64,000 nt of DNA, taken from Pararhodobacter oceanensis (lineage in GTDB: Bacteria; Pseudomonadota; Alphaproteobacteria; Rhodobacterales; Rhodobacteraceae). A program made the translations under genes and the position numbers. Each line of letters begins with the position of its first letter. Within the stretch, counting starts at the first letter, position 1. The DNA lies in contig NZ_QDKM01000002.1 in the NCBI RefSeq assembly GCF_003076755.1, positions 434,001-498,000 on the forward strand, given 5' to 3'. Under the pieces are notes generated by a model. That model was not told where the DNA came from and made no database searches. It saw nothing but the letters and a program-made list of their open reading frames with translations. Below are positions 1 to 64,000 of this stretch, one piece after another.

Positions 1-46
1 CCAGAAGCAGGATATAGGCGGTGTTTCGCAGTCCGTTTGAAGTCAC
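1..46 (-). CDS. Possible 5' end of a membrane or exported protein, cut by the window edge
   Basis: A GTG codon at position 46 on the minus strand opens a frame that stays open to the window edge. It reads VTSNGLRNTAYILLL, a short polar start followed by a hydrophobic run, as at the start of a membrane or exported protein. It lies downstream of rluB in the same orientation. Only 15 codons are visible, so no family can be named and the start is uncertain. Confidence 0.3.
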   Translation of the reverse strand, partial: MTSNGLRNTAYILLL

Positions 47-150
47 AAGCGCGTCCCTGTTGGTTGCATGGCCCCTCAATCTTCGCGTTCGAGGCCATGA
101 TTTCAAGACTATACGCGGGTTTTTCGCCGCTTGGGAAGCATTGATGCGCG

Positions 151-1428
151 TTAACGTCCCGTCGGCGGCTTGCGCGGCGTGGTTTGGGTGCTGCGGGCGG
201 ATTTCGTGCCCCATGACTTGGGCGCGGCGGCTTTGCCCGCCGGAGCGCCACCCGCTTTGCCGCGGCTTGAGGGTTTGCCACCCGTGGCGCCGCCGTGGGA
301 TTTACTGCCCCATGATTTGCGCCCCGCCGCCGGAGCGCTCTCATCCATCGGCCCGCCCGCCCGCTTGCCCATCGGTTTGCCCATCGGCTTACCCACCGGT
401 TTGCGCGCCGGTTGCCCTGCGGCTTTCGGCCCCGTCTTGCCGCGCGCCTCGGGTTTCCCGCGCGCATCTGTCTTGCCGCGCGTCTCCGGTAGCCGTGATT
501 GCACCGCCGGACCGGCGCGCCCCTCGGCCACCTCATCCGCCGCCAGCCCCAGCTGGTCACGCAGCGAGCGCGGGCGCAGTTCCTCGACCTCACCGGCACG
601 CAGGTTGCCCAATTGGAACGGCCCGTAAGCCACGCGAATCAAACGGTTAACCGCCAGACCCACATGATCCATCGCGCGCCGCACCTCGCGGTTGCGCCCC
701 TCGCGGATGCCCACCGACAGCCATGCGTTGGCGCCCTGTTGCTTGTCGATTGTCACCATCATCGGCTGGAACTGCTCGCCATCAATGTTGATCCCGCGGC
801 GCAGCGGCTCCAGCATCGCCTCGGTCGGTGTGCCATTCACCCGCGCGCGGTATTTGCGCAGCCAGCCGGTCGAGGGCAGTTCAAGCCGCCGCTTGAGATC
901 GCCGTCATTGGTCAGCAAGAGCAAGCCTTCCGAGTTCAAATCCAGCCGCCCGACCGACATCACCCGCGGCAAATCCTCGGGCAGGGTCTCGAACACCGTG
1001 GTCCGGCCCTTCTCGTCACGCTCCGAGGTCACCAGACCCAGCGGTTTGTTATAGAGCCAGACGCGCACCGGCTCGGGCTTGCCAATGGGCGCGCCATCCA
1101 CCGCGATCTTGTCGCGGGCGGTGACATTGAGCGCCGGGCTGTCGATCACCACGCCGTTGACGCTGACCCGTCCCTCTTCGATCATCGCCTCGGCCCCGCG
1201 CCGTGAGGACACGCCGACCCGCGCCAGCACTTTCGCGATCCGGTCGCCGGATTTCACCGCGCCCTCGGGGGCTGCAGCAGCCGCCGCGCCGGCCCGCGCC
1301 AAGGGCTTCGCACCGCGCTTTTGGGGCGCTTTGCCATGGCTGTCCCTCGGGGGATTTACGGGCGATTTGGACATCTGCTTGCCTGTCTTTAAAGGGGCGG
1401 GCTTGCGCTGCGCGGCAGGCGCAGGCAT
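151..1428 (-). CDS. rluB: 23S rRNA pseudouridine synthase RluB, with a long basic C-terminal tail
   Basis: RluB-type enzymes isomerise a uridine (2605 in E. coli) of 23S rRNA to pseudouridine. The protein has a basic Ala-rich N-terminus, an S4 RNA-binding domain at about residues 61-105, and the catalytic domain with the motif GRLDLNSEG, in which Asp163 is the expected catalytic residue. From about residue 300 to the end (425 aa) the chain is a low-complexity Lys/Gly/Pro/Ala tail with GKPMG-type repeats, longer than in E. coli RluB. The ATG at 1428 follows a G-rich ribosome site but lies only 9 bp from the divergent tadA ATG. The ATG at 1374 (MSKSPVNPP) is an alternative. The family call is firm; the start is not. 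Confidence 0.9.
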   Translation of the reverse strand: MPAPAAQRKPAPLKTGKQMSKSPVNPPRDSHGKAPQKRGAKPLARAGAAAAAAPEGAVKSGDRIAKVLARVGVSSRRGAEAMIEEGRVSVNGVVIDSPALNVTARDKIAVDGAPIGKPEPVRVWLYNKPLGLVTSERDEKGRTTVFETLPEDLPRVMSVGRLDLNSEGLLLLTNDGDLKRRLELPSTGWLRKYRARVNGTPTEAMLEPLRRGINIDGEQFQPMMVTIDKQQGANAWLSVGIREGRNREVRRAMDHVGLAVNRLIRVAYGPFQLGNLRAGEVEELRPRSLRDQLGLAADEVAEGRAGPAVQSRLPETRGKTDARGKPEARGKTGPKAAGQPARKPVGKPMGKPMGKRAGGPMDESAPAAGRKSWGSKSHGGATGGKPSSRGKAGGAPAGKAAAPKSWGTKSARSTQTTPRKPPTGR

Positions 1429-1437
1429 CAACCCCCC

Positions 1438-1893
1438 ATGAACCGGTTTGCAAGCCCCATGTCAATCGCACTTGCCGAGGCGCGCGCCGCCTTTGCGCGT
1501 GGCGAAGTGCCGGTGGGCGCGGTGATCACCGACCCCAAAGGCGTGGTGGTGGCGCAGGCCGGAAACCGCACCCGCGAGTTGAGCGATCCCAGCGCCCATG
1601 CCGAGGTTCTGGCCCTGCGCGCCGCCTGCCAAGCCGCGCAAAGCGAGCGTCTGCCCGGTCATGCGCTCTGGGTGACGCTCGAGCCATGCCCGATGTGCGC
1701 CGCCGCGATCAGCTTTGCCCGTATCGCGACGCTTTACTATGGTGCCAGCGATGCCAAATCCGGCGGCGTCGCGCAGGGGCCGAGGGTGTTCCACCACCCG
1801 CAATGCCACCACGCGCCCGAGGTCTATGAGGGTATCGCCGAGGTCGAAAGCGCCGAATTGCTGCGCGGGTTTTTCGCCAGACTGCGCGGCTGA
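1438..1893 (+). CDS. tadA: tRNA-specific adenosine deaminase TadA
   Basis: TadA deaminates A34 of tRNA-Arg(ACG) to inosine, which permits wobble decoding. The 151-aa protein has the cytidine deaminase-like zinc site: HAE at residues 54-56 (His zinc ligand and catalytic Glu) and PCPMC at 83-87 (Cys84 and Cys87 ligands). Length and motif spacing fit the family. The gene is divergent from rluB with almost no space between starts. The ATG at 1459 (MSIALAEAR) is a possible alternative start and would leave more room for promoters. No clear Shine-Dalgarno precedes either ATG. A general nucleoside deaminase is the main alternative, but the sequence looks like TadA. Confidence 0.9.
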   Translation: MNRFASPMSIALAEARAAFARGEVPVGAVITDPKGVVVAQAGNRTRELSDPSAHAEVLALRAACQAAQSERLPGHALWVTLEPCPMCAAAISFARIATLYYGASDAKSGGVAQGPRVFHHPQCHHAPEVYEGIAEVESAELLRGFFARLRG

Positions 1894-2265
1894 TCGCGCC
1901 GCAAGTGGCCGCTCTGCCACCCAGATATGCGCATCCCCGCGCGCCGCGCCTCAATCTGTGCCATTTGCGCCGCGAAACCTTTGCGAAACCGGCGGGGCAG
2001 GGGGCGCCTTAACCCTTACCACGAAAGAGGATTGCGCGATTTGGGCAAACTCACTAAACTCTGGGAAAAACAAACGATCGAGGCAGAGGCAGAAACAAGC
2101 TCGTGACCGGGCGCTGGGTTGGCATTTCGTCAACCGGAGCCGGTGCGCAATCTTGCTGAACTCTCTGTCTGGGATACACATGGCAGAGCAGGCACCAAGA
2201 TGCGCAATGAACGGGCAATGGCCCCCCTCCATCCAGCGATCCCTCACCCCCGGAAGGCTCGGCTT
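1894..2265 (+). other. Intergenic region upstream of the cellulose operon
   Basis: This 372-bp stretch separates tadA from the BcsN-like gene and should hold the promoter of the cellulose operon. Its middle (about 2010-2110) is richer in A than its surroundings. I could not pick a convincing -35/-10 pair. The BcsN frame stays open upstream to a TTG at 2119 and has ATGs at 2200 and 2218, so part of this region may be coding. Confidence 0.4.
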
Positions 2266-3000
2266 GTGACCTCTGGCGGCACCATCGCGAAAAACTGGCA
2301 CACGAAAATCCGGCACACGAATATCCGGCAAAAGGGGCTGATCGCCGCGCTTGCTGTGGCCACGGTGCTGGCGGGCTGTTCGCAGACCAGCGGCGACCGC
2401 GCCTCGACCGGCATTTACCGGTTTCTCGGCAGCGCGCGGAACCCGCAGATCGAGACCCTCGAACAGACCGTCGAATATACCATCGTTCCGGCCTCGCGCA
2501 CGATGGTCAACGCCCCCGATGCGGTGATCGTGTTTGAGCGCAACCTCGGCGGCGCCATCGAACAGCGTATCGTGCTGCCCAATGAGACCTCGATCACCGG
2601 CGATAATGTGCTGCATATCCGCGCCCAGACCGCCGATAGCTCGCGGCTCGAAGAGTTCAATTTCGATGAGGTCGCCACCCGTTTCGGCGGGCTGCCGGTG
2701 CCCTTCACCCGCGCCTCGGCGGCGGATATGCGCTCGGGCAACGATAGTCTGGGCCGCTTTGTCTATGCCTCTGAGACCCTTGGCACCGGCACCAATTGCG
2801 TGCTCGTGCTGCGCCGTCTCGGCGTCGGCGCGCGTCCCCTGCCGCAGGGCACCAGCGCGCTGGATGTGGTGATGCGCAACTGCGTCAATGGCACCGTCGA
2901 ACAGGCGCTGGCCCCGATGAGCGAGCGGGCTTTGGGCGTCGGCGGCACAGTTCGCCCCGGGAGTTTCACACTTTCGCCCTATGCTGCGCCTAGAAGCTGA
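2266..3000 (+). CDS. bcsN: BcsN-like cellulose biosynthesis lipoprotein
   Basis: This is the first gene of the cellulose operon. The chosen GTG start follows GGAAGG with 8-nt spacing and gives 244 aa. A basic N-terminus and a hydrophobic run end in the lipobox LAGC, so the protein should be lipidated and exported. The mature part contains a segment with paired hydrophobic strands (EQRIVLPNETSITGDNVLHI) that recalls the BcsN family of alphaproteobacterial cellulose operons. That match is from memory and is not proven. BcsN function is poorly known; an outer-membrane role in cellulose export would fit the absence of a BcsC barrel here. Alternative starts are TTG 2119, ATG 2200 and ATG 2218. Confidence 0.6.
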   Translation: MTSGGTIAKNWHTKIRHTNIRQKGLIAALAVATVLAGCSQTSGDRASTGIYRFLGSARNPQIETLEQTVEYTIVPASRTMVNAPDAVIVFERNLGGAIEQRIVLPNETSITGDNVLHIRAQTADSSRLEEFNFDEVATRFGGLPVPFTRASAADMRSGNDSLGRFVYASETLGTGTNCVLVLRRLGVGARPLPQGTSALDVVMRNCVNGTVEQALAPMSERALGVGGTVRPGSFTLSPYAAPRS

Positions 3001-3056
3001 TTATTGAACGCCGGAATCGGCAAATTGGTTAAAGAGTTACTTGAGGGAACGCAGCA

Positions 3057-5474
3057 ATGGCAAAATTGATCGGGACCAGATCCCTGTCAGCCGCAAACGC
3101 AGTGAATTTGATCCTGTGGATCCTTGTGCTCGGGCTGATTGCGGCGCTGGTCAGCGTGCCGACCTCGATTCAGGTGCAGGCCACGCTGGGCATTGCCTCG
3201 GTGATCGTGGTCGCGGCGCTGAAACCGGTGGCGATGGACTCGATGGTCGCGCGTTTCGCGATGATGTCGGTCGCCTCGACGCTGGTCATGCGCTACTGGG
3301 CCTGGCGGGTGACCGAGACCCTGCCGCCGATTGACGATCCGATCTCGTTCATCCCCGCGATCTTTCTGTTCTTCGTCGAAACCTATGCCATCGCGGTGTT
3401 CTTTCTGTCCGGCTTTATGACCGCCGACCCGATCAAACGCGGGTTGCCGCCCAAGGTCGCGGCGCGCGATCTGCCCACCGTCGATATCCTCGTGCCCTCT
3501 TATAACGAGCCGATCGAAATGCTCGCCGTGACCCTCTCGGCGGCGAAAAACATGCATTATCCGGCGCATAAACGCACCGTGATCCTCTGCGATGACGGCG
3601 GCACCGACCAGCGTTGCAACCACGAAAACCCCGAGATTGCCGAGGCATCGCGCAAGCGCCGCCGCGATATGATCGCGCTGTGCAATGAGCTGGGCGTGGT
3701 CTATTCGACCCGCCCGCGCAATGAACACGCCAAGGCCGGCAATATGTCGGCAGCCTTGGAAAAGCAGAACGGCGAACTGGTGGTGGTGTTTGACGCCGAC
3801 CACGTGCCGAGCCGCGATTTTCTGGCGCGCACGGTTGGTTATTTCGTTGAGGACCCCAAGCTGTTTTTGGTGCAGACGCCGCATTTCTTTCTCAACCCCG
3901 ATCCGATTGACCGCAATGTCGGTTTCCGCGACGATTGCCCGCCGGAAAACGAGATGTTCTACCATCTCAGCCACCGCGGCCTCGACCGCTGGGGCGGTGC
4001 GTTCTTTTGCGGATCGGCTGCTGTTTTGCGCCGCCAAGCCCTTGACGAGGCTGGCGGTTTTGCCGGTGACACGATCACCGAGGATGCCGAGACCGCGCTG
4101 CAGATCCACCGCAACGGCTGGAAATCCATCTATGTCGATCACGCGATGATTGCCGGTCTGCAGCCCGAAACCTTTGTCTCCTTCATCGAGCAACGCGGAC
4201 GCTGGGCGACCGGCATGATGCAGCTGTTGATCCTGAAAAACCCGCTGCGCGGCAAGGGGCTCAGCTTTACCCAGCGGCTGTGCTACCTCAATTCGATGAC
4301 CTTCTGGCTGTTCCCGCTGGTGCGGATGACCTTCATCCTCGCGCCGCTCGCCTATCTGTTCTTTGGCCTGCAAATCTTCGTCGCCACGATCGAGGAAGTC
4401 GCGGTCTATATGACCAGCTATATGGCGGTGAACTTCATGATCCAGAACGCGCTTTACGGCAAAGTGCGCTGGCCGCTGATCTCGGAAATCTACGAGACCG
4501 CGCAGGCGCCTTACCTGTCGAAAGCGATCTTCAAGACCGTCGCCAATCCGCGCGGCGCGAAATTCAACGTCACCGCCAAGGATGAAATTCTCGAAGAGGA
4601 TTTCGTCTCGCCGATCTACAAGCCCTTGGTGCTGATCTTCGTGCTCACCCTGCTGGGCGTGGTCGCGGCGGCGGTGCGCTGGTTCCTCTATCCCGGCGAT
4701 CACAATATCATCATGGTGGTGGGCGGCTGGGCGGTCTACAACTTCCTGCTGGTCGGCGCCGCGCTGCGGGCAATCTCTGAGCGCCAGCAACGCCGTCAGG
4801 TGCCCCGCGTGCCGACCAATATCTCGGCCACCGTGGCGCTGGGCGGCAATACGCCGGTGTTCCAAAGCGCCACCGTGGTTGATGCCTCGACCTCGGGTTG
4901 CCGCATCGTCTTGCGCCCGCGTTCGACCCCGGATGGCGCCGCCTCGCCGCTGCCGGTCAAGGGCGAGACCTTCTATTTCACCCCCGAATTCCCCAAATCC
5001 CCGCATCTGGAAAACGCCGTGCGCGTGCAGGTGCAATCGGTGATCCGCGAGGGCGATTCGGTGGCGGTGGGCGTCCGCTTCGACCCCGCGCAGCCGATGG
5101 TGGTGCGCGAGACCGTGGCCCATATGATCTTTGGCGATAGCGCCTCATGGGAGGCGATCCGCGCCACCCGCAACAAGAAAATGGGGCTGATTGTCGGCAT
5201 GCTTTACGTGCTCAAACTCTCGGTCGAGGGGATCGTCAACACCTTGCGCGCCCTCGCCGATGAGCCCGCGCGTCTCAAGCGTGTGGCCGCCCGCGAAGAG
5301 AAAATCGTCGTGGTCGAAAGCCAGCCGGCGCATCTTCTGGCCTTTGGCGAGGCCTTCGATCCGCCGCCCAGCGGGCGTCCGGTCTCGCTGTTGCAGGCCG
5401 CCATCGCGCAGGGGCAGGCGCCGACCATGCCCGGTGCGCATCCCGCACAGGGCCCGCAGGGGGGGAGCGCATGA
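3057..5474 (+). CDS. bcsA: Cellulose synthase catalytic subunit BcsA with PilZ domain
   Basis: BcsA is the inner-membrane GT2 enzyme that polymerises UDP-glucose into beta-1,4-glucan and threads it through its own channel. All key motifs are present: D179/D180 (CDDGG), D246-A-D248, TED with Asp343, the QRGRW motif at 379-383, and the gating loop FNVTAK from Phe503. The PilZ domain carries RQVPR (R580-R584) and DASTSG (609-614), so c-di-GMP binding should be intact. As I recall them, these positions match Rhodobacter sphaeroides BcsA. The protein has several membrane segments and 805 residues, with an Ala/Pro/Gly-rich C-terminal end. The ATG follows GAGGGA. It overlaps bcsB by 4 bp (ATGA), which indicates coupled translation. 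Confidence 0.98.
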   Translation: MAKLIGTRSLSAANAVNLILWILVLGLIAALVSVPTSIQVQATLGIASVIVVAALKPVAMDSMVARFAMMSVASTLVMRYWAWRVTETLPPIDDPISFIPAIFLFFVETYAIAVFFLSGFMTADPIKRGLPPKVAARDLPTVDILVPSYNEPIEMLAVTLSAAKNMHYPAHKRTVILCDDGGTDQRCNHENPEIAEASRKRRRDMIALCNELGVVYSTRPRNEHAKAGNMSAALEKQNGELVVVFDADHVPSRDFLARTVGYFVEDPKLFLVQTPHFFLNPDPIDRNVGFRDDCPPENEMFYHLSHRGLDRWGGAFFCGSAAVLRRQALDEAGGFAGDTITEDAETALQIHRNGWKSIYVDHAMIAGLQPETFVSFIEQRGRWATGMMQLLILKNPLRGKGLSFTQRLCYLNSMTFWLFPLVRMTFILAPLAYLFFGLQIFVATIEEVAVYMTSYMAVNFMIQNALYGKVRWPLISEIYETAQAPYLSKAIFKTVANPRGAKFNVTAKDEILEEDFVSPIYKPLVLIFVLTLLGVVAAAVRWFLYPGDHNIIMVVGGWAVYNFLLVGAALRAISERQQRRQVPRVPTNISATVALGGNTPVFQSATVVDASTSGCRIVLRPRSTPDGAASPLPVKGETFYFTPEFPKSPHLENAVRVQVQSVIREGDSVAVGVRFDPAQPMVVRETVAHMIFGDSASWEAIRATRNKKMGLIVGMLYVLKLSVEGIVNTLRALADEPARLKRVAAREEKIVVVESQPAHLLAFGEAFDPPPSGRPVSLLQAAIAQGQAPTMPGAHPAQGPQGGSA

Positions 5475-7729
5475 TGCCGCTGTTCACCCCGTTGCGCACC
5501 CGCTATTCCCGCCAAGCCGCATTCGGTCTGACCGCTGCGGCTTTGTTGGCCGCCAGCCCGCAGATCGCCGCCGCGCAGGCGCTGATCCCGCTGCCGCTGG
5601 ACGGCGAGATGACCGAGATCGACGCCGCCACCCTTGACCAGCTGACCGCCGACCGTTTCGAGGCCAGCAGCCACCGCGGCACCCATATCGAGCCGGTGGC
5701 GATCGACCCTTCGGTGATCAGCCCGCTGCGGCCGGTCGAGGCGCGCGGGCGTCCCGCTGGCAGCGCGATCCGCTTTGACGGCGAAAGCCGGACGCTGGAT
5801 TTCGCGCTGTTTGTGCCCAATCCCGGCCAGATGCAGGCGCTGCGCCTCGCCACCCAATCCTCGATCAACATCCTGCCCGAACGCTCGCGTTTTCGCGCCT
5901 ATATCAACGACACGCTGGTCGGCGAGGGGCGGCTGGAGCATTTCACCGAATTCGGCGTTGTCGAGTTTCCGGTCGGCTCCTCGGTGGTCTTGCCGGGGCA
6001 AAACCATGTGCGCATCGAATTGATCCAATACCACCGGATTTACTGCGGTCCCGAGGCGTCCTTTGCGCTCTGGTCGGATATTGATCTGGCCAATTCCGGC
6101 GCGGTTCTGGCCTCTGCTGACGGGATTTCGGGGCAGGACGGCTTTATGATGGGGATCGCGGCGGCAGCGGCCACCGGCTCGGGGATTGAAATCCGCGGCG
6201 CCGAGGGGCTGACCGATTACCGCGATGAATGGATCTCGCAGATCACCCAGCGGATTTCCGCGTCTCTTGGCGGTGATCCCATTCCCTTCCGCTTTACCCG
6301 ATACTGGAGCGTGCAGGGCGCGGCGCGGTCAGCCGCGCGGATCACCTTCCTGCCGGGCAGCGCCAATAGCGTCACCTTCCGCACCTCGGGCGATGGCGCG
6401 CAGGTGATGGTGGTCGAGTTTATTCCCGGCCAGCGCCCGACCGCACTCCCTGAATTTACCGATATCCTGCCGCGCATATCTGAGCGCGCGCAGCCCGCGC
6501 TGATCGACACCCAGCGGCCCGTTGCCTTCTCGGAATTCGGCTTTCGCACCACCGAGGTCCGCGACCGCTATGCGCTGATCGAACAGCGCTTTCGCCTACC
6601 CGAAGACTATGTCGTGCTGACCAACGACAAGGCGGAAATCAAACTCGACTATATCTATATCCCCGATCTGCCCAGCGGCTCGATGCTCTTGGTGCATATC
6701 AACGGCAACAACATGCGGCTTTTGCCCCTGCGCGGCGAGGGCGGCCAGTTGATCGAGCAATTCCCGCTCAGCTTCGAGGCGCGGTTCCTGCGCTCGGGGA
6801 TGAACACGCTGACCTTCGAGACGATCATTCCCGGCAGCCCCGCCGATCTGCCCTGTCCGACGCAGGACGCGGCGATGGTGGCGATCGGGCAGGGCTCGAC
6901 CCTGCAGGTGCCCTATAGCCCGTCGATGTATCTGCCCGATATGCATCTGGCTTTTTCGGGGCTGACCCCGGACAGCCTGCAGGTCAATGATATGACCATG
7001 CGTTCCTTTGACAGCAACGATGTGGTGACCCTGCGCGCCGCGCTCACCGGTGGCGAGAATGCGCAGACCGCAGCGCTGAACCCGCGGCTGCATCTGCTGT
7101 CGCTCGAAGATCTCGGCTCGATCCCGATGGGCACCTACCAGTTCTCGCGCCGCGCGGTCGAGAATGTGCTGCTGCAAAACCCCGAGGCCGGCCCGATTGC
7201 CGCCGCCGATCCCGGACAGAACTCGCTCTTGCGGATGACCGAACGGCGCGAGACCGGCGCCGGTTTTGCGCGTAGCTGGGACTGGCTGCGCGGCGGGTTT
7301 GACGCCACCCTGCAATGGCTGCACCCGCGCTCGGGCACCTTGCTGGAGAACTGGCTGTTGGAGCAGCGCGGGCAGGCGGTGTTGATCCAGCTTGACCCCT
7401 CGCAGGCCAATCAAATCTGGATGTTACGCGCCCCCGACAGCGATATCAGCGCGATTTCCTCGGCGCTGGTCGCCGCGCGCACCAATGCCGAGGGACCGCG
7501 CGGGCAGGTCTCGATCCTCGACCGCGAGGGCGTCTGGCATAGCTGGGTCGCCCCCGACCGCCAGCCGGTGCTGCTGGAGCCGGTGACGCTGGGCAATATG
7601 CGCTATGTGGTCGGCAATTTCGTCTCGGCGACGCCAATCCGCTATGTCGCGGGATTGTTCCTCTTCGCCCTTATTTCGGCGCTCTTTGCGCTTAGACTTG
7701 TGATCGCAACGCGGGAGCACCGAGAATGA
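5471..7729 (+). CDS. bcsB: Cellulose synthase periplasmic subunit BcsB
   Basis: BcsB is the membrane-anchored periplasmic partner of BcsA. Its C-terminal helix is needed for BcsA activity, and its carbohydrate-binding domains guide the glucan across the periplasm. The 752-aa chain has a signal sequence at about residues 15-38 (ending near AAAQA), a long beta-rich periplasmic body, and one C-terminal membrane helix at about 725-745 (RYVAGLFLFALISALFALRL). This is the standard BcsB plan. Older annotation calls the family c-di-GMP-binding, but c-di-GMP actually binds the BcsA PilZ domain. Four-base overlaps join it to bcsA and bcsZ. Confidence 0.96.
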   Translation: MMPLFTPLRTRYSRQAAFGLTAAALLAASPQIAAAQALIPLPLDGEMTEIDAATLDQLTADRFEASSHRGTHIEPVAIDPSVISPLRPVEARGRPAGSAIRFDGESRTLDFALFVPNPGQMQALRLATQSSINILPERSRFRAYINDTLVGEGRLEHFTEFGVVEFPVGSSVVLPGQNHVRIELIQYHRIYCGPEASFALWSDIDLANSGAVLASADGISGQDGFMMGIAAAAATGSGIEIRGAEGLTDYRDEWISQITQRISASLGGDPIPFRFTRYWSVQGAARSAARITFLPGSANSVTFRTSGDGAQVMVVEFIPGQRPTALPEFTDILPRISERAQPALIDTQRPVAFSEFGFRTTEVRDRYALIEQRFRLPEDYVVLTNDKAEIKLDYIYIPDLPSGSMLLVHINGNNMRLLPLRGEGGQLIEQFPLSFEARFLRSGMNTLTFETIIPGSPADLPCPTQDAAMVAIGQGSTLQVPYSPSMYLPDMHLAFSGLTPDSLQVNDMTMRSFDSNDVVTLRAALTGGENAQTAALNPRLHLLSLEDLGSIPMGTYQFSRRAVENVLLQNPEAGPIAAADPGQNSLLRMTERRETGAGFARSWDWLRGGFDATLQWLHPRSGTLLENWLLEQRGQAVLIQLDPSQANQIWMLRAPDSDISAISSALVAARTNAEGPRGQVSILDREGVWHSWVAPDRQPVLLEPVTLGNMRYVVGNFVSATPIRYVAGLFLFALISALFALRLVIATREHRE

Positions 7730-8817
7730 ACCGACGCCGCTTTTTGACCGTTATGGGTGCTGCACCCGCCCTCGCCATGGCCGGGGCTGGCAGCGGCGCG
7801 GCGCAGGGGCTGTTGACCAGCGATCTGACCGAGACCGCGATGCCGCTCTGGCAGGCGTGGCGCGACAGTTTCCTGCAACCCGATGGCCGTGTGGTTGACG
7901 GGCTGCAACGCAACGCCAGCCACTCCGAGGGGCAGGGGTATGGCGCGGTGCTGGCCAGTGAATTCGGCGATCAACCGGCGTTCGACCGGATCGTTGACTG
8001 GACCGAGGCCAATCTCTCGGTGCGCGGCGACGGGCTCTTGGCTTGGCGCTATCTGCCGGGTGAGGTCAATCCGGTGCCCGATAGCAACAACGCCTCGGAC
8101 GGCGATCTCTTTTATGCTTGGGGGCTGGTGCGCGCGGCGCAGCGGTTTAACGAGCCGCGCTATCTGACCCGCGCCCTGCAAACCGCGCAATCGCTGGCCG
8201 AACGCTGCATTATGCCGGTGGCGCCGGGTGCCAATGAAACCGTGTTCCTGCCCGCAGCCCAAGGCTTTGTCCATGCCGACCGCATCGTGTTCAACCCCAG
8301 CTATGTGATGCCGCTGGCAATGCGCGAGGTGGCCGCCGCCACCGGTGTTGCCGAACTCGCCCGCACCGCGCAGAACGCCGAATCGATCCTCTTGCGTCTG
8401 GCGCAAACCGGGCCGGTGCCCGATTGGGTGCAGGTGACCCCGCAGGGGATGAGCGCGGCGCCCGATTTCTCGGCCAACACCGGCTATGAGGCGATGCGGG
8501 TGCCGCTCTATCTGGTCTGGTCGGGGCTCAATAACCACCCCGCGGTGACCCAGATGGTGCGCGTCTATACCCGCACCGTGCAGCCCGGCGTGCCGGTGCC
8601 GACGATCATCGAACCGGCCTCGGGAACCGTGCTCGAGGCCAGCAATGACCCCGGTTACCGCGCCCTTGCGGCGCTGGTCTCCTGCGCCGGAACCCCGGGC
8701 GAAACCGGCTCTTTGATGCCGCCCTTCGACCCTTCACAGCCGTATTATCCGGCGACATTGCAGATGTTTGCGATGATCGCCGCCAACCAGGTGACCCCCC
8801 AATGCGTGCCGATCTGA
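7726..8817 (+). CDS. bcsZ: Cellulase BcsZ, glycosyl hydrolase family 8, with Tat-type signal
   Basis: BcsZ is an endo-beta-1,4-glucanase that trims nascent cellulose in the periplasm and affects export and fibre quality. The 363-aa protein begins with NRRRFL and a hydrophobic stretch ending near GAAQG, which resembles a twin-arginine signal more than a Sec signal. The GH8 motif SEGQGYG includes the expected acid Glu68. ASDGDLFYAW carries the Asp pair 125/127, where family members have their second catalytic region. It overlaps bcsB by 4 bp, and its stop shares bases with the next start (TGATG). Confidence 0.93.
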   Translation: MNRRRFLTVMGAAPALAMAGAGSGAAQGLLTSDLTETAMPLWQAWRDSFLQPDGRVVDGLQRNASHSEGQGYGAVLASEFGDQPAFDRIVDWTEANLSVRGDGLLAWRYLPGEVNPVPDSNNASDGDLFYAWGLVRAAQRFNEPRYLTRALQTAQSLAERCIMPVAPGANETVFLPAAQGFVHADRIVFNPSYVMPLAMREVAAATGVAELARTAQNAESILLRLAQTGPVPDWVQVTPQGMSAAPDFSANTGYEAMRVPLYLVWSGLNNHPAVTQMVRVYTRTVQPGVPVPTIIEPASGTVLEASNDPGYRALAALVSCAGTPGETGSLMPPFDPSQPYYPATLQMFAMIAANQVTPQCVPI

Positions 8818-10331
8818 TGCCTATCTTTCCTTCCACTCCTAAAGCCGCGCCGCGCGACTGGCGCCGGATGGCGCGGGTCGTCGTGACCGGTCTGGCCCTG
8901 TCGCTGGCGATGCCGGTGGCGGGGTTCGCCCAAACCGCCGAGCCGGGGGCCGATGACCTGCGGGCGCTGATCTATTACCTCGACAATGACGACCAGCGCT
9001 CGGTGCAGGCCGAGATGCGCCGCTTGCGCGCGCAATTCCCGCGCTGGACCCCGCCGGGCGACGTCAACCAATTGCGCGCCATGGCCACCACCGCCAGTGC
9101 CACGGTCGATGAACGCCCGATCTGGGCACGGATCGAGCGTCAGGATTTCGCCGGTGCCCGCGCGCTGATCGACGAGGCCCGCGCCCGCACGCCGGGCTGG
9201 TCGCCCAATGCCGAAATGCTGCGGGTGATCGAGATCAACGAATCGCAGGCCGCCTTTGACGCCGCCTATGCCAGTCGCGACGCCGCCGGTGCCTTGGCCG
9301 CCGCCCGCCGCACCCCCGCCCTGATGCGCTGCGACCGGATCAACAACGCCTGGCAACTCGCCGAACTCTATGAGGCTGGCGGCGCGGCGCAGAACGCGCT
9401 CAGCACCTACCGCGGCGTCGTGCAATCCTGCACCCGCCTCAGCGATGTCGTGCCGACGCTGGAAAAAGCCAATGAAGTCGCGTCTTTGGACGAGATTACC
9501 GCGCTGATCGAACTGGCGCGGCAGACCACCCCGTCCAGCACCAATGCACTGAACGAGCTTGAGGACCGTCTGCGCGCCGGTCGCGGCCAAAGCCCCACCG
9601 GCCGCGCCGCCAGCAGCGCGCCCGCCGCCGCATCTAACGCCGCCGCATCCACCGCTGCCGTCGCCTCTGCACCGCGCGCCGCCGCCCCCGCGGCGACCTC
9701 TCCGGGCGCACCGTTGAGCAGCGCGCCGACCGGGCTTGGCCCCTTGCCCCTGCGCGGCGACGGGCGGATTACCCGCGTGCGGCAGATGAAGGAACAGGGC
9801 AATTGGCAGGCCTGTCTCGCCGCCTCCGCCAGCCCGCGCTCGCTCGAAGTGCTCTATGAACGCTCGTGGTGCGCCTATAGTCTCGACCGCTCCGGCGAGG
9901 CTCTGGCCGGTTTCACCGAGGTCGCGCAGCGCGGCTCGGCGCTGGGTGGCAATACCGCCCGCGACGCGCGTTTCGGCATGATCCTGACCTCGCTGTCGCT
10001 GAATATGACCGAGGAAAGCGCCCGCCTCGCTGCCGCCACCGATCTGACCCAGCAGCAGCGGCTCGAGGTGGAGACCACGATCCTCGACCAGCGCGGCATC
10101 CGCGCCTATCACAACCGCGAATACGCGCAATCGATCGCCTATTTCAACGCGCTCGAGCAGCTCACCGGCTCCCTGCGCCGCGATATCGCGATGCTGCGCG
10201 CCTATGCCTATCTCAACAATGGGCAGGCGCAATTGGCGGTCGATGAATTCACCCGTCTGCACAGCGAATTGGCCACCGATGACACCCGCAGCGGCCTTGA
10301 ATCGGCGCGTTCGGCGCTGAGCTCGGGCTAG
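8817..10331 (+). CDS. Periplasmic TPR-like protein of the cellulose operon, without a BcsC barrel
   Basis: A 504-aa exported protein that starts at the ATG of the TGATG overlap with bcsZ; ATG 8802 in the same frame is an alternative. A signal peptide ends near AGFAQ at about residue 39. Two alpha-helical blocks with TPR-like spacing flank an Ala/Pro/Ser-rich linker at about residues 262-303. It occupies the place where BcsC would be expected. BcsC has about 1,100-1,300 residues with a C-terminal outer-membrane barrel, and no barrel-like C-terminus is visible here. It probably acts as a periplasmic scaffold for cellulose export. Its exact role is inferred from position only. Confidence 0.75.
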   Translation: MPIFPSTPKAAPRDWRRMARVVVTGLALSLAMPVAGFAQTAEPGADDLRALIYYLDNDDQRSVQAEMRRLRAQFPRWTPPGDVNQLRAMATTASATVDERPIWARIERQDFAGARALIDEARARTPGWSPNAEMLRVIEINESQAAFDAAYASRDAAGALAAARRTPALMRCDRINNAWQLAELYEAGGAAQNALSTYRGVVQSCTRLSDVVPTLEKANEVASLDEITALIELARQTTPSSTNALNELEDRLRAGRGQSPTGRAASSAPAAASNAAASTAAVASAPRAAAPAATSPGAPLSSAPTGLGPLPLRGDGRITRVRQMKEQGNWQACLAASASPRSLEVLYERSWCAYSLDRSGEALAGFTEVAQRGSALGGNTARDARFGMILTSLSLNMTEESARLAAATDLTQQQRLEVETTILDQRGIRAYHNREYAQSIAYFNALEQLTGSLRRDIAMLRAYAYLNNGQAQLAVDEFTRLHSELATDDTRSGLESARSALSSG

Positions 10332-10344
10332 GGCGGGCGGGGCG

Positions 10345-11226
10345 GTGCATCTGGTCCTTCATCTTGGCGCCCATGGCACCGACGAAGGGCTGATCGCCGG
10401 ATGGATCGCCCGCAACCGCAGCGAGTTTGAACGCCAGGGCGTGCTCGCGCCGCCGCCACGGCTGTTTCTGCGCCGCCTCTCCGAGGCTCTGGACCAACAG
10501 CGCGACGCCGATCCCTTTACCCGCGAAGAGGCGCTGTTGCGCGGTCTCGGCGCCAGCGGGCAGCGCCGCTGGCTGGCGCTCAGCGCCCCCGGTCTGATCG
10601 GTGCCCCCGCGGATGTGATCACGCCCGAAGGCTTCTATGTCACAGACGTCGCGCGCCGCCTCTACGGGCTGCGCAGCTTCTTTCCGCGCTGCCGGATCAC
10701 CGTGCTTTTGGCGGTGCGCTGTGCCAGCGGCATCCTGCCCGCGCTATTGCCCGATGATCCCGAGGCCGCGCCCGCGCGTCTGCCGATGCTGCGCGGCGAG
10801 ACCCTGCCTTGGGCGCAACTCATCGCCGCGATCCGGCGGCATCTGCCGCAGGCGCGTGTGGTGGTCTGGCGGCATGAGGATCTGCCGCAGGTCTGGCCCG
10901 CTATTCTGGCCCATCTCGCCGGTCCCGAGCGGATATTGCCCGCCGCCGGTCTGCTGGATTTCGCCGCGCTCGACCTGAGCGCCGAGGCCCGTCTGCGCCT
11001 GCGCCGCTATCTGACCCAGACCCCGCCCGGCACCGCCGGACAATTGCGCCGCACCGCGCAGGTCTTTGCCGAGCGCTACGGCACAGCACCTCTGCCGGTG
11101 CCGCGTGCGGATCTGCCCGATTGGGCGCTATCGGCGATGCAGCGGTTTGATCGCGGCTATGCCACGGAATGGGCCGATATCTGCGGCACCGAGGGCGTCG
11201 ATACCCTGCAGCCGCAGGGCGGTTAA
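10345..11226 (+). CDS. Degenerate sulfotransferase-like protein at the end of the cellulose operon
   Basis: This 293-aa protein begins at a GTG 13 bp after the TPR gene, probably in the same transcript. Its N-terminus (VHLVLHLGAHGTDEG) resembles the phosphosulfate-binding loop of many Rhodobacterales sulfotransferase-like proteins, usually of the form LHIGxHKTGTT. Here the Lys/Arg-Thr-Gly-Thr core is replaced by GTDEG. The middle (ITVLLAVRCASGILPALL) aligns in character with the second conserved block of that family. With a broken loop, catalysis is doubtful. It may be a structural relic or a binding protein. The family assignment is tentative. Confidence 0.5.
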   Translation: MHLVLHLGAHGTDEGLIAGWIARNRSEFERQGVLAPPPRLFLRRLSEALDQQRDADPFTREEALLRGLGASGQRRWLALSAPGLIGAPADVITPEGFYVTDVARRLYGLRSFFPRCRITVLLAVRCASGILPALLPDDPEAAPARLPMLRGETLPWAQLIAAIRRHLPQARVVVWRHEDLPQVWPAILAHLAGPERILPAAGLLDFAALDLSAEARLRLRRYLTQTPPGTAGQLRRTAQVFAERYGTAPLPVPRADLPDWALSAMQRFDRGYATEWADICGTEGVDTLQPQGG

Positions 11227-11319
11227 CCAAGTTCCGGCACCTGCAGCACCTCTCGCTTCGAACACATCCGCAACAGCGGCGGCCCAACCGGCCAATTCTC
11301 CAACTCCCAATAGCGGGCC

Positions 11320-12018
11320 CTAAATCAACGGTCCGGCCGGTTCCTGCTCCTCCATCAGTGCCATCAAAGCCGCGGGATCGCCCCGCGCCACCGCGCTTTG
11401 CGCCGCCTCGGCGAACCCCTCATCCGCCAGCGCGCGCCCGACCGAGACCAGAAACTGCCCCGCATATTGCAAATGTCTCCGCCCCTCGGGCCCACCCAAG
11501 AGCGCGCGCATCTTGCGCAGATCATCGCGCAGCGCCAAAGGGTCGGCACCGGCATTGCGCTGGCCCGACCGCGCCTGCGCACAAAGCCCCAGCGCGCGGT
11601 CCATCGCCGCCAGATCCGCCGAGGGCAGCGGCGCATATCCGGTCAGCGCGCGCAGATGCTGCGCCATGCTCACCGGTTTGAGCAGGAACGCATCCGCCCC
11701 CGCATCAAGCGCCACCTCGCGCATCTCGTCATGGCCGCTGATCGCCACGATACGCTCGGGCCGCTCGGACAATTCGGCCAGCGCGCGGATCAGATCCAGC
11801 CCCGAGCCATCCGGCAGACCAAGGTCAATCAGCACGATATCGGGGCGATAGGTTTTCAGATGCAGCGCCGCCGAGGCCAATGTCTCCACCCGTCGCAGGC
11901 GGATACCGCTGCGCCGACAGATCAGCCGCACCGCCTCGGCGGCAAGGCGGCTGTCTTCGACCAGCAGCATCGTATGCGGCGGGATCGCAAAACCGGGGAT
12001 GAAGGGCTCATCGGTCAT
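11320..12018 (-). CDS. Response regulator: CheY-like receiver plus uncharacterised helical domain
   Basis: The N-terminal half is a receiver domain: an acidic pocket after MLLVEDS, the phospho-acceptor Asp in VLIDLGLPDGSG, and the conserved Lys in FLLKPVS. The C-terminal ~100 residues are alpha-helical and show no DNA-binding, GGDEF, EAL or kinase motif. The output is therefore unknown; a phosphotransfer-like bundle without an obvious active His is possible. I chose the ATG at 12018 (MTDEPFIPG, 232 aa). The frame also extends to a TTG at 12102. It is convergent with the cellulose operon, and a link to that operon is only a guess. Confidence 0.8.
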   Translation of the reverse strand: MTDEPFIPGFAIPPHTMLLVEDSRLAAEAVRLICRRSGIRLRRVETLASAALHLKTYRPDIVLIDLGLPDGSGLDLIRALAELSERPERIVAISGHDEMREVALDAGADAFLLKPVSMAQHLRALTGYAPLPSADLAAMDRALGLCAQARSGQRNAGADPLALRDDLRKMRALLGGPEGRRHLQYAGQFLVSVGRALADEGFAEAAQSAVARGDPAALMALMEEQEPAGPLI

Positions 12019-12280
12019 CGGCGCGGGGCCATTTGACGCAGCGGATAGCGGGCTGGTCTGCGGGCCGGGCGTCAGGGACCTATCGGGCGACAGATGTGGC
12101 AAGGCGGCAGCTCCTCTCGCGACTCACTGTGCCACGCATTGCCTAACGAGGGGTAAACGCGCCCCGCAGCCCCCCTGCAGACCCCTCTGCCGCCCGCCGC
12201 TGCGTCCCTGTGCCACTTGCAATTTCGCCCGCGCCCGATATGTCAGACCCATAGAAACCCCGACCCCTGCGAGGACCCCT

Positions 12281-12685
12281 ATGATCGGACGCCTGAACCA
12301 CGTTGCCATCGCGGTGCCGGATTTGACCGCCGCCGCCGCGCAATATCGCTCGGTTCTCGGTGCCGATGTCGGCGCCCCGCAAGACGAGCCCGATCACGGC
12401 GTTACGGTGGTGTTTATCACCCTGCCGAACACCAAGATCGAACTGCTTTACCCGCTGGGCGAGGACAGCCCGATTAACGGGTTTCTGGCCAAGAACCCCG
12501 CCGGCGGGATTCACCATATTTGCTATGAGGTCGATGACATCCTTGCCGCCCGTGACCGGCTGCTGGGCGAGGGGGCGCGCATTCTGGGCAGCGGCGAGCC
12601 GAAAATCGGCGCCCATGGCAAGCCGGTGTTGTTCCTGCATCCGAAAGATTTCAACGGCTGCCTGATTGAATTGGAGCAGGTCTGA
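12281..12685 (+). CDS. mce: Methylmalonyl-CoA epimerase
   Basis: The enzyme interconverts (R)- and (S)-methylmalonyl-CoA in the propionyl-CoA to succinyl-CoA route. The 134-aa protein is a single VOC-fold chain. The metal ligands appear as His in MIGRLNHVAIAV, His in GGIHHICYEVDD, and Glu near the end (CLIELEQV). GKPVLFLHPKDFNG is typical of the family. The ATG follows GAGGACCCCT. The stop overlaps the next start (TGATG), so the DUF1467 gene is co-translated, an order that I recall as common in related genomes. Confidence 0.93.
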   Translation: MIGRLNHVAIAVPDLTAAAAQYRSVLGADVGAPQDEPDHGVTVVFITLPNTKIELLYPLGEDSPINGFLAKNPAGGIHHICYEVDDILAARDRLLGEGARILGSGEPKIGAHGKPVLFLHPKDFNGCLIELEQV

Positions 12686-12957
12686 TGCCGCTGTATTCCG
12701 CCTTTGTGATCTATGCGTTTGCCTGGTTTATCAGCCTCTTGGTGGTTTTGCCCCTGCGGCTGACCACGCAGGGCGAGGCCGGTGAGAAAGTCGCCGGAAC
12801 GCCGTCATCGGCGCCGGTCAATCCGCAATTGCGCAAGAAACTGGTGATCACCACCGTGGCCGCGACGGTGGTCTTTGTGCTGATCTATGTGACCATTGTT
12901 TACGGCGGGATCACGCTGGAGGATATCGATGTGATCAACCGCTGGGCCAATGGCTAA
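12685..12957 (+). CDS. DUF1467 family membrane protein
   Basis: A 90-aa protein with two membrane helices, at about residues 4-24 and 52-75, joined by a polar loop. It matches the DUF1467 family of small alphaproteobacterial inner-membrane proteins of unknown function. Translation is coupled to the epimerase gene by a one-base TGATG overlap. No enzymatic motif is visible. Confidence 0.85.
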   Translation: MPLYSAFVIYAFAWFISLLVVLPLRLTTQGEAGEKVAGTPSSAPVNPQLRKKLVITTVAATVVFVLIYVTIVYGGITLEDIDVINRWANG

Positions 12958-12970
12958 GTTAACGGCCCCC

Positions 12971-13011
12971 GTTAACCATTAGCCGTTAACTTTTAACCGC
13001 TAACGGTTAAC
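12971..13011. terminator. GTTAAC-bounded hairpin between convergent genes
   Basis: Arms 12971-12989 and 12993-13011 pair at 17 of 19 positions around a 3-nt loop (CTT). GTTAAC occurs six times between 12958 and 13042. The site lies between the stops of two convergent genes, so a bidirectional terminator or transcript-end structure is the natural reading. It lacks a classic T-tract. Confidence 0.6.
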
Positions 13012-13037
13012 GCTGCAGAAGCTGCCCGCGTTAACCG

Positions 13038-13724
13038 TTAACGCCGCAAGCGGTGATAGATATGGGTGAAGGTCGCCGCGCCGATCACCGGCATCACCAG
13101 ATTAACCAAGGGCACGCTGAGCGGCACCGCCATCAGCGCTCCCGCCATCCACAGCCGGAAACGGTTGGATTTGCGCAGCGCATGGGCCTCGGCGACGGGC
13201 AGGCGGCGCAGGGCGATCATGGTGAAATACTCGCGCGATAACAGATAGCCGTTGATCAGCCAGAGGATCACAATGCCGATCCCGCCGGTGAACACAAACA
13301 CCACCATGCCGATCAGGTTCAGCCCCACCAAGACCCCGAAATACCGCGCCGAATCGACCAGCGCCGGCCAGAACGGCGCCCGCGGGGCCTGCGGCAGATT
13401 GGGGTAATGCACCGCCTCAACCGCATCGGCCACATCATCCAGAAACAATCCGGTGAATGCCGAGGCCACCGGCACCATCAGGAACACCGAAAGCACCAGC
13501 ATCACCGCGATCGAGGCCAGCGACAACAGCGTCGGCAAACCGCCGATTTCGCCGATCCAGGGCAGCGACCATGTCGCCGGCGTCACCAGTTGCACGACTA
13601 ATAGCACCACCGCATACATCGCGAACAACAGCGCAATCGACAGCGCCAGACCGAACCAGATGGCGCGGCGAAAGCGCTTGTCATTCCATTGCCCCAAGGC
13701 ATCCGCGAAGGCGCGGAAGATCAC
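13038..13724 (-). CDS. EI24 domain membrane protein (CysZ-like)
   Basis: The 228-aa protein has about four to five hydrophobic segments (around residues 22-48, 62-90, 127-160 and 195-225) and the character of the EI24/CysZ family, some members of which carry sulfate in E. coli. The function here is not known. The start ATG overlaps the stop of the upstream nitroreductase gene by 4 bp, so the two are probably co-transcribed. The stop lies at the edge of the GTTAAC hairpin region. Confidence 0.8.
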   Translation of the reverse strand: MIFRAFADALGQWNDKRFRRAIWFGLALSIALLFAMYAVVLLVVQLVTPATWSLPWIGEIGGLPTLLSLASIAVMLVLSVFLMVPVASAFTGLFLDDVADAVEAVHYPNLPQAPRAPFWPALVDSARYFGVLVGLNLIGMVVFVFTGGIGIVILWLINGYLLSREYFTMIALRRLPVAEAHALRKSNRFRLWMAGALMAVPLSVPLVNLVMPVIGAATFTHIYHRLRR

Positions 13725-14302
13725 GCGCGAACCCGTGTGGTCAGCGCCGCAACATCGGGACGCGCGCGTTCCGGCGCGGTCAAGTCGCAGCTGCCCAGAT
13801 GCACGAAACCGGCGATCTGTTCCTGTGGCTCCAGCCCCAGACCGTTCTCGACAAACAGCCGGTCAAAGGCCGCCCAGCCGGTGATCCACGAGGCACCCCA
13901 GCCGGTTGCCAGCGCCGCGTTAACCAAGCTCAGACAGACCGCCCCCGAGGAGAGCAATTGCTCGACCTGCGGGATTTTATCCGAGGGTTTCGGGCTGGAA
14001 ATCACCGCCACGATCATCGGTGCACGCGCCCATGAGAGTGCCGATTTCTCGATCTTCTCGGGCTCCACACCCGTCGCCGCGCCGCGTTCGCGGACCAGCG
14101 CCGAGAGCCGCTCGAGCGCCGCGCCCTCAAGCACCACAAACCGCCATGGCTCCATCCGCCCATGATCCGGCACGCGGGTGGCTGCGGTCAGCAATTGCTG
14201 CAGCGTGTCGGCATCGGGCGCCGGTAAGGTCAGGGCTTTGGCGGGTTTCGAGCGCCGCGTCAGCAGGAAATCCATCACGGGGTTAGGGTCTAATTGGGTC
14301 AT
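13721..14302 (-). CDS. Nitroreductase family protein
   Basis: An FMN-dependent NAD(P)H oxidoreductase fold. The N-terminus contains the flavin-phosphate site RRSKPAK (family form RRSxR), and DHGRMEPWRFVVLE is the usual second motif. The C-terminal GLEPQEQIAGFVHLG is the region contacting the isoalloxazine ring. The chosen ATG gives 193 aa and follows a strong GGAGGTGGCA ribosome site; the upstream part of the frame is not needed. The physiological substrate is unknown. It is translationally coupled to the EI24 gene. Confidence 0.88.
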   Translation of the reverse strand: MTQLDPNPVMDFLLTRRSKPAKALTLPAPDADTLQQLLTAATRVPDHGRMEPWRFVVLEGAALERLSALVRERGAATGVEPEKIEKSALSWARAPMIVAVISSPKPSDKIPQVEQLLSSGAVCLSLVNAALATGWGASWITGWAAFDRLFVENGLGLEPQEQIAGFVHLGSCDLTAPERARPDVAALTTRVRA

Positions 14303-14450
14303 TGCCACCTCCAGCCTTTCAGATCGCAACTTTGCGGCCAAGTTTCAAGCGCACCAACGGTTTATGCCGCGGCAAATCGGGCGGTTATTGCCGCTTGTCC
14401 GGCGGATAATTTCCGCTATCACTGCAGATCACGCAATCGGAGGTGACGCG

Positions 14451-15251
14451 ATGGAGATGGTCAATCTGGACGGGCTGAACCTGCATTACGCGCTTGAGGG
14501 CGCGGCCGAGGGGCTGCCGGTGGTGTTTGCCAATTCGCTGGGCACCGATCTGCGGCTCTGGGACAAAACCATCGCCCGTCTGCCCGCGGGGCTGCGGATT
14601 CTGCGCTATGATATGCGCGGTCACGGGCTCTCGGATGCGCCGAAAGCACCCTATGCGATGGGCGCTCTGGTGCGCGATCTCGAGGCGCTGATGGAGCATC
14701 TGCAGATCACCAATGCGGTGGTCGTCGGCCTGTCGATCGGTGGCATGGTGGCGCAGGGGCTGGCGGTCAAACGCCCCGATTTGGTGCGCGCGCTGGTCTT
14801 GTCGAACACCGCCGCCAAGATCGGCACCAAAGAGCAATGGCTAGAGCGGGTCGCCGCGGTGCAAGCGGGCGGGATCGAACCCTTTGCCGATGCCACCATT
14901 GAGCGCTGGTTCGCCCCCGCCTTCCGCCAGTCGCCCGAATGCGCGGCCTGGCGCAATATGGTGGTACGCACCCCGCGCGAGGGCTATGCGGGCTGCGTCG
15001 CGGCCTTGGCGGGCACGGATTTCTATACGCCGACCTCGGGGCTGCGGCTGCCGGTTCTGGGCATTGCCGGCGGTGAGGATAAATCCACACCCCCCGATCT
15101 GGTGCGTGAAACCATCGACCTGATCCCCGGTGCGCGGTTTGAACTGATCCAGGCCTCGGGCCATCTGTCCTGCGTTGATCAGCCCGATATCTACGCGCGG
15201 CTTCTGAGCGGGTTTTTCGATAGCCTCAAAGGGGCAGGGCAGGGGGCGTGA
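14451..15251 (+). CDS. Alpha/beta hydrolase, 3-oxoadipate enol-lactonase type
   Basis: The 266-aa protein is an alpha/beta hydrolase with the nucleophile elbow GLSIGG, the oxyanion region NSLGTDLRLWD, a late Asp (GEDKSTPPD) and the His in ASGHLSCVDQP. This layout fits PcaD, which hydrolyses 3-oxoadipate enol-lactone in the beta-ketoadipate pathway. No other pca gene is nearby, so the substrate is not certain. The start is set by AGGTGACGCG before the ATG. Homoserine acetyltransferase-like or peroxidase-like hydrolases are possible alternatives. Confidence 0.78.
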   Translation: MEMVNLDGLNLHYALEGAAEGLPVVFANSLGTDLRLWDKTIARLPAGLRILRYDMRGHGLSDAPKAPYAMGALVRDLEALMEHLQITNAVVVGLSIGGMVAQGLAVKRPDLVRALVLSNTAAKIGTKEQWLERVAAVQAGGIEPFADATIERWFAPAFRQSPECAAWRNMVVRTPREGYAGCVAALAGTDFYTPTSGLRLPVLGIAGGEDKSTPPDLVRETIDLIPGARFELIQASGHLSCVDQPDIYARLLSGFFDSLKGAGQGA

Positions 15252-15489
15252 ATGTCTGACCAATGGCGAATGTTGAGAAAGTGACATTTCCCGCCATGTG
15301 ACTCCGGTTCTCCACGGTAGAAAGGTTGATTAAGTGACAGTCAGGCTCATCTCACCCCACAGCACCCCAGCGCGGCGCGGGCAAAGCCCTCACCGCGTCG
15401 GGTCTGTACCGCGCCGGAGAACCGCCACCGCCACCCGGTGCCAACCAGCGCCGGAGGGGCAGAAAAACCACCGCCCAAGCGCAAATGAA

Positions 15490-15517
15490 TTGACGCCTGC
15501 GCATGATTTGATCAAAT
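15490..15517 (+). promoter_or_regulatory. Candidate potF promoter with 12-bp palindrome
   Basis: TTGACG (15490-15495) and TCAAAT (15512-15517) are separated by 16 bp. The -10 half is part of the perfect palindrome ATTTGATCAAAT (15506-15517), so a dimeric repressor could cover the -10. It is not an FNR box because there is no 4-bp centre. This is inference from pattern alone. Confidence 0.35.
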
Positions 15518-15648
15518 TATTCCCTAGCGGCCAAAGCCCGCGCCACCACCGCCCCGCAAGCCACCCAAACGGCCACCCAATAGGCGCGGCACCAGCGGTA
15601 TCACGGGCTCTGGACGCAAGCGCCAACAGGGCATTAAACTGACCATGA

Positions 15649-15671
15649 TCGGGACTCGCAGAAAGTCCCGA
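15649..15671 (+). promoter_or_regulatory. Hairpin in the potF leader
   Basis: TCGGGACT and AGTCCCGA form a perfect 8-bp stem with a 7-nt loop, ending 50 bp before the potF ATG. There is no T-run after it, so it is not a standard terminator. It could affect mRNA stability or be a regulatory structure. Confidence 0.45.
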
Positions 15672-15721
15672 CAGATCCGCGCCCGCCACCACATCGGGCC
15701 AGTTAAACCGGGGAGATCTCT

Positions 15722-16810
15722 ATGAAACGCACCACTTTGGCCGCTGCCATTGCCTGCCTTGCAGCGCCAGCGCCTGCCCTCGCCGAGGGCGAGCTGCACC
15801 TCTATATCTGGTCGGATTACATCACCGACGCCGCCATCGAGCGGTTTGCCGAGGAAACCGGCATCACCGTCTCGGTCGATGTCTACGATTCGAACGAGAC
15901 CCTCGAAGCGCGGATGCTCGCCGGTGGCTCGGGCTATGATGTGGTGGTGCCGACCACCGATTTCATGCAGCGCCAGATCGCCGCCGGTGTCTACCAGCCG
16001 CTCGACCGTGAGCAACTGGGCAATCTCGAACATATGGACGAGGGTCTGATGGCCCGCGCCGCCACCTTTGACCCCGGCAATGAGCACGGCACGGTCTATA
16101 TGTGGGGCACCACCGGGATCGGTTATAACATTGATATGGTTGCCGAACGTCTGGGTGAGGACTATGAGGTCAACAGCTGGGAACTGCTGTTTGATCCCGA
16201 AATCGCCGCGCAGGTCGCCGATTGCGGCATCTCCATGCTCGACGCGCCGACCGAGATGATCCCCGCCGCGCTGGCCTATCTCGGGCTCGATCCGCAATCG
16301 CATAGCGACGAAGATCTCGAGGTCGCCGGTGAGCTCCTCGCCTCGGTGCGCGAACACGTCCGCTACTACCATTCCTCGCAATATATCGGTGATCTGGCCA
16401 ATGGCGAGGTCTGCGTCTCGGTCGGCTGGTCCGGCGATGTGTTTCAGGCCGCTGCCCGCGCCGAAGAGGCGGATCGCGGCGTCAACGTCTGGTATGCGAT
16501 CCCTGAAGAGGGCGCGATGGTCTGGTTCGACATGCTGGCGATCCCCTCGGATGCGCCCAACGCCGAGAACGCGCATCTGTTCATCAACTACCTGATGGAA
16601 CCCGATGTGATCGCCGAGGTGACCAATTACGTCTGGTATGCCAATGCCAACCGCAGCTCCTGGCCGATGGTCGATGCCGAGATCACCGCTGATCCGGCGA
16701 TCTTCCCGCCGCAAGAGGTGATGGACCGCCTGTTCACCGGCGTCACCTATACCTCGCGCGAGGACCGCGCCCTGACCCGCATGTGGACCCGCGTCCGCAC
16801 CGGACAATAA
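15722..16810 (+). CDS. potF: Putrescine/polyamine ABC transporter substrate-binding protein
   Basis: The periplasmic receptor of a polyamine importer. The 362-aa chain has a Sec signal peptide (cleavage after PALA at about residue 21), then the family opening ELHLYIWSDYI. Aromatic and acidic residues line the expected polyamine site (for example SGYDVVVPTTDF and the GWSGDVF region). Its length and the downstream ATPase and two permeases support PotF/PotD rather than a spermidine synthase or iron-binding homologue. A strong stem-loop follows the gene. Confidence 0.94.
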   Translation: MKRTTLAAAIACLAAPAPALAEGELHLYIWSDYITDAAIERFAEETGITVSVDVYDSNETLEARMLAGGSGYDVVVPTTDFMQRQIAAGVYQPLDREQLGNLEHMDEGLMARAATFDPGNEHGTVYMWGTTGIGYNIDMVAERLGEDYEVNSWELLFDPEIAAQVADCGISMLDAPTEMIPAALAYLGLDPQSHSDEDLEVAGELLASVREHVRYYHSSQYIGDLANGEVCVSVGWSGDVFQAAARAEEADRGVNVWYAIPEEGAMVWFDMLAIPSDAPNAENAHLFINYLMEPDVIAEVTNYVWYANANRSSWPMVDAEITADPAIFPPQEVMDRLFTGVTYTSREDRALTRMWTRVRTGQ

Positions 16811-16817
16811 GACGACA

Positions 16818-16847
16818 GCCCCGCCCGCTGGCAATGGCGGGCGGGGC
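16818..16847 (+). terminator. Strong intergenic stem-loop between potF and potG
   Basis: GCCCCGCCCGC (16818-16828) and GCGGGCGGGGC (16837-16847) form a perfect 11-bp GC-rich stem with an 8-nt loop and no T-run. Such structures after a binding-protein gene usually stabilise the upstream mRNA or cause partial termination, so that the receptor is made in excess over the membrane parts. Confidence 0.7.
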
Positions 16848-16871
16848 ACAGATCTTGGGCGGAGGGATTTG

Positions 16872-18005
16872 ATGACCACACCAGCGATTGCTGCCGATAC
16901 GCGGCCTTGGCGCGATGCCGATGCGCCGCCGTTCATTTCCATTCGCAACATCACCAAAAAATTCGGTGATGCCACGGCGGTGGATGATGTATCGCTGGAT
17001 ATTTACCGCGGCGAATTGTTCTGCCTCCTGGGCGGCTCGGGCTGCGGGAAATCGACGCTTCTGCGCATGCTCGCCGGTTTCGAGACGCCCACCAAGGGCC
17101 AGATCCTGATCGACGGGCAGGATATGGCCACGGTCAGCGCCGACAAACGCCCGACCAATATGATGTTCCAATCCTACGCGCTGTTCCCGCATATGAGCGT
17201 CGAGCGCAATGTCGCCTACGGGCTGTTGCGCGAGGGGATGTCCAAAGCCGAGGCCCGCGCCCGCGCGCTTGAAATGCTGCAAATGGTTAATCTTGAGGCT
17301 TTCGCGCGCCGCAAACCGCACCAGCTTTCGGGCGGCCAGCGCCAGCGTGTGGCGCTTGCCCGTGCCTTGGTGAAAAAGCCCAAACTGCTGCTCTTGGATG
17401 AACCTCTGGGCGCGCTCGATAAGAAACTGCGCGAGAAAACCCAGTTCGAACTGATCCGCATTCAGGAATCCCTCGGCGTCACCTTCATCGTCGTCACCCA
17501 TGATCAGGACGAGGCGATGACCCTGGCCACCCGCATCGGGGTGATGAGCGACGGTGTCATCCAGCAGGTCGGCGAACCCCGCGAAATCTATGAGACGCCG
17601 ACCTCGCGCTTTGTCGCCGATTTCATCGGTTCGGTGAATATGTTCGAAGGCACAGTCGGCCCCGCCGCCCCCGATCTGATGCGTGTCGAGACTGCGGATC
17701 TGGGCGCCGTTGCGGTGCCGCCGGTCTCGGGCCTCACGCAGGGGCAAACCGTGTATCTGGCCCTGCGCCCCGAGCGTATCACCCTGACCCGCAGCGCCCC
17801 CGAAGGGCGCAATGATGTGGTGCGCGGGCTGGTGCTTGATATGGGCTACGTCGGGCATCTCTCGACCTACCGCGTGCGCCTCGAGAATGGCCGGATGATC
17901 ACCGTCACCCAATCCAACCGGCTGCGCGACGAAGACCCGATCAGCTGGGATGAGCATATCTACGCCAGCTGGAACCCCGCCGCCGTGCGGGTGCTGACCC
18001 AATGA
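16872..18005 (+). CDS. potG: Polyamine ABC transporter ATP-binding protein
   Basis: The 377-aa ATPase that powers the importer. Walker A is GGSGCGKST, the signature is LSGGQRQRVALARAL, Walker B is LLLLDEPLGALD and the switch His lies in VTHDQDE. A C-terminal TOBE-type domain follows from about residue 280. The ATG at 16872 follows GGAGGGATTTG; an in-frame TTG just before it is unlikely to be used. It overlaps potH by 4 bp. Confidence 0.95.
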   Translation: MTTPAIAADTRPWRDADAPPFISIRNITKKFGDATAVDDVSLDIYRGELFCLLGGSGCGKSTLLRMLAGFETPTKGQILIDGQDMATVSADKRPTNMMFQSYALFPHMSVERNVAYGLLREGMSKAEARARALEMLQMVNLEAFARRKPHQLSGGQRQRVALARALVKKPKLLLLDEPLGALDKKLREKTQFELIRIQESLGVTFIVVTHDQDEAMTLATRIGVMSDGVIQQVGEPREIYETPTSRFVADFIGSVNMFEGTVGPAAPDLMRVETADLGAVAVPPVSGLTQGQTVYLALRPERITLTRSAPEGRNDVVRGLVLDMGYVGHLSTYRVRLENGRMITVTQSNRLRDEDPISWDEHIYASWNPAAVRVLTQ

Positions 18006-19078
18006 GTGCCCCCGACGCGGTGCCAAGCGCCAGCCACGCACCCCTCTACCGCCGCCTGTTCCTCATCGCCGTGGTCGCGCTGGCGCTTGCGCTCCGTTTC
18101 GACCTGCTGACGCTTGAGGCCCAGACCGCGGGCACATTAACCCTGATCCTCTGGACCACCGCGCTTGCCCTGATCGCGCTCGAGGCCAGCGATGCGCTCG
18201 GTATCTCCCGCCGGTGGCTGGTCATCGCCCTGCCGATGCTCTGGCTCTTCGTGTTCTTTCTGGTGCCGTTTCTGGTGCTTGGCCGCATCTCCATCGCCGA
18301 ATCGATGATCGCCCGCCCGCCCTATAGCCCGCTCTGGGAACGCGGCTCCGACGGTTCGCTCGAGATCATTGCCAGCCTTGATAACTACCGTTTCCTCCTG
18401 TCCGACGCGCTCTACCGCAACGCCTATCTCTCGTCCTTCCGTGTCGCCGCCATCTCGACGATCTTCGCGCTGCTGATCGGCTACCCGCTCGCCTATTACA
18501 TCGCCCGCGCCCCCGAGCCGCGCCGCTCGATCCTGCTGCTGTTGGTGATCCTGCCGTTCTGGACCTCCTTTCTGTTGCGGGTCTACGCATGGATCGGCTT
18601 TCTGCGCCGCGACGGGGTGATCAATAATATCCTCACCTGGGCGGGGGTGATCGACGAGCCCTTGGTGATGATGCAAACCGACCTCGCGGTCTATATCGGC
18701 ATCGTCTACACCTATCTGCCGTTCATGATCCTGCCGCTGTACGCCAATCTGGTGAAACTCGACGGCGCGCTCCTCGAGGCCGCCGGAGACCTCGGCGCCT
18801 CACCCATGGTGACCTTCCTCACCATCACCCTGCCACTCTCGCTGCCCGGGATTGTCGCGGGCTCGATGCTGGTTTTCATCCCCGCCATCGGCGAATATGT
18901 GATCCCGGCACTCCTCGGCGGGCCCGACACGTTGATGATCGGCCGCGTCCTGTGGGATGAGTTCTTTGCCTCGCGCGACTGGCCCGTGGCCTCGGCGGTG
19001 GCAATCGTGATGCTGGTGCTGGTGGTGCTGCCGATCATGTGGCTGCAATCGGTGCAAAACCGCGAGGTGCCGAAATGA
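18002..19078 (+). CDS. potH: Polyamine ABC transporter permease
   Basis: A 358-aa inner-membrane permease. After two extra N-terminal hydrophobic helices, the usual six-helix core follows. The cytoplasmic EAA loop (LEAAGDLGASPMVTFLTITLPL) docks the ATPase. The two N-terminal helices make it longer than E. coli PotH. Four-base overlaps on both sides (ATGA) tie it to potG and potI. Confidence 0.94.
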   Translation: MSAPDAVPSASHAPLYRRLFLIAVVALALALRFDLLTLEAQTAGTLTLILWTTALALIALEASDALGISRRWLVIALPMLWLFVFFLVPFLVLGRISIAESMIARPPYSPLWERGSDGSLEIIASLDNYRFLLSDALYRNAYLSSFRVAAISTIFALLIGYPLAYYIARAPEPRRSILLLLVILPFWTSFLLRVYAWIGFLRRDGVINNILTWAGVIDEPLVMMQTDLAVYIGIVYTYLPFMILPLYANLVKLDGALLEAAGDLGASPMVTFLTITLPLSLPGIVAGSMLVFIPAIGEYVIPALLGGPDTLMIGRVLWDEFFASRDWPVASAVAIVMLVLVVLPIMWLQSVQNREVPK

Positions 19079-19878
19079 ACCTGCGCGGCTATTTCCTGCC
19101 CGTCGTCGCCACGCTGGGCTTTGTGTTCCTCTATGCGCCGATCGTCTCGCTGGTGGTGTTCTCGTTTAACGAAAGCCGCCTCGTCACCGTCTGGGGCGGG
19201 TTTTCCACCCGCTGGTATGGCGAATTGCTGCGCGACGGGCAGATGCTCTCGGCGGCTTGGGTCAGCCTGAAAGTCGCCACGCTCAGCGCCACGCTGGCCA
19301 CGGTGATCGGCACGCTCGCCGCCTTCACCCTGACCCGTTTCGCAAGGTTTCGCGGCAAGCTCCTGCTCACCGGCATGGTCACCGCGCCCTTGGTGATGCC
19401 CGAGGTGATCACCGGCCTGTCGCTGCTCCTGTTGTTTGTCACCATGGAAAATATGCTCGGCTGGCCCGCAGGGCGCGGATTAACCACGGTGGTGATCGCC
19501 CATGCGACCTTCTGCGCCGCCTATGTCACGGTGATCGCCCAGTCACGGCTGCGCGATATGGACGAAAGCCTCGAGGAGGCCGCCCGCGACCTCGGCGCCG
19601 GTCCGGTCAGGGTATTCTTCGACATCACCCTGCCGGTGATCACCCCGGCGTTGATCTCCGGCTGGCTCTTGGCCTTCACGCTGTCGCTCGATGATCTGGT
19701 GGTCGCCAGCTTCGTTTCCGGGCCGGGCGCCTCGACCCTGCCAATGGTGATCTTCTCGAAAGTGCGCCTCGGGGTCAGCCCCGATGTCAACGCGCTCGCC
19801 ACGATCATCATTGTGATCGTCGCCATCGCCGTCACCATCGCCGGCCTGCTGCTGCGCCGCCAACACAAGAAATACTAA
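19075..19878 (+). CDS. potI: Polyamine ABC transporter permease
   Basis: The second permease of the importer, 267 aa, with six membrane helices and the EAA loop (LEEAARDLGAGPVRVFFDITLP). It starts at the ATG overlapping the potH stop; the open frame extends further upstream but that part lies inside potH. With potF, potG and potH it completes a PotFGHI-type system. Confidence 0.94.
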   Translation: MNLRGYFLPVVATLGFVFLYAPIVSLVVFSFNESRLVTVWGGFSTRWYGELLRDGQMLSAAWVSLKVATLSATLATVIGTLAAFTLTRFARFRGKLLLTGMVTAPLVMPEVITGLSLLLLFVTMENMLGWPAGRGLTTVVIAHATFCAAYVTVIAQSRLRDMDESLEEAARDLGAGPVRVFFDITLPVITPALISGWLLAFTLSLDDLVVASFVSGPGASTLPMVIFSKVRLGVSPDVNALATIIIVIVAIAVTIAGLLLRRQHKKY

Positions 19879-19892
19879 GCGAAACCGGCCCG

Positions 19893-19957
19893 CTCATCTG
19901 TCCAAAAATATCCTGGGGGTGAATGGCCGCAGGCCAGAGGGGGCAACGCCCCCAAGA
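19893..19957 (-). repeat. Dispersed double-hairpin repeat, copy A (divergent)
   Basis: Read on the minus strand: a GGGGGC-GTT-GCCCCC hairpin, a GGCC-TGC-GGCC hairpin, then CCCCCAGGATATTTTTGG and AGATGAG. The hairpin part matches copies B-E. The end departs from the GGCATAAAG core and resembles copy G. It follows potI and may serve as its terminator. Confidence 0.7.
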
Positions 19958-19969
19958 CTTTCGCACAAA

Positions 19970-20099
19970 GGGCCGCGCCCGACCCTGGGAGGGCGCGGGC
20001 ACCCTCGCGGCGACGCGCAGCGCTCAGAAGCATCCATGTCGGGCGCGCAATGAACGATATCGCCGAGCGCCCTCCCGTGGGAAGGGTCGGGCGCGGCCC
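19970..20099 (-). repeat. 130-bp palindromic element, copy 1
   Basis: The outer 17-bp arms are perfectly complementary (19970-19986 and 20083-20099, GGGCCGCGCCCGACCCT and its complement). Inner 10-bp arms (19987-19996, 20067-20076) extend the stem past a 6-nt bulge. It matches the two copies near 36.8 and 37.1 kb in the opposite orientation. Beyond it, a shared tail (CCCGCGCCAAAC ... CTAAACTCACC) runs to the stop codon of rlmJ. A small open frame inside it is an artefact of the repeat. Confidence 0.8.
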
Positions 20100-20151
20100 G
20101 GGTGAAAGCCCGCGCCAAACGGTGGGCCTGTTCAACAAGTGGTTGCTAAAC

Positions 20152-20934
20152 TCACCCCGCCAGCGTCTCGAACACCGCCGAAACCCGCGCCGCTTCCGTG
20201 TCCAACCCCCAAGGCGGGTTGATCACGAAAAGCCCCGACCCGACCATCCCGTGCCCTTCGCGCGCCGGCGCAAACCGCACCTCATGGCGCAAAGCCCCCG
20301 GGTGCGCCGCCTGCAACTCGCGCAGCATCCCCAGATGCCGCCCGTCGCTCAGGATCGGATACCACAGCGCAATAATCCCCACATTCCACTTGCGCGCGAT
20401 CAGCCCGATGAACCGCGCCATCTCGGCATAATCCGCCGCCACCTCATAGCTCGGATCAATCAGCAGCATCCCGCGCCGCGGCATCGGCGGGGTCAATTCC
20501 TGCACTTTGGCAAAGCCGTCCACCTGATGCACCCGCGCCGCATAGGGCATCATCGCCTCGGCCAGCGCCTCATATTCCGCCGGATGACGTTCGGCCAGAT
20601 GCACGGTATCAAACCCGCGCAACAGGCGCGTGGCAATCATCGGCGAGCCGGGATAGGCCGCCGGTCCGAACTCTGCGCGCAACTCGGCTATCACCCGCAT
20701 ATAGGGATGATCCGGCGCAAACCCCGCTTCCAGCCGGAAAATCCCCGCCTCGGCCTCGCCGGTCTTCACCGCTTCGGGCGCGCCCAGATCATACAGCCCG
20801 CGTCCGGCGTGGCTCTCGATATAGGTCAGCGGTTTCTCCTTGCCGGTCAGATAGTCCAGCATCCACGCCTGCAGCGCATGTTTATGCACATCAGCGGCGT
20901 TTCCGGCGTGATATAGATGTTGATAGGACAGCAT
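20152..20934 (-). CDS. rlmJ: 23S rRNA (adenine2030-N6)-methyltransferase RlmJ
   Basis: RlmJ methylates A2030 of 23S rRNA. The 260-aa protein begins MLSYQHLYHAGNAADVHKH, the diagnostic N-terminus. The AdoMet site is around YIESHAGRGLYDL, and the catalytic motif appears as IDPSYE (DPPYE in E. coli). The ATG at 20934 is preferred over a GTG two codons upstream because family members start with MLSY. The stop codon abuts the tail of a palindromic repeat. Confidence 0.93.
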   Translation of the reverse strand: MLSYQHLYHAGNAADVHKHALQAWMLDYLTGKEKPLTYIESHAGRGLYDLGAPEAVKTGEAEAGIFRLEAGFAPDHPYMRVIAELRAEFGPAAYPGSPMIATRLLRGFDTVHLAERHPAEYEALAEAMMPYAARVHQVDGFAKVQELTPPMPRRGMLLIDPSYEVAADYAEMARFIGLIARKWNVGIIALWYPILSDGRHLGMLRELQAAHPGALRHEVRFAPAREGHGMVGSGLFVINPPWGLDTEAARVSAVFETLAG

Positions 20935-20997
20935 CGCCACAGACTTTCCGGCCCGCCAGACGCGCGCCTCAGGGACATGAAATTCGGGAAGACCGCG

Positions 20998-21438
20998 TTA
21001 CTGCGTGCGGCGCAGCCGGATCACCACATCCACCTTCGAGATCTCGCAATCCTGCGGTATATCGGGGAGCCGCAGGATTTCAAGCTGCTCGGCAGGCGCA
21101 TCGCGCAGCTGCTGGGTGTCCTCGAAAAAGAAATGCGGGTGGTCATCGGTGCAGGTGTCGAAATAACTGCGCGAGCCCTCAACGGCGATCTCGCACAGCA
21201 GCCCGGCCTCGCAAAACGCGCGTAAGGTGTTGTAAACCGTAGCCAATGAGACCTTTTCGTCGCTCGCCTGCGTGGCGGTGAACAGGCTCTCGGCGGTGAC
21301 ATGGCGGTTGCGCCCGTCGCCCATCAGCAGGGCCGCCAGCGACAACCGCTGTTTGGTCGGCCGCAATCCGGCGGCGATCAGCCAATTGGCTGCCCGGTCC
21401 TGCGCATCTGGCGTGTTCACTGCGAAATCACTGGTCAT
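20998..21438 (-). CDS. irr: Iron response regulator Irr (Fur family)
   Basis: Irr is the haem-sensing Fur-family regulator that controls iron use in many alphaproteobacteria. The 146-aa protein has the winged-helix part (RPTKQRLSLAALL, VSLATVYNTLRAF) and the metal/haem-region residues in DTCTDDHPHFFFED. It lacks the CxxC zinc motifs of classical Fur. Its position divergent from fabA is, as I recall, the standard Rhodobacterales arrangement. The promoter-like -10 ends 5 nt before the ATG, so the mRNA may be leaderless. No N-terminal haem regulatory motif is seen. Confidence 0.9.
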   Translation of the reverse strand: MTSDFAVNTPDAQDRAANWLIAAGLRPTKQRLSLAALLMGDGRNRHVTAESLFTATQASDEKVSLATVYNTLRAFCEAGLLCEIAVEGSRSYFDTCTDDHPHFFFEDTQQLRDAPAEQLEILRLPDIPQDCEISKVDVVIRLRRTQ

Positions 21439-21443
21439 GCCAT

Positions 21444-21473
21444 CTTATAACTTGTTAAAGACTTATCTTTCAA
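21444..21473 (-). promoter_or_regulatory. Promoter of irr, implying a leaderless transcript
   Basis: On the minus strand TTGAAA (21468-21473) and TATAAG (21444-21449) are 18 bp apart. The -10 ends 5 bp from the irr ATG, so transcription would begin at or next to the start codon. No Shine-Dalgarno sequence is present before the ATG, which agrees with that. Confidence 0.6.
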
Positions 21474-21644
21474 TGCCCTTGCAGCCCCGGCCGTGAAAAG
21501 CCGCTTACGCGGGCAGCCGGCAGGGCTGTCCCCACATCCGGCTTTCCCCCCGCATTCCGCGCGCTCGCCGGATCAACGCGCGACTTGTCACTGTCAAAGC
21601 GGCAATGCTAGAGGGGAGGGAGATCTGATCAAATACCGCCCAAA

Positions 21645-21708
21645 CGCCTCTAAGACCGCCCGCCTCTAAGACCGACCCCCCCTAAGCCCGAACGCCCCTA
21701 AGAAGGAC
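21645..21708 (+). repeat. Four 16-bp tandem repeats in the fabA leader
   Basis: Units at 21645, 21661, 21677 and 21693 share the pattern CGCCYCTAAGACCGMC, with CTAAG exactly every 16 bp. The fourth unit ends in AAGAAGGAC, which is the Shine-Dalgarno of fabA (ATG at 21717). Unit number could vary by slippage. Confidence 0.85.
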
Positions 21709-21716
21709 ATTATACC

Positions 21717-22226
21717 ATGGCGCAATATCCGACATCATTCGACAAGGACGCCCTTCTGGCTTGCGCACGCGGCGAGCTTTTCGGCCCCGGCAACGCCCAG
21801 CTTCCGGCGCCGCCGATGCTGATGATGGACCGGATCACCGAGGTCTCTGCCGATGGCGGGGCGCATGGCAAGGGCCATATCAAAGCCGAATTCGACATCA
21901 CCCCGGAGCTGTGGTTTTTCGACTGCCATTTCCCCGGCAACCCGATCATGCCCGGCTGTCTGGGCCTCGACGGGCTCTGGCAATTGACCGGCTTCAACCT
22001 CGGCTGGCGCGGCTGGCTGGGCCGTGGCTATGCGCTCGGCGTCGGCGAAGTGAAGCTCACCGGCATGGTGCGCCCGGATCGTAAGATGCTGACCTATAAG
22101 GTCGATTTCACCAAAGCCGTGCAAAGCCGCCGGTTGACCATGGGCGTCGCCGACGGCATCGTCGAGGCCGATGGCGAGGTGATCTATCAGGTCACCGGCA
22201 TGAAAGTCGCGCTCTCGGAAAGCTAA
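21717..22226 (+). CDS. fabA: 3-hydroxydecanoyl-ACP dehydratase/isomerase FabA
   Basis: FabA dehydrates 3-hydroxydecanoyl-ACP and isomerises the product, introducing the cis double bond for unsaturated fatty acids. The 169-aa protein has the active-site His in [12 protein letters not shown] and the Asp in [13 protein letters not shown], and the typical opening CARGELFG. It starts after AAGAAGGACATTATACC. fabB and fabI follow, although a 460-bp gap with two inverted repeats separates it from fabB. Confidence 0.97.
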
Positions 22227-22230
22227 GGAC

Positions 22231-22294
22231 AGAGGGGGCGCTGCCCCCACCGCCTGCGGCGGCTCCCCCGGGATATTTCAGGCATAAAGTGGGG
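22231..22294 (+). repeat. Dispersed double-hairpin repeat, copy B
   Basis: GGGGGC-GCT-GCCCCC hairpin, CCGCC-TGC-GGCGG hairpin, then the core GGATATTTCAGGCATAAAGT (22271-22290) followed by GGGG. It begins directly after the fabA stop and is a likely transcript end for fabA. Confidence 0.85.
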
Positions 22295-22399
22295 GCAGGG
22301 GCGCCGGACGACGCGGACCGCAAAAGCCCGCGCCGCCCACTTCATGCACGGTCATCGGCATCCCTGCCTGTACCGTGCTCCCAGCTTGGCCCATTAAGG

Positions 22400-22414
22400 T
22401 TAACCGCGCGTTAA
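22400..22414 (-). promoter_or_regulatory. CtrA-like site upstream of fabB
   Basis: TTAA-N7-TTAA, which on the minus strand reads TTAACGCGCGGTTAAC and fits the full CtrA consensus TTAA-N7-TTAAC. It lies 270 bp before fabB, between repeat copies B and C. A chance match is possible. Confidence 0.3.
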
Positions 22415-22430
22415 GTCGCCACCGATCCCG

Positions 22431-22499
22431 CCCACTTTATGCTTCAAATATCCTCGGGGGTGAGGCCCGGCACGGGCCGAGGGGGCAGACAGCCCCCTG
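22431..22499 (-). repeat. Dispersed double-hairpin repeat, copy C
   Basis: Inverted relative to copy B. On the minus strand: AGGGGGC-TGTCT-GCCCCCT hairpin, GGCCC-GTG-CCGGGCC region, then the core AGGATATTTGAAGCATAAAG (core 22434-22453). Copies B and C face each other across the fabA-fabB gap. Confidence 0.85.
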
Positions 22500-22686
22500 A
22501 ACCTGTTTAACCGCCCGCTTTTCTTCCGCCGCGATTTCTTCTAGCCTGCCCGATTGACCGAGAGGGGCCCCGAAATCTGAAACGGGCCCAAAATCTGAAA
22601 CTGCAATGGGCAGCCCGATTGTTTTCAGATAGATTTCTGCCACTAAGGTGGGTACACCCGCCTCGCCAAGATTACAGGGAGCCGCC

Positions 22687-23916
22687 ATGCGCCGCGTCGT
22701 TATTACCGGGATCGGGATTGTCTCGCCCATCGGCAACACTGCCGCCGAAGTTGAAGCCAGCCTGCGGGCGGGGAAATCCGGGATCGTCGCATCCCCCGAA
22801 TACGCCGAACACGGGTTTCGCAGCCAGATCCACGGCATGCCGCAGATCGACCTGACCGAGCATATCGACAAGCGCGACCTGCGCTTCATGGGGCCGGGCG
22901 CGGCCTATAACTTCATCTCGATGGAACAGGCGATCAAGGACGCAGGCCTCGAGCCTTCGGATGTCTCGAACGAGCGCTCGGGCCTGATCATGGGCTCCGG
23001 CGGCCCCTCGACCTCGAACTTTTTCCAAGCCCATCAGATCGTGATCGAGAAGGGCGCGCCCAAGCGCATGGGCCCCTTCATGGTTACCCGCTGCATGTCC
23101 TCGACCAACTCGGCCTGCCTGGCCACGCCGTTCAAGATCAAGGGCGTGAACTACTCGATCACCTCCGCCTGCTCGACCTCGGCGCATTGCATCGGCAACG
23201 GCACCGAGCTGATCCAGATGGGCAAACAGGACATCGTCTTTGCCGGCGGCGGCGAAGAACTGGACTGGACCCTTTCCTGCCTGTTCGACGCGATGGGCGC
23301 GATGTCGTCGAAATACAATGACACCCCCGAGACCGCCTCGCGCACCTTTGACGCCAGCCGCGACGGCTTTGTCATCGCCGGCGGCGGCGGTGTGGTGGTG
23401 CTGGAAGAACTCGAACACGCGCTGGCCCGCGGTGCCAAGATCTACGCCGAAGTCACCGGCTACGGCGCCACCTCGGACGGCCACGACATGGTCGCGCCTT
23501 CCGGCGAGGGCGGCGAACGCTCGATGCGGCTGGCACTTGGCACGCTGCCCGAGGGCCGTAAAATCACCTATATCAACGCCCATGGCACCTCGACGCCGGC
23601 CGGCGATGTCACCGAAGTGCAGGCCGTGCGCCGCGTCTTTGGCGAAGACAATGTGCCGCCGATCGCCTCGACCAAATCGATGACCGGCCACAGCCTTGGC
23701 GCCACCGGCGTGCATGAGGCGATCTATTCGCTCCTGATGATGCAGGGCAAATTCATCGCCCCCTCGATCAATGTCACCAATCTCGACCCCGAGATCAAAC
23801 CCCATGAGATCTGCACCGAGCTGCGCGAAGATGTCGACCATGACAGCGTCTTGTCGAACAGCTTTGGCTTTGGCGGCACCAACGCCACGCTGGTGATGTC
23901 GAAATTCGATCAGTAA
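22687..23916 (+). CDS. fabB: 3-oxoacyl-ACP synthase I FabB
   Basis: FabB elongates the cis-3-decenoyl-ACP made by FabA and so commits carbon to unsaturated fatty acids. The 409-aa protein has the catalytic Cys in [14 protein letters not shown] and the two His residues in [11 protein letters not shown] and [12 protein letters not shown]. The start [16 protein letters not shown] is typical, with AGGGAGCCGCC before the ATG. The reading frame extends upstream without support. fabI follows 12 bp later, so those two genes form one operon. Confidence 0.97.
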
Positions 23917-23928
23917 AGGAGCACGGCC

Positions 23929-24717
23929 ATGGCCAATCTGATGAACGGAAAACGCGGGTTGGTCATGGGCGTGGCCAATGAACGCTCGATCGCCTGGGGC
24001 ATTGCCAAGGCGCTGGCCGCCGAGGGCGCGGAGCTGGCGTTCTCCTATCAAGGCGACGCCTTCGGCAAACGGGTGCAGCCACTGGCCGCCTCGCTGGGCT
24101 CGGAGTTTCTGGTCGATGTCGATGTGACTTCGGACGAGAGCCTCGATGCCGCCTTTGCCGCACTCAAGGATCGCTGGGGCCAGATCGACTTTCTGGTCCA
24201 TGCCATCGCCTATTCTGACAAGAACGAGCTCACCGGTCGGTTCACCAATACCAGCCGCGATAACTTCAAGAATTCGCTGGATATTTCCTGCTATTCCTTC
24301 ATTGACGTCTCGCGCCGCGCGGCTGAATTGATGCCCGAGGGCGGCTCCTTGATCACCCTGACTTACGGCGGATCGAATCGCGTGACGCCGTTTTACAACG
24401 TGATGGGTGTGGCCAAGGCGGCGCTCGAGGCGTCGATGCGCTATCTCGCTAATGACCTCGGCCCGCAGAACATCCGCGTCAATGCGATCTCGCCCGGCCC
24501 GATGAAAACCCTCGCCGGAGCGGCCATCGGCGGCGCCCGCAAAACCTACCGCCACACCGAGGCCAACGCGCCTCTGGGCCATAACGCCACCCTCGAAGCG
24601 GTCGGCGGCGCGGCGGTGTTTCTGGCCTCGGATTACGGCGCCTGCACCACCGGCGACATCGTCATGGTCGACAGCGGCTATCACGTCCTGGGCATGCCGC
24701 AGCCGGATAATATCTAG
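23929..24717 (+). CDS. fabI: Enoyl-ACP reductase FabI
   Basis: FabI performs the last NADH-dependent reduction of each fatty-acid elongation cycle and is the triclosan target. The 262-aa short-chain dehydrogenase has the nucleotide-binding start GLVMGVANERSIAWGIAKAL and the catalytic YNVMGVAKA (Tyr-x6-Lys). It has the ~260-residue length of the family, and AAGGAGCACGGCC precedes its ATG. It is the last gene of fabB-fabI and converges on the nuclease gene. Confidence 0.96.
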   Translation: MANLMNGKRGLVMGVANERSIAWGIAKALAAEGAELAFSYQGDAFGKRVQPLAASLGSEFLVDVDVTSDESLDAAFAALKDRWGQIDFLVHAIAYSDKNELTGRFTNTSRDNFKNSLDISCYSFIDVSRRAAELMPEGGSLITLTYGGSNRVTPFYNVMGVAKAALEASMRYLANDLGPQNIRVNAISPGPMKTLAGAAIGGARKTYRHTEANAPLGHNATLEAVGGAAVFLASDYGACTTGDIVMVDSGYHVLGMPQPDNI

Positions 24718-24741
24718 GGCGCGGCTGGATCGACGGCGAGC

Positions 24742-26109
24742 CTAATCCTTCGCCTCAAAACCCTCGGCATCTTCGGCCAGCGCATGGCGGTCAACATCCT
24801 TGTTGGTCGCCCGCGCCTCCTGAATTTTCGGTGCCGGACGCTGCCACGCGCTCAGGCCCGAGCCAAGGTTGCGGTAGAATTCCGGCACCAAACGCTCCAA
24901 TTCAGCGATGAAATTCTGCTGCTGGCCAAAGCGCCCGCCCAGCTCCGAGGATTGGAACACAAAGAACCGGCTCACCACCAGATGCGCCTTGCCCTCGCTG
25001 GCGATCTCGATATCGGCGCGCAGGTCCGCCAGCGCAAATTGGGTGCTGTCGGCGCTGCCCGGCCACAAGAGACGCAGGAAATACCCTTCGGCACGCTCGG
25101 TCTTGATCTGCCGCAACAGCCAGTTCAGCCGCGCTTTGGTGGATTTGCGGTCCTCGGGCGCGCGCAGGGTCATGCCGACATCAATGCAGCGCCGTTTCAG
25201 ATCGGCCACCACCAACAGCGGTGAGGCCGCGTCGGGGATCAGCAACTCGCTGGTCAATTGCCCCGCATCGCGCAGCAATTGCAACTCGGCCTTCTGGCGC
25301 TCCGAGGGGTCTTTGATATGCCGCCGCGGCAATTTCTCGGTCACCGCCGTGCCGGTCAACCGGCTCAGGATCAGCGATAGATCGCGGGTTTCCTGATGCC
25401 AAGCCTCCAACACCGGCAGTGCAATCGGTGATTTCGCCGGTATCGCGCCGCCACTGGTGACCAGCTTGTTCAACTCGGTCCATTCGCGCGGCATCCGGTC
25501 AAAACCACGGATACCGGCGCTTTCATGGGTCAGGAAGCGGCGCAATTCATTGAGCAAAATCCGCTGGTCCTCATCCGCCACGCCTTTGGCCGAGATCAGC
25601 AGATCGGCGGTGGTCAGGATATGCATCCACGACCAATGGAACACTGGAATCTTCGATTTACTTTTGCGCACCGCCTCCACCGGATGGGCATCGGGAGTGG
25701 TGGCGAATTGGTTGGAAATGGTGATCACACAGTCAATGTCGAACTCTTTGGCGAGGCTGCGGTAGCGCTCGATTTGCTGCGGGTCCAGCTCGTTGTTGCC
25801 GATTTTGGTTTCCAGCAGGGCACGCCATTCACGGCTGCCCACGGTGACGACAATCAGCCCGTCAGGGCGCTCGCGGATCTCGGTTTTGGGCTTTTCAAAC
25901 ACGATCTCGGTATAGACATCCAGCTTCGCGCGTTTGCCCAAGGGCCGCCCGACTGAGGCCAGAAGCGCATGGCCGAATTCGTCGATTTTCGACATGCAGG
26001 CGAGCACAATCGAGGTGGTGCGCCCCTCTTTCGAGGTGGTGGACAGCACCGGAAACAACCGGGCGCTTTCGCCCTGACACAGGTAACTCGGACGCGATTG
26101 ACCACTCAT
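24742..26109 (-). CDS. PD-(D/E)XK nuclease family protein of unknown role (RecB-like core)
   Basis: A 455-aa soluble protein that I cannot assign to a named family. Residues 60-120 contain a PD-(D/E)XK core: Glu68 in YTEIVF, Asp83 in RPDG, E100-T-K102 after a hydrophobic strand, and Q112-x3-Y116, the QxxxY motif seen in RecB/Cas4-type nucleases. The first 40 residues (SARLFPVLSTTSKEGRTTS) look like a conserved extra module. The remaining 330 residues are mixed alpha/beta with no recognised motif. It stands alone, convergent with fabI, with its own promoter-like site. Possible roles are DNA repair, phage defence or stress response; none is shown. Confidence 0.75.
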   Translation of the reverse strand: MSGQSRPSYLCQGESARLFPVLSTTSKEGRTTSIVLACMSKIDEFGHALLASVGRPLGKRAKLDVYTEIVFEKPKTEIRERPDGLIVVTVGSREWRALLETKIGNNELDPQQIERYRSLAKEFDIDCVITISNQFATTPDAHPVEAVRKSKSKIPVFHWSWMHILTTADLLISAKGVADEDQRILLNELRRFLTHESAGIRGFDRMPREWTELNKLVTSGGAIPAKSPIALPVLEAWHQETRDLSLILSRLTGTAVTEKLPRRHIKDPSERQKAELQLLRDAGQLTSELLIPDAASPLLVVADLKRRCIDVGMTLRAPEDRKSTKARLNWLLRQIKTERAEGYFLRLLWPGSADSTQFALADLRADIEIASEGKAHLVVSRFFVFQSSELGGRFGQQQNFIAELERLVPEFYRNLGSGLSAWQRPAPKIQEARATNKDVDRHALAEDAEGFEAKD

Positions 26110-26137
26110 ACCTCACCCTTTCACACGCTATGCTTGC

Positions 26138-26167
26138 ATTGAACGTTAAAAACTATCGCTGCGTCAA
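26138..26167 (-). promoter_or_regulatory. Candidate promoter of the nuclease gene
   Basis: On the minus strand TTGACG (26162-26167) and TTCAAT (26138-26143) are 18 bp apart, about 30 bp before the ATG at 26109. The region is AT-rich compared with its surroundings. The -10 matches only 4 of 6 consensus bases. Confidence 0.4.
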
Positions 26168-26208
26168 GCGTCCCGCCCATTCGCCAGCCCCTGAGGCAAG
26201 CAACCCGA

Positions 26209-26260
26209 CGCCCCGTCTGGGGCAATACCCCCGGCTTCATCTTGCCAAAAATACTCAAAA
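26209..26260 (-). repeat. Dispersed repeat, divergent copy G
   Basis: Minus strand: GAGTATTTTTGGCAAGATGAAG, shortened here to its recognisable TATTTTTGG...AGATGAAG part, followed by CCGGGGGTATTGCCCC and the hairpin CCCCAGACGGGG. It resembles the tail of copy A more than the GGCATAAAG copies. It lies between the divergent nuclease and mbfA genes. Confidence 0.5.
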
Positions 26261-26421
26261 AATCCCCGATATCAGCCCTAACAAAGGGTAAACCCGACAG
26301 GATAACCCATTGAAATCACACCATCCCGCCCCTGTCCCACACGCGGGACAGCAGGTCCGGCCCGCCTCTTGTGCATGACTTCCCAGCGTCTAAACTACCC
26401 CGATAGACAAAGAGGTGCCCG

Positions 26422-27399
26422 ATGATCTCCGGCTATGGAAACCGCCGCCGTTTTCGCGATCTGAGCGAGCAGGAAATCCTCGCGCTGGCGATCTCTTCCG
26501 AAGAGGACGACGCGCGGATTTACCGAAGCTATGCCGAGCGCTTGCGGGCGGAATATCCGGCCTCGGCGGCGATTTTCGATGATATGGCCGCCGAAGAAGA
26601 CAGCCACCGCAGCCGCCTGATCGCGCTCCATCAACACCGTTTCGGGCAGGTCATCCCCCTGCTGCGCCGCGAGCATGTCGCGGGCTATTACGCCCGCAAG
26701 CCGGTCTGGCTGATGGAGACGATGACGCTGGAGCAAATCCGCGGCGAGGCCGAGGCGATGGAGCGGCAGGCGCAGGCGTTTTATGAGGCTGCCACCGCCC
26801 GCGCCACGGATGCCAAGACCCGCAAATTGCTCGGCGATCTCGCCGCCGCCGAGGCCGCCCATCACAGCACCGCTGAAGCGCTGGAACACAAGCATCTGGG
26901 CCGCGACGCCCGCGCCAGCGAGGATGAGACCGCCAAGCGGCAATTCCTGCTGACCTGGGTGCAGCCCGGTCTGGCGGGGCTGATGGATGGCTCGGTTTCC
27001 ACCCTCGCGCCGATCTTCGCCACCGCCTTCGCCACCCAAGACACCCATACGACCTTTCTGGTCGGCCTCGCCGCCTCGGTCGGCGCGGGGATTTCCATGG
27101 GCTTTACCGAGGCCGCCTCGGACGACGGGCAATTATCCGGCCGCGGCTCGCCGGTGAAACGCGGCTTTGCCTCGGGGATCATGACCACCCTCGGCGGGCT
27201 CGGCCACGCGCTGCCCTATCTGATCCCCGATTTCTGGACCGCCACGGTGATCGCGATGATCGTGGTCTTTGTCGAACTCTGGGCGATCGCCTGGATCCAG
27301 AACAAATACATGGACACCCCGGTTCTCCGCGCCACCCTGCTGGGGGTTCTGGGCGGCGCGCTGGTGTTTGCGGCGGGGGCGATTATCGGCGCCGGATAG
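26422..27399 (+). CDS. mbfA: Membrane-bound ferritin / iron exporter MbfA
   Basis: MbfA couples a cytoplasmic ferritin-like diiron domain to a VIT1/CCC1 membrane exporter and protects cells from excess iron and peroxide in Agrobacterium and Bradyrhizobium. The 325-aa protein has ferritin-like ExxH motifs at E59-H62 and E145-H148 with further Glu around 27-28 and 110, and about five membrane helices from residue 165 on. The ATG follows AAAGAGGTGCCC. In other species mbfA is repressed by Irr, and irr lies 5 kb away here. I found no clear Irr box upstream. Confidence 0.93.
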   Translation: MISGYGNRRRFRDLSEQEILALAISSEEDDARIYRSYAERLRAEYPASAAIFDDMAAEEDSHRSRLIALHQHRFGQVIPLLRREHVAGYYARKPVWLMETMTLEQIRGEAEAMERQAQAFYEAATARATDAKTRKLLGDLAAAEAAHHSTAEALEHKHLGRDARASEDETAKRQFLLTWVQPGLAGLMDGSVSTLAPIFATAFATQDTHTTFLVGLAASVGAGISMGFTEAASDDGQLSGRGSPVKRGFASGIMTTLGGLGHALPYLIPDFWTATVIAMIVVFVELWAIAWIQNKYMDTPVLRATLLGVLGGALVFAAGAIIGAG

Positions 27400-27407
27400 C
27401 GGGCGTG

Positions 27408-27482
27408 GGGGGTAGGGGGCTTTGCCCCCTCGCCGCGGGGCGGCTCACCCCCAGGATATTTAGGGCATAAAGTGGGGCGGGT
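27408..27482 (+). repeat. Dispersed double-hairpin repeat, copy D
   Basis: AGGGGGC-TTT-GCCCCCT hairpin, CGCC-GCGG-GGCG hairpin, then the core GGATATTTAGGGCATAAAGT (27454-27473). It begins just after mbfA and ends two bases before the ATG of the VOC gene, so its GGGGCGGG end must act as, or replace, that gene's ribosome site. Confidence 0.85.
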
Positions 27483-27483
27483 T

Positions 27484-28110
27484 ATGGCGGTATTTGATCA
27501 TCTGGCAATCGCGGCGGAAAACCTGCGCGAGGGGGTGGAATTTGTCGAGGCTTTGCTCGGCGTGCCGCTGGAGGCGGGCGGGGAGCATCCGTTGATGGGC
27601 ACTCATAACGCGCTCTTGTCCTTGGGGCCTGAGGCCTATCTCGAGGTGATCGCGATCAATCCCGAGATGGCGGCGCCCGCGCATCGGCGCTGGTTTGCCT
27701 TGGATGAGTTCACCGGCGCGCCGCGGCTGCGGGCGTGGATCGCGGCGACGGACGATCTGGAGGGATCGCTGGCGCGCGCGCCTGAGGGCGCGGGGCAGGC
27801 GGTGGAATTGGCCCGCGGGGATCTGGCGTGGCGGATGGCGGTGGCGCAGGACGGGCGGCTGCCTTTTGACGGGGTATTTCCGGCGCTGATCCAGTGGCAG
27901 GGCGCGGCGCATCCGGCGCAGCGCCTGCCCGACCGCGGCGTGCGCTTGACCGGTCTGACCTTGCAGCACCCGCGCGCGCAAGAATTGGGGGCGGCGCTGG
28001 GGCAGGCGGTGGCGCCGCTGGAGCGCGAGCCATGGTTGGAGCTGCGCCGCGGTGCCCTTGCGCTCTCGGCGCGGTTTCAGACACCACAGGGTGTGCGGGA
28101 ACTTTCGTGA
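27484..28110 (+). CDS. VOC family protein (glyoxalase-like domain)
   Basis: The 208-aa protein opens with FDHLAIAAENLREGVEFVEALLGVPLEAGGEHP, which in short form (FDHLAIAAENL) marks the glyoxalase-like/VOC fold of the long, two-module type. Further conserved parts are GTHNALLSLGPEAYLEVI and the late hydrophobic strand LELRRGALAL. The substrate is unknown. The ATG at 27484 lies two bases after repeat copy D. Its stop overlaps the GTG of the GNAT gene by 4 bp (GTGA). Confidence 0.85.
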   Translation: MAVFDHLAIAAENLREGVEFVEALLGVPLEAGGEHPLMGTHNALLSLGPEAYLEVIAINPEMAAPAHRRWFALDEFTGAPRLRAWIAATDDLEGSLARAPEGAGQAVELARGDLAWRMAVAQDGRLPFDGVFPALIQWQGAAHPAQRLPDRGVRLTGLTLQHPRAQELGAALGQAVAPLEREPWLELRRGALALSARFQTPQGVRELS

Positions 28111-28592
28111 TCCGCGCGGCTAGGCTTGAGGATGCGGCGGCGATGGCGGTGATCTGGAACCAGATCATCCGCGACACGGTGTTTACCTTTACCGCTGTGG
28201 AGGTCACTGAGGAAAGCTGCCGCAACTTCATCGCCGCGCGCCAGCAGGCCGGACGCGCGGTTCTGGTGGCGACCGCCGGAGAAAAGCTCACGGGGTTCGC
28301 CAGCTACGACCAGTTTCGCGGCGCGGCGGGCTATGCCGGGGCGATGGAGCATTCGATCTATCTGGCCGACACTGCGCGCGGGCAGGGGATCGGCGCGGCG
28401 CTGCTGGCGGCGCTCGAGACCCATGCATGCGGCCAGAGCCACCGCCTGTTCATCGGTGCGATCAGCGCCCAAAACACCGCCGCGCTGACCTTCCACCGCA
28501 AGCAGGGCTTCGCGACGGTCGCGCAGATCCCGCAGGCGGGGTGGAAATTCGGCGCCCCTCAAGATCTGGTGTTGGTGCAGAAATTCTTGTGA
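28107..28592 (+). CDS. GNAT family N-acetyltransferase
   Basis: A 161-aa acetyltransferase starting at the GTG that overlaps the VOC stop. The opening VIRAARLEDAAAMAVIWNQI and the acetyl-CoA loop ARGQGIGAALL are characteristic. The layout resembles phosphinothricin/methionine sulfone acetyltransferases (Pat/MddA type), including EHSIYLAD before the loop. The true substrate is unknown. Confidence 0.88.
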   Translation: MIRAARLEDAAAMAVIWNQIIRDTVFTFTAVEVTEESCRNFIAARQQAGRAVLVATAGEKLTGFASYDQFRGAAGYAGAMEHSIYLADTARGQGIGAALLAALETHACGQSHRLFIGAISAQNTAALTFHRKQGFATVAQIPQAGWKFGAPQDLVLVQKFL

Positions 28593-28634
28593 TCCCGCAT
28601 GGGCAAAACCAAATACGCGGGGTAAACTGCTGGC

Positions 28635-29318
28635 ATGTCGCTCTGGTTACGCATCACCGCTGTTATCGAGGCCCTGCGCGCCGGTGAGCCGCTGTCGGTG
28701 GCGCTGGACCATTTGCGCGCGGCACCCGAACGCAGCATCGCCTTTACCATCGGGGTGATCGCTCTGGGCGCGAAACTGGCCAAGGCCGACGGCGTGGTCA
28801 CCCGCGATGAGGTGGCGATGTTCCGCTCGGTCTTCACCATTTCAGCCGCGGATGAGAAACACGCGGCGCGGATTTTCAATCTGGCGCGGCAGGATGTGGC
28901 GGGATTTGACGCCTATGCGCGCAAGATCGCCGGTCTGTTTCCCGCCGGTGATCCGGTGTTGCGCGATCTTTTGGAAGGGCTCTTCCATATCGCCATGGCC
29001 GATGGCACCTTCCACCCCAATGAAGAGGCGTTCCTGCGCGCCGTATCGGAGGAATTCGGCCTCGGTGAGCGTTGTTTCACCGCGATCATGGCGCGGGTGG
29101 TGCCGGGGCTGGACCCTGATCCGTATGACCTGTTGGAACTGCCGCAGGATGCCTCGCTGGATGAGGCGCGGGTCGCATACCGGCGTCTGGCGCGCGAGAG
29201 CCACCCCGATGCCTTGCGCGCGCGCGGGGTGCCGGATGAGGCGGTGAAAATGGCCGAGGACCGGCTCAAAGCGCTCAATAACGCCTGGAGCGAAGTGCAG
29301 GAGCGCGCCGCAGCTTAG
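28635..29318 (+). CDS. TerB-like and J-domain protein (DjlA-related co-chaperone)
   Basis: The 227-aa protein has an alpha-helical TerB-like domain at about residues 30-150, with repeated acidic motifs (KADGVVTRDEV, MADGTFHPNEE), and a C-terminal J domain at about 160-222 (DPYDLLELPQDASLDEARVAYRRL, shortened form DPYDLLEL) with the HPD motif in ESHPDAL that stimulates DnaK. Unlike E. coli DjlA it shows no clear N-terminal membrane anchor. It probably works as a DnaK co-chaperone. Confidence 0.88.
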   Translation: MSLWLRITAVIEALRAGEPLSVALDHLRAAPERSIAFTIGVIALGAKLAKADGVVTRDEVAMFRSVFTISAADEKHAARIFNLARQDVAGFDAYARKIAGLFPAGDPVLRDLLEGLFHIAMADGTFHPNEEAFLRAVSEEFGLGERCFTAIMARVVPGLDPDPYDLLELPQDASLDEARVAYRRLARESHPDALRARGVPDEAVKMAEDRLKALNNAWSEVQERAAA

Positions 29319-29327
29319 GAGGGGTCG

Positions 29328-29609
29328 ATGAGACAGGTCTTTGTGATTGCCGGGTTTTCCCTGATGCTGGCGCTGCCTCTGGCGGCGCAGGAAGCACCCG
29401 AGGGTGGGCGGTTTGGCGAGATGATGGGCGAATTGCTCGAGCGGATCGACCCGTTTATGGGATCGCTGGCGGAACTCTTGGGCGACTATTCGGGCTGGCA
29501 TATGCCCGAGCTGCTGCCCAATGGCGATATCCTGATCCGCCGCCGCGAGGCACCACCGCCCGAGGCTGAAGAGGCAGAACCGCCGGTGCTGGACCCGCTC
29601 GAATTGTGA
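29328..29609 (+). CDS. Small exported protein of unknown function
   Basis: A 93-aa protein with a signal peptide (MRQVFVIAGFSLMLALPLAAQ), short form ending LPLAAQ at about residue 21, an amphipathic middle (FGEMMGELLERIDPFMGSL) and an acidic Pro-rich tail (EAPPPEAEEAEPP). GGAGGGGTCG precedes the ATG, 9 bp after the J-domain gene, so it is probably in the same transcript. It looks like a small periplasmic protein conserved in related bacteria, but I do not recognise a function. Confidence 0.75.
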   Translation: MRQVFVIAGFSLMLALPLAAQEAPEGGRFGEMMGELLERIDPFMGSLAELLGDYSGWHMPELLPNGDILIRRREAPPPEAEEAEPPVLDPLEL

Positions 29610-29646
29610 GCCGCGCGCCGGTGGCCGGGATTGTGGGTGTCGGCGC

Positions 29647-31347
29647 TTAGGAGGATGTCTCCGCTTTCGCCGCCTCGCCATTGGCCAGTTCCGCCTTGGC
29701 GACCTCCAGCTTTGCCGTCCGCGCCACCCGCAGCTTGGTCGAGACCCCCAGCGATTTGGCCAGCGCCGAGAACCGCTGTTGCGCGACCTCGCCAAACAGC
29801 GCCTGCCGGTCGGGATCAAGGATCAGTTCCAGCACTTCCTTTTTGGGATAATAGCGCATTTCCGCCGCCGCATTCGGCCCTTTCACCGAGAGCATGGCGC
29901 CAAAGCGCATCGCCCGTCCCAGCATATTCGCGTGCCGTATATCCTCGGGATCGAGCAGCGATAACAAGGGGGTAAGCCGCGAATTCGAGCCGGGGTTCTT
30001 ATACCGGTTCATCAGCGCCAGCCCCAGATAGACGCGGCTTTTGTGGTCCATCCCGCCGAGATTGGCGCGCGTCGCGGTGTCAAAACAGCTCTCTGATCGG
30101 TAATCGGGATGCGCGCGCCAGTTCACATCGTGCAACAGACAGGCGGCGCGGATCAGCCGCATGCGGTCGGGCGGCGCGTTGCGATAGAGCGGCATGAGGA
30201 AATCAAACAGCTTGCGGCCAAATCCCGGGGTGCGGGCGCTGGCCTCCTCAAGATGGCGCGAGGCTTCAATCAGGGGATCGCAGGCGCGCAGATCATCGGG
30301 CATTTGCTCGAACAGGATGCCCTCGCGGATGCCATAGCTCGAGACATAGACCCGTTTCGGGCGAAACACATGCAGCAGTTGTCGCAGCACCACCGTCGCC
30401 AAGGGCACCAGCGACATGCGTTCAGCCGAGGTGCCGGTGCGGTTGCGCAGTTTCGACAGGTCCTGATCCTGCAGCCAGTCGATGGTCTTGCGGATCGACT
30501 TCGGCGTCATCTCGTATTCATGCAACACGGTTAACGGATAGCCGCGCCGCTCCATATCCAGCCGCGCCAAGGCCCGCCACGAGCCGCCGACCAGATAGAG
30601 CGCCTTGTGGTCCCCGCCGACCTTGTCGCGCAGCTCGGTCAGGGTCTCGCGGATGTGGTTTTTCAGCCCCTTCTTGCCACCCTTGATCTGTTGCAGCCGG
30701 AACGGACCCAGCGGCGAAGTGGCGCGGCGGCCAACCGTGTTATCCGCGACCTCGCCCAACTCCATTGACGAGCCGCCGATATCGCAGACCAGCCCGCGCG
30801 CACCGGGCCAGCCCAACAAAACGCCCTGCGCCGAGAGCCGCGCCTCTTCTTCACCGTCGATGATCCGCATTTCGATGCCGGTGGCCATCTCGACCTCGGT
30901 TTTGAACGCCTCGCCGTCCGTGGCCTCGCGCACTGCGGCGGTGGCGACCATGGTCAGGCTGGTCAGGTCCATTTCCTCGGCGAGGATCGAGAAGCGGTTG
31001 ATCGCATTGAGCGCGCGCACCCGGCCCTCGGGGTTCAACAGGCCGGTTTCCGCCAGCCCGCGCCCCAAGCCGCAGAGCAGTTTTTCATTGTAGAAATAGG
31101 CCGGTGAGCGGGCGGCGCCGTCAAACACCACCATCCGCACCGAGTTCGAGCCGACATCAATCACGCCCACCCGCTGGAGGCCGCGAATCGCCTCGGCGTC
31201 AAACAGCGGGCGCTCGAAATAGCCGCGGATCGGGGTCGGGCGCGGCGGCGCAGCGGTGCCCGTTTCCGCACCGCTGTCAGCGGTGCCATCGGCATTGGCA
31301 GTATCCGTGCTCAGAGCAGCGGAGTCGGCTTTGGGAGCCTGTGTCAT
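29647..31347 (-). CDS. ppx: Exopolyphosphatase (Ppx/GppA family)
   Basis: Ppx/GppA enzymes hydrolyse polyphosphate and/or pppGpp. The 566-aa protein has a disordered Ala/Thr-rich N-terminus of about 40 residues, the sugar-kinase-like phosphate motif VGVIDVGSNSVRMVV, the second phosphate loop CDIGGSSMELGEV, and a C-terminal HD-like helical part with LLHDVNWRAHPDY. It lies 200 bp downstream of ppk1 on the same strand, giving a matched synthesis/degradation pair for polyphosphate. Confidence 0.93.
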   Translation of the reverse strand: MTQAPKADSAALSTDTANADGTADSGAETGTAAPPRPTPIRGYFERPLFDAEAIRGLQRVGVIDVGSNSVRMVVFDGAARSPAYFYNEKLLCGLGRGLAETGLLNPEGRVRALNAINRFSILAEEMDLTSLTMVATAAVREATDGEAFKTEVEMATGIEMRIIDGEEEARLSAQGVLLGWPGARGLVCDIGGSSMELGEVADNTVGRRATSPLGPFRLQQIKGGKKGLKNHIRETLTELRDKVGGDHKALYLVGGSWRALARLDMERRGYPLTVLHEYEMTPKSIRKTIDWLQDQDLSKLRNRTGTSAERMSLVPLATVVLRQLLHVFRPKRVYVSSYGIREGILFEQMPDDLRACDPLIEASRHLEEASARTPGFGRKLFDFLMPLYRNAPPDRMRLIRAACLLHDVNWRAHPDYRSESCFDTATRANLGGMDHKSRVYLGLALMNRYKNPGSNSRLTPLLSLLDPEDIRHANMLGRAMRFGAMLSVKGPNAAAEMRYYPKKEVLELILDPDRQALFGEVAQQRFSALAKSLGVSTKLRVARTAKLEVAKAELANGEAAKAETSS

Positions 31348-31547
31348 GGCTTGGATTCAGCCTGTCTTGGGGATGTGTGCGGTGCGGGCGAAATGCGCCG
31401 TGATGCCTTGGTCATGGGGTCGGATGTGATCGCCATGCCCTGCCTCTTTGTCAAATTGCAGCCGCGTCCATCTAGGACAGGCGCGGCCAAAACGTCAACC
31501 TCTGGCGGTTGGTCGTGGTCAATCCGCCACAGGTAGCGCTGTGGCAA

Positions 31548-33743
31548 TCAATCCGGGTCATGCGCCAGTTCCGGCACATCCTTCGCCCCCGCCGATCCGC
31601 GCCCCGAGAGCGAGGGGTTCTCCATGAAAAACCGGTGGCAATTGAACATCTTACGGTCCTGTTTGGATCCGGGTTCGGGCAGGATACGCGCGTAGCTGCC
31701 CAGCCCGTCCAGCACCCAGCTTTGCGCCGTGTCATGCAGGTTCGCGGCCATGATCTGCTGCACAATCTGCGCTTTGACGGTAGCGTTGTTGATCTCGACC
31801 AGCGTTTCCACCCGCCGCAACAGGTTGCGGCCCATCCAATCCGCCGAGGAAATAAACACCCGCCCGTCAATCGACGGCAGCCCGTGGCCCGAGCCAAAGC
31901 AGACAATCCGCGAATGCTCCAAAAACCGCCCGACAATGGATTTGACGCGGATATTCTCGGAGAGCCCGCGAATGCCGGGGCGAAGCCCGCAGATGCCGCG
32001 AATCGTCAGATCAATCTGCACGCCTGCTTGCGAGGCGGCATAAAGCGCGTCGATCACATCGGGCTCGACCAGCGCGTTCAGCTTGGCCCAGATCGCCGCC
32101 GGACGGCCCGCGCGGGCGTGATCGGCCTCGGCGCTGATCAGTTCCAAGAGCTTGGGTTTCAGGGTCAGCGGCGAGATCGCGAGGTTTTCCAGCCCCTCAG
32201 GCTCGGCATAGCCCGACAGATAGTTGAACACCCGCGCCGCATCGCGGCCCATCGCCGGTTTGCAGGTGAAAAAGCTCAGATCGGTGTAGAATCGCGCCGT
32301 AATCGGATGGTAATTGCCGGTGCCGAAATGGGTGTAAGTGACCAGTTTCTTGCCCTCGCGGCGCACCACCGCGGAAATCTTGGCGTGGGTTTTATAGTTG
32401 ATGAACCCGTAAACCACATGCGCACCAGCGCGTTCCAGCCGTCGCGACTGGCGGATATTGGCGGCCTCGTCAAACCGCGCCTTGAGTTCGACAAAGGCGG
32501 TGACGGATTTCCCCGCCTCGGCCGCCTCGCAGAGCGCGGCGACAATCGGGCTGTCGCGTGAGGTCCGGTAGAGCGTCTGTTTGATCGCCAGCACATCGGG
32601 GTCGCGCGCCGCCTGTTCCAGAAACCGCACCACCATATCGAAGGTCTCATAGGGGTGATGCAGCAGCATGTCCTTTTGGCGGATCGCGGCGAACATATTG
32701 CCGTCGTGATCCTGCACCCGCTCGGGCACCCGTGGCGAGAAACTCGGCCATTGCAGATCACGCCGCGCATCGACCACCAGTTCGGTCAGATCCGACATGC
32801 CCAACAGCCCCTCGACCTCGACCACCTCATCGGGGACGACCTCGAGCTCCTGCATGATCATCTTGCGCAGTTCCGGCTTGGCGTTGGCGGTCAGTTTCAG
32901 CCGCACCACCTCGCCACGCCGCCGCCGTTTCAGCGCCACTTCGAATTCGCGCACCAGATCCTCGGCCTCTTCCTCGACCTCCATATCCGAATCGCGCAAC
33001 ACCCGAAACGCGCAGGCGTTGCGCATCGAATAGCCGGGGAAGAGCGCTTGCAACTGGTCTAGCAACAACTCCTCCAGCGGCAGGAACCGCAGCGCGCCCC
33101 CCTCGGCGGGCAGGGGGATAAACCGGTCGATCTGGGTCGGTACCGGCAGCAAAGCATTGCGCCGCAACCCGTCGGCACGGCGCTCGATTTGCAGCGCCAG
33201 CGCGAAACCGGCGTTGGGGATGAAGGGGAAGGGATGCGCCGGATCAATCGCGAGGGGCGAGAGCATCGGGAACACATCGGCCAGAAAATAGGCGTTGAGA
33301 AATTCCTTATCTGCCTCGGTCAGCGCCTTGCGATCCAGCAGGAAAATCTGCTCGCCCTCAAGCGCCTCACGCAGGGCGCCAAAGGTTTCCTGCTGGCGCG
33401 CCATCAACTGCCGCGCCTGTTCGTTGATCAGCGTCAGTTGCTCTTGCGGGGTCTTGCCGTCAATCGAGGGCGCGGCACTGCCCGAGCGGTAAAGCTCGCG
33501 CAGACCGGCGACGCGCACGGTATAGAACTCATCGAGATTGGCCGCCGAGATCGACAGGAACCGCACCCGTTCCAGCAGCGGCACCCGCGGGTTCGAGGCT
33601 TCATCGAGCACCCGCCAGTTGAACGCGATCCACGACAGTTCACGATTGAAAAACCGCGCCGGTGTCGCCGGATCAAACCCCTCGGGTGGGTCGATTGGCG
33701 TCTGGCGAGGGCCGTGCAGAAAGTCGGATACAAGCGAGGTCAT
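31548..33743 (-). CDS. ppk1: Polyphosphate kinase Ppk1
   Basis: Ppk1 reversibly polymerises the gamma-phosphate of ATP into polyphosphate. The 731-aa protein has the N-terminal [16 protein letters not shown], the autophosphorylation-site region [12 protein letters not shown] (His453), and the downstream conserved His in FGSGHGLPS followed by [13 protein letters not shown]. Its length is normal for the family. It follows hda by 42 bp, and the operon order AI-2E permease, hda, ppk1, ppx is one I recall from other Rhodobacterales. Confidence 0.97.
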
Positions 33744-33785
33744 AAATATGCGGTCACGGGTTAGGAATATGCCGCATGATGCGCC

Positions 33786-34517
33786 CTATTCGGGGGGGAT
33801 GTCGAGGTCTTGCAGGTCGTCGCCGTCGCTTCCGAACTCTTTGGCCAGAAGTTCCTGCGCCAGCGCCCGCGTCACCGGCCGCCCCAGTTTCAGCGCCTGC
33901 GCATCCAGCCGCGCCACCAGATCACCGGCCACCGCGAGCGAGCGCTCCATCCGGCCCAGCAGATAGGTGATCAGCGCCGGTTGCACGCGCAATTGCCGGT
34001 CGTTGAACAATTTGACCAGCACCGCCGCCAGCAGGGTCTCGTCCGGCTCGGCCAGCGCCACATGCGCCGCCGCCGACAGCCTCGAGATCAGATCGGGCAG
34101 GGTCAGCCCCCAATCGCGCACCGGCTGCCGCGCAGTGAGCAGCAGCGACCCCTTGTTGCGCAGGTGGTTGATCAGATGAAACAGCGCCTCTTGCCCCTGC
34201 GCGCCGCTGACCAGATGCGCGTCGTCGATGACAAAGGCGCGGGCGTCCGAGGCGAGGATATAGGGCAGATCCTCGGGCAATGTCGCAGCATCGAGCCATT
34301 GCGCATCCGATTGCTGCGCCCAGACATGCGCCAGATGGGTCTTGCCACTGCCGCGCGGGCCGGTCAGCACCATGATGCCTGCGGGCAATCCGGCAGGCGA
34401 TTCGATCGCCGCCAGCGCCAGCGCATTCGACGGCGCCTCAAGGAAATCCTCGCGCCCCATCGCCGGCCTATTGGGCAGGTCAAAGGTGATTTGCTCAGGT
34501 TTGATCCGGTCGCTCAT
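33786..34517 (-). CDS. hda: DnaA-related replication regulator Hda (HdaA)
   Basis: Hda with the sliding clamp stimulates ATP hydrolysis by DnaA and so prevents re-initiation. The 243-aa AAA+ protein has MSDRIKPEQITFDLP near the start, where the clamp-binding peptide lies in this family (compare EQITFDLP), Walker A TGPRGSGKT at 52-60, and Walker B AFVIDDAHLV. It lacks the DnaA DNA-binding domain. The ATG at 34517 (MSDR) is preferred. It overlaps the upstream permease gene by 23 bp. Confidence 0.93.
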   Translation of the reverse strand: MSDRIKPEQITFDLPNRPAMGREDFLEAPSNALALAAIESPAGLPAGIMVLTGPRGSGKTHLAHVWAQQSDAQWLDAATLPEDLPYILASDARAFVIDDAHLVSGAQGQEALFHLINHLRNKGSLLLTARQPVRDWGLTLPDLISRLSAAAHVALAEPDETLLAAVLVKLFNDRQLRVQPALITYLLGRMERSLAVAGDLVARLDAQALKLGRPVTRALAQELLAKEFGSDGDDLQDLDIPPE

Positions 34518-35616
34518 CTCTGTGTCCGGTCTCAAGGTTAATCGGGGGCGGCGGCGCGGCGCTTGGCTCCGTGCCCTGATAGAGCGCGCTATCCTTATAG
34601 CTGTCGATGGCGCGGCGGATCACCACGCCCATGGCCGCCGCAATCGGCACCGCCACCAGCATGCCGACAAAGCCAAACAGCGCACCAAAGGCCGAAAGCG
34701 CGAGCAGCAGCCAGACCGGATGCAAGCCCACCGAACGGCCGACCAGCCGCGGGGTCAGCACATTGCCCTCCAGCATCTGCCCCGAGACAAAGATCGCTGC
34801 CACAAGGCCGATCGACACCCAATCGCCCCAGAACTGATAGAGCGCCAGCCCGACCGCCAAGACGCCGCCGATCACCGCGCCGACATAGGGGATAAAGGTG
34901 ACCAATCCGGCCACCGCGCCGACCACCAGCCCGAATTGCAAGCCCACCAGCATCAGCGTCGCGGCGTAAAACACGCCCATGATCAGGCAGACACCGCCCA
35001 TGCCGCGAATGAACGAGGCGACAGTGTCGTCGATATCACGCGCCAGATCGCGAATCACCGGCGCGTATTCGCGCGGCAGTAGCGTGTCGATCCGCGCGAT
35101 CATCCGGTCCCAATCAAGCAGCATATAAAACGCCACCACCGGCACGATGACGATCAGCAGCACCACATTGATCACCGAGGCCGCCGAGCCGAGCAGCGCA
35201 TTTACCAATTCGCCCCCGCGCGACCGCAGAAGCGCGCCAAAGGAGTTCAGCGATTGGCGCAGGGTCGAATCCGCGTCGATCAATGAGGGGAAACGCTCGG
35301 TGACAAAGCCGATGGCGCGTTCGGTGAGCTGCGGTGCGATCTCGATCAGGCTCTGGGTCTGTTCGACCAGAAGCGGGATCACCAGCAGCGCGGTCAGCCC
35401 CAGTCCCAGCAGCGCCATCACGCAGATCGTCACCGTCGCCCAGACACGGCTCAGTCCCATCCGCTCGAGCCGGTCGGCGACCGGATCGAGGAAATAGGCC
35501 GCCGCCATGCCTAGGATAAACGGCATCAGGACGTCGCCCAGCAGCCACAGCACAAGGATAAGCAGCGCGGCAATCGCGCCCCAGATCTGGATCTGTCTGC
35601 GCACCGGAACGCCCAT
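34495..35616 (-). CDS. AI-2E family transporter / PerM-like permease
   Basis: The 373-aa protein has the eight-helix layout of the AI-2E/PerM family: hydrophobic pairs at the N-terminus (IWGAIAALLILVLWLLGDVL), a soluble central region at about 60-140, and a C-terminal cluster with FIPYVGAVIGG, the most conserved motif. Members export diverse small molecules or ions; autoinducer transport is not implied. The ATG at 35616 (MGVPVRRQ) is preferred. It lies 4 bp after the ferredoxin stop, so the two are co-transcribed. Confidence 0.88.
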   Translation of the reverse strand: MGVPVRRQIQIWGAIAALLILVLWLLGDVLMPFILGMAAAYFLDPVADRLERMGLSRVWATVTICVMALLGLGLTALLVIPLLVEQTQSLIEIAPQLTERAIGFVTERFPSLIDADSTLRQSLNSFGALLRSRGGELVNALLGSAASVINVVLLIVIVPVVAFYMLLDWDRMIARIDTLLPREYAPVIRDLARDIDDTVASFIRGMGGVCLIMGVFYAATLMLVGLQFGLVVGAVAGLVTFIPYVGAVIGGVLAVGLALYQFWGDWVSIGLVAAIFVSGQMLEGNVLTPRLVGRSVGLHPVWLLLALSAFGALFGFVGMLVAVPIAAAMGVVIRRAIDSYKDSALYQGTEPSAAPPPPINLETGHRDERPDQT

Positions 35617-35620
35617 GCGC

Positions 35621-36287
<667 letters not shown>

Positions 36288-36758
36288 ATGTTTCGCAGCC
36301 TCAGCGCCTTAGCCCTCGTCACCCTGTTTGCCGCCTGCCAGACCGGCGCGCCGCAACCCGAGGTGCGCCGTGCAGATACTGTCGCACCGGCCCTCGCTCA
36401 TGTGCCCGCCGATGCCTGCTGGGCGACCGACCGCGTGCCCGCGTTGACCGAGACCCAATTTGTCGCGACCGGCCCCGATGGCGCCCGCGCGCCGCAAGAC
36501 GTGGTGCTACGCCCCGCCGAAGAACGTCTCTTCGCCGTGCCATGCCCCGCGCAGATGGACGCCGGTTTCACCGAGACCCTGCAGCGCGCGTTGTCTGCAC
36601 GCGGGCTCTATACCGGTGCGATCACCGGCGAGATGGATGCCCAGACCAGCGACGCGGTGCGCCGGTTTCAGGCCCCACAGGGGCTCAACAGCGCGATCCT
36701 CTCGCTGGAGGGCGCCCAGCAATTGGGCCTCGTCACCCTGCCACGCGCCGCGCTGTAA
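36288..36758 (+). CDS. Lipoprotein with peptidoglycan-binding domain
   Basis: The 156-aa protein has a lipoprotein signal with the lipobox FAAC (Cys17) and a C-terminal peptidoglycan-binding type 1 domain at about 98-150 (LQRALSARGLYTGAITGEMD, then TSDAVRRFQAPQGL). It probably anchors in the outer membrane and contacts the cell wall. The middle region has Cys residues at about 44 and 85 that might pair. A pair of palindromic elements lies downstream. Confidence 0.85.
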   Translation: MFRSLSALALVTLFAACQTGAPQPEVRRADTVAPALAHVPADACWATDRVPALTETQFVATGPDGARAPQDVVLRPAEERLFAVPCPAQMDAGFTETLQRALSARGLYTGAITGEMDAQTSDAVRRFQAPQGLNSAILSLEGAQQLGLVTLPRAAL

Positions 36759-36846
36759 GGTGGCTGCCGTCTTCCCAACGGCACTGCGCGCACCCCACTA
36801 GCCACCGTTTCCCCCACCGTTCATCCGCCACGCCCGTGGCCCCCAC

Positions 36847-36977
36847 GGGCCGCGCCCGATCCTCCCTATGGGAGGGCGCATTGGCGAAGTCACTCACCGC
36901 CCGCCCGACTTCACTGCTTTGGAGTGCATCCCTCAGTGGCAAAGTCAGTTCCGCCCACCCAGGGTCAGGCGCGTCCC
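36847..36977 (+). repeat. 130-bp palindromic element, copy 2
   Basis: It begins GGGCCGCGCCCGATCCT and ends AGGGTCAGGCGCGTCCC, nearly complementary ends as in copy 1, with a CCTCCCTATGGGAGG hairpin next to the left arm. Sequence similarity to copy 3 extends from 36826 to 36988. Together with copy 3 it forms a direct tandem duplication with a 223-bp period. Confidence 0.85.
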
Positions 36978-37069
36978 TCATCGCTTCGCGCGTATCGCTC
37001 AAAGGAAGTCCGGCGGCTGCACCAGCAGTTCGCAGCTACAAAGGCCCCCGCCACGCCCGTGGCCCCCAC

Positions 37070-37199
37070 GGGCCGCGCCCGACCCTCCCCACGGGAGGGC
37101 GCATTGGCGATGTCGTTCGTCGCTCACAGGGCATTTCCGCTTTGGAGTGCAGCGCTCAATGGCAAGGGCAGGGCGCCCACCCAGGGTCAGGCGCGTCCC
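37070..37199 (+). repeat. 130-bp palindromic element, copy 3
   Basis: It begins GGGCCGCGCCCGACCCT and ends AGGGTCAGGCGCGTCCC. It is the same length as copy 1 (130 bp) and in the opposite orientation to it. Similarity to copy 2 covers 37049-37209. The tail after it (CCCGCGCCAAAC ... CTAAACTCACC) is shared with copy 1 and runs into the kpsC stop codon. The rest of 36759-37263 holds no gene. Confidence 0.85.
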
Positions 37200-37263
37200 T
37201 TATCCTTCGAAAACCGTCTCGCCCGCGGCCCGGGCTGATACCCGCGCCAAACAGGGACTAAAC

Positions 37264-39342
37264 TCACCGCCGCCACAGCCAGGCGTGGCTCGCCAGAGCC
37301 CCCTGCGCTTTCGCCAAGACCCGCAACCGCAACGGGCGGCGCGGCATACCGCCCGAGGCCAGCCGCTCAACCGCCACTTCCACGGGACATAGCGCGCCGC
37401 TCACCGGATCGTAATACCGCGGATAGGCAATCAGCGCCGCATGCACCAGCCGGTCGAGATCAGGCCGCGGGTAGACCGCGCGCCGCCGCTCGGGCACCCA
37501 TCCGCGATCCTGCGTCAGCCCCCAACCGGCATAGAAGGGCGCGCCGAAACAGACCACCGGCAGCCCGCGCAAGAGCGCCTCGAAGCCGATCCCCGAGGTC
37601 ATCGTCCAGACCTGATCCACTAGCGCCAGCGCCTCCTGCGCGCCGGTCCGCGCCAGCACCAGATCGGCCAATTCCGCCGCGTCGGGCACCGCGCCCAGCC
37701 GCAAACCGGCCTCGATATCGGGGTGCGGTTTATACAGGATCACCGCCTTTGGCACCGCCGCCCGCACCGCCTGCAACAGCGCGCGGTTGGTGCCTATCTC
37801 ACCTGCGCCCAGCCGGATCGAGGCGTCATCCTCCACCTGTCCGGGCACCAGGATCACCGGCGCCTCGGGCCGCGCCGCGCGCAACTCCGCGACCTGTTCC
37901 GCCACCGCTTCGCCCGCCGGCAGGTTGTATTTGGTCACCCCCTGCGCCAGCAGGTGCTCGCGCAACTGCCGCGCGCGCTCTGCGCCACCGGCGGGCAGGG
38001 GGGCGGCGATCAACCGCTCCAACCGGCTTTCAACCGTTGGATCATAGTAGATGCCCAGATCATCGATGCAGAGCGACAAGGGCGGCGTCAGTTCCGCGCC
38101 CAGACCGCGCGAGCGCAGGAACCCGTCCTCGACCCGCAAGCTGTTGAAATCCTTGGGCACTGCCGAAGCCCAGCCCAACAGCTGCCGCCCGTCGCGCGCC
38201 GCCTGCCCCTGCGCGCGCGCAACCGAGGGCGCAAAGCGCAGCGGCTTCTGCCCACCGAAAAACGCCTGCAACGCCGGGCGTTTCCACAGCCGCATGCCGA
38301 GCGCGACATAGCCCCGCCGGTCCTGCCGGAACGCCTGCACCTGCGCCTCGAGATGATCAATCACATCCTCCAGCGCACAGAGCCGGTCGCGCGCCGGATC
38401 ATACCACAGCGGATAGAGCATCATCGCCCCGGCAAAAAGCTGCACCTTGGTTAATTTGCGCCGCCGCCGCAGCGAGGGCGTCTGGTCCGCGCTCAACCCC
38501 CAGCCGGCGTAAAACGGCTGCCCGAAGACGCGCGGGCGGTGCCCCGCGAGGATCGCCTCGAACCCCATCTGCGAGGACACCGTATAGACCGCGATCGCGC
38601 CCTCGAATAGCGCATAGGGCGACTGCGGCCCGTCGATAAACGCGACCCGCCCGCCCGTATCCGCTGTGCTATAATGCCCCGCGCGCTGCCCGCCTGCGGT
38701 CTCGGGATGGGCGCGGATCAGCACGCGCGCATTGGGATGTTCCTCCTGCGCGATCAACAGCATCTCGCGAAACAGCCGGTCCTCGGGCAGCGCCCCCGCC
38801 TCACCACCATGGGTCAGCGAGGCATCACCGCGCACCTGATCAATCACCAGCACATAACCGGCTTTGGGGGGCGGGAACTCGGGGTCATGAGCGTTGTATT
38901 TCGACAGATGCAACGCCCGCAGCCGGTCGATATTCACCCGCGCCCGCGCCATCAATGCGCCGTCATCAAAGGCATGCGTGGCCAGCAACTCCTCCAGCTC
39001 CGAGGGCGCGGAGGGATCGTAATGCATCGCCTTGCGGTCCAAAAGCAGCCCCAAAGGCGGCTCACCCGAGACCCGCGCCGGATGCAGCGAGCGCAAAAAC
39101 GCATCCTCGACCCGCCACAGAGGCGCCCCGCTGCGCCGCGCCAAGGCCTCGGCCCGCCATGCGCGCGGCGCGTGCCCCCAGGCCAGCACCGCGTCCTCGG
39201 GCGAGGGCCAGCCCAAACCGGGCTGGGCAATGGCCAGTTCCAGAATGCGGCGGATGCGCCGCGCCTGCGCCGAGGGGCCCAGAAAGCCGCCGCTGGCAGC
39301 AATCAGGCGATGCGGCACAGCGGGGGCATTCGGGCGGGGCAT
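37264..39342 (-). CDS. kpsC: Capsule polysaccharide glycosyltransferase KpsC
   Basis: KpsC builds, with KpsS, the beta-Kdo linker that joins capsular polysaccharide to its lipid. The 692-aa protein has two homologous glycosyltransferase-like halves, each with PFYAGWGL (GQPFYAGWGLSADQT and GAPFYAGWGLTQDRG) followed by a similar block ending in a YPLWYDP or YPRYYDP motif. In E. coli the two halves act in succession. It is the last gene of the wza-kpsC unit. The stop codon touches the tail of a palindromic repeat. Confidence 0.93.
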   Translation of the reverse strand: MPRPNAPAVPHRLIAASGGFLGPSAQARRIRRILELAIAQPGLGWPSPEDAVLAWGHAPRAWRAEALARRSGAPLWRVEDAFLRSLHPARVSGEPPLGLLLDRKAMHYDPSAPSELEELLATHAFDDGALMARARVNIDRLRALHLSKYNAHDPEFPPPKAGYVLVIDQVRGDASLTHGGEAGALPEDRLFREMLLIAQEEHPNARVLIRAHPETAGGQRAGHYSTADTGGRVAFIDGPQSPYALFEGAIAVYTVSSQMGFEAILAGHRPRVFGQPFYAGWGLSADQTPSLRRRRKLTKVQLFAGAMMLYPLWYDPARDRLCALEDVIDHLEAQVQAFRQDRRGYVALGMRLWKRPALQAFFGGQKPLRFAPSVARAQGQAARDGRQLLGWASAVPKDFNSLRVEDGFLRSRGLGAELTPPLSLCIDDLGIYYDPTVESRLERLIAAPLPAGGAERARQLREHLLAQGVTKYNLPAGEAVAEQVAELRAARPEAPVILVPGQVEDDASIRLGAGEIGTNRALLQAVRAAVPKAVILYKPHPDIEAGLRLGAVPDAAELADLVLARTGAQEALALVDQVWTMTSGIGFEALLRGLPVVCFGAPFYAGWGLTQDRGWVPERRRAVYPRPDLDRLVHAALIAYPRYYDPVSGALCPVEVAVERLASGGMPRRPLRLRVLAKAQGALASHAWLWRR

Positions 39343-39388
39343 CAGCGGACCCTTCAGGTGCCAAGAGGCGGCAGAGGCGGGCGGCGGG

Positions 39389-40534
39389 TTACAGATCGCC
39401 GGCGGTTTCAGCCGTGCTCACCGCGCCGCCTGCGATGCTCAGCGTGCCGGTCAGCGTGGCAATCGTGCGGTTCCAGGTCACCGCCGAGGCTTCGGTCACA
39501 TAGATCGTGTCGCCGTCGCGGATCTGGAAATCACGGGCCATGAACATGCCGTTCGGCGCGGTCAGATCCAGCACATAGACCAGCCGCTGGTCGCCGGTAA
39601 TATCCTGACGGCCCAAGACGTTACGCGCCACTTCTGCGGGCTCGTTACGGAACACGAAGACACCGGTGGGATCGGCGCGGGTGGCATCGAGCCCGCCGAC
39701 CTGCGCCAAGGCCTCGATCGCGGTCAGAACCTGCGAATCAAAGGTCACCAGCGCCTGCGCGCCGGTCGCGCCCATCACCGTAAAGCGGCGCTGGTCCTGT
39801 TCGACCAACACGCGGTCGCCGCCGCGCAGGGCGATATCCAGCTCGGGGTGGTCAAACAGATCCTGCAGCCAGACACGGTCGCTGATGCTGCCACGGTTGA
39901 CGGTGATCACCGTCGATTGCGTGGGGATCGTCACCCCGCCAGCGGCGGCCAGCATCGCGGTCAGTCGCCGCGTCGGGCGCACAATCGGATAGACGCCTTG
40001 CGCGCCAAGGCTGCCAACCAAAGACACGGTGGCGCCGTCGCCGCTGGTGCGGCTGACGTAGACCTGCGGATCGGGGGTTTGCTCATCCAGCTGGCGGGCA
40101 ATGGTGCCGCGCAGCCCTTCGGGAGTCTGCCCCGCGGCGCGCACGCGACCGGCAAAGGGCACATAGATGAAGCCCTGGCTGTCAACCTGCAGATCGGTGA
40201 GCGTGGCGCCGCGCGAATCGGCGCTGGCCAAGAGCCCCTCGGGCACGTTTTCATAGACCGTCAGCGAGACGGTATCGCCAATGCGGATGGTGTCGCCACC
40301 CATCAGGGCGGCATTGCGCAGCGTGTCGGAAAAGCCCCGCGCCAGCGGCACATTGGCGGCGCGGTTCACCCGATCGCCGACCGCGACAATATAGGCGTCC
40401 CCCTCTCGCAGCACCGAGCCGGAGAAGATTTCATTACGGTTCGGGCCGGAACTTGGCATGCTGCAGGCGCTAAGCCCTGCAGCAAACATGCCAAGCGCCA
40501 GCACGCTGGCACGGCGTAGGGTTTTGACGGACAC
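39389..40534 (-). CDS. Polysaccharide export outer-membrane lipoprotein (Wza/KpsD-like)
   Basis: The OPX-family channel subunit carrying capsule across the outer membrane. From the GTG at 40534 it has 381 aa with the lipobox LSAC (Cys24). The Poly_export domain begins near IRIGDTVSLTVYENV, and SLBB-type repeats follow (VSLVGSLGAQGVYPI, FTVMGATGAQALVTF). The GTG is preferred because AAAGGAGCACGAGCA lies before it; the frame extends 19 codons further. A strong promoter lies upstream. It precedes kpsC by 46 bp. Confidence 0.9.
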   Translation of the reverse strand: MSVKTLRRASVLALGMFAAGLSACSMPSSGPNRNEIFSGSVLREGDAYIVAVGDRVNRAANVPLARGFSDTLRNAALMGGDTIRIGDTVSLTVYENVPEGLLASADSRGATLTDLQVDSQGFIYVPFAGRVRAAGQTPEGLRGTIARQLDEQTPDPQVYVSRTSGDGATVSLVGSLGAQGVYPIVRPTRRLTAMLAAAGGVTIPTQSTVITVNRGSISDRVWLQDLFDHPELDIALRGGDRVLVEQDQRRFTVMGATGAQALVTFDSQVLTAIEALAQVGGLDATRADPTGVFVFRNEPAEVARNVLGRQDITGDQRLVYVLDLTAPNGMFMARDFQIRDGDTIYVTEASAVTWNRTIATLTGTLSIAGGAVSTAETAGDL

Positions 40535-40580
40535 TGCTCGTGCTCCTTTATGGAACTGCCTGTTATGTGTTTTTTGTGTG

Positions 40581-40610
40581 ATTATAGACACAAGCAGCCG
40601 GTTTTTCCAA
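40581..40610 (-). promoter_or_regulatory. Promoter of the capsule export gene and kpsC
   Basis: On the minus strand TTGGAA (40605-40610) and a perfect TATAAT (40581-40586) are 18 bp apart, about 46 bp before the GTG at 40534. This is the best sigma-70-type match seen in the window. Confidence 0.65.
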
Positions 40611-40641
40611 GGGTGTTATCGCGGGGTGTTCTTGTGGCAAT

Positions 40642-41931
40642 TCAACGGACAAGCCGCAGGTGTTGCCGTGGCGCCGCGCGTCCGCTGATCAGCGCGTCAT
40701 AGGGCTCGTCATGGGCAAGCAGAAGATCGACCACCTGCCGCAGCAACTGCCGCCGCCCCGCTGCCGAATAGAACCCGCCGGGCAATTGCGAGGTTTCCAA
40801 GAGAAACCGCCGGTAATCGCGGTAGGCGCGCAGGTCGGGCCGTGTGGGGGCGGCGAAAAACGCGGGCAGGGGCTGGGTCGAGACGAACTCGGGCTTGTCA
40901 TAGACCGCCGCGCCAAAGACCTTGAGCGGCATCCCGCGCCAGAGCACCTGCTGCGCGGCGGTGGAATTGACCGTCACCGCCGAGCGCGCGTGATTAAGGA
41001 GCGCCGCCAGTTTGCCGCCGCGGATGAAATGCACCCGGTCGAGCACCCCGCATTCCTTGGCAATGCGGGTGATATCGGCTTTCAGACTGGTGCGCCCGTC
41101 TTCCAGCGGGTGGGCTTTGAACACCAGATGATGATGTCGCGGCGCGCCCTCGGCAAAGCCCCTGATCGCGCAGTCGAGAAACTCGGTCATGGTGGAAAAC
41201 GGGCTGTGCTGCTGGAAGCTGCTGTCATGTTCCAATTGCAAGAGCGCCAGATGATAGGGAAAGCCGCCCATACGCACACGGCGGGTCTCGATCCGCCGCT
41301 CGATGGCGATGAACGGCATCGAAATCAGGCGTTTGAGGTATAGCTGGAACTCGGCGCCGACGCTCAGTGCGCGGTGCGGGCGAAACCCGCGGTAGCGGCG
41401 GTTGGCCAGCAAGATCCACGCGTGATAGGCGAAGCCGTAGAACACATGATGGCGCATATCGCCCCAATGGGCGGGGGCGTCGATCAGATCGGTCTCGCAG
41501 GTTTCCAGCGCCTTCGACATCTGCGCGATGCTCAACTCCATCAGCCGCGAATTGCCGTTCGAGCCGCCGCGCTCATAGGTCACCCACCATGGCCGCAGAT
41601 AGCCCTCTTCAAACACATGCACGGTGATGCCGCGGGCCTTGGCGCGGGTCAGCGCCTCGGCGTGGATAAACCGCGTGTCGCCGTAGAGCACCAAATCGGT
41701 GATCGCATGGGTTTCGAACAGCGCCTCGATAGCCGCCGGCCAATCCGCTTGATTGCCGGTATAGGGGATGTAATTGCCGCGCCGCCAGAACGCCTGATCG
41801 CCGCGATTGAAACCGACGCGCCAGACCTCGGCGCCAGCGCGCTGCAGCAGATCGGCCAATTGCCGGAAGAAGGGCCCATGCGGCCCCTGCAAAAACAAAA
41901 ATCGTCGATCATCGCCCGACGTGGGGATCAT
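40642..41931 (-). CDS. kpsS: Capsule polysaccharide export protein KpsS
   Basis: KpsS adds the first Kdo to phosphatidylglycerol in the capsule linker. The 429-aa protein opens RRFLFLQGPHGPFFRQLADLL, of which QGPHGPFF is the family signature, and has VFEEGYLRPWWVTYERGG and the C-terminal TVNSTAAQQVLWRGMP motif of the capsule synthesis family. It lies upstream of the export lipoprotein gene on the same strand but has its own spacing of 107 bp with a promoter between. KpsM, KpsT and KpsE are not in the window. Confidence 0.92.
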   Translation of the reverse strand: MIPTSGDDRRFLFLQGPHGPFFRQLADLLQRAGAEVWRVGFNRGDQAFWRRGNYIPYTGNQADWPAAIEALFETHAITDLVLYGDTRFIHAEALTRAKARGITVHVFEEGYLRPWWVTYERGGSNGNSRLMELSIAQMSKALETCETDLIDAPAHWGDMRHHVFYGFAYHAWILLANRRYRGFRPHRALSVGAEFQLYLKRLISMPFIAIERRIETRRVRMGGFPYHLALLQLEHDSSFQQHSPFSTMTEFLDCAIRGFAEGAPRHHHLVFKAHPLEDGRTSLKADITRIAKECGVLDRVHFIRGGKLAALLNHARSAVTVNSTAAQQVLWRGMPLKVFGAAVYDKPEFVSTQPLPAFFAAPTRPDLRAYRDYRRFLLETSQLPGGFYSAAGRRQLLRQVVDLLLAHDEPYDALISGRAAPRQHLRLVR

Positions 41932-42190
41932 GCCTGCCTCATGGTTTGCCCGGCCCCAACTGGATATCGTCGCATCCGGCTGCAGCCTCGCGTTTGCCCT
42001 GCCTCAGGGTCTCTGTGTCGATCCGCGCACTGATGGGTGCGACGAAGCGCGCGGGGGTGTTCCCCTTTTGGCAAAAGGATGCCACAGAATGATTCGCTTA
42101 TATAGCCTCGGGATGGTCAAAATAGGGCCAAAACCGGGGCGGTTGGTGCATTTAGACGCCATTTGGACGGTACAAACCCTAGGAGAGCGC

Positions 42191-42799
42191 ATGTTTACGG
42201 GCATTATCACGGATATCGGCAAGATCCTTGAGGTCGAAGAGCGCGGCGATCTGCGGGCGCGGATCGGCACCTCTTATGATGTGAGTGGCATCGACATCGG
42301 CGCCTCGATTGCCTGCGATGGGGTCTGCCTGACCGTCGTCGCGCTGGGTGCCAGCCCGCAGAACTGGTTCGACGTGGATATCTCGGCGGAAACCGTGTCG
42401 AAAACCGCGATTGGCAAGCAGGGCTGGGCAGCGGGCAAACGGCTCAATCTCGAGCGCTCGCTGAAAGTGGGCGATGAATTGGGCGGGCATATCGTCTCGG
42501 GCCATGTCGACGGTGTGGCGGAGGTGATCGCGATGGTGCGTGAGGGCGACAGCACGCGGGTGAGTTTCCGCGCGCCCGAGGCTTTGGCGCGGTTCATCGC
42601 ACCCAAAGGCTCGGTGGCGCTGAATGGCACCTCGCTGACGGTCAATGAGGTCGCGGGCGATACCTTCGGCATCAACCTGATCCCGCACACCCAAGAGGTG
42701 ACCACCTGGGGCGATGTCGCGGTCGGCGACTGGATCAACCTCGAGATCGACACGCTGGCGCGCTATGTCGCCCGCATGCGCGAGTTTGACGCCGCCTGA
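42191..42799 (+). CDS. ribE: Riboflavin synthase, alpha subunit
   Basis: It dismutates two 6,7-dimethyl-8-ribityllumazine molecules to riboflavin. The 202-aa protein starts MFTGIITDIG, and its two lumazine-binding barrels are visible as a repeat: SIACDGVCLTV in the first and GSVALNGTSLTVNEV in the second, with GGHIVSGHVDG between. The start follows AGGAGAGCGC. The partner lumazine synthase (ribH) is 18 kb away with ribB and nusB. I saw no FMN riboswitch before it. Confidence 0.96.
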   Translation: MFTGIITDIGKILEVEERGDLRARIGTSYDVSGIDIGASIACDGVCLTVVALGASPQNWFDVDISAETVSKTAIGKQGWAAGKRLNLERSLKVGDELGGHIVSGHVDGVAEVIAMVREGDSTRVSFRAPEALARFIAPKGSVALNGTSLTVNEVAGDTFGINLIPHTQEVTTWGDVAVGDWINLEIDTLARYVARMREFDAA

Positions 42800-42863
42800 C
42801 CTGAGTTGTTAAATTGCGCCGCTGGCGCGGCAAGACCTTTGAGCACCGCCTGCGGGCGGTGCG

Positions 42864-42935
42864 GTCTGGGGGCTCTGCCCCCGCGCGGCCTGCGGCCACG
42901 CGCCCCCGGGATATTTGGGGCATAAAGTGGGCGGG
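42864..42935 (+). repeat. Dispersed double-hairpin repeat, copy E
   Basis: GGGGGC-TCT-GCCCCC hairpin, GGCC-TGC-GGCC hairpin, then CGCCCCC and the core GGATATTTGGGGCATAAAGT (42909-42928) with GGGCGGG after it. It lies between ribE and rnpB. Confidence 0.85.
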
Positions 42936-43005
42936 AGGTTTTGGGTATCGCGAGGCTTGTGGTCAGTTGACCTGACTGCGGGCGGCGCTTATGTCGGGCG
43001 GGCGC

Positions 43006-43397
43006 GGATGGCTGGACGGCCGCGGGCCTTTCGGCTCGAGGAAAGTCCGGACTCCATGAGGCAATGGTGCCGGGTAATGCCCGGCCGGGGCAACCCGAGG
43101 GAAAGCGCCACAGAAAACAAACCGCCCGCGCCTTTTGGCTGCGGGTCAGGGTGAAACGGTGGGGTAAGAGCCCACCGCGGGACGGGCAACCGGACCGGCA
43201 TGGCAAGCCCCACCAGGAGCAATGCCGAATAGGGGCCTCGTGCAGGTATGATCGCTTTAGCGATATCACTGCGGGGAGATCTCAGCCCAGAGGCCCGGGT
43301 TGGCAGCTTGAATCCGCCGGTAACGGCAGGGTCAGAGGAATGGTCGTCGAAGGGGGCAACCCCGGAACAAAATCCGGCTTACAGGCCGTCCGCGCAA
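43006..43397 (+). ncRNA. rnpB: RNase P RNA (bacterial type A)
   Basis: The catalytic RNA of RNase P, which matures tRNA 5' ends. The 5' region has the universally conserved GAGGAAAGTCCGG (43038-43050), and the 3' region has AAATCCGGCTTACAGG. The terminal helix P1 is visible as GGACGGCC (43014-43021) pairing with GGCCGTCC (43384-43391). Internal hairpins such as GGTGCCGGGTAATGCCCGGC and the GGTGAAACGGTGGGGTAAGAGCCCACC block fit the type A fold. The exact ends are estimated from P1. No strong terminator follows. Confidence 0.95.
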
Positions 43398-43558
43398 CTT
43401 GACCCAAAATCGACACATCCCGCACAGGATTGCGCCGCAGTGCCATAATTGTGCCCTATCCACCGCGTAGATTTTCCGCTCTGGCGCCCGAGACCCCCGC
43501 GAAACCGGGCGCGCGTAACGAGGGATGCCCGTGGTTGCGGGTCTGACGTGGTGCCGTG

Positions 43559-45088
43559 ATGGAACATATAACAGCGCGCAAACGGCTTTTTGCCGAGACC
43601 TACCGCCGGCGGCCGTTCACCGGCGCGCCGCGTCCGCGGCTGTTGGGCGGGCAGGCGCTGGCCAAGGCGCAGCGATTGGCGCAACCGGCGCTGCGGCCCT
43701 CGGTGCTGTCACTGGCGCTGTTCGCACTGGAACTGCTGGCGGTGATCGTCATCGGGCGGCTGGCTTTCGCCCTGACTGTGCCCCTGGAGCTGGGCGAGGT
43801 GAAGATCAGCGGCATCCTGTGGCTGGCGGGGGTCCTGATGGTGGTGACGGCGCGGCTGTTGGGTGGCTACCGGTTTCGCCGGATGCGTGCACTGCCCGCC
43901 AGTCTGGCGATTGGCGTGGTCGCTCTGGCGCTCGCCATCGGCATCACCCGCAGCCTGCTGGCCTATGCCGGGATTGAGGCGGGCGGGGTTGATCGCTGGC
44001 TTGGTGCCTGGGCGCTGGGCGCTTTGGCGGCGGTGCTGATCCTGCGCAGCGGCATGCGGCTGCGGATCGGTGCCTTGATGCGGCGGCGGCGGCTTGAGCA
44101 CCGGATTGTGGTGGTCGGCGGTGGCCCGGCGCTGAGCGCGATCATCCATGAGATCGACAAGGAGCGTGGCAAGGGCCGCCGGATGTGCGGTTTTTTCGAC
44201 GAGCGTTGCGACCAGCGCTCGCCGAATGTGATCGCTGGCTATCACAAGATGGGCGATCTGGATGATCTGGTCGAATTCGCCCGTCTGGCGCGGATCGACA
44301 CGGTGATCATTGCCATCCCCCATGCCTCGCATCTGCGCATCCAGCAGCTTTTGGGACGGCTGTTTGTGCTGCCGGTGGATATCAGGGTGCTGGACGGCGC
44401 CGAGATCCCCGAGTTCTCGCGCAAGCGGCGCTCGTCGATCGGGCGGTTTAGGTTCATCGAGATCTACAAACGCCCGTTCACCGGCGCGCGGGCGGTGCAA
44501 AAGCGCATATTCGACGTGATTTTCGCTACGCTGGCACTGTTCATACTGGCGCCGGTGATGCTGCTGGTCGCGGCGCTGATCCGGCTGGAATCGCGCGGGC
44601 CGGTGCTGTTTGTGCAGCGCCGCCACGGGTTCAACAATGCGCCGATCACGGTGCTGAAATTCCGCTCGATGTATCATGAGGCCTGCGATCCGACGGCGGT
44701 CAAAGCCGTGCGTCGCCATGATGCCCGCGTGACCCGCGTCGGGCGCATCATCCGCCGCGCCTCATTGGATGAACTGCCGCAATTTCTCAATGTGCTGCGC
44801 GGGGAACTCTCCCTGGTCGGGCCGCGTCCGCATGCTTTGGCGGCGCGCACCGGCGATATCCTCTATGACCGCGTGACCGAGGCCTATTCCGCCCGCCACC
44901 GCGTCAAACCGGGGATCACCGGCTGGGCGCAGATCAACGGCTGGCGCGGCGAGATGAATTCCTCGGAGAAAATCCGCGCCCGCATCGAGCATGACCTTTA
45001 CTATATCGAGAACTGGTCGCTCTGGCTGGACCTGAAAATCATGCTTTTGACCCCCTATAGCCTGATAAAGACGAAAAACGCCTACTAA
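43559..45088 (+). CDS. Polyprenyl-phosphate sugar-1-phosphate transferase (WbaP/ExoY type)
   Basis: The enzyme starts exopolysaccharide repeat assembly by moving a sugar-1-phosphate to undecaprenyl phosphate. The 509-aa protein has four to five N-terminal membrane helices (about 55-140), a CoA-binding-like cytoplasmic domain (IVVVGGGPALSAIIHEID), and the C-terminal bacterial sugar transferase domain from about 315, with KRIFDVIFATLALFILAP, VLKFRSMYHEA, RASLDELPQF and GRPHALAART-type (VGPRPHALAA) motifs, ending KPGITGWAQINGWRG. The ATG at 43559 follows a GTG one codon upstream. It lies 1.6 kb from kpsS but on the other strand. Confidence 0.92.
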   Translation: MEHITARKRLFAETYRRRPFTGAPRPRLLGGQALAKAQRLAQPALRPSVLSLALFALELLAVIVIGRLAFALTVPLELGEVKISGILWLAGVLMVVTARLLGGYRFRRMRALPASLAIGVVALALAIGITRSLLAYAGIEAGGVDRWLGAWALGALAAVLILRSGMRLRIGALMRRRRLEHRIVVVGGGPALSAIIHEIDKERGKGRRMCGFFDERCDQRSPNVIAGYHKMGDLDDLVEFARLARIDTVIIAIPHASHLRIQQLLGRLFVLPVDIRVLDGAEIPEFSRKRRSSIGRFRFIEIYKRPFTGARAVQKRIFDVIFATLALFILAPVMLLVAALIRLESRGPVLFVQRRHGFNNAPITVLKFRSMYHEACDPTAVKAVRRHDARVTRVGRIIRRASLDELPQFLNVLRGELSLVGPRPHALAARTGDILYDRVTEAYSARHRVKPGITGWAQINGWRGEMNSSEKIRARIEHDLYYIENWSLWLDLKIMLLTPYSLIKTKNAY

Positions 45089-45102
45089 GCGCTGCGGGGC
45101 GG

Positions 45103-45130
45103 TTGACTCTGGCCGAACTCTGCGTAAAAG
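45103..45130 (+). promoter_or_regulatory. Candidate rpmG promoter
   Basis: TTGACT (45103-45108) and TAAAAG (45125-45130) are 16 bp apart, 55 bp before the rpmG ATG. The -35 is strong and the -10 moderate. Confidence 0.45.
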
Positions 45131-45185
45131 GCTGGCTTCAAGATATTCACCGGTAGCCTGATGCTGCCGTGCGCAGGAGAAAATC

Positions 45186-45353
45186 ATGGCGAAGCCGACG
45201 ACGATCAAGATCCGTCTGAACTCGACCGCGGGCACGGGCCACTTCTACGTGACCAAGAAAAATGCACGCACGATGACCGAAAAGATGACCATCCGGAAAT
45301 TTGATCCGGTTGTGCGTCAACACGTCGAGTATAAGGAAGGCAAGATCAAGTAA
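45186..45353 (+). CDS. rpmG: 50S ribosomal protein L33
   Basis: A 55-aa ribosomal protein: [20 protein letters not shown] then [14 protein letters not shown] and a Lys-rich end (EYKEGKIK). It is the Cys-free form of L33 (no zinc-ribbon Cys pairs) and starts after CAGGAGAAAATC. It forms a single-gene unit with its own promoter-like site and an excellent terminator. Confidence 0.97.
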
Positions 45354-45376
45354 GATCTGCCCTCTGACTGAATTAC

Positions 45377-45408
45377 AAAAAGGCCGTGCAGCGATGCGCG
45401 GCCTTTTT
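45377..45408 (+). terminator. Intrinsic terminator of rpmG
   Basis: Arms 45377-45390 and 45395-45408 (AAAAAGGCCGTGCA with TGCGCGGCCTTTTT) form a 14-bp stem with one T-G pair and the tetraloop GCGA, ending in a run of T. The A-tract on the left arm could also let it work in the opposite direction. Confidence 0.93.
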
Positions 45409-45521
45409 CTTATGCGCTGTGGGTTGGGGCAGGGGGTGGCGTATAAGCAGGCCAGCCCAAGGCCGCGCTACCAGAACCGCACCGCCCAAAACCACATCAC
45501 CCCAAACCAAACCGCCCAATG

Positions 45522-45553
45522 AAAAAGGGCCGGCGCATCGCTGCACCGGCCCT
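45522..45553 (-). terminator. Intrinsic terminator of the BI-1 gene
   Basis: Read on the minus strand: AGGGCCGGTGCA, the loop GCGA, TGCGCCGGCCCT, then TTTTT. It lies 22 bp after the stop of the BI-1 gene. Its upper stem and loop (GCAGCGATGC) match those of the rpmG terminator 110 bp away. Confidence 0.9.
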
Positions 45554-45574
45554 CAAAACTTGCTCAAGCTCGGG

Positions 45575-46378
45575 TTATTCCTGCGAGCCCATGAACATCA
45601 GCAGGAACTGGAACATGTTCAGGAAGCTGATGTAGAGGCTCAGCGCGCCGTCAAAGGCGGCTTTGTCCAGCCACTCTTGATCACCCTGCGCGGCATGCGC
45701 GACATAGGTGTTCTTGATGTCCTGCGTGTAGAAGGCGGTCAGACCGGCAAACACCAGCACACCAATCGCCGAGATCGCGAACATCATCGCCGGCGACTGC
45801 AGGAAGATGTTGATCACCATCGCCACGATCAGGCCAATCACACCCATCATCAGGAAGGTGCCCATGCCCGAGAGATTGCGTTTGGTGGTATAGCCAAACA
45901 GGCTCAGGCTGGCGAAGGCAATCGCGGTGACAATGAAGGTCTGCACGATCGAGTAATCGGTGTAGACAAGGAAGATCGAGCTCATCGACAGGCCGATGGC
46001 ACCGGCAAAGATGAAGAAGCCGACCTGCACCATCGCCGCCGAGCCACGGCTCATCAAGGCGCCCCAGCCAAAGAAGATGAACGCCAGGGGGGCGAACATC
46101 ACCACCCAGCGCAGCGGCGAGGTATAGAGCAAAGCGCCGAAGCCGGTCAGGAATTCACCCTGACGGATCATCATTGCCTGACCTTCGGCGGTCAATGCGG
46201 CCGACGACATGTCGCCGGTCACGGCAAGCCCGGCAATTGCCCAGGCTGCAAGCGCAGTGATCAACATGCCCACGGACATCGTGCCGTAGACTTTGTTCAT
46301 ATGTGTGCGCAGCCCCGCGTCGATCCGAGCGCCTAGCGCCTCTGGGGCAGTCGAACGCACCGACTGATAGTTGGCCAT
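45575..46378 (-). CDS. Bax inhibitor-1/YccA family membrane protein
   Basis: A 267-aa inner-membrane protein with about seven hydrophobic helices beginning near residue 30 (VYGTMSVGMLITALAAWAIA) and the family opening of a soluble Arg/Asp-rich N-terminus. In bacteria the family includes YccA, which modulates the FtsH protease, and pH-gated calcium leak channels. The start follows GGAGGGTTTC. It is a single-gene unit with a strong terminator. Confidence 0.92.
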   Translation of the reverse strand: MANYQSVRSTAPEALGARIDAGLRTHMNKVYGTMSVGMLITALAAWAIAGLAVTGDMSSAALTAEGQAMMIRQGEFLTGFGALLYTSPLRWVVMFAPLAFIFFGWGALMSRGSAAMVQVGFFIFAGAIGLSMSSIFLVYTDYSIVQTFIVTAIAFASLSLFGYTTKRNLSGMGTFLMMGVIGLIVAMVINIFLQSPAMMFAISAIGVLVFAGLTAFYTQDIKNTYVAHAAQGDQEWLDKAAFDGALSLYISFLNMFQFLLMFMGSQE

Positions 46379-46639
46379 GAAACCCTCCGTTGGAAGCCAT
46401 TGCCGACGGGCGTATCTACCCGACGGTTCCCATGTAATATCGCGGTCGCGGCGCGGGTTTTCAAGGAGTTCCGTCAGGTTTTCACGATTCGTTTAGGGTC
46501 TGATCCGGCGTGTGGCACCGCAGGCGGGCAGGGGGCGCCCGCGATCTGCCCGCGATTTGCACGGGGCAGGGCGCGGGATAGAGCGCGGGCGCCTGTGTTT
46601 ATTGCACTTTGGGGCCGCGGGCCGTTGCGCCGCGCGGTT
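46379..46639. other. Gap between the BI-1 and DUF1127 genes
   Basis: About 260 bp of very GC-rich sequence (especially 46500-46640) between two minus-strand genes. It must hold the BI-1 promoter and the 3' end of the DUF1127 transcript. I see no gene, and the open frames here have no ribosome site. Confidence 0.4.
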
Positions 46640-46867
46640 TTACCGGCGCCAGGCGCGCGGGGCATCCCAAAACGGGCGCGCGGCCTCAAGCGTGGCTTCG
46701 GCGCGGGTCAGGCCCAGATCTTCCAGCCGCTGTTCGGGCAGCGCGGCCAATTGACGGCGTTCACGGGCGGTGGCGATCATGGTCTGCAACGCCGGTTTCG
46801 GCGCGCGTCCGGCAATCATGGCCAAGAGCGAGGCGCGGGGCATCAGGGGTGCATTGGTCTGGGTCAT
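46640..46867 (-). CDS. DUF1127 domain small protein
   Basis: A 75-aa basic protein with the DUF1127 (YjiS-like) motif RERRQLAALPEQRLEDLGLT at about residues 35-54. The start is firmly set by TAGGAGGCTCTC before the ATG. Some DUF1127 proteins bind RNA or modulate phosphate and small-RNA metabolism in Agrobacterium and Rhodobacter. This one is divergent from a LysR regulator and may be its target. Confidence 0.85.
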   Translation of the reverse strand: MTQTNAPLMPRASLLAMIAGRAPKPALQTMIATARERRQLAALPEQRLEDLGLTRAEATLEAARPFWDAPRAWRR

Positions 46868-47006
46868 GAGAGCCTCCTAACTGGCAAAATAAGGGAACGC
46901 GGGTCGGTATGTCATTGGGTCGGTAGCCATGCGGGCCGGTCTCGGCGCGGGGCCAAGCCCCTCTGCATCAATACGCTTGACGCTATATCCTGCACATGCG
47001 CATTAT

Positions 47007-47036
47007 AACATCGAATGTTTATGATGTGACGCATCA
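47007..47036. promoter_or_regulatory. Two adjacent dyads upstream of the LysR gene
   Basis: AACAT-CGA-ATGTT (47007-47019) and TGATG-TGACG-CATCA (47022-47036) lie side by side in the region shared with the DUF1127 gene, ending 11 bp before the LysR ATG. Such pairs are typical of LysR autoregulation, so this is a candidate operator. Confidence 0.45.
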
Positions 47037-47047
47037 CGGATGGTGAT

Positions 47048-47917
47048 ATGAGGCGCAATCTGGATCTGGCCGCCCTGCGGGCGCTCTCGGCAATTGCCGA
47101 TTTCGGCGGCGTGACCCGCGCCGCGCATGTGTTGAATGTCACCCAAAGCGCGGTGTCGATGCAGATCAAGCGGCTCGAAGAGAGCCTCGGGCAGGCGCTT
47201 TTGGACCGCAACGGGCGCGGCGTGCAGCTCTCCGCCGAGGGCGAGCAACTGCTGACCTATGCGCGGCGCATCCTCGCGCTCAATGACGAGGCGGTGTCGC
47301 GGATGACCGACAGCGCCTTCGAGGGCGAGATCTCGCTGATCGTGCCTTATGACATCGTGCATCCGCATATCCCGCAGGTGTTGCGGCTGTTCAGCGCCAC
47401 CTATCCGCGTATGCGCGTGCATCTACAGGCCCGCGCCACCCGCAAGGCGAAAGAGAAATTTGCCCAAGGCGAATGCGATCTGATCCTGACCACCGAGAGC
47501 CATTGCGATGCGGGCGGTGAAACGCTCACCCGTCTGCCGCTGGTCTGGATCGGCGCGCCGGGCGGGCAGGCGTGGCGGCAGCGGCCGCTGAAACTGGCGC
47601 TCGGGCGCTATTGTATCTTTCGCCCGGGTATCATCGCCGCGCTGGACCGCGCGGGCATCCCTTGGGAGGCGGTGGTCGAATCAGATTCCGATCGCACCAT
47701 CGAGGCGGCGGTCAGTTCCGATATGGGCGTGCAGGCGATGCTGGCGGGGACCGAATCCACCCATGCCGAACGCATCGCCCACAGCGGCGCGCTGCCCGAA
47801 CTCACCAGCCATCTGGTCAATCTCTATATCCACCCCGGCCCCGAAAAACCGGGGGTGATGGCGCTGGCCGATCTGTTGCGCCGCGCTTGGGCCGGACCCG
47901 AGGTGGTCGCCGCCTAG
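47048..47917 (+). CDS. LysR family transcriptional regulator
   Basis: The 289-aa protein has an N-terminal winged helix-turn-helix at about 5-62 (NLDLAALRALSAIADFGGVT, RAAHVLNVTQSAVSMQIKRL) and a C-terminal periplasmic-binding-like effector domain. The effector and targets are unknown. Divergence from the DUF1127 gene across dyad motifs suggests control of that gene and of itself. It converges with the quinone oxidoreductase gene two bases away. Confidence 0.92.
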   Translation: MRRNLDLAALRALSAIADFGGVTRAAHVLNVTQSAVSMQIKRLEESLGQALLDRNGRGVQLSAEGEQLLTYARRILALNDEAVSRMTDSAFEGEISLIVPYDIVHPHIPQVLRLFSATYPRMRVHLQARATRKAKEKFAQGECDLILTTESHCDAGGETLTRLPLVWIGAPGGQAWRQRPLKLALGRYCIFRPGIIAALDRAGIPWEAVVESDSDRTIEAAVSSDMGVQAMLAGTESTHAERIAHSGALPELTSHLVNLYIHPGPEKPGVMALADLLRRAWAGPEVVAA

Positions 47918-47919
47918 GC

Positions 47920-48885
47920 CTATTCTGGCATCGTAATCACCACCTTGCCGGTGGATTTGCGGCTGCGCATCAACTCCATCCCCTGCGCGGTCTCCTCCAG
48001 CGGCAGCGCGTGGCTGACATGGGGGTGCAACTGCCCCTTGGCATACATCGCCATCAATTGCCCCAGCGATTCGGTGATCACCTGCGGCTTGAAAACCGCA
48101 TAGCCGCCCCAATAGAGGCCGATCACGTCGATATTTTTCACCAGCAGGATATTGGCGGGGAACTTTGGGATCTCGCCACCGGCAAAACCAATGACCACAA
48201 ACCGCCCCTCGGGGCGCAGGGCGCGCAACGCGGCGCTGGCCGCAGGCTCGCCGACCGCATCATAGACCACATCGACGCCGCCCAGCGCTTTGAATTCGGC
48301 CTTCAGATCGGCGCTCTCGCTGTCGATCAAGACCAAGGCACCGGCGGCTTTCGCCACCGCCAGCTTCTCGGCCCCGCGGGCCACCGCGACGACCCGTGCG
48401 CCCAATTGCGCGCCGATCTCCACCGCGGTCAGCCCGACACCGCCCGCCGCACCCAAGACCAAAAGCGTCTCGCCCTCGGTCAGTCGCGCGCGATGCGCCA
48501 AGGCCACATGCGAGGTGCCGTAAGCGACCATGAAGCCCGCCGCATGCTCGAAGGGCATCGCATCGGGGATCGGCAGGCAACTATGGGCGGGAAAACAGCC
48601 GTATTCCGCCAATCCGCCGCGCCCCGCAAACGCCGCGACCCGCTGGCCGGGGGCGAAACCCATCACCCCTTCGCCCAAGGCATCAATCACCCCGGCGACC
48701 TCCATGCCCATGGTAAAGGGCAGCGCGGGGCGCTCTTGATACTCGCCGCGCGCCATCAAGAGATCGGCGAAATTCAACCCGCAGGCGCGGATTTTCAGAC
48801 GGATCTCGCCGGCTTTGGGCTCTGGCATGGGCGTTTCGACAACCTCGGGCGGGGTGTCGGTCGCGGATAATACGAAGGCGCGCAT
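47920..48885 (-). CDS. NADPH:quinone oxidoreductase-like zinc-free MDR protein
   Basis: The 321-aa medium-chain dehydrogenase/reductase has the quinone reductase core: CGLNFADLLMARGEY, the nucleotide site LVLGAAGGVGLTAVEIGAQLG, and the C-terminal HALPLEETAQGMELMRSRKSTGKVV pattern, short form STGKVVI. It lacks the Cys ligands of zinc alcohol dehydrogenases. The ATG at 48885 (MRAFVLS) is the true start; the open frame continues 128 codons upstream without support. The substrate may be a quinone or an enoyl-thioester. Confidence 0.9.
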   Translation of the reverse strand: MRAFVLSATDTPPEVVETPMPEPKAGEIRLKIRACGLNFADLLMARGEYQERPALPFTMGMEVAGVIDALGEGVMGFAPGQRVAAFAGRGGLAEYGCFPAHSCLPIPDAMPFEHAAGFMVAYGTSHVALAHRARLTEGETLLVLGAAGGVGLTAVEIGAQLGARVVAVARGAEKLAVAKAAGALVLIDSESADLKAEFKALGGVDVVYDAVGEPAASAALRALRPEGRFVVIGFAGGEIPKFPANILLVKNIDVIGLYWGGYAVFKPQVITESLGQLMAMYAKGQLHPHVSHALPLEETAQGMELMRSRKSTGKVVITMPE

Positions 48886-49402
48886 GGGCAAAACCTCTTT
48901 TTCTGGCTGCGGGGCAGGCGCGAGGATGGCGGGCGCAGGGGGCAAGGTAAAGCCTGACGCGGCGCCCATCGGCGCCCATCGGCGTGGCACGGGCAAAAAC
49001 CGGCGAATAAGATGCATGTTGGATGCGGTTTTTTCTGGATTCCGGCCGCAAAGTGTGTGCAAATTGCGAATGCACGTGAGAGTTGATCTCACAATGCGTT
49101 GCATTTTGCAAAACACGTCTTGATGGAAATTGCCACTCGTGATTACATCTTCCGGTATGGTGCTGCGAGGGTATAGGCTGGCTTTACGGTGGGGTGGCAA
49201 TTGATGCTTTCCTTGTGGAAACCGCCCCATTTGACCCGCGTTATAGGTGTAGACAGGCTGTAAACACACGTCGCAGGTAAAAAATTGAGCTAATAATTAG
49301 ACTTTGGCACGCTTTGTGCTTGATTTGAGATTACGGAACGCCGGTGTCTTGTCGATCCGCCATGGGGCGGCGCAGCAGAGCCTGACAAAAGGAGCGTAGC
49401 AT
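48886..49402. other. Long AT-richer intergenic region between divergent genes
   Basis: This 517-bp gap lies between the quinone oxidoreductase and the XRE-type regulator. The half near the regulator (49000-49330) is clearly AT-richer than the genome average. It holds an imperfect palindrome (separate entry), a TTTTGCAAAA palindrome (49104-49113) and a short GGCGCCCATC duplication near 48962. I see no gene in it. It probably carries a regulated promoter for the downstream gene. Confidence 0.5.
49059..49109. promoter_or_regulatory. Imperfect palindrome upstream of the XRE regulator
   Basis: Arms 49059-49081 and 49087-49109 pair at about 15 of 23 positions, with a perfect GTGAGA-GTTGA-TCTCAC centre and TTGC-type ends, followed by TTTTGCAAAA. 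It could be an operator for the regulator or an mRNA structure. Confidence 0.4.
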
Positions 49403-49762
49403 TTGAAACACCCTGTAGATGTCCATGTCGGAAAACGGATTCGGCATCGCCGCTGGATGGTGGGGATGACCCAACAGCAACTCGCCGATTCGGTGGGGAT
49501 CAAATTCCAGCAAATCCAGAAATACGAGACCGGTATGAACCGCGTCAGCGCCTCGCGCCTGTGGGATATCTCGCGCACTTTGGGCGTCTCGATCGGCTTT
49601 TTCTTTGAAGGTCTGAGCGACGAAAACCCCGATCGCGGCGTTGATCCCGACTTGCTGGCCAATAAAGAGGCGATGGAACTGGTGCGCGCCTATTACGCGA
49701 TCCCCGAGGCCCAACGCCGCCGCCTGTTCGATCTGGCGCGGGTGCTCTCGGACGCGGCCTGA
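49403..49762 (+). CDS. XRE family helix-turn-helix regulator with TTG start
   Basis: The 119-aa protein has an N-terminal Cro/CI-type helix-turn-helix at about residues 9-64 (MTQQQLADSVGIKFQQIQKY) and a C-terminal helical tail. It resembles the PraR-type regulators of alphaproteobacteria that act on biofilm and quorum pathways; that assignment is by resemblance only. The start is a TTG, supported by AAAGGAGCG ten bases upstream and by the family N-terminus (HPVDVHVGKRIRHRR). A rare start codon suggests low expression. Confidence 0.88.
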   Translation: MKHPVDVHVGKRIRHRRWMVGMTQQQLADSVGIKFQQIQKYETGMNRVSASRLWDISRTLGVSIGFFFEGLSDENPDRGVDPDLLANKEAMELVRAYYAIPEAQRRRLFDLARVLSDAA

Positions 49763-49790
49763 TCGCCGGTTGATTGGTCGCCCGATCTTT

Positions 49791-49837
49791 GGCTGACCTC
49801 GGGCTGACCATTGGGCTGACCTCGGGCTGATCATTGG
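49791..49837. repeat. Short tandem repeat after the XRE gene
   Basis: Two near-identical ~23-bp units (GGCTGACCTCGGGCTGACCATT and GGGCTGACCTCGGGCTGATCATT), each containing two GGCTGA motifs. No function is evident. Confidence 0.6.
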
Positions 49838-49935
49838 GCGGGCCGCCCGGTAATGCGCTGGCGCAGGATTTGGGGCCAGAGTTTGCGCCGGAACCAAGGC
49901 CCTGCAGTTGCCCCGCGCCACAGGGGGCAGTATGC

Positions 49936-49968
49936 AAAAAAGGCTCGCGCCACCCGCGGGCCTTTTTT
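49936..49968. terminator. Bidirectional-type terminator before hisN
   Basis: AAAAAAGGCTCGCG (49936-49949) pairs with CGCGGGCCTTTTTT (49955-49968) across a 5-nt loop with a single T-G pair. It lies 174 bp after the XRE stop, so it either ends that transcript or terminates a short RNA from 49840-49935. hisN begins 18 bp later. Confidence 0.85.
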
Positions 49969-49985
49969 GATGCGAGGATCTGCAG

Positions 49986-50822
49986 ATGCCCCAATTGACC
50001 CCGTCGCCCAAGCCCCTGACGCGCGCCGAGATCAGCGATCCTCTGGCGGCAGAGCTATGGCAGGTGGCGCAGGCGCTGGCCGATGCCGCGCGGCCCGAGG
50101 TGCTGGCGCATTTCCGGCAAGTGGATCTGACCGCCGACAATAAGGATGCGGGCGGGTTCGATCCGGTCACCGTCGCCGACCGCGCCGCCGAAGCCGCGAT
50201 CCGCGCCAAATTGCAGGAGCTGCGCCCGCAGGACGCGATCTTGGGCGAGGAACAGGGCTATAGCGCGGGCAGCAGCGGGCTGACCTGGGTGATCGACCCG
50301 ATTGACGGCACCCGCGCCTTTATCTCGGGCACCCCGACCTGGGGCGTGTTGATCGGGCTTCAAGATGCCGCGGGCGCGATACTGGGGATCATCGACCAGC
50401 CCTATATCGGCGAGCGGTTCAGCGGCGGGCTGGGCGTGGCACAGGTCGAGGGACCGCAAGGCCGCGCGACCTTGCAAACCCATGCCCCGCGCGCCTTGGA
50501 TCAGGCGATTATCATGACCACCTTCCCCGAAGTCGGCAGTGCAGAGGAGGGCGCAGCCTTCCGCCGCGTCGCCGCGCGCGCACGGCTGACCCGCTACGGG
50601 ATGGATTGCTACGCCTATGCGCTGGTCGCCAGCGGGCAGGTGGATCTGGTGATCGAGGCGGGGCTGAACCCCTATGACATCATGGCGCCAATCGCGGTGA
50701 TCGAGGCGGCGGGCGGCGTGGTGAGCAATTGGCAGGGCGGGCCGGCACATGAGGGCGGGCAGGTGATCGCCGCCGCCAATCCACAGATCCACACCGAGGC
50801 TTTGGCGCTACTGGCCGGGTGA
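49986..50822 (+). CDS. hisN: Inositol monophosphatase family histidinol-phosphatase
   Basis: The 278-aa enzyme has the metal-binding motifs of the family: the Glu pair in ILGEEQGY, the DPIDGTRAFISG loop, and the C-terminal Asp in NPYDIMAPIAVIEAAGG. The sequence is of the HisN type, which dephosphorylates histidinol-phosphate in histidine synthesis in many actinobacteria and alphaproteobacteria. Inositol or nucleotide phosphatase activity is the alternative. GCGAGGATCTGCAG precedes the ATG. No other his gene is in the window. Confidence 0.87.
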   Translation: MPQLTPSPKPLTRAEISDPLAAELWQVAQALADAARPEVLAHFRQVDLTADNKDAGGFDPVTVADRAAEAAIRAKLQELRPQDAILGEEQGYSAGSSGLTWVIDPIDGTRAFISGTPTWGVLIGLQDAAGAILGIIDQPYIGERFSGGLGVAQVEGPQGRATLQTHAPRALDQAIIMTTFPEVGSAEEGAAFRRVAARARLTRYGMDCYAYALVASGQVDLVIEAGLNPYDIMAPIAVIEAAGGVVSNWQGGPAHEGGQVIAAANPQIHTEALALLAG

Positions 50823-50837
50823 GGCACCTTGAATGAG

Positions 50838-50948
50838 GAGGGGCGGCCGTCGGGCCCCATTGAGGGCCCCGCCAGCCGCCGGGAGGTTTTACCTCCCACG
50901 GTGCTGCGCACCTCCCACCAGGATATTTATGGCATAAAGATGGGAGGG
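50838..50948 (+). repeat. Dispersed double-hairpin repeat, copy F
   Basis: The most divergent of the GGCATAAAG copies. The hairpins are expanded (GGGCCCC-ATTGA-GGGGCCC-type at 50853-50870 and GGGAGGT-TTT-ACCTCCC at 50881-50897), but the core GGATATTTATGGCATAAAGA (50921-50940) is intact. It lies after hisN, in the same place as copies B, D and E relative to their genes. Confidence 0.75.
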
Positions 50949-50971
50949 GCGGTTGGACGCGGGGCGCCCGG

Positions 50972-52252
50972 TCAGCGGGGGTTGCCACCCACCCAAGTGG
51001 CCCGAATGGCGCGGTCGTCGCCCATCATGATGGTCGGAAACAGCGCTTCCCAGAAGTCTTTGGCCTGGGCGTGGCGCTGGGCGATCACCGGTGTCGAGGC
51101 CAGATCCACCACGATCAGATCGGCCTCATAGCCCGGCGCCAATCTGCCGATGGTATCGCCCAGCCCCAGCGCCTGCGCGGAACCGGCAGTGGCCAGCCAC
51201 CACAGATAGGAGGGGTGCAGCGCGGTGCCGCGCAATTGTCCGATCTCATAGGCCGCCGCCATCGTGCGCAGCATCGAGAAATTCGAGCCGCCACCGATAT
51301 CCGTGGCCAGCCCGATGCGCTGCCCCTCAGCCTTGAGCCCCGCCATATCAAACAGGCCCGAGCCGATGAAAGTGTTCGAGGTCGGGCAATGCACCAAGGC
51401 CGCGCCGGTCTCACGGATCCGCGCGCGCTCGCGTTCGGTCAGATAGATTGCATGGCCGTAAAGCCCGCCTGCGCCCAACAGGCCAAAGCGCTCGTAGACA
51501 TCGAGATAATCGCGCGCCTCGGGGAAAAGCTCCTTCACCCAGGCGATTTCTTCGTGCTGTTCGCTGATATGGGTCTGCATCAGGCAGGTGGGATGCTCGG
51601 CCCAGAGACTGCCCAAAGCCTCAAGCTGCTCGGGCGTCGAAGTGGGCGCAAACCGCGGTGTGATCACATAAGAGATACGGTCGCGCCCGTGCCATTGTTC
51701 CAGCAGTGCTTTCGACTGGTCATAGGCGCTTTGCGCGGTGTCGCGCAGCCCCTCGGGCGCGTTGCGGTCCATACAGGTCTTGCCGCCCAAAACCCGCATG
51801 CCGCGCGCCTGCGCCGCTTTGAACAGCGCGGTGACGCTTTGCGGCGCGACGGTGCAATAGCTGGCCACCGTGGTGGTGCCGTGATCGAGCATCAGGTCCA
51901 TACAGGTCCCGGCCACCGCCTGCGCATAGGCGGGATCCTCAAGCCGCATTTCCTCGGGGAAGGTATAGCTGTTGAGCCAGTCGATCAGCCGTTTGCCCCA
52001 GCTCGCGATCATCGCCGTCTGCGGATAATGGATATGCGCGTCGATGAACCCGGGCGAAATCAGCGCCTCGCCATAGTCATGCACCTGCGCCTGCGGATGG
52101 GCGGCGCGCAGGTCATCCGCCGTGCCCACCGCCTGAATGCGCCCGCCGTCTACCAGAACCGCGCCGCGGCGCTCGATGATCGCCGCCGCGGGCCCGTCAT
52201 AAAACGGGTCGGAGGAATAGCCGAGCGTCTGCCCGAGAAGAAGATTAGCCAT
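50972..52252 (-). CDS. guaD: Guanine deaminase
   Basis: It converts guanine to xanthine in purine salvage. The 426-aa amidohydrolase has the metal motif PGFIDAHIHYPQT, the second His in MQTHISEQHEEI, the region HCPTSNTFIGSGLFD, and the late Asp in LATDIGGGSNFSM. GSGLFD and IGGGSNFSML are typical of guanine deaminases. The ATG at 52252 (MANLLLGQT) is preferred; the frame extends into the mgtE leader region without support. Confidence 0.93.
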   Translation of the reverse strand: MANLLLGQTLGYSSDPFYDGPAAAIIERRGAVLVDGGRIQAVGTADDLRAAHPQAQVHDYGEALISPGFIDAHIHYPQTAMIASWGKRLIDWLNSYTFPEEMRLEDPAYAQAVAGTCMDLMLDHGTTTVASYCTVAPQSVTALFKAAQARGMRVLGGKTCMDRNAPEGLRDTAQSAYDQSKALLEQWHGRDRISYVITPRFAPTSTPEQLEALGSLWAEHPTCLMQTHISEQHEEIAWVKELFPEARDYLDVYERFGLLGAGGLYGHAIYLTERERARIRETGAALVHCPTSNTFIGSGLFDMAGLKAEGQRIGLATDIGGGSNFSMLRTMAAAYEIGQLRGTALHPSYLWWLATAGSAQALGLGDTIGRLAPGYEADLIVVDLASTPVIAQRHAQAKDFWEALFPTIMMGDDRAIRATWVGGNPR

Positions 52253-52361
52253 GGAACCCAGTGAGTTTGAAACGGTCTTCCCTTTATTGCGCGGAGAATT
52301 ACGCTTAACAACCACCAAACCCCGCGACGAGTCGGGGCCAGATTTGCTTGGGGAGGCGTGA

Positions 52362-53768
52362 ATGGCAGAACCGGAACACGGCGCGCGGCAGGAGACCGGC
52401 GTCCTGGAGGCCGAGGAGCAGTCGCGCGAGGGGCTCGATAATGAGCGCATTCAGGCGATTCTGGACGCTGTCGAGGCCGGTGACGCACCCGCGGTAATCG
52501 CCGAACTGGAGCCGCTGCATGCCGCCGATATCGCCGATTTCATCGAGCAGATCAGCAGCCAGCAGCGGCGCGCATTTCTGGCGCTTTCGGCCGATCAACT
52601 CGATGGCGATGTGCTCTCCGAGCTTGAAGAGGGCGTGCGCGAAGAGGTGATCGAGGCGCTCCCGCGGGAGGCGCTGGCCGAGGCGGTGCGCGAGCTTGAT
52701 ACCGACGATGTGGTTGATATCCTTGAAGATCTTGAGGATATCGATCAGGCCTATATCCTCGAGACGATGGAAAGCGACGACCGCGCGGCGGTGGAGTCGT
52801 CGCTGGCCTGGCCCGAGCATTCCGCCGGCCGCCTGATGCAATCCGAGACCGTGGCGGTGCCGCAGGATTGGACCGTCGGCGCGGCGATTGACTTCATGCG
52901 CACCGAGGACTGGCTGCCGGATCAGTTCTACCACGTGATCCTCGTCGATGAGCGGCACCGGCCCAGCGGCTATGTCACCCTCGGGCGGCTGTTGTCGGCG
53001 CGCCGCGCGATGGCGCTGTCGGAACTGGTCGAGGAGAGTTTCCTCTCGGTCGAGGCTACCGAAGAGGAAGAGGAAGTCGCCCATCTGTTCAACAAATATC
53101 ACCTGATTTCGATGCCGGTGGTCGATCAATCCGGCCGTCTGGTCGGTGTGATCACAATTGATGACGCGATGGCGGTGCTGGATGACGAGCATGAAGAAGA
53201 CATGCTGCGGATGGCCGGTGTGAATGAGGAAAGCTCGCTCTCGGACCGTATCATCGACACCGCCAAGGGCCGGTTTTTATGGTTGTTTATCAATCTGATC
53301 ACCGCGATCTTCGCCTCTCTGGTGATCGCCCAGTTCGAGGATGAGATCAGCGCTCTGGTGGCCTTGGCGGTGCTGATGCCGATCGTCGCTTCGATGGGCG
53401 GCAACGCCGGCACCCAGTCGATGACGGTGGCGGTGCGGGCCTTGGCGACGCGCGAATTGACTGGCCAGAACACCCGCCGCGTGATCTGGCGTGAGCTGGC
53501 GGTGGGGATGATCAACGGCTCGGCCTTCGGTCTGATCATGGCGGTGGTCGCGGGCTTCTGGTTCGGTCTGCCGATGCTGGCGGTGGTGATCGCGCTGTCG
53601 ATGTTCGCGACCTTGGCCTCGGCGGCGCTCTCGGGGATTGTGCTGCCGGTGATGCTGGACAAAATGAAGGTCGATCCGGCGCTGGCCTCGGGGCCCTTTG
53701 TCACAACCGTCACCGATGTGGTCGGTTTCTTCGCCTTCCTCGGGCTCGCCTCTGTCATGCTGCTGTAA
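52362..53768 (+). CDS. mgtE: Magnesium transporter MgtE
   Basis: A Mg2+-gated Mg2+ channel of the inner membrane. The 468-aa chain has an acidic N-domain (about 25-135), a pair of CBS domains (about 150-275) and five C-terminal membrane helices (from about 305). The pore region ASMGGNAGTQSMTV is conserved. The acidic N-domain and CBS pair bind Mg2+ and close the channel when it is plentiful. GGGGAGGCGTGA precedes the ATG. No M-box-like leader was recognised. Confidence 0.96.
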   Translation: MAEPEHGARQETGVLEAEEQSREGLDNERIQAILDAVEAGDAPAVIAELEPLHAADIADFIEQISSQQRRAFLALSADQLDGDVLSELEEGVREEVIEALPREALAEAVRELDTDDVVDILEDLEDIDQAYILETMESDDRAAVESSLAWPEHSAGRLMQSETVAVPQDWTVGAAIDFMRTEDWLPDQFYHVILVDERHRPSGYVTLGRLLSARRAMALSELVEESFLSVEATEEEEEVAHLFNKYHLISMPVVDQSGRLVGVITIDDAMAVLDDEHEEDMLRMAGVNEESSLSDRIIDTAKGRFLWLFINLITAIFASLVIAQFEDEISALVALAVLMPIVASMGGNAGTQSMTVAVRALATRELTGQNTRRVIWRELAVGMINGSAFGLIMAVVAGFWFGLPMLAVVIALSMFATLASAALSGIVLPVMLDKMKVDPALASGPFVTTVTDVVGFFAFLGLASVMLL

Positions 53769-53786
53769 GGTAACAGGGCGGGCGAG

Positions 53787-54341
53787 ATGAAGATCGACGG
53801 GCAGAAAACCGCAGCGCGCAAGCTGGCGTTTGCGGCGCGGAAAGCGGCGAAATCCGGGGCGCGCGATGCCGCCGCGCAGGCGCAATTGGCGGCGGCTTTG
53901 GCGCCCTATGCGCAGGACGCGCTGGCGGGCTATATGCCGATCCGCACCGAGGTTGACCCGCTGCCGGTGATGGCGGCGCATGCGGGCGTGGTCGGCGTGC
54001 CGGTGATCCGTGGCGCGGGCCAGCCGCTGGAGTTTCACCGCTGGAGCCATAGCTGCGCGCTGGTCGATGGCCCCTTTGGCGCGCAGGTGCCCCGTGACGC
54101 CGAGGTGATCACCCCGCGGGTGGTGATCGTGCCGCTGGTCGGTTTTGACGCGCAGGGCTACCGTCTGGGCTATGGCGGCGGGTTTTATGACCGCACGCTG
54201 GCCCTGTTGCGGGCGGCGGGGCCGGTGCTGGCGCTGGGCTATGCCTTTGATGCGCAAGAGTTATCGCAGGTGCCGATTGACCAATATGACCAGCGGCTTG
54301 ACGGCATTGTCACCGAGAGCGGCCTGCGCCGCTTTGGCTAG
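53787..54341 (+). CDS. 5-formyltetrahydrofolate cyclo-ligase
   Basis: It converts 5-formyl-THF with ATP to 5,10-methenyl-THF, returning the folate to one-carbon metabolism. The 184-aa protein has the family opening R-K-x-A (ARKLAFAARKAAK), PIRTEVDP, the C-terminal phosphate/metal loop LGYGGGFYDRTLA and GYAFDAQE. It lies 18 bp after mgtE and is probably co-transcribed. Confidence 0.92.
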   Translation: MKIDGQKTAARKLAFAARKAAKSGARDAAAQAQLAAALAPYAQDALAGYMPIRTEVDPLPVMAAHAGVVGVPVIRGAGQPLEFHRWSHSCALVDGPFGAQVPRDAEVITPRVVIVPLVGFDAQGYRLGYGGGFYDRTLALLRAAGPVLALGYAFDAQELSQVPIDQYDQRLDGIVTESGLRRFG

Positions 54342-54385
54342 GCCGCAGCGCAGGCGTCGGGTGCAGCGCTTCCGAACCCTTCATC

Positions 54386-54424
54386 GTTAACTCCCGCGGT
54401 TCATCATTAATCGCGGGTGTTAAC
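54386..54424. terminator. GTTAAC-bounded hairpin between convergent genes
   Basis: GTTAACTCCCGCG (54386-54398) pairs with CGCGGGTGTTAAC (54412-54424) with one mismatch and a 13-nt loop. It separates the convergent folate gene and lipoprotein gene, as the similar hairpin at 12971 does for its pair. Confidence 0.6.
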
Positions 54425-54426
54425 CG

Positions 54427-54918
54427 TTAATCCGTGCAGACGGTCTCGCGCTGTCCGGCGCTGGTAAACACCTCTTGGCAGCCAAAGATCGGCTGCATCG
54501 GCGCGCAGGTCCGCGAGCGCGCCAGACAGGCGCCTTCGCAATCGCTGGCCTCATCACATTGCCGCCCGGAATCGCTGGTTTGATAGACGCAGGCATAGGC
54601 CTCGGCGCCGCGCGCCATGAACCGCCCGCCGTCGCTGGTGCAGGCGGCGCGCTGGCGGGCCAGCATCGCCCCCGAGGGTGGCGGCGTCACGCGGGTTTCG
54701 GGTGCCACGTATTCCGGCGTCGGGCGCGACGGGCCTTCGCTGTCATAAGTCGCGTCGAAATTCGGATTATAGGCCGGTTCCTGCGCCTGCGGCTGGGCGA
54801 CGGGTGCGGGCGGCGTGTAATAGAGCCCCTGCGGCAGGCCGTTCGGGTCGATCACACAGCCCGTCAGGGCGACCATCGGAAGTATCATCAAGGCGAATGC
54901 GGTCAGTAATCGGGTCAT
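54427..54918 (-). CDS. Cys-rich lipoprotein of unknown function
   Basis: The 163-aa protein has a lipoprotein signal with the lipobox LTGC (Cys21), a Pro/Tyr/Ala-rich linker to about residue 85, and a small C-terminal domain with seven to eight Cys (CTSDGGRF, YACVYQ, CDEASDCEGACLARSRTCAP, CQEVF, CTD) likely to form disulfides in the periplasm. No family was recognised. Confidence 0.8.
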   Translation of the reverse strand: MTRLLTAFALMILPMVALTGCVIDPNGLPQGLYYTPPAPVAQPQAQEPAYNPNFDATYDSEGPSRPTPEYVAPETRVTPPPSGAMLARQRAACTSDGGRFMARGAEAYACVYQTSDSGRQCDEASDCEGACLARSRTCAPMQPIFGCQEVFTSAGQRETVCTD

Positions 54919-55036
54919 ATGATCCTCGGTTGGTCAGTTGCGGTGGGCCGTGGTGTGAACTCTCGTTTTTACTGGGTCGAAAAGCGGCGCTCAGGGTGGC
55001 GCTCAGGGATAGTCCCCGAGCGCCGCGCAGCGCCGT

Positions 55037-56077
55037 TCAATAGGGCATCGGGTGGTCTTTATGGGTCTGGTCAATCGCCGCCAGCAACTCATCGGGCAGG
55101 GTCAGATCGCGGGCCGGAAGCTGCCGCGCCAGTTGCTCGGCACTGGTGGCGCCAAGGATCGGGATCGAGGTAAACGGCCGCGTGCGGTGCCATGCCAGCG
55201 CCATCTGCACCGGATCGAGCCCGAAATCGCGCGCCAGCCCCAGATAGGCGGCGACGGCGTCAAACACCCGCGGGGTCAACCGCCCGCCCAGTTCCGCATT
55301 CACCGACCGGCGCGATCCCTCGGGCGTCACATCGCCCGCGTATTTGCCGGTCAACAGCCCCGCCGCCAGCGGTGAAAACGCCAAATTCGGTACCTCTTCC
55401 AGCGTGCAGGCCTCGGCCATATCGGTGTCGAATAACCGGCACAGCAAGGAGTATTCATTCTGCACCGTGGCCACCCGCGGCAGCCCTTCGGCTTCGGCAA
55501 TCGCGCTCCATTGCGCCAGCCCCCAAGCCGATTCGTTGGACAGGGCAATCGCGCCGATCTTGCCCTCTTCGATCAGCGCCGCCGCCTCGCGCAGCACCTC
55601 GGTGATATGGGCGCGGACCTCTGCTTTGCCCGTCGGCGGTTGGAAATTCCAGTTCTTGCGGAAATGATACGAGCCGCGATTGGGCCAGTGAAGTTGGTAA
55701 ATATCAATATGGTCGGTCTGCAACCGCGCCAGCGCCTCTTCGACCGCAGAACGCAGCCGCGCCGCCCCGATCATCGGCGCGCCGCCTTCGAACACACCGG
55801 CGCCCTCGCCACTGATTTTCGAGGCGATCACCAGCCGGTCGCGCCCGCCTTTGGCGTTCCACGCGCCGATAACGCGCTCGGTGGCGCCGCGTGATTCGAT
55901 GCGGATCGGATTGACCGGATACATTTCGGCGGTGTCGAGAAAATCCACCCCGTGTTCAAGCGCCATATCAATCTGGCGATGGGCGTCTTCAAGCGGGGTC
56001 TGATGGCCCCAAGTCATTGTGCCCAAACAAAAATCAGGGATCGTCAGGGCGGTATCGCGAAGCGTGTATCTGGTCAT
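55037..56077 (-). CDS. Aldo/keto reductase (Tas-like)
   Basis: A 346-aa NADPH-dependent oxidoreductase with the TIM-barrel tetrad: Asp and Tyr in DFLDTAEMYP, Lys in VIASKISG, His in YQLHWPNRG. The opening CLGTMTWGHQT and the length match E. coli Tas rather than the shorter reductases. The ATG at 56077 follows AAGGAATATGGA; an upstream extension of the frame is unlikely. The substrate is unknown. Confidence 0.9.
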   Translation of the reverse strand: MTRYTLRDTALTIPDFCLGTMTWGHQTPLEDAHRQIDMALEHGVDFLDTAEMYPVNPIRIESRGATERVIGAWNAKGGRDRLVIASKISGEGAGVFEGGAPMIGAARLRSAVEEALARLQTDHIDIYQLHWPNRGSYHFRKNWNFQPPTGKAEVRAHITEVLREAAALIEEGKIGAIALSNESAWGLAQWSAIAEAEGLPRVATVQNEYSLLCRLFDTDMAEACTLEEVPNLAFSPLAAGLLTGKYAGDVTPEGSRRSVNAELGGRLTPRVFDAVAAYLGLARDFGLDPVQMALAWHRTRPFTSIPILGATSAEQLARQLPARDLTLPDELLAAIDQTHKDHPMPY

Positions 56078-56173
56078 TCCATATTCCTTATCAGCCCCGC
56101 AGCCTAGCGGTTTCAGAGTGAAAAACAAGAGAAGCGGAATTGAGAACATAGCGCGAACATGCTAGGGTGAGGC

Positions 56174-56989
56174 ATGAAGGATCACCCCGAACAGCCCCCT
56201 CAAAGCCCCCGTTCCAGCGCCGGGACCACTGCGGCCGCCGACCCCAAGGCTGACCCCAAAGCCAACCCCAAACTCGCCCGCGCCGCGCAGCTTATGGCCG
56301 AGCTGAACGCCGCCGCAGGCCGCGATGACGGCCCGCCGCCCGCGCCGCTTTATCCTTTACAGCCGCTGCAAGATGTCGCCTTGGCGCGCGGGCGGGTGCA
56401 TGAATTCACCGGCTCCGCGCGGCGCACATTGGCGGCGCTGGCGGTGGGGGCGGCGCAGCCCGAGGGACCGGTGATCTGGTTCCGGCCGGCCTGGCGCAGC
56501 GATGGGTTTTACCCCTACGGGCTGGCCACATTGATGCAGGATCCCAGCGCCCTGATCATCGCCAAGTGCAAACGTCCGGTCGATGTTTTGTGGAGCATGG
56601 AGGAATCCCTGCGCTCGGGCTGTATTGCGCTGGTCATCGGCGAGATCGCCGAAGCGCCGGACCTGCGGCAGGTGCGGCGGCTGCATATGGCGGCGGATGA
56701 GGGGCTGATGCGCAACCGGCAGGCGGGCCGCCACGCGCCCGCGCCCTTGGGGGTGATGCTGGGTCATGAGACCGCGCGCAGTGCCATCGCGGGGGTCGAA
56801 AGCCGCTGGTCGCTGCATCACATGCCGCCCGATCCCGCGCTGCTGCGGCCCGCCGCGCCGCGCTGGCGGCTCGGGCGGCAATTGCAGCGCGGACAGCCGC
56901 CCAAAGACTGGGAATTGCGCCTGCACCCGCCACCGGTGGGCAGCGCGGAGGCGAACGGCCCATGGCGCCCGCAGGTGCTGGCGCTGTAA
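56174..56989 (+). CDS. Orphan ImuA-like (RecA-fold) protein
   Basis: The 271-aa protein opens with a Pro/Ala-rich stretch. From about residue 70 it follows the ImuA/SulA-like pattern: GRVHEFTGSARRTLAALAVG, PVIWFRPAW, then a LIIAKCKRPVDVLWSMEESL block and RSGCIALVIGEI. ImuA is a RecA-like accessory of the ImuB-DnaE2 mutasome. The Walker A lysine is absent. No imuB or dnaE2 is adjacent; a ZIP transporter follows. The role is uncertain, and the family call rests on memory of ImuA-like sequences. Confidence 0.65.
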   Translation: MKDHPEQPPQSPRSSAGTTAAADPKADPKANPKLARAAQLMAELNAAAGRDDGPPPAPLYPLQPLQDVALARGRVHEFTGSARRTLAALAVGAAQPEGPVIWFRPAWRSDGFYPYGLATLMQDPSALIIAKCKRPVDVLWSMEESLRSGCIALVIGEIAEAPDLRQVRRLHMAADEGLMRNRQAGRHAPAPLGVMLGHETARSAIAGVESRWSLHHMPPDPALLRPAAPRWRLGRQLQRGQPPKDWELRLHPPPVGSAEANGPWRPQVLAL

Positions 56990-57054
56990 AGCGGCAGGCC
57001 GTGTCACCCGCCAAACGCTTGTAATGGCGGGAAAACTGGCGCTATGATCCCCCC

Positions 57055-57768
57055 ATGGACAGTCTGACCCTCTCGCTATTGCTGGCGCTGGGCGCCGGCA
57101 GCACGATCCCGCTCGGCGCGCATCTCGCCAGTGTTGAACATATCCGCCAGCGCTGGCTCGAGGATGAATTTCGCCATTCGGTGATCGCCTTTGGCGGCGG
57201 CGTGCTGATGGCGGCGACGACGCTGGTGCTGGTGCCCGAGGGTATTCATGAACTCTCGATGCTCTGGGTGATCGTATCCTTCACCCTTGGCGGGTTGGGG
57301 TTTTTCCTGCTCGACCGGCTGATCGCGCAAAAGGGCGGATCGGTCTCGCAATTGATGGCGATGCTTTTGGACTTCATCCCCGAGGCGATTGCGCTCGGTG
57401 CGGCGCTGGCGCTGGGCAAGCCGACCGGCATCTTGCTGGCCTTCCTGATCGCGGTGCAAAACCTGCCCGAGGGTTTCAACGCCTTCCGCGAGATCAAGGC
57501 CAGCGGCGCGCACCGCAAATCCACCATATTGATCAGCTTCTGGGCGATGATCCTGATCGGCCCGCTCTGCGCCTATCTCGGCCATGAGGTGCTCTCGCAG
57601 AGCCCGCAGTTACTGGGCGCGATGATGTTGGCGGCGGCGGCGGGGATCATCTATCTGACCTTCAAAGATATCGCCCCGCAGGCCGAACTCGAGGCCCATT
57701 GGGCGCCGCAACTCGGCGCGGTGATCGGCTTTCTGGTCGGCCTCATCGGCCATATGCTGACCCTCTAG
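57055..57768 (+). CDS. ZIP family divalent metal transporter
   Basis: A 237-aa protein with eight hydrophobic helices. The metal-site helix has HExP-like features in LLDFIPEAIALGAAL, and the following helix has QNLPEGFNAFREI, characteristic of ZIP transporters, usually for zinc or iron. Several ZIP His residues are replaced (Pro-Glu retained), so the metal is uncertain. The last four bases overlap the convergent SulP stop. Confidence 0.88.
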   Translation: MDSLTLSLLLALGAGSTIPLGAHLASVEHIRQRWLEDEFRHSVIAFGGGVLMAATTLVLVPEGIHELSMLWVIVSFTLGGLGFFLLDRLIAQKGGSVSQLMAMLLDFIPEAIALGAALALGKPTGILLAFLIAVQNLPEGFNAFREIKASGAHRKSTILISFWAMILIGPLCAYLGHEVLSQSPQLLGAMMLAAAAGIIYLTFKDIAPQAELEAHWAPQLGAVIGFLVGLIGHMLTL

Positions 57769-59030
57769 CGCTCGGGCGGGGTCCAGTCCTTCTCCATCCC
57801 CGCATCATTGCGCCGCAGCCGCAGCGCCAGACCGACCGCCACGCCGACGCCGATTGCCACCGTCAGATCGACAAACACCGTCAGCAGCAAGGTTAACACC
57901 AGCAGCACCTGATCCGAGCGCCGGTCTTGCAGATAGCCGCGCCATTTATGCGGCTCGCTCATATTCCACGCGGTCAGGATCAGCAGACCGGCCAGCGCCG
58001 GCATCGCCAGATAACCGGCCAAGGGCGCCGCCACCAGCATCACCAGCAGGATGGTCAATGCATGCACGATCCCCGCCACCGGCGTTTTGCCACCGGCGCG
58101 GATATTGGTTGCGGTGCGGGCAATCGCGCCGGTCGCGGGCAACCCGCCAAACAGCGCCGAGCCGAGATTGGCAAACCCCTGCGCCAGAACTTCGGCATTG
58201 GGCCGGTGCTGCCCGCCGATCATCTTGTCGGCCACCATCGCCGAAAGCAGCGATTCGACGCTGGCCAGAAAGGCGATGATAAACGCCGAAGGCAGCAATT
58301 CGACCAGCCGCGCGGCGCTGATCTCGGGTAGGGCGGGCATTGGCAGGCGGCTGGGCAGGGGGCCAAAGCGTGACAGAATCGTATCCACCGGCAGCGAGGC
58401 CAGCGCCACCAAAGCCGAGGCCAGCCCGACCGCAATGATCAACCCGGGCATTCGCGGCGACAGGCGGCGCAGCGCCACGATCCCCGCCATCGTCGCCAGC
58501 CCGATCACCAGCGCCAGACTGTTCACCGTGTCCCGCGCCGCCCAGAGCGCCTCCATCTTGGCGATGAATTCCGCCGGCACCTGCGCAATCGACAGGCCAA
58601 ACAGATCGCTCAGCTGGCTGGCGGCGATGATCACCCCGATGCCGATGGTGAAGCCGTTGATCACCGGTCCCGGCACAAAGGCCACCAGATTGCCCGCCCG
58701 CAACAGCCCCGCGAGCAGCATGATACCGCCGGCCATAAACGTCGCCAGCACCAGCCCGTCATAGCCGTAATCGGCAATCACGCCGAAAACGACAACGATA
58801 AACGCCCCCGTCGGCCCACCGATCTGCACGCGGCTGCCGCCGAGAAACGAGATCAGGAAACCGGCGACAATTGCCGTCACCAGCCCTTTTTCCGGCCCCG
58901 CGCCCGAGGCTATGGCAATCGCAAGGCTCAGGGGCAGGGCGACCATCGCCACCGTCACCCCCGCGACCAGATCGCTGGCGAATTGCTGGCGGTCATAGGT
59001 TGCCAGCGTCGAGATCAGTTTAGGTTTCAT
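57765..59030 (-). CDS. SulP family anion transporter without a STAS domain
   Basis: The 421-aa membrane protein has the SulP core, opening with DLVAGVTVAMVALPLSLAIA and GGSRVQIGGPTGAFIVVV. It ends soon after the last helix (VAVGLALRLRRND), so the cytoplasmic STAS domain (about 130 residues) of most SulP proteins is missing. Sulfate, bicarbonate or dicarboxylate are possible substrates. It overlaps the convergent ZIP gene by 4 bp and diverges from the ArsR gene. Confidence 0.92.
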   Translation of the reverse strand: MKPKLISTLATYDRQQFASDLVAGVTVAMVALPLSLAIAIASGAGPEKGLVTAIVAGFLISFLGGSRVQIGGPTGAFIVVVFGVIADYGYDGLVLATFMAGGIMLLAGLLRAGNLVAFVPGPVINGFTIGIGVIIAASQLSDLFGLSIAQVPAEFIAKMEALWAARDTVNSLALVIGLATMAGIVALRRLSPRMPGLIIAVGLASALVALASLPVDTILSRFGPLPSRLPMPALPEISAARLVELLPSAFIIAFLASVESLLSAMVADKMIGGQHRPNAEVLAQGFANLGSALFGGLPATGAIARTATNIRAGGKTPVAGIVHALTILLVMLVAAPLAGYLAMPALAGLLILTAWNMSEPHKWRGYLQDRRSDQVLLVLTLLLTVFVDLTVAIGVGVAVGLALRLRRNDAGMEKDWTPPER

Positions 59031-59157
59031 GGCGTTAAGATTTCCCTAAATCGCGCAAAGTGCAAGCATCTGCGACACTTAGGCCGGTGCTCAGGCCGTC
59101 ACTTAGCCATTCATCTAAGCGTCTTGACCGAATCACCTCGCGGAGTTACTAAGGCAA

Positions 59158-59499
59158 ATGGCTAAGTTGGACCCCGCCCTCGACCTCTGTTTCGCCGCCC
59201 TCGGCGATCCGACCCGCCGCGCGATCCTGCAGCGGCTGGCGCGCGGCGAGGCCAGCGTCAGCGAACTCGCGGCACCGCATGACATGGCGCTGCCCTCTTT
59301 TATGGGGCATCTGCGCAAACTTCAGGACGCAGGGCTGGTGATAAGCGAAAAACGCGGCCGCACGCGGATCTGTGCGCTCGCCCCCGAGGCCTTTCTGCCC
59401 GCGCAACACTGGCTCGAGGCGCAGCGCGCGCTCTGGCAGGGGCGGCTGGACCGGTTCGATGATTACGTGACCCAATTGGCAAAGGACGCAGAGACATGA
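59158..59499 (+). CDS. ArsR family transcriptional regulator
   Basis: A 113-aa winged-helix protein: LGDPTRRAILQRLARGEASV and MGHLRKLQDAGLV cover the DNA-binding part. It lacks the metal-binding Cys motif (ELCVCDL) of arsenic sensors. It belongs to the type paired with an SRPBCC/AHSA1 protein, whose gene follows with a 4-bp overlap. The pair probably forms a ligand-responsive unit. Confidence 0.9.
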   Translation: MAKLDPALDLCFAALGDPTRRAILQRLARGEASVSELAAPHDMALPSFMGHLRKLQDAGLVISEKRGRTRICALAPEAFLPAQHWLEAQRALWQGRLDRFDDYVTQLAKDAET

Positions 59500-59996
59500 C
59501 CACTTCCCAAACCGCCGCCGATCTCGCCCGCGATCTCGATCCCGACACCGACCTGAGCTTCACCCGCATCCTGCAAGCGCCGCGCGAACTGCTGTGGCGC
59601 TGCTGGACGACGCCCGAACATATCACCCAATTTTTCATGCCCGCGCCGCATAAAGTGCTGGCCTGCGAGATTGATCTGCGGGTGGGCGGGCGCTTCAACA
59701 CCAGCTTCGAGGTCGAGGGCTATGTGATGGACAATAAGGGCGTCTGGCTGGAGGTGATCGAGGGGCGGCGGCTGGTCTTCACCGATGCCTATGCCGAGGG
59801 GTGGAAACCCGCGCCCGACCCCTTCATGACCGCGATCATCGACTTTGCGGATGCGGGCGAGGGGGCGACAAGCTACACCGCCACCGCGCGGCACCGCTCA
59901 CCCGAGGCCCGCCAAACGCATGAAGATATGGGGTTTTTCGACGGCTGGGGCACAGTCTGCACCCAGCTTGAGGCCTATGCCCGAACGCTGCTCTAG
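59496..59996 (+). CDS. SRPBCC / AHSA1-like protein
   Basis: The 166-aa protein has the AHSA1 fold signature: FTRILQAPRELLWRCWTTPEHITQFF near the start (short form PRELLWRCW), then KVLACEIDLRVGGRF and a C-terminal helix with GFFDGWGTVCTQLEAY. Such proteins bind hydrophobic ligands. It is translationally coupled to the ArsR gene, and a toxin or stress response role is often inferred for such pairs. The substrate is unknown. Confidence 0.88.
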   Translation: MTTSQTAADLARDLDPDTDLSFTRILQAPRELLWRCWTTPEHITQFFMPAPHKVLACEIDLRVGGRFNTSFEVEGYVMDNKGVWLEVIEGRRLVFTDAYAEGWKPAPDPFMTAIIDFADAGEGATSYTATARHRSPEARQTHEDMGFFDGWGTVCTQLEAYARTLL

Positions 59997-60131
59997 CGCA
60001 CGGCACCGGCAACCAGCGGCGCAAACTATCTGTTGGGGGCGAAGCCGTATTAGCGACGTTGCCCTCACACCAAGAGGCGAACCCCGTCAGCGCGGCCATA
60101 CTTACAGCCGCGCCAGCGCTTTGCGCAAATC

Positions 60132-60602
60132 TTATCCCGAGAACGCCTCGGGCCGTGCCTCGCGCGCCATATGGTCAAGCACCGCATTGACGAATTTCGG
60201 CTCGCGACCATCGGGGAAAAACGCCTGCGCGATTTGGACGAATTCGGTGATCACCACCCGCGGCGGGGTGCCCGCGTCGACCAATTCGGCACCGGCGGCG
60301 CGAAACAGCGCTCGCAGGGTCGGGTCAATCCGCGCAATCGGCCATTTGGCGACCAGCGCACGGTCGGTCATCTGGTCGATCCGTGCCTGATCATCGACCG
60401 CACGGTCGACGGTCTTGCGAAAATGCTTCAGATCCGCCTCGACCCATGTCTCGCCCTCGGCTTCGGCGCCGATGCGGTGGGTCTCAAACTCCACCCGCAC
60501 CTGTTCGACGGTCTGCCCCGAGACCTCCATCTGGAACAGCGCCTGCACGGCATAGAACCGCGCCGCCGAGCGCATCGCGCGTTTGTCGGTGGGAATGCTC
60601 AT
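60132..60602 (-). CDS. nusB: Transcription antitermination factor NusB
   Basis: NusB binds boxA RNA with ribosomal protein S10 to prevent termination in rRNA operons. The 156-aa protein is all alpha-helical, with RSAARFYAVQALFQMEVSG near the start and ITEFVQIAQAFFPDGREPKFVNAVLD at the end, of which PKFVNAVLD is the most typical part. It overlaps ribH by 4 bp. Confidence 0.95.
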   Translation of the reverse strand: MSIPTDKRAMRSAARFYAVQALFQMEVSGQTVEQVRVEFETHRIGAEAEGETWVEADLKHFRKTVDRAVDDQARIDQMTDRALVAKWPIARIDPTLRALFRAAGAELVDAGTPPRVVITEFVQIAQAFFPDGREPKFVNAVLDHMAREARPEAFSG

Positions 60603-61132
60603 ACGCTGTCGCCCCCTTTGGCCAACTGGCTGTCCTTGGGACGAAAACCGATGCCCGATTTCACCCCGCCCCAGCGCCGTGCCAGCGCCACCAGATGCAG
60701 TGCCGCCGCCGCCGCGCCGCCGCCTTTGTCCTGATCTTCGGGATCGGCGCGCACAACCGCCTGTTCCATATTCTCGACGGTCAGAATGCCGTTGCCCAGA
60801 CAGGCGCCCTGCATCGACAACAGCGTCAAACCGCGCGAACTGTCATTGCACACCGTGTCATAATGCGTGGTCTCGCCGCGGATCACGCAGCCAAGCGCGA
60901 CAAACGCGTCAAAATCCGACATGCGGAACGCCTGACCGATGGCGGCGGGCACTTCCAGTGCGCCGGGCACTTCGATCAACTCATGCGTCGCACCGGCGGC
61001 CTCAAGCGTGGCGCGGGCGCCCTTGATCATCATATCGGCAATGTCGCGGTAATAGGGCGCAACGACGATCAGCGCGTTGACCGGCTTGTCGAATTCAGGC
61101 AGCGGCAGGGTATAGTGACTGGCTCCGGCCAT
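60599..61132 (-). CDS. ribH: 6,7-dimethyl-8-ribityllumazine synthase
   Basis: It condenses the ribB product with aminouracil to make lumazine, the substrate of RibE. The 177-aa protein has the motifs PGALEVPAAIG, GCVIRGETTHYD (His is catalytic), and NGILTVENMEQA. It is the middle gene of ribB-ribH-nusB, with 3 bp to ribB and a 4-bp overlap with nusB. Confidence 0.96.
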   Translation of the reverse strand: MAGASHYTLPLPEFDKPVNALIVVAPYYRDIADMMIKGARATLEAAGATHELIEVPGALEVPAAIGQAFRMSDFDAFVALGCVIRGETTHYDTVCNDSSRGLTLLSMQGACLGNGILTVENMEQAVVRADPEDQDKGGGAAAAALHLVALARRWGGVKSGIGFRPKDSQLAKGGDSV

Positions 61133-61135
61133 GTC

Positions 61136-62254
61136 TCACTCCTTGGGAATGGGGCGGGTGCCCGCGATGTGCAGCCCGTAGGCCTCGAGTCCGACGACCC
61201 GCGGCGTGGGCGAATTGGTGATCAGCGTCAACTCATGCAGGCCGATGGCGGCAAGGATCTGCGCGCCCAGCCCGTATTGACGCAGGGTCTGCGGGCTGGC
61301 CTCATCATTGAGCGAGAGCTTCATATGGGTATCACGCAGCAAGACGACAACGCCGCGACCGGCTTCGGCAATCACCTTCATCGCGCCGCGAATATCGCCC
61401 GAATGGCCGTCACCGATGCCCAGAATATCTTCCAGCGGGTCCATCGCATGCATCCGCACCAGCACCGGCTCCGGCGCGGTCAGATCGCCCATCGACAGCG
61501 CGATATGCTCCGAGCCATGGGTCTGGTCGGTGAAAATCCGCATCTCCCAGTCGCCACCATGGGCCGAGGTGACCATCCGTTTCGCGGTCTCGCGCACCAG
61601 ATTGTCATGACGCCGCCGGTAGGCGATCAGATCGGCGATGGTGCCGATTTTCAGCCCGTGTTTCTGCGCAAAGCCGATCAGATCGGGCAGCCGCGCCATA
61701 TCGCCGTCGTCTTTCATAATCTCGCAGATCACGCCCGAGGCATTCAGCCCCGCCAGCCGCGAGATATCCACCGCCGCCTCGGTATGACCGGCACGCACCA
61801 AGACCCCGCCCTCACGCGCGCGCAGCGGGAAAATATGCCCCGGCGTGGCGATATCGGCGGCGTTTTTCGTCGGATCAATCGCCACCGCGACAGTGCGCGC
61901 GCGGTCATAGGCCGAGATGCCGGTGGTCACGCCTTCGCGCGCCTCGATGGAAATGGTGAAGGCGGTCTCATGGCGCGAGGCGTTATTCGTCGACATCAGC
62001 GACAGGCCCAGCGCATCAATCCGCGAGCCGGGCAGGGTCAGGCAGATCAGCCCGCGCCCGTGGGTGGCCATGAAGTTGATCGCCTCGGGGGTCGCCATCT
62101 GCGCGGGGATCACCAGATCGCCCTCGTTCTCGCGGTCCTCATGGTCCACAAGGATGAACATCCGGCCATTGCGCGCGTCGTCGATGATCTCTTCGATGCT
62201 CGAGATCGCCTCACGCCAGTTTTCTTCCACCGGACCCGGCTTTTCGTATTCCAT
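61136..62254 (-). CDS. ribB: 3,4-dihydroxy-2-butanone 4-phosphate synthase with degenerate GCH-II-like domain (RibBX type)
   Basis: The N-terminal half (to about residue 215) is intact RibB: DHEDRENEGDLV, THGRGLICLTL, and GHTEAAVDISRLAG with the catalytic His. The C-terminal half has the GTP cyclohydrolase II fold, but the segment that should hold the zinc Cys ligands reads VRMHAMDPLEDILG...SGDIRGAM with no Cys at all. It should therefore not make the pyrimidine precursor. This matches the RibBX class of RibBA-like proteins. The total length is 372 aa. It is the first gene of the operon. Confidence 0.93.
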   Translation of the reverse strand: MEYEKPGPVEENWREAISSIEEIIDDARNGRMFILVDHEDRENEGDLVIPAQMATPEAINFMATHGRGLICLTLPGSRIDALGLSLMSTNNASRHETAFTISIEAREGVTTGISAYDRARTVAVAIDPTKNAADIATPGHIFPLRAREGGVLVRAGHTEAAVDISRLAGLNASGVICEIMKDDGDMARLPDLIGFAQKHGLKIGTIADLIAYRRRHDNLVRETAKRMVTSAHGGDWEMRIFTDQTHGSEHIALSMGDLTAPEPVLVRMHAMDPLEDILGIGDGHSGDIRGAMKVIAEAGRGVVVLLRDTHMKLSLNDEASPQTLRQYGLGAQILAAIGLHELTLITNSPTPRVVGLEAYGLHIAGTRPIPKE

Positions 62255-62396
62255 CCGCCACTCCTGTCGCTCTGACGCGTCAAATAGCGCATGGGGGGCG
62301 CGGGCGAAAGGGGCAGGCGTCGAATGCGTCGCGGCGAAACGCCGCTTAATCGGCGCTTAACCAGTGTGGTGCAACCTCAGGCGGTGCGCAAACGGG

Positions 62397-63353
62397 CTAA
62401 ACCGGATTGGGCAGCGGCCTGCCCTGTTTATGCGCCAGAGCATTCGCCACGGCCATCAGCCCCATCTGGCTGCGCACTTCCAGCGCATTGGTGCCCAGAT
62501 GCGGCAGCAGCACCGCGTTCTCGCAGGCAATCAGCCGTGCGGGCACCTCTGGCTCGAATTCATAGACATCCAGCCCCGCGCCGCCAATGCTGCGCGCCTC
62601 CAGCGCCGCGATCAGCGCCGCTTCGTCAACAATATCCCCGCGCGCGATATTGATCAGCAGCGCATGGCTTTGCATCGCCGCCAGCGCCTCGGCATTGATC
62701 ATATGATGCGTTTCCGGCGTGGCGGGCGCGGCAATCACCACGATATCCGAAGACGCCATCAGCGCGTGCAGATCCGTCATCCCTTGCGCCTCCGGCAGCT
62801 CCGGCAAGTCGCGCTTGCTGCGGGTGACATAGCGGATCGCCATGCCGAAACCGAAATGCGCGCGTTTGGCAATCGCCTGCCCGATCCGCCCCATGCCGAC
62901 AATGCCCAGCGTCTTGCCCGACATATGCAGCCCCAATAGCTGCGTCGGATGCCAGCCCTGCCAATCGCCCGCGCGTACCAGCCGCTCACCCTCGGCAGCC
63001 CGCCGAGCGGTCATCAGCATCAAGGTCAGCGCCAGATCCGCCGTGGCATCGGTCACCGCACCCGGCGTATTGCTCACCGCAACCCCCGCCGCCCGCGCCG
63101 CCGCCACGTCGATATGGTTATACCCGACGCCGAAATTCGCCAAGAGCTTGGCGCGCGGCGTGGGGCAGGCGGCAAAGACCTCCGCCTGAAACCGGTCGCC
63201 CAGCGTTGGCAGGATCACGTCAAACTCCCGCAGCGCCGCCAGCATTTCGTCATGGTCCATCGGCAGATTGCTGTCGCGCACGGTCACGTCAAATTCCGCC
63301 CGCGCCGCGTCGAGCACCGCGTCCGGCAGGGGCCGTGTGATTAGCAACCGCAT
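62397..63353 (-). CDS. D-2-hydroxyacid dehydrogenase (glyoxylate reductase type)
   Basis: The 318-aa NAD(P)-dependent enzyme has the Rossmann motif LGIVGMGRIGQAIA, the substrate Arg in LINIARGDIVDE, the Glu and the catalytic His in LLPHLGTNA. It fits glyoxylate/hydroxypyruvate reductase or D-glycerate dehydrogenase. The start ATG overlaps the stop of the tRNA-binding gene (TGATG), so the pair is co-translated. Confidence 0.9.
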   Translation of the reverse strand: MRLLITRPLPDAVLDAARAEFDVTVRDSNLPMDHDEMLAALREFDVILPTLGDRFQAEVFAACPTPRAKLLANFGVGYNHIDVAAARAAGVAVSNTPGAVTDATADLALTLMLMTARRAAEGERLVRAGDWQGWHPTQLLGLHMSGKTLGIVGMGRIGQAIAKRAHFGFGMAIRYVTRSKRDLPELPEAQGMTDLHALMASSDIVVIAAPATPETHHMINAEALAAMQSHALLINIARGDIVDEAALIAALEARSIGGAGLDVYEFEPEVPARLIACENAVLLPHLGTNALEVRSQMGLMAVANALAHKQGRPLPNPV

Positions 63354-63700
63354 CAGCACAGCCGCGCCCCATCGGGCGTCGCGCGCTCGGCTCCCGCCAG
63401 CACCACCGCGCCCGCCTCATTGTGCAGGCCAAGCACCAGCACCTCTGACATAAACGGCCCGATCTGGCGCGGCGGGAAATTCACCACCGCCAGCACCTGC
63501 CGCCCCAGCAACTCCTCGCGCCCATACAAATCAGTGATCTGCGCTGACGAGCGTTTCACCCCAATCTCCGGCCCGAAATCCACCGTCAGCTTCCACGCCG
63601 GTTTGCGCGCCTGCGGGAAGTCCTCGACCGCCGTCACCGTGCCGACGCGGATATCCACCTTCATGAAGTCATCAAAGGAAATCGTCTCAGTCACCGTCAT
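63353..63700 (-). CDS. tRNA-binding protein (CsaA-like)
   Basis: A 115-aa single OB-fold of the EMAP-II/CsaA family: FDDFMKVDIRVGTVTAVEDF, then KPAWKLTVDFGPEIG and NFPPRQIGPFMSEVLVLG, short form MSEVLVLG. CsaA in Bacillus is a chaperone-like export factor that also binds tRNA. It overlaps its upstream neighbour proC by 4 bp. Confidence 0.92.
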   Translation of the reverse strand: MTVTETISFDDFMKVDIRVGTVTAVEDFPQARKPAWKLTVDFGPEIGVKRSSAQITDLYGREELLGRQVLAVVNFPPRQIGPFMSEVLVLGLHNEAGAVVLAGAERATPDGARLC

Positions 63701-64000
63701 TGCCCCAACTCCCGCGACCGATCCGCCGCCGCCTGCACCGCACGGCTCAACAGCGCCGGAAACCCGCTGTCTTCATCCATCAGCACCGCCAGCGCCGCCG
63801 CCGTGGTGCCATTGGGCGAGGTCACATTGACTCGCAACTGCCCCGGCGCCTCGTCGGCCCCTTCGGCCAGCGCACCAGCCCCCGCCACCGTCGCCCGCGC
63901 CAGTTGCAGCGCCAGATCCTCGGATAACCCTTGCGCCTCACCCGCCGCCGCCAGCGTTTCGATCAGGTGGAACACATAGGCCGGACCCGAGCCCGAGACC
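63697..64000 (-). CDS. proC: Pyrroline-5-carboxylate reductase, 3' part only
   Basis: The C-terminal ~100 residues of ProC, which makes proline from pyrroline-5-carboxylate. The visible part contains GSGPAYVFHLIETL (the end of the window reads into this), the dimerisation domain with QLARATVAGAGALA, and the diagnostic VTSPNGTTAAAL. The start lies beyond position 64000. The stop overlaps the CsaA-like gene by 4 bp, so proC heads a proC-csaA-dehydrogenase operon. Confidence 0.92.
   Translation of the reverse strand, partial: VSGSGPAYVFHLIETLAAAGEAQGLSEDLALQLARATVAGAGALAEGADEAPGQLRVNVTSPNGTTAAALAVLMDEDSGFPALLSRAVQAAADRSRELGQ

Follow-up and report, generated by a model that had tools for sequence, protein, structure and literature searches.

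Three copies of a palindromic element of about 130 bp were predicted in the 64,000 nucleotides of Pararhodobacter oceanensis DNA analysed here (hereafter the window), and they raise the question of whether such a unit is a mobilisable repeat of the MITE or REP type, a structured RNA, or a chance product of GC-rich sequence. All three copies were confirmed, with lengths of 130, 131 and 130 bp for copies 1, 2 and 3, respectively, as was the tandem arrangement of copies 2 and 3, which lie on the same strand with a start-to-start distance of 223 bp. The plus strand of copies 2 and 3 was taken as the canonical orientation, and copy 1 is therefore on the minus strand. BLAST within the window aligned copy 1 with copy 3 at E = 4.7e-17, copy 1 with copy 2 at 1.5e-10 and copy 2 with copy 3 at 4.4e-30. 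Covariance model R2, which was trained on 46 copies outside the window (18 in this genome and 28 in others) and superseded model R1, whose automatic structure was poor, gave the three copies the scores listed below. The ends as first given were too narrow: the unit extends beyond them by about 25 nt at the 5′ end, where it includes a hairpin (P1) and a weakly conserved lead, and by about 10 nt at the 3′ end, for a full length of about 165-170 nt. All three copies sit between convergent genes. The features are as follows:

19075..19878, plus strand: ABC transporter permease gene (PF00528), left of copy 1, reading toward the element
19970..20099, minus strand: element copy 1, stem to stem (R2, 111.0 bits over 19970-20115)
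20096..20117, minus strand: P1 hairpin of copy 1, with GGGCC common to P1 and the outer stem (from sequence and P1 covariation)
20152..20940, minus strand: RlmJ-type methyltransferase gene (PF04378), right of copy 1, reading toward the element
36288..36758, plus strand: peptidoglycan-binding domain protein gene (PF01471), left of copies 2 and 3
36832..36850, plus strand: P1 hairpin of copy 2 (from sequence and P1 covariation)
36847..36977, plus strand: element copy 2 (R2, 110.9 bits over 36832-36977)
36978..37054, plus strand: spacer between copies 2 and 3, made up of copy 2 tail, linker and copy 3 lead (common 222-230 bp period class)
37055..37073, plus strand: P1 hairpin of copy 3 (from sequence and P1 covariation)
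37070..37199, plus strand: element copy 3 (R2, 121.0 bits over 37055-37199)
37264..39342, minus strand: capsule polysaccharide biosynthesis protein gene (PF05159), right of copies 2 and 3

A separate, terminator-looking repeat (ATCTGTCCAAAAATATCC...GGGGGCAACGCCCCC) was seen at 19884-19953, with related stretches near 22242, 22426, 27425 and 42880; among the matches listed, it has many in same-genus genomes at 81-97% identity.

The fold is conserved across genera

From 5′ to 3′, the unit consists of a weakly conserved lead, P1, a 17-bp outer stem, a 6-nt C-rich bulge that is confined to the 5′ side, a GGG/CCC helix, a mismatch (A.A in 140 of 171 copies), a 6-bp helix, a core of about 70 nt, the 3′ arm and a short tail. 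Copy 1 folds into the single long hairpin that had been predicted for it (-89.3 kcal/mol), and the values for copies 2 and 3 are -58.4 and -74.1 kcal/mol. The perfect 17-bp complementarity of the ends is found in copy 1 only, as copies 2 and 3 have two non-standard outer pairs; in the R2 alignment, copy 2 has one more non-standard pair in the inner stem. What had been described as a further 10-bp stem is not a continuous helix but 3 bp, a mismatch and 6 bp behind the 6-nt C-rich bulge. The nearest predicted gene lies 24 nt from the 5′ stem versus 0 nt from the 3′ stem, and this gene-free gap of at least 24 nt at the 5′ stem fits P1 belonging to the unit. Similarity restricted to the GC-rich ends, which the original prediction had named as an outcome that would speak against it, did not hold: the motifs GGCGATG, CGACAT and TGCTTT are conserved in the core, and in many other genera the core has GCTTT...GATAAA instead.

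Covariation was then assessed in a set of 37 genomes from 37 genera, in which each genome was represented by its top-listed copy (two further copies of one genome were left out). The covariation that had been proposed as a check was present, with 92.3% of the cells paired and 15 of 31 pairs changed on both sides, in 48 such cells. Pairing fell to 48% when the partner was slid by one column, and the mismatch column was unpaired in 34 of the 37 genera. Within this genome, the stems are nearly invariant (RNAalifold, 1 doubly changed pair of 29), and P1 covaries, with one pair being T-A in 75 and G-C in 72 of 171 copies. Single-sided stem changes in this genome fall on the 3′ arm in 180 cases versus 62 on the 5′ arm; in the Thioclava set described below, the arms change alike (33/431 and 31/431). 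At the orthologous rfbB-rfbD space of Phaeobacter, the stem differs between species by compensated changes, being GACCCT/AGGCTC in P. inhibens and GACCTT/AAGGTC in P. gallaeciensis.

Two further ideas were tried and set aside. Mutual information on the 171 own copies picked up P1 and no convincing long-range pairs in the core, and a core pseudoknot was dropped. Coding was rejected, since any frame is open in at most 37 of 60 own and 50 of 94 other copies, counts for which no chance level was computed, and variability is alike in the three codon phases.

The genome holds at least 172 copies

A search for further copies, as the original prediction had advised, was productive. In 334 kb of selected stretches, nhmmer found 172 near-full-length and 8 partial copies, so that the genome holds at least 172 of the former. 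BLAST with copy 1 gave at least 78 genome matches (40 of 178 candidates scored), and R2 matched 150 of 150 scored candidates at 93.9-144.5 bits, each over 139 to 148 nt. With up to 2 mismatches allowed, a 28-base arm pattern occurred 170 times genome-wide (73 and 97 by strand). The stem-to-stem length is 130-132 bp in 160 of 172 copies, despite a mean pairwise identity of 75%. The 64% GC of the window could favour a chance similarity among GC-rich stretches, and two controls refute this reading, to which we give practically no weight: the same arm pattern read backwards had 0 occurrences genome-wide versus 170, and 0 of 500 shuffles of the 37-genus set reached any of the five measures of covariation.

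Copies occur singly in 54 intergenic spaces, in twos in 39, in threes in 12 and in a group of four in 1. Of 66 pairs of adjacent copies, 59 share a strand and 7 lie on opposite strands. The start spacings of the same-strand neighbours are 179-181 bp in 7 of 59 and 222-230 bp in 25 of 59; a period of about 180 bp leaves about 10 nt between units, and one of about 226 bp adds about 45 nt of near-constant length and poor conservation. Head-to-tail arrays, for which these two periods are preferred, are seen, for example, at loci L002 and L025 and at 36847-37199 of the window. One single-hairpin form was seen in this genome (L262), and it fits a deletion between the arms.

At five loci, a module of about 170 bp, always in the same orientation, splits the element close to its bulge. 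The module is a repeat itself (family B), with at least 60 genome matches (from 40 scored candidates out of 79). On its opposite strand, family B has a side hairpin, a 17-bp outer stem, a 5-nt C bulge, GGG/CCC, a mismatch, 6 bp and a core with ATAAAGCGC; it thus shares the geometry of the first family, and the stem letters differ. As a palindromic repeat of about 165 bp, it is often arrayed (L011:1126-1310; L200-L219).

Distribution in Rhodobacteraceae

Of 246 genomes of Rhodobacteraceae, each with up to 12 candidates scored, 146 have R2 matches. A class-wide sample of 192 genomes has 2 with a match, and both belong to Rhodobacteraceae. Carriers among the matches listed are Thioclava, Oceanicella, Tropicimonas, Pseudooceanicola, Ruegeria and Aliiruegeria. 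Matches were also found in 52 plasmid records, mostly partial or short-form, from Phaeobacter, Leisingera, Paroceanicella and Tritonibacter. Seventeen same-genus genomes have 0-12 matches each (104 candidates scored in each) versus at least 150 here, from which we infer that the repeat was amplified in the lineage of this genome. The phage records searched gave no match, and the IMG/VR contigs gave one exact arm match only; it belongs to a GATAAA-type copy on a 10.4-kb contig, around 2980-3130 of L287. A full-text literature search, in which few subscription journals were represented, returned no paper naming the repeat family, and none of the Rhodobacter-type names sought occurs in the main text of PMC12306157 and PMC3733652. 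The family is apparently undescribed so far.

Copies lie mostly behind genes

Genes were called with a simple, purpose-made codon-usage gene caller, and for the 172 copies in this genome no overlap with a predicted gene exceeds 60 bp. Of the spaces that hold a copy, 102 have called genes on both sides, namely 60 convergent, 38 codirectional and 4 divergent ones (convergent versus divergent, 60 v 4, p = 7e-14); the copy-free spaces of at least 60 bp in the same stretches comprise 8 convergent, 36 codirectional and 31 divergent ones. The orientation of copies in codirectional spaces is only weakly biased (39 v 26). The 37-genus set has 12 copies in convergent, 21 in codirectional and 3 in divergent spaces, and 1 copy that overlaps a predicted gene. 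By names given from sequence, a parE-like gene adjoins the chosen copy in three of the 37 genera (L220, L245, L246), and lepA-, carB-, cysS- and dnaE2-like genes do so in two each, the pairs of loci being L222/L233, L231/L254, L227/L256 and L223/L258.

Empty sites exist, and no Y1 transposase was found in the genome

Empty sites in relatives, which had been proposed as a check of mobility, were found on Leisingera plasmids. Of the xdhC alleles read, three are occupied (L. aquaemixtae M597 and R2C4, and L. caerulea S122) and four are empty (L. caerulea S216, L. methylohalidivorans, and strains NJS201 and S132). In the occupied alleles, a short form of the element lies within an in-frame segment, for a net gain of 114 bp or 38 codons; the insertion can be seen in an L. 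aquaemixtae plasmid at L267:651-1658. A TRAP transporter locus of Leisingera is occupied in two L. aquaemixtae records and empty in L. thetidis and L. caerulea S141. The single-hairpin form, which fits a deletion between the arms, occurs in one of the L. aquaemixtae records at the TRAP locus and in L. caerulea S216 at another locus. For copy 1 of the window, 19 loci from same-genus genomes were searched with R2, with 0 matches. The permease and RlmJ genes share a contig in at least four of these genomes (G010, G015, G016 and G017), 5.5 to 25 kb apart, and they therefore offer no clean empty site for copy 1.

The target duplication that had been suggested as a second check did not stand out in 57 solitary copies: the best of many offsets gave 4 copies sharing 4 bases versus 0.48 by shuffling, and old copies could have lost such a duplication. 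The Y1/RAYT transposase family PF01797 had 0 matches in this genome, which is 99.9% complete; it matched 2 of 18 genus genomes and 5 of 14 control genomes. Four further arm places, from the 100 of 170 that were listed, proved to be full or single-hairpin copies, one region with a composite in addition; at the level of these repeat sequences, no autonomous partner came to light.

Orthologous Thioclava sites can hold different copies

Two Thioclava genomes were compared, for which the R2 match counts, with antisense echoes, are 33 and 41. Twenty-five places of one genome were examined; for 16 of them, the compared stretches of the other contain an ortholog, and the remaining 9 are either empty there or outside those stretches. 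The same copy is present in both genomes at 11 of the 16 orthologous loci; at the remaining 5, the copies differ between flanks that are approximately 93-99% identical, a split that was made after the alignments were seen. At 4 of these 5 loci, the copy is opposite in orientation, P1 included, with flanks of approximately 93-97% identity, and in 3 of the 4 the inter-flank stretch is equal in length within 5 nt; at the fifth differing locus, the other genome is about 565 bp longer. The inverted pairs are L289/L316, L299/L311, L304:3599-3742/L317:781-924 and L291:656-793/L314:655-776. Once turned, the partner core is 12-72% identical (the cross-copy median being 65%), and better matches exist elsewhere in the other genome, which indicates that the copy was exchanged rather than merely flipped, or that the site was hit twice. 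The plain reading of these inversions is an orientation-blind turnover at a preferred spot. To our knowledge, there is no described mechanism for same-site exchange into the opposite orientation.

Substitutions in the 11 same-copy pairs number 14/594 in stems, 52/809 in the core and 341/8361 in flanks, the latter including coding sequence. Stems thus change less than the core (p = 3e-4) and, by a modest margin, less than flanks (p = 0.038), and change in the core outpaces that in the flanks (p = 0.003). When the 16 loci are pooled, the stems show more differences (64/862) than the flanks (515/11997) because five of the loci hold different copies.

The original prediction of a mobilisable unit is borne out in part. 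The copy-number contrast, the empty Leisingera alleles, the composites of the two families and the Thioclava replacements are indirect evidence of mobility, and no target duplication, Y1 transposase or autonomous partner was found that would make the unit a MITE in the strict sense. The repeat could be purely selfish, a MITE or REPIN whose arms are kept for a transposition enzyme and whose copies turn over and survive behind genes as insertions elsewhere are lost. Uneven copy number between related species, the empty sites in Leisingera, the composites at five loci, the different copies at 5 of 16 Thioclava loci and the avoidance of divergent spaces are all in keeping with this. However, stems change less than the core in orthologous Thioclava copies that have not been replaced, one orthologous stem, in Phaeobacter, differs by compensated changes, and sites with a replaced copy still hold a copy, though the design could not show emptied sites. 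A Y1 transposase was not found in the genome either, nor were target duplications in 57 solitary copies. We therefore regard a purely selfish repeat as a real but lesser possibility.

RNA and DNA signals at the element

Departures in the stems of this genome comprise 114 transitions and 128 transversions (711 and 546 in the core), and there is no overall excess of G.U-type changes in them. Counted by strand, wobble-type changes number 25 on the canonical versus 89 on the opposite strand; most fall on G positions of the 3′ arm, and transitions are not enriched overall. Because wobble-type changes are not enriched, the stem constraint seen in Thioclava is no proof that RNA is selected. Within 36700-37300, a terminator scan gave nothing at copies 2 and 3, the lone terminator-like site being in the spacer on the minus strand at 37025-37010 (shuffles mean 0.3), and no promoter-like site was detected. 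The tail consensus has no long T run. With Rfam 15, the window has no match above gathering score except RNase P; this is a bacterial class A RNase P RNA (RF00010, 291 bits) at 43004-43397 on the plus strand. At E up to 5, copies 2 and 3 gave one lncRNA match of 7.7 bits versus a cut-off of 50; 10 other loci had no Rfam match, and no tRNAs were found in 13 loci or the window.

As to the predicted structured RNA, the structure is supported by covariation across genera, and action as RNA is possible, with neither an overall excess of G.U-type changes nor a terminator-like site at the element to speak for it. If every copy were a gene transcribed as a discrete RNA, the covariation, the near-fixed length and the conserved core motifs would be accounted for. 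More than 170 copies, their gain, loss and replacement between species, the missing Rfam match and the missing promoter-like site in 36700-37300 argue against such a multi-copy RNA gene, which we consider very unlikely.

In E. coli, gyrase or a nucleoid protein uses BIMEs at the ends of genes as a platform. By analogy, the arrays could be a DNA-level platform of this kind, in which the arms would matter as inverted-repeat DNA. The preference for convergent spaces, the 59 same-strand to 7 opposite-strand neighbours with their periods of 179-181 and 222-230 bp, the absence of an overall G.U-type tolerance and the acceptance of both orientations at one site would suit it. With a core of about 70 nt separating the arms, however, cruciform extrusion is unlikely. 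A bulge on one side and a conserved mismatch fit a folded single strand better, and P1 acts as a hairpin of its own. On balance, a DNA-level site appears unlikely.

Comparison with known systems and proposed role

Among repeats of comparable kind, ERIC is a palindromic repeat of about 127 bp, and CIR carries GANTC methylation sites. Unlike CIR, the repeat described here is depleted of GANTC, with 7 sites in 172 copies v 21.7 expected. CIR, which is named in PMC10969869, is similar in comprising alphaproteobacterial intergenic palindromic repeats. A 127-bp enterobacterial unit is mentioned in PMC2759123, and ERIC/MITE-like enterobacterial repeats are described as intergenic, in some cases intragenic, and present in tens to hundreds of copies, with effects on mRNA; where ERIC lies at the end of a gene, mRNA levels are affected (PMC10969869). 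The repeat here differs from ERIC in geometry and in bacterial family, and 20,395 E. coli records searched with copy 3 plus P1 contained no match. Rickettsia palindromic elements often insert in-frame in protein genes (PMC10969869). The in-frame insertion in Leisingera xdhC, one observed case, resembles these, whereas in this genome copies do not overlap predicted genes beyond the limit given above. With RIME, the comparison was by kind of repeat.

REPINs consist of conserved, inverted palindromic arms around a less conserved spacer and have many intergenic copies, compensatory changes and singlets beside doublets (PMC3116915). The repeat here is alike in having two inverted REP-like arms that fold to one hairpin around a variable spacer. 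It differs in its extra 5′ hairpin, one-sided C bulge, fixed mismatch, near-fixed length and head-to-tail arrays; unlike in REPIN/RAYT systems, there is no Y1/RAYT gene in the genome, and, of 171 copies, 1 has the GTAG tag in the stretch upstream and 2 have it in the tail. The nearest named alphaproteobacterial class is that of the CGTC-tagged palindromic repeats, which occur in species of all alphaproteobacterial orders and likewise have no dedicated transposase (PMC3733652). The REPs treated there are 20-40 bp long (PMC3733652). In our repeat, the CGTC tag is not fixed, occurring at the expected columns in 37 of 171 copies and in 4 of 37 genera; CGTC anywhere before the stem was found in 42 of 171 versus a mean of 29 and a maximum of 47 in 200 shuffles. 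The separation from the families of PMC3733652 is by main text, and short pieces of the element may overlap families there.

We give about an even chance to the reading that this is a dispersed hairpin repeat of REPIN/ERIC-like type, moved by means other than a Y1/RAYT transposase of this genome and kept behind genes probably for its fold. The copies would spread as a non-autonomous unit recognised via its folded arms by an enzyme other than a Y1/RAYT of this genome, and copies that land between gene ends may be retained since a long hairpin is useful there in either orientation. The likeliest site of action would be the 3′ ends of the flanking transcripts, where the fold could block 3′ exonucleases, offer a double-strand cut site or lessen read-through from one convergent gene into the other. 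The conjectural step is the one that leads from the fold to transcript ends. REP hairpins in E. coli have been reported to impede 3′-5′ exonucleases (PMC5082802). A bolder version, which we find rather unlikely, is that one geometry (17 bp, C bulge, 3 bp, mismatch, 6 bp and side hairpin) is common to at least two families of this genome, that a non-Y1 mover recognising single strands spreads copies and swaps them either way at fixed sites, and that the repeats have been recruited family-wide to act behind genes as separators that work in either orientation.

This would be a repeat family present in the majority of the genera sampled from Rhodobacteraceae, marking gene ends and having no Rfam entry. 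If its mover is not a RAYT, there would be a so far unknown route for spreading hairpin repeats, and a hairpin action at transcript ends would mean that a single small element touches more than 100 intergenic spaces per cell. Natural empty, occupied and inverted sites are available in named culturable relatives, and both questions are therefore directly testable.
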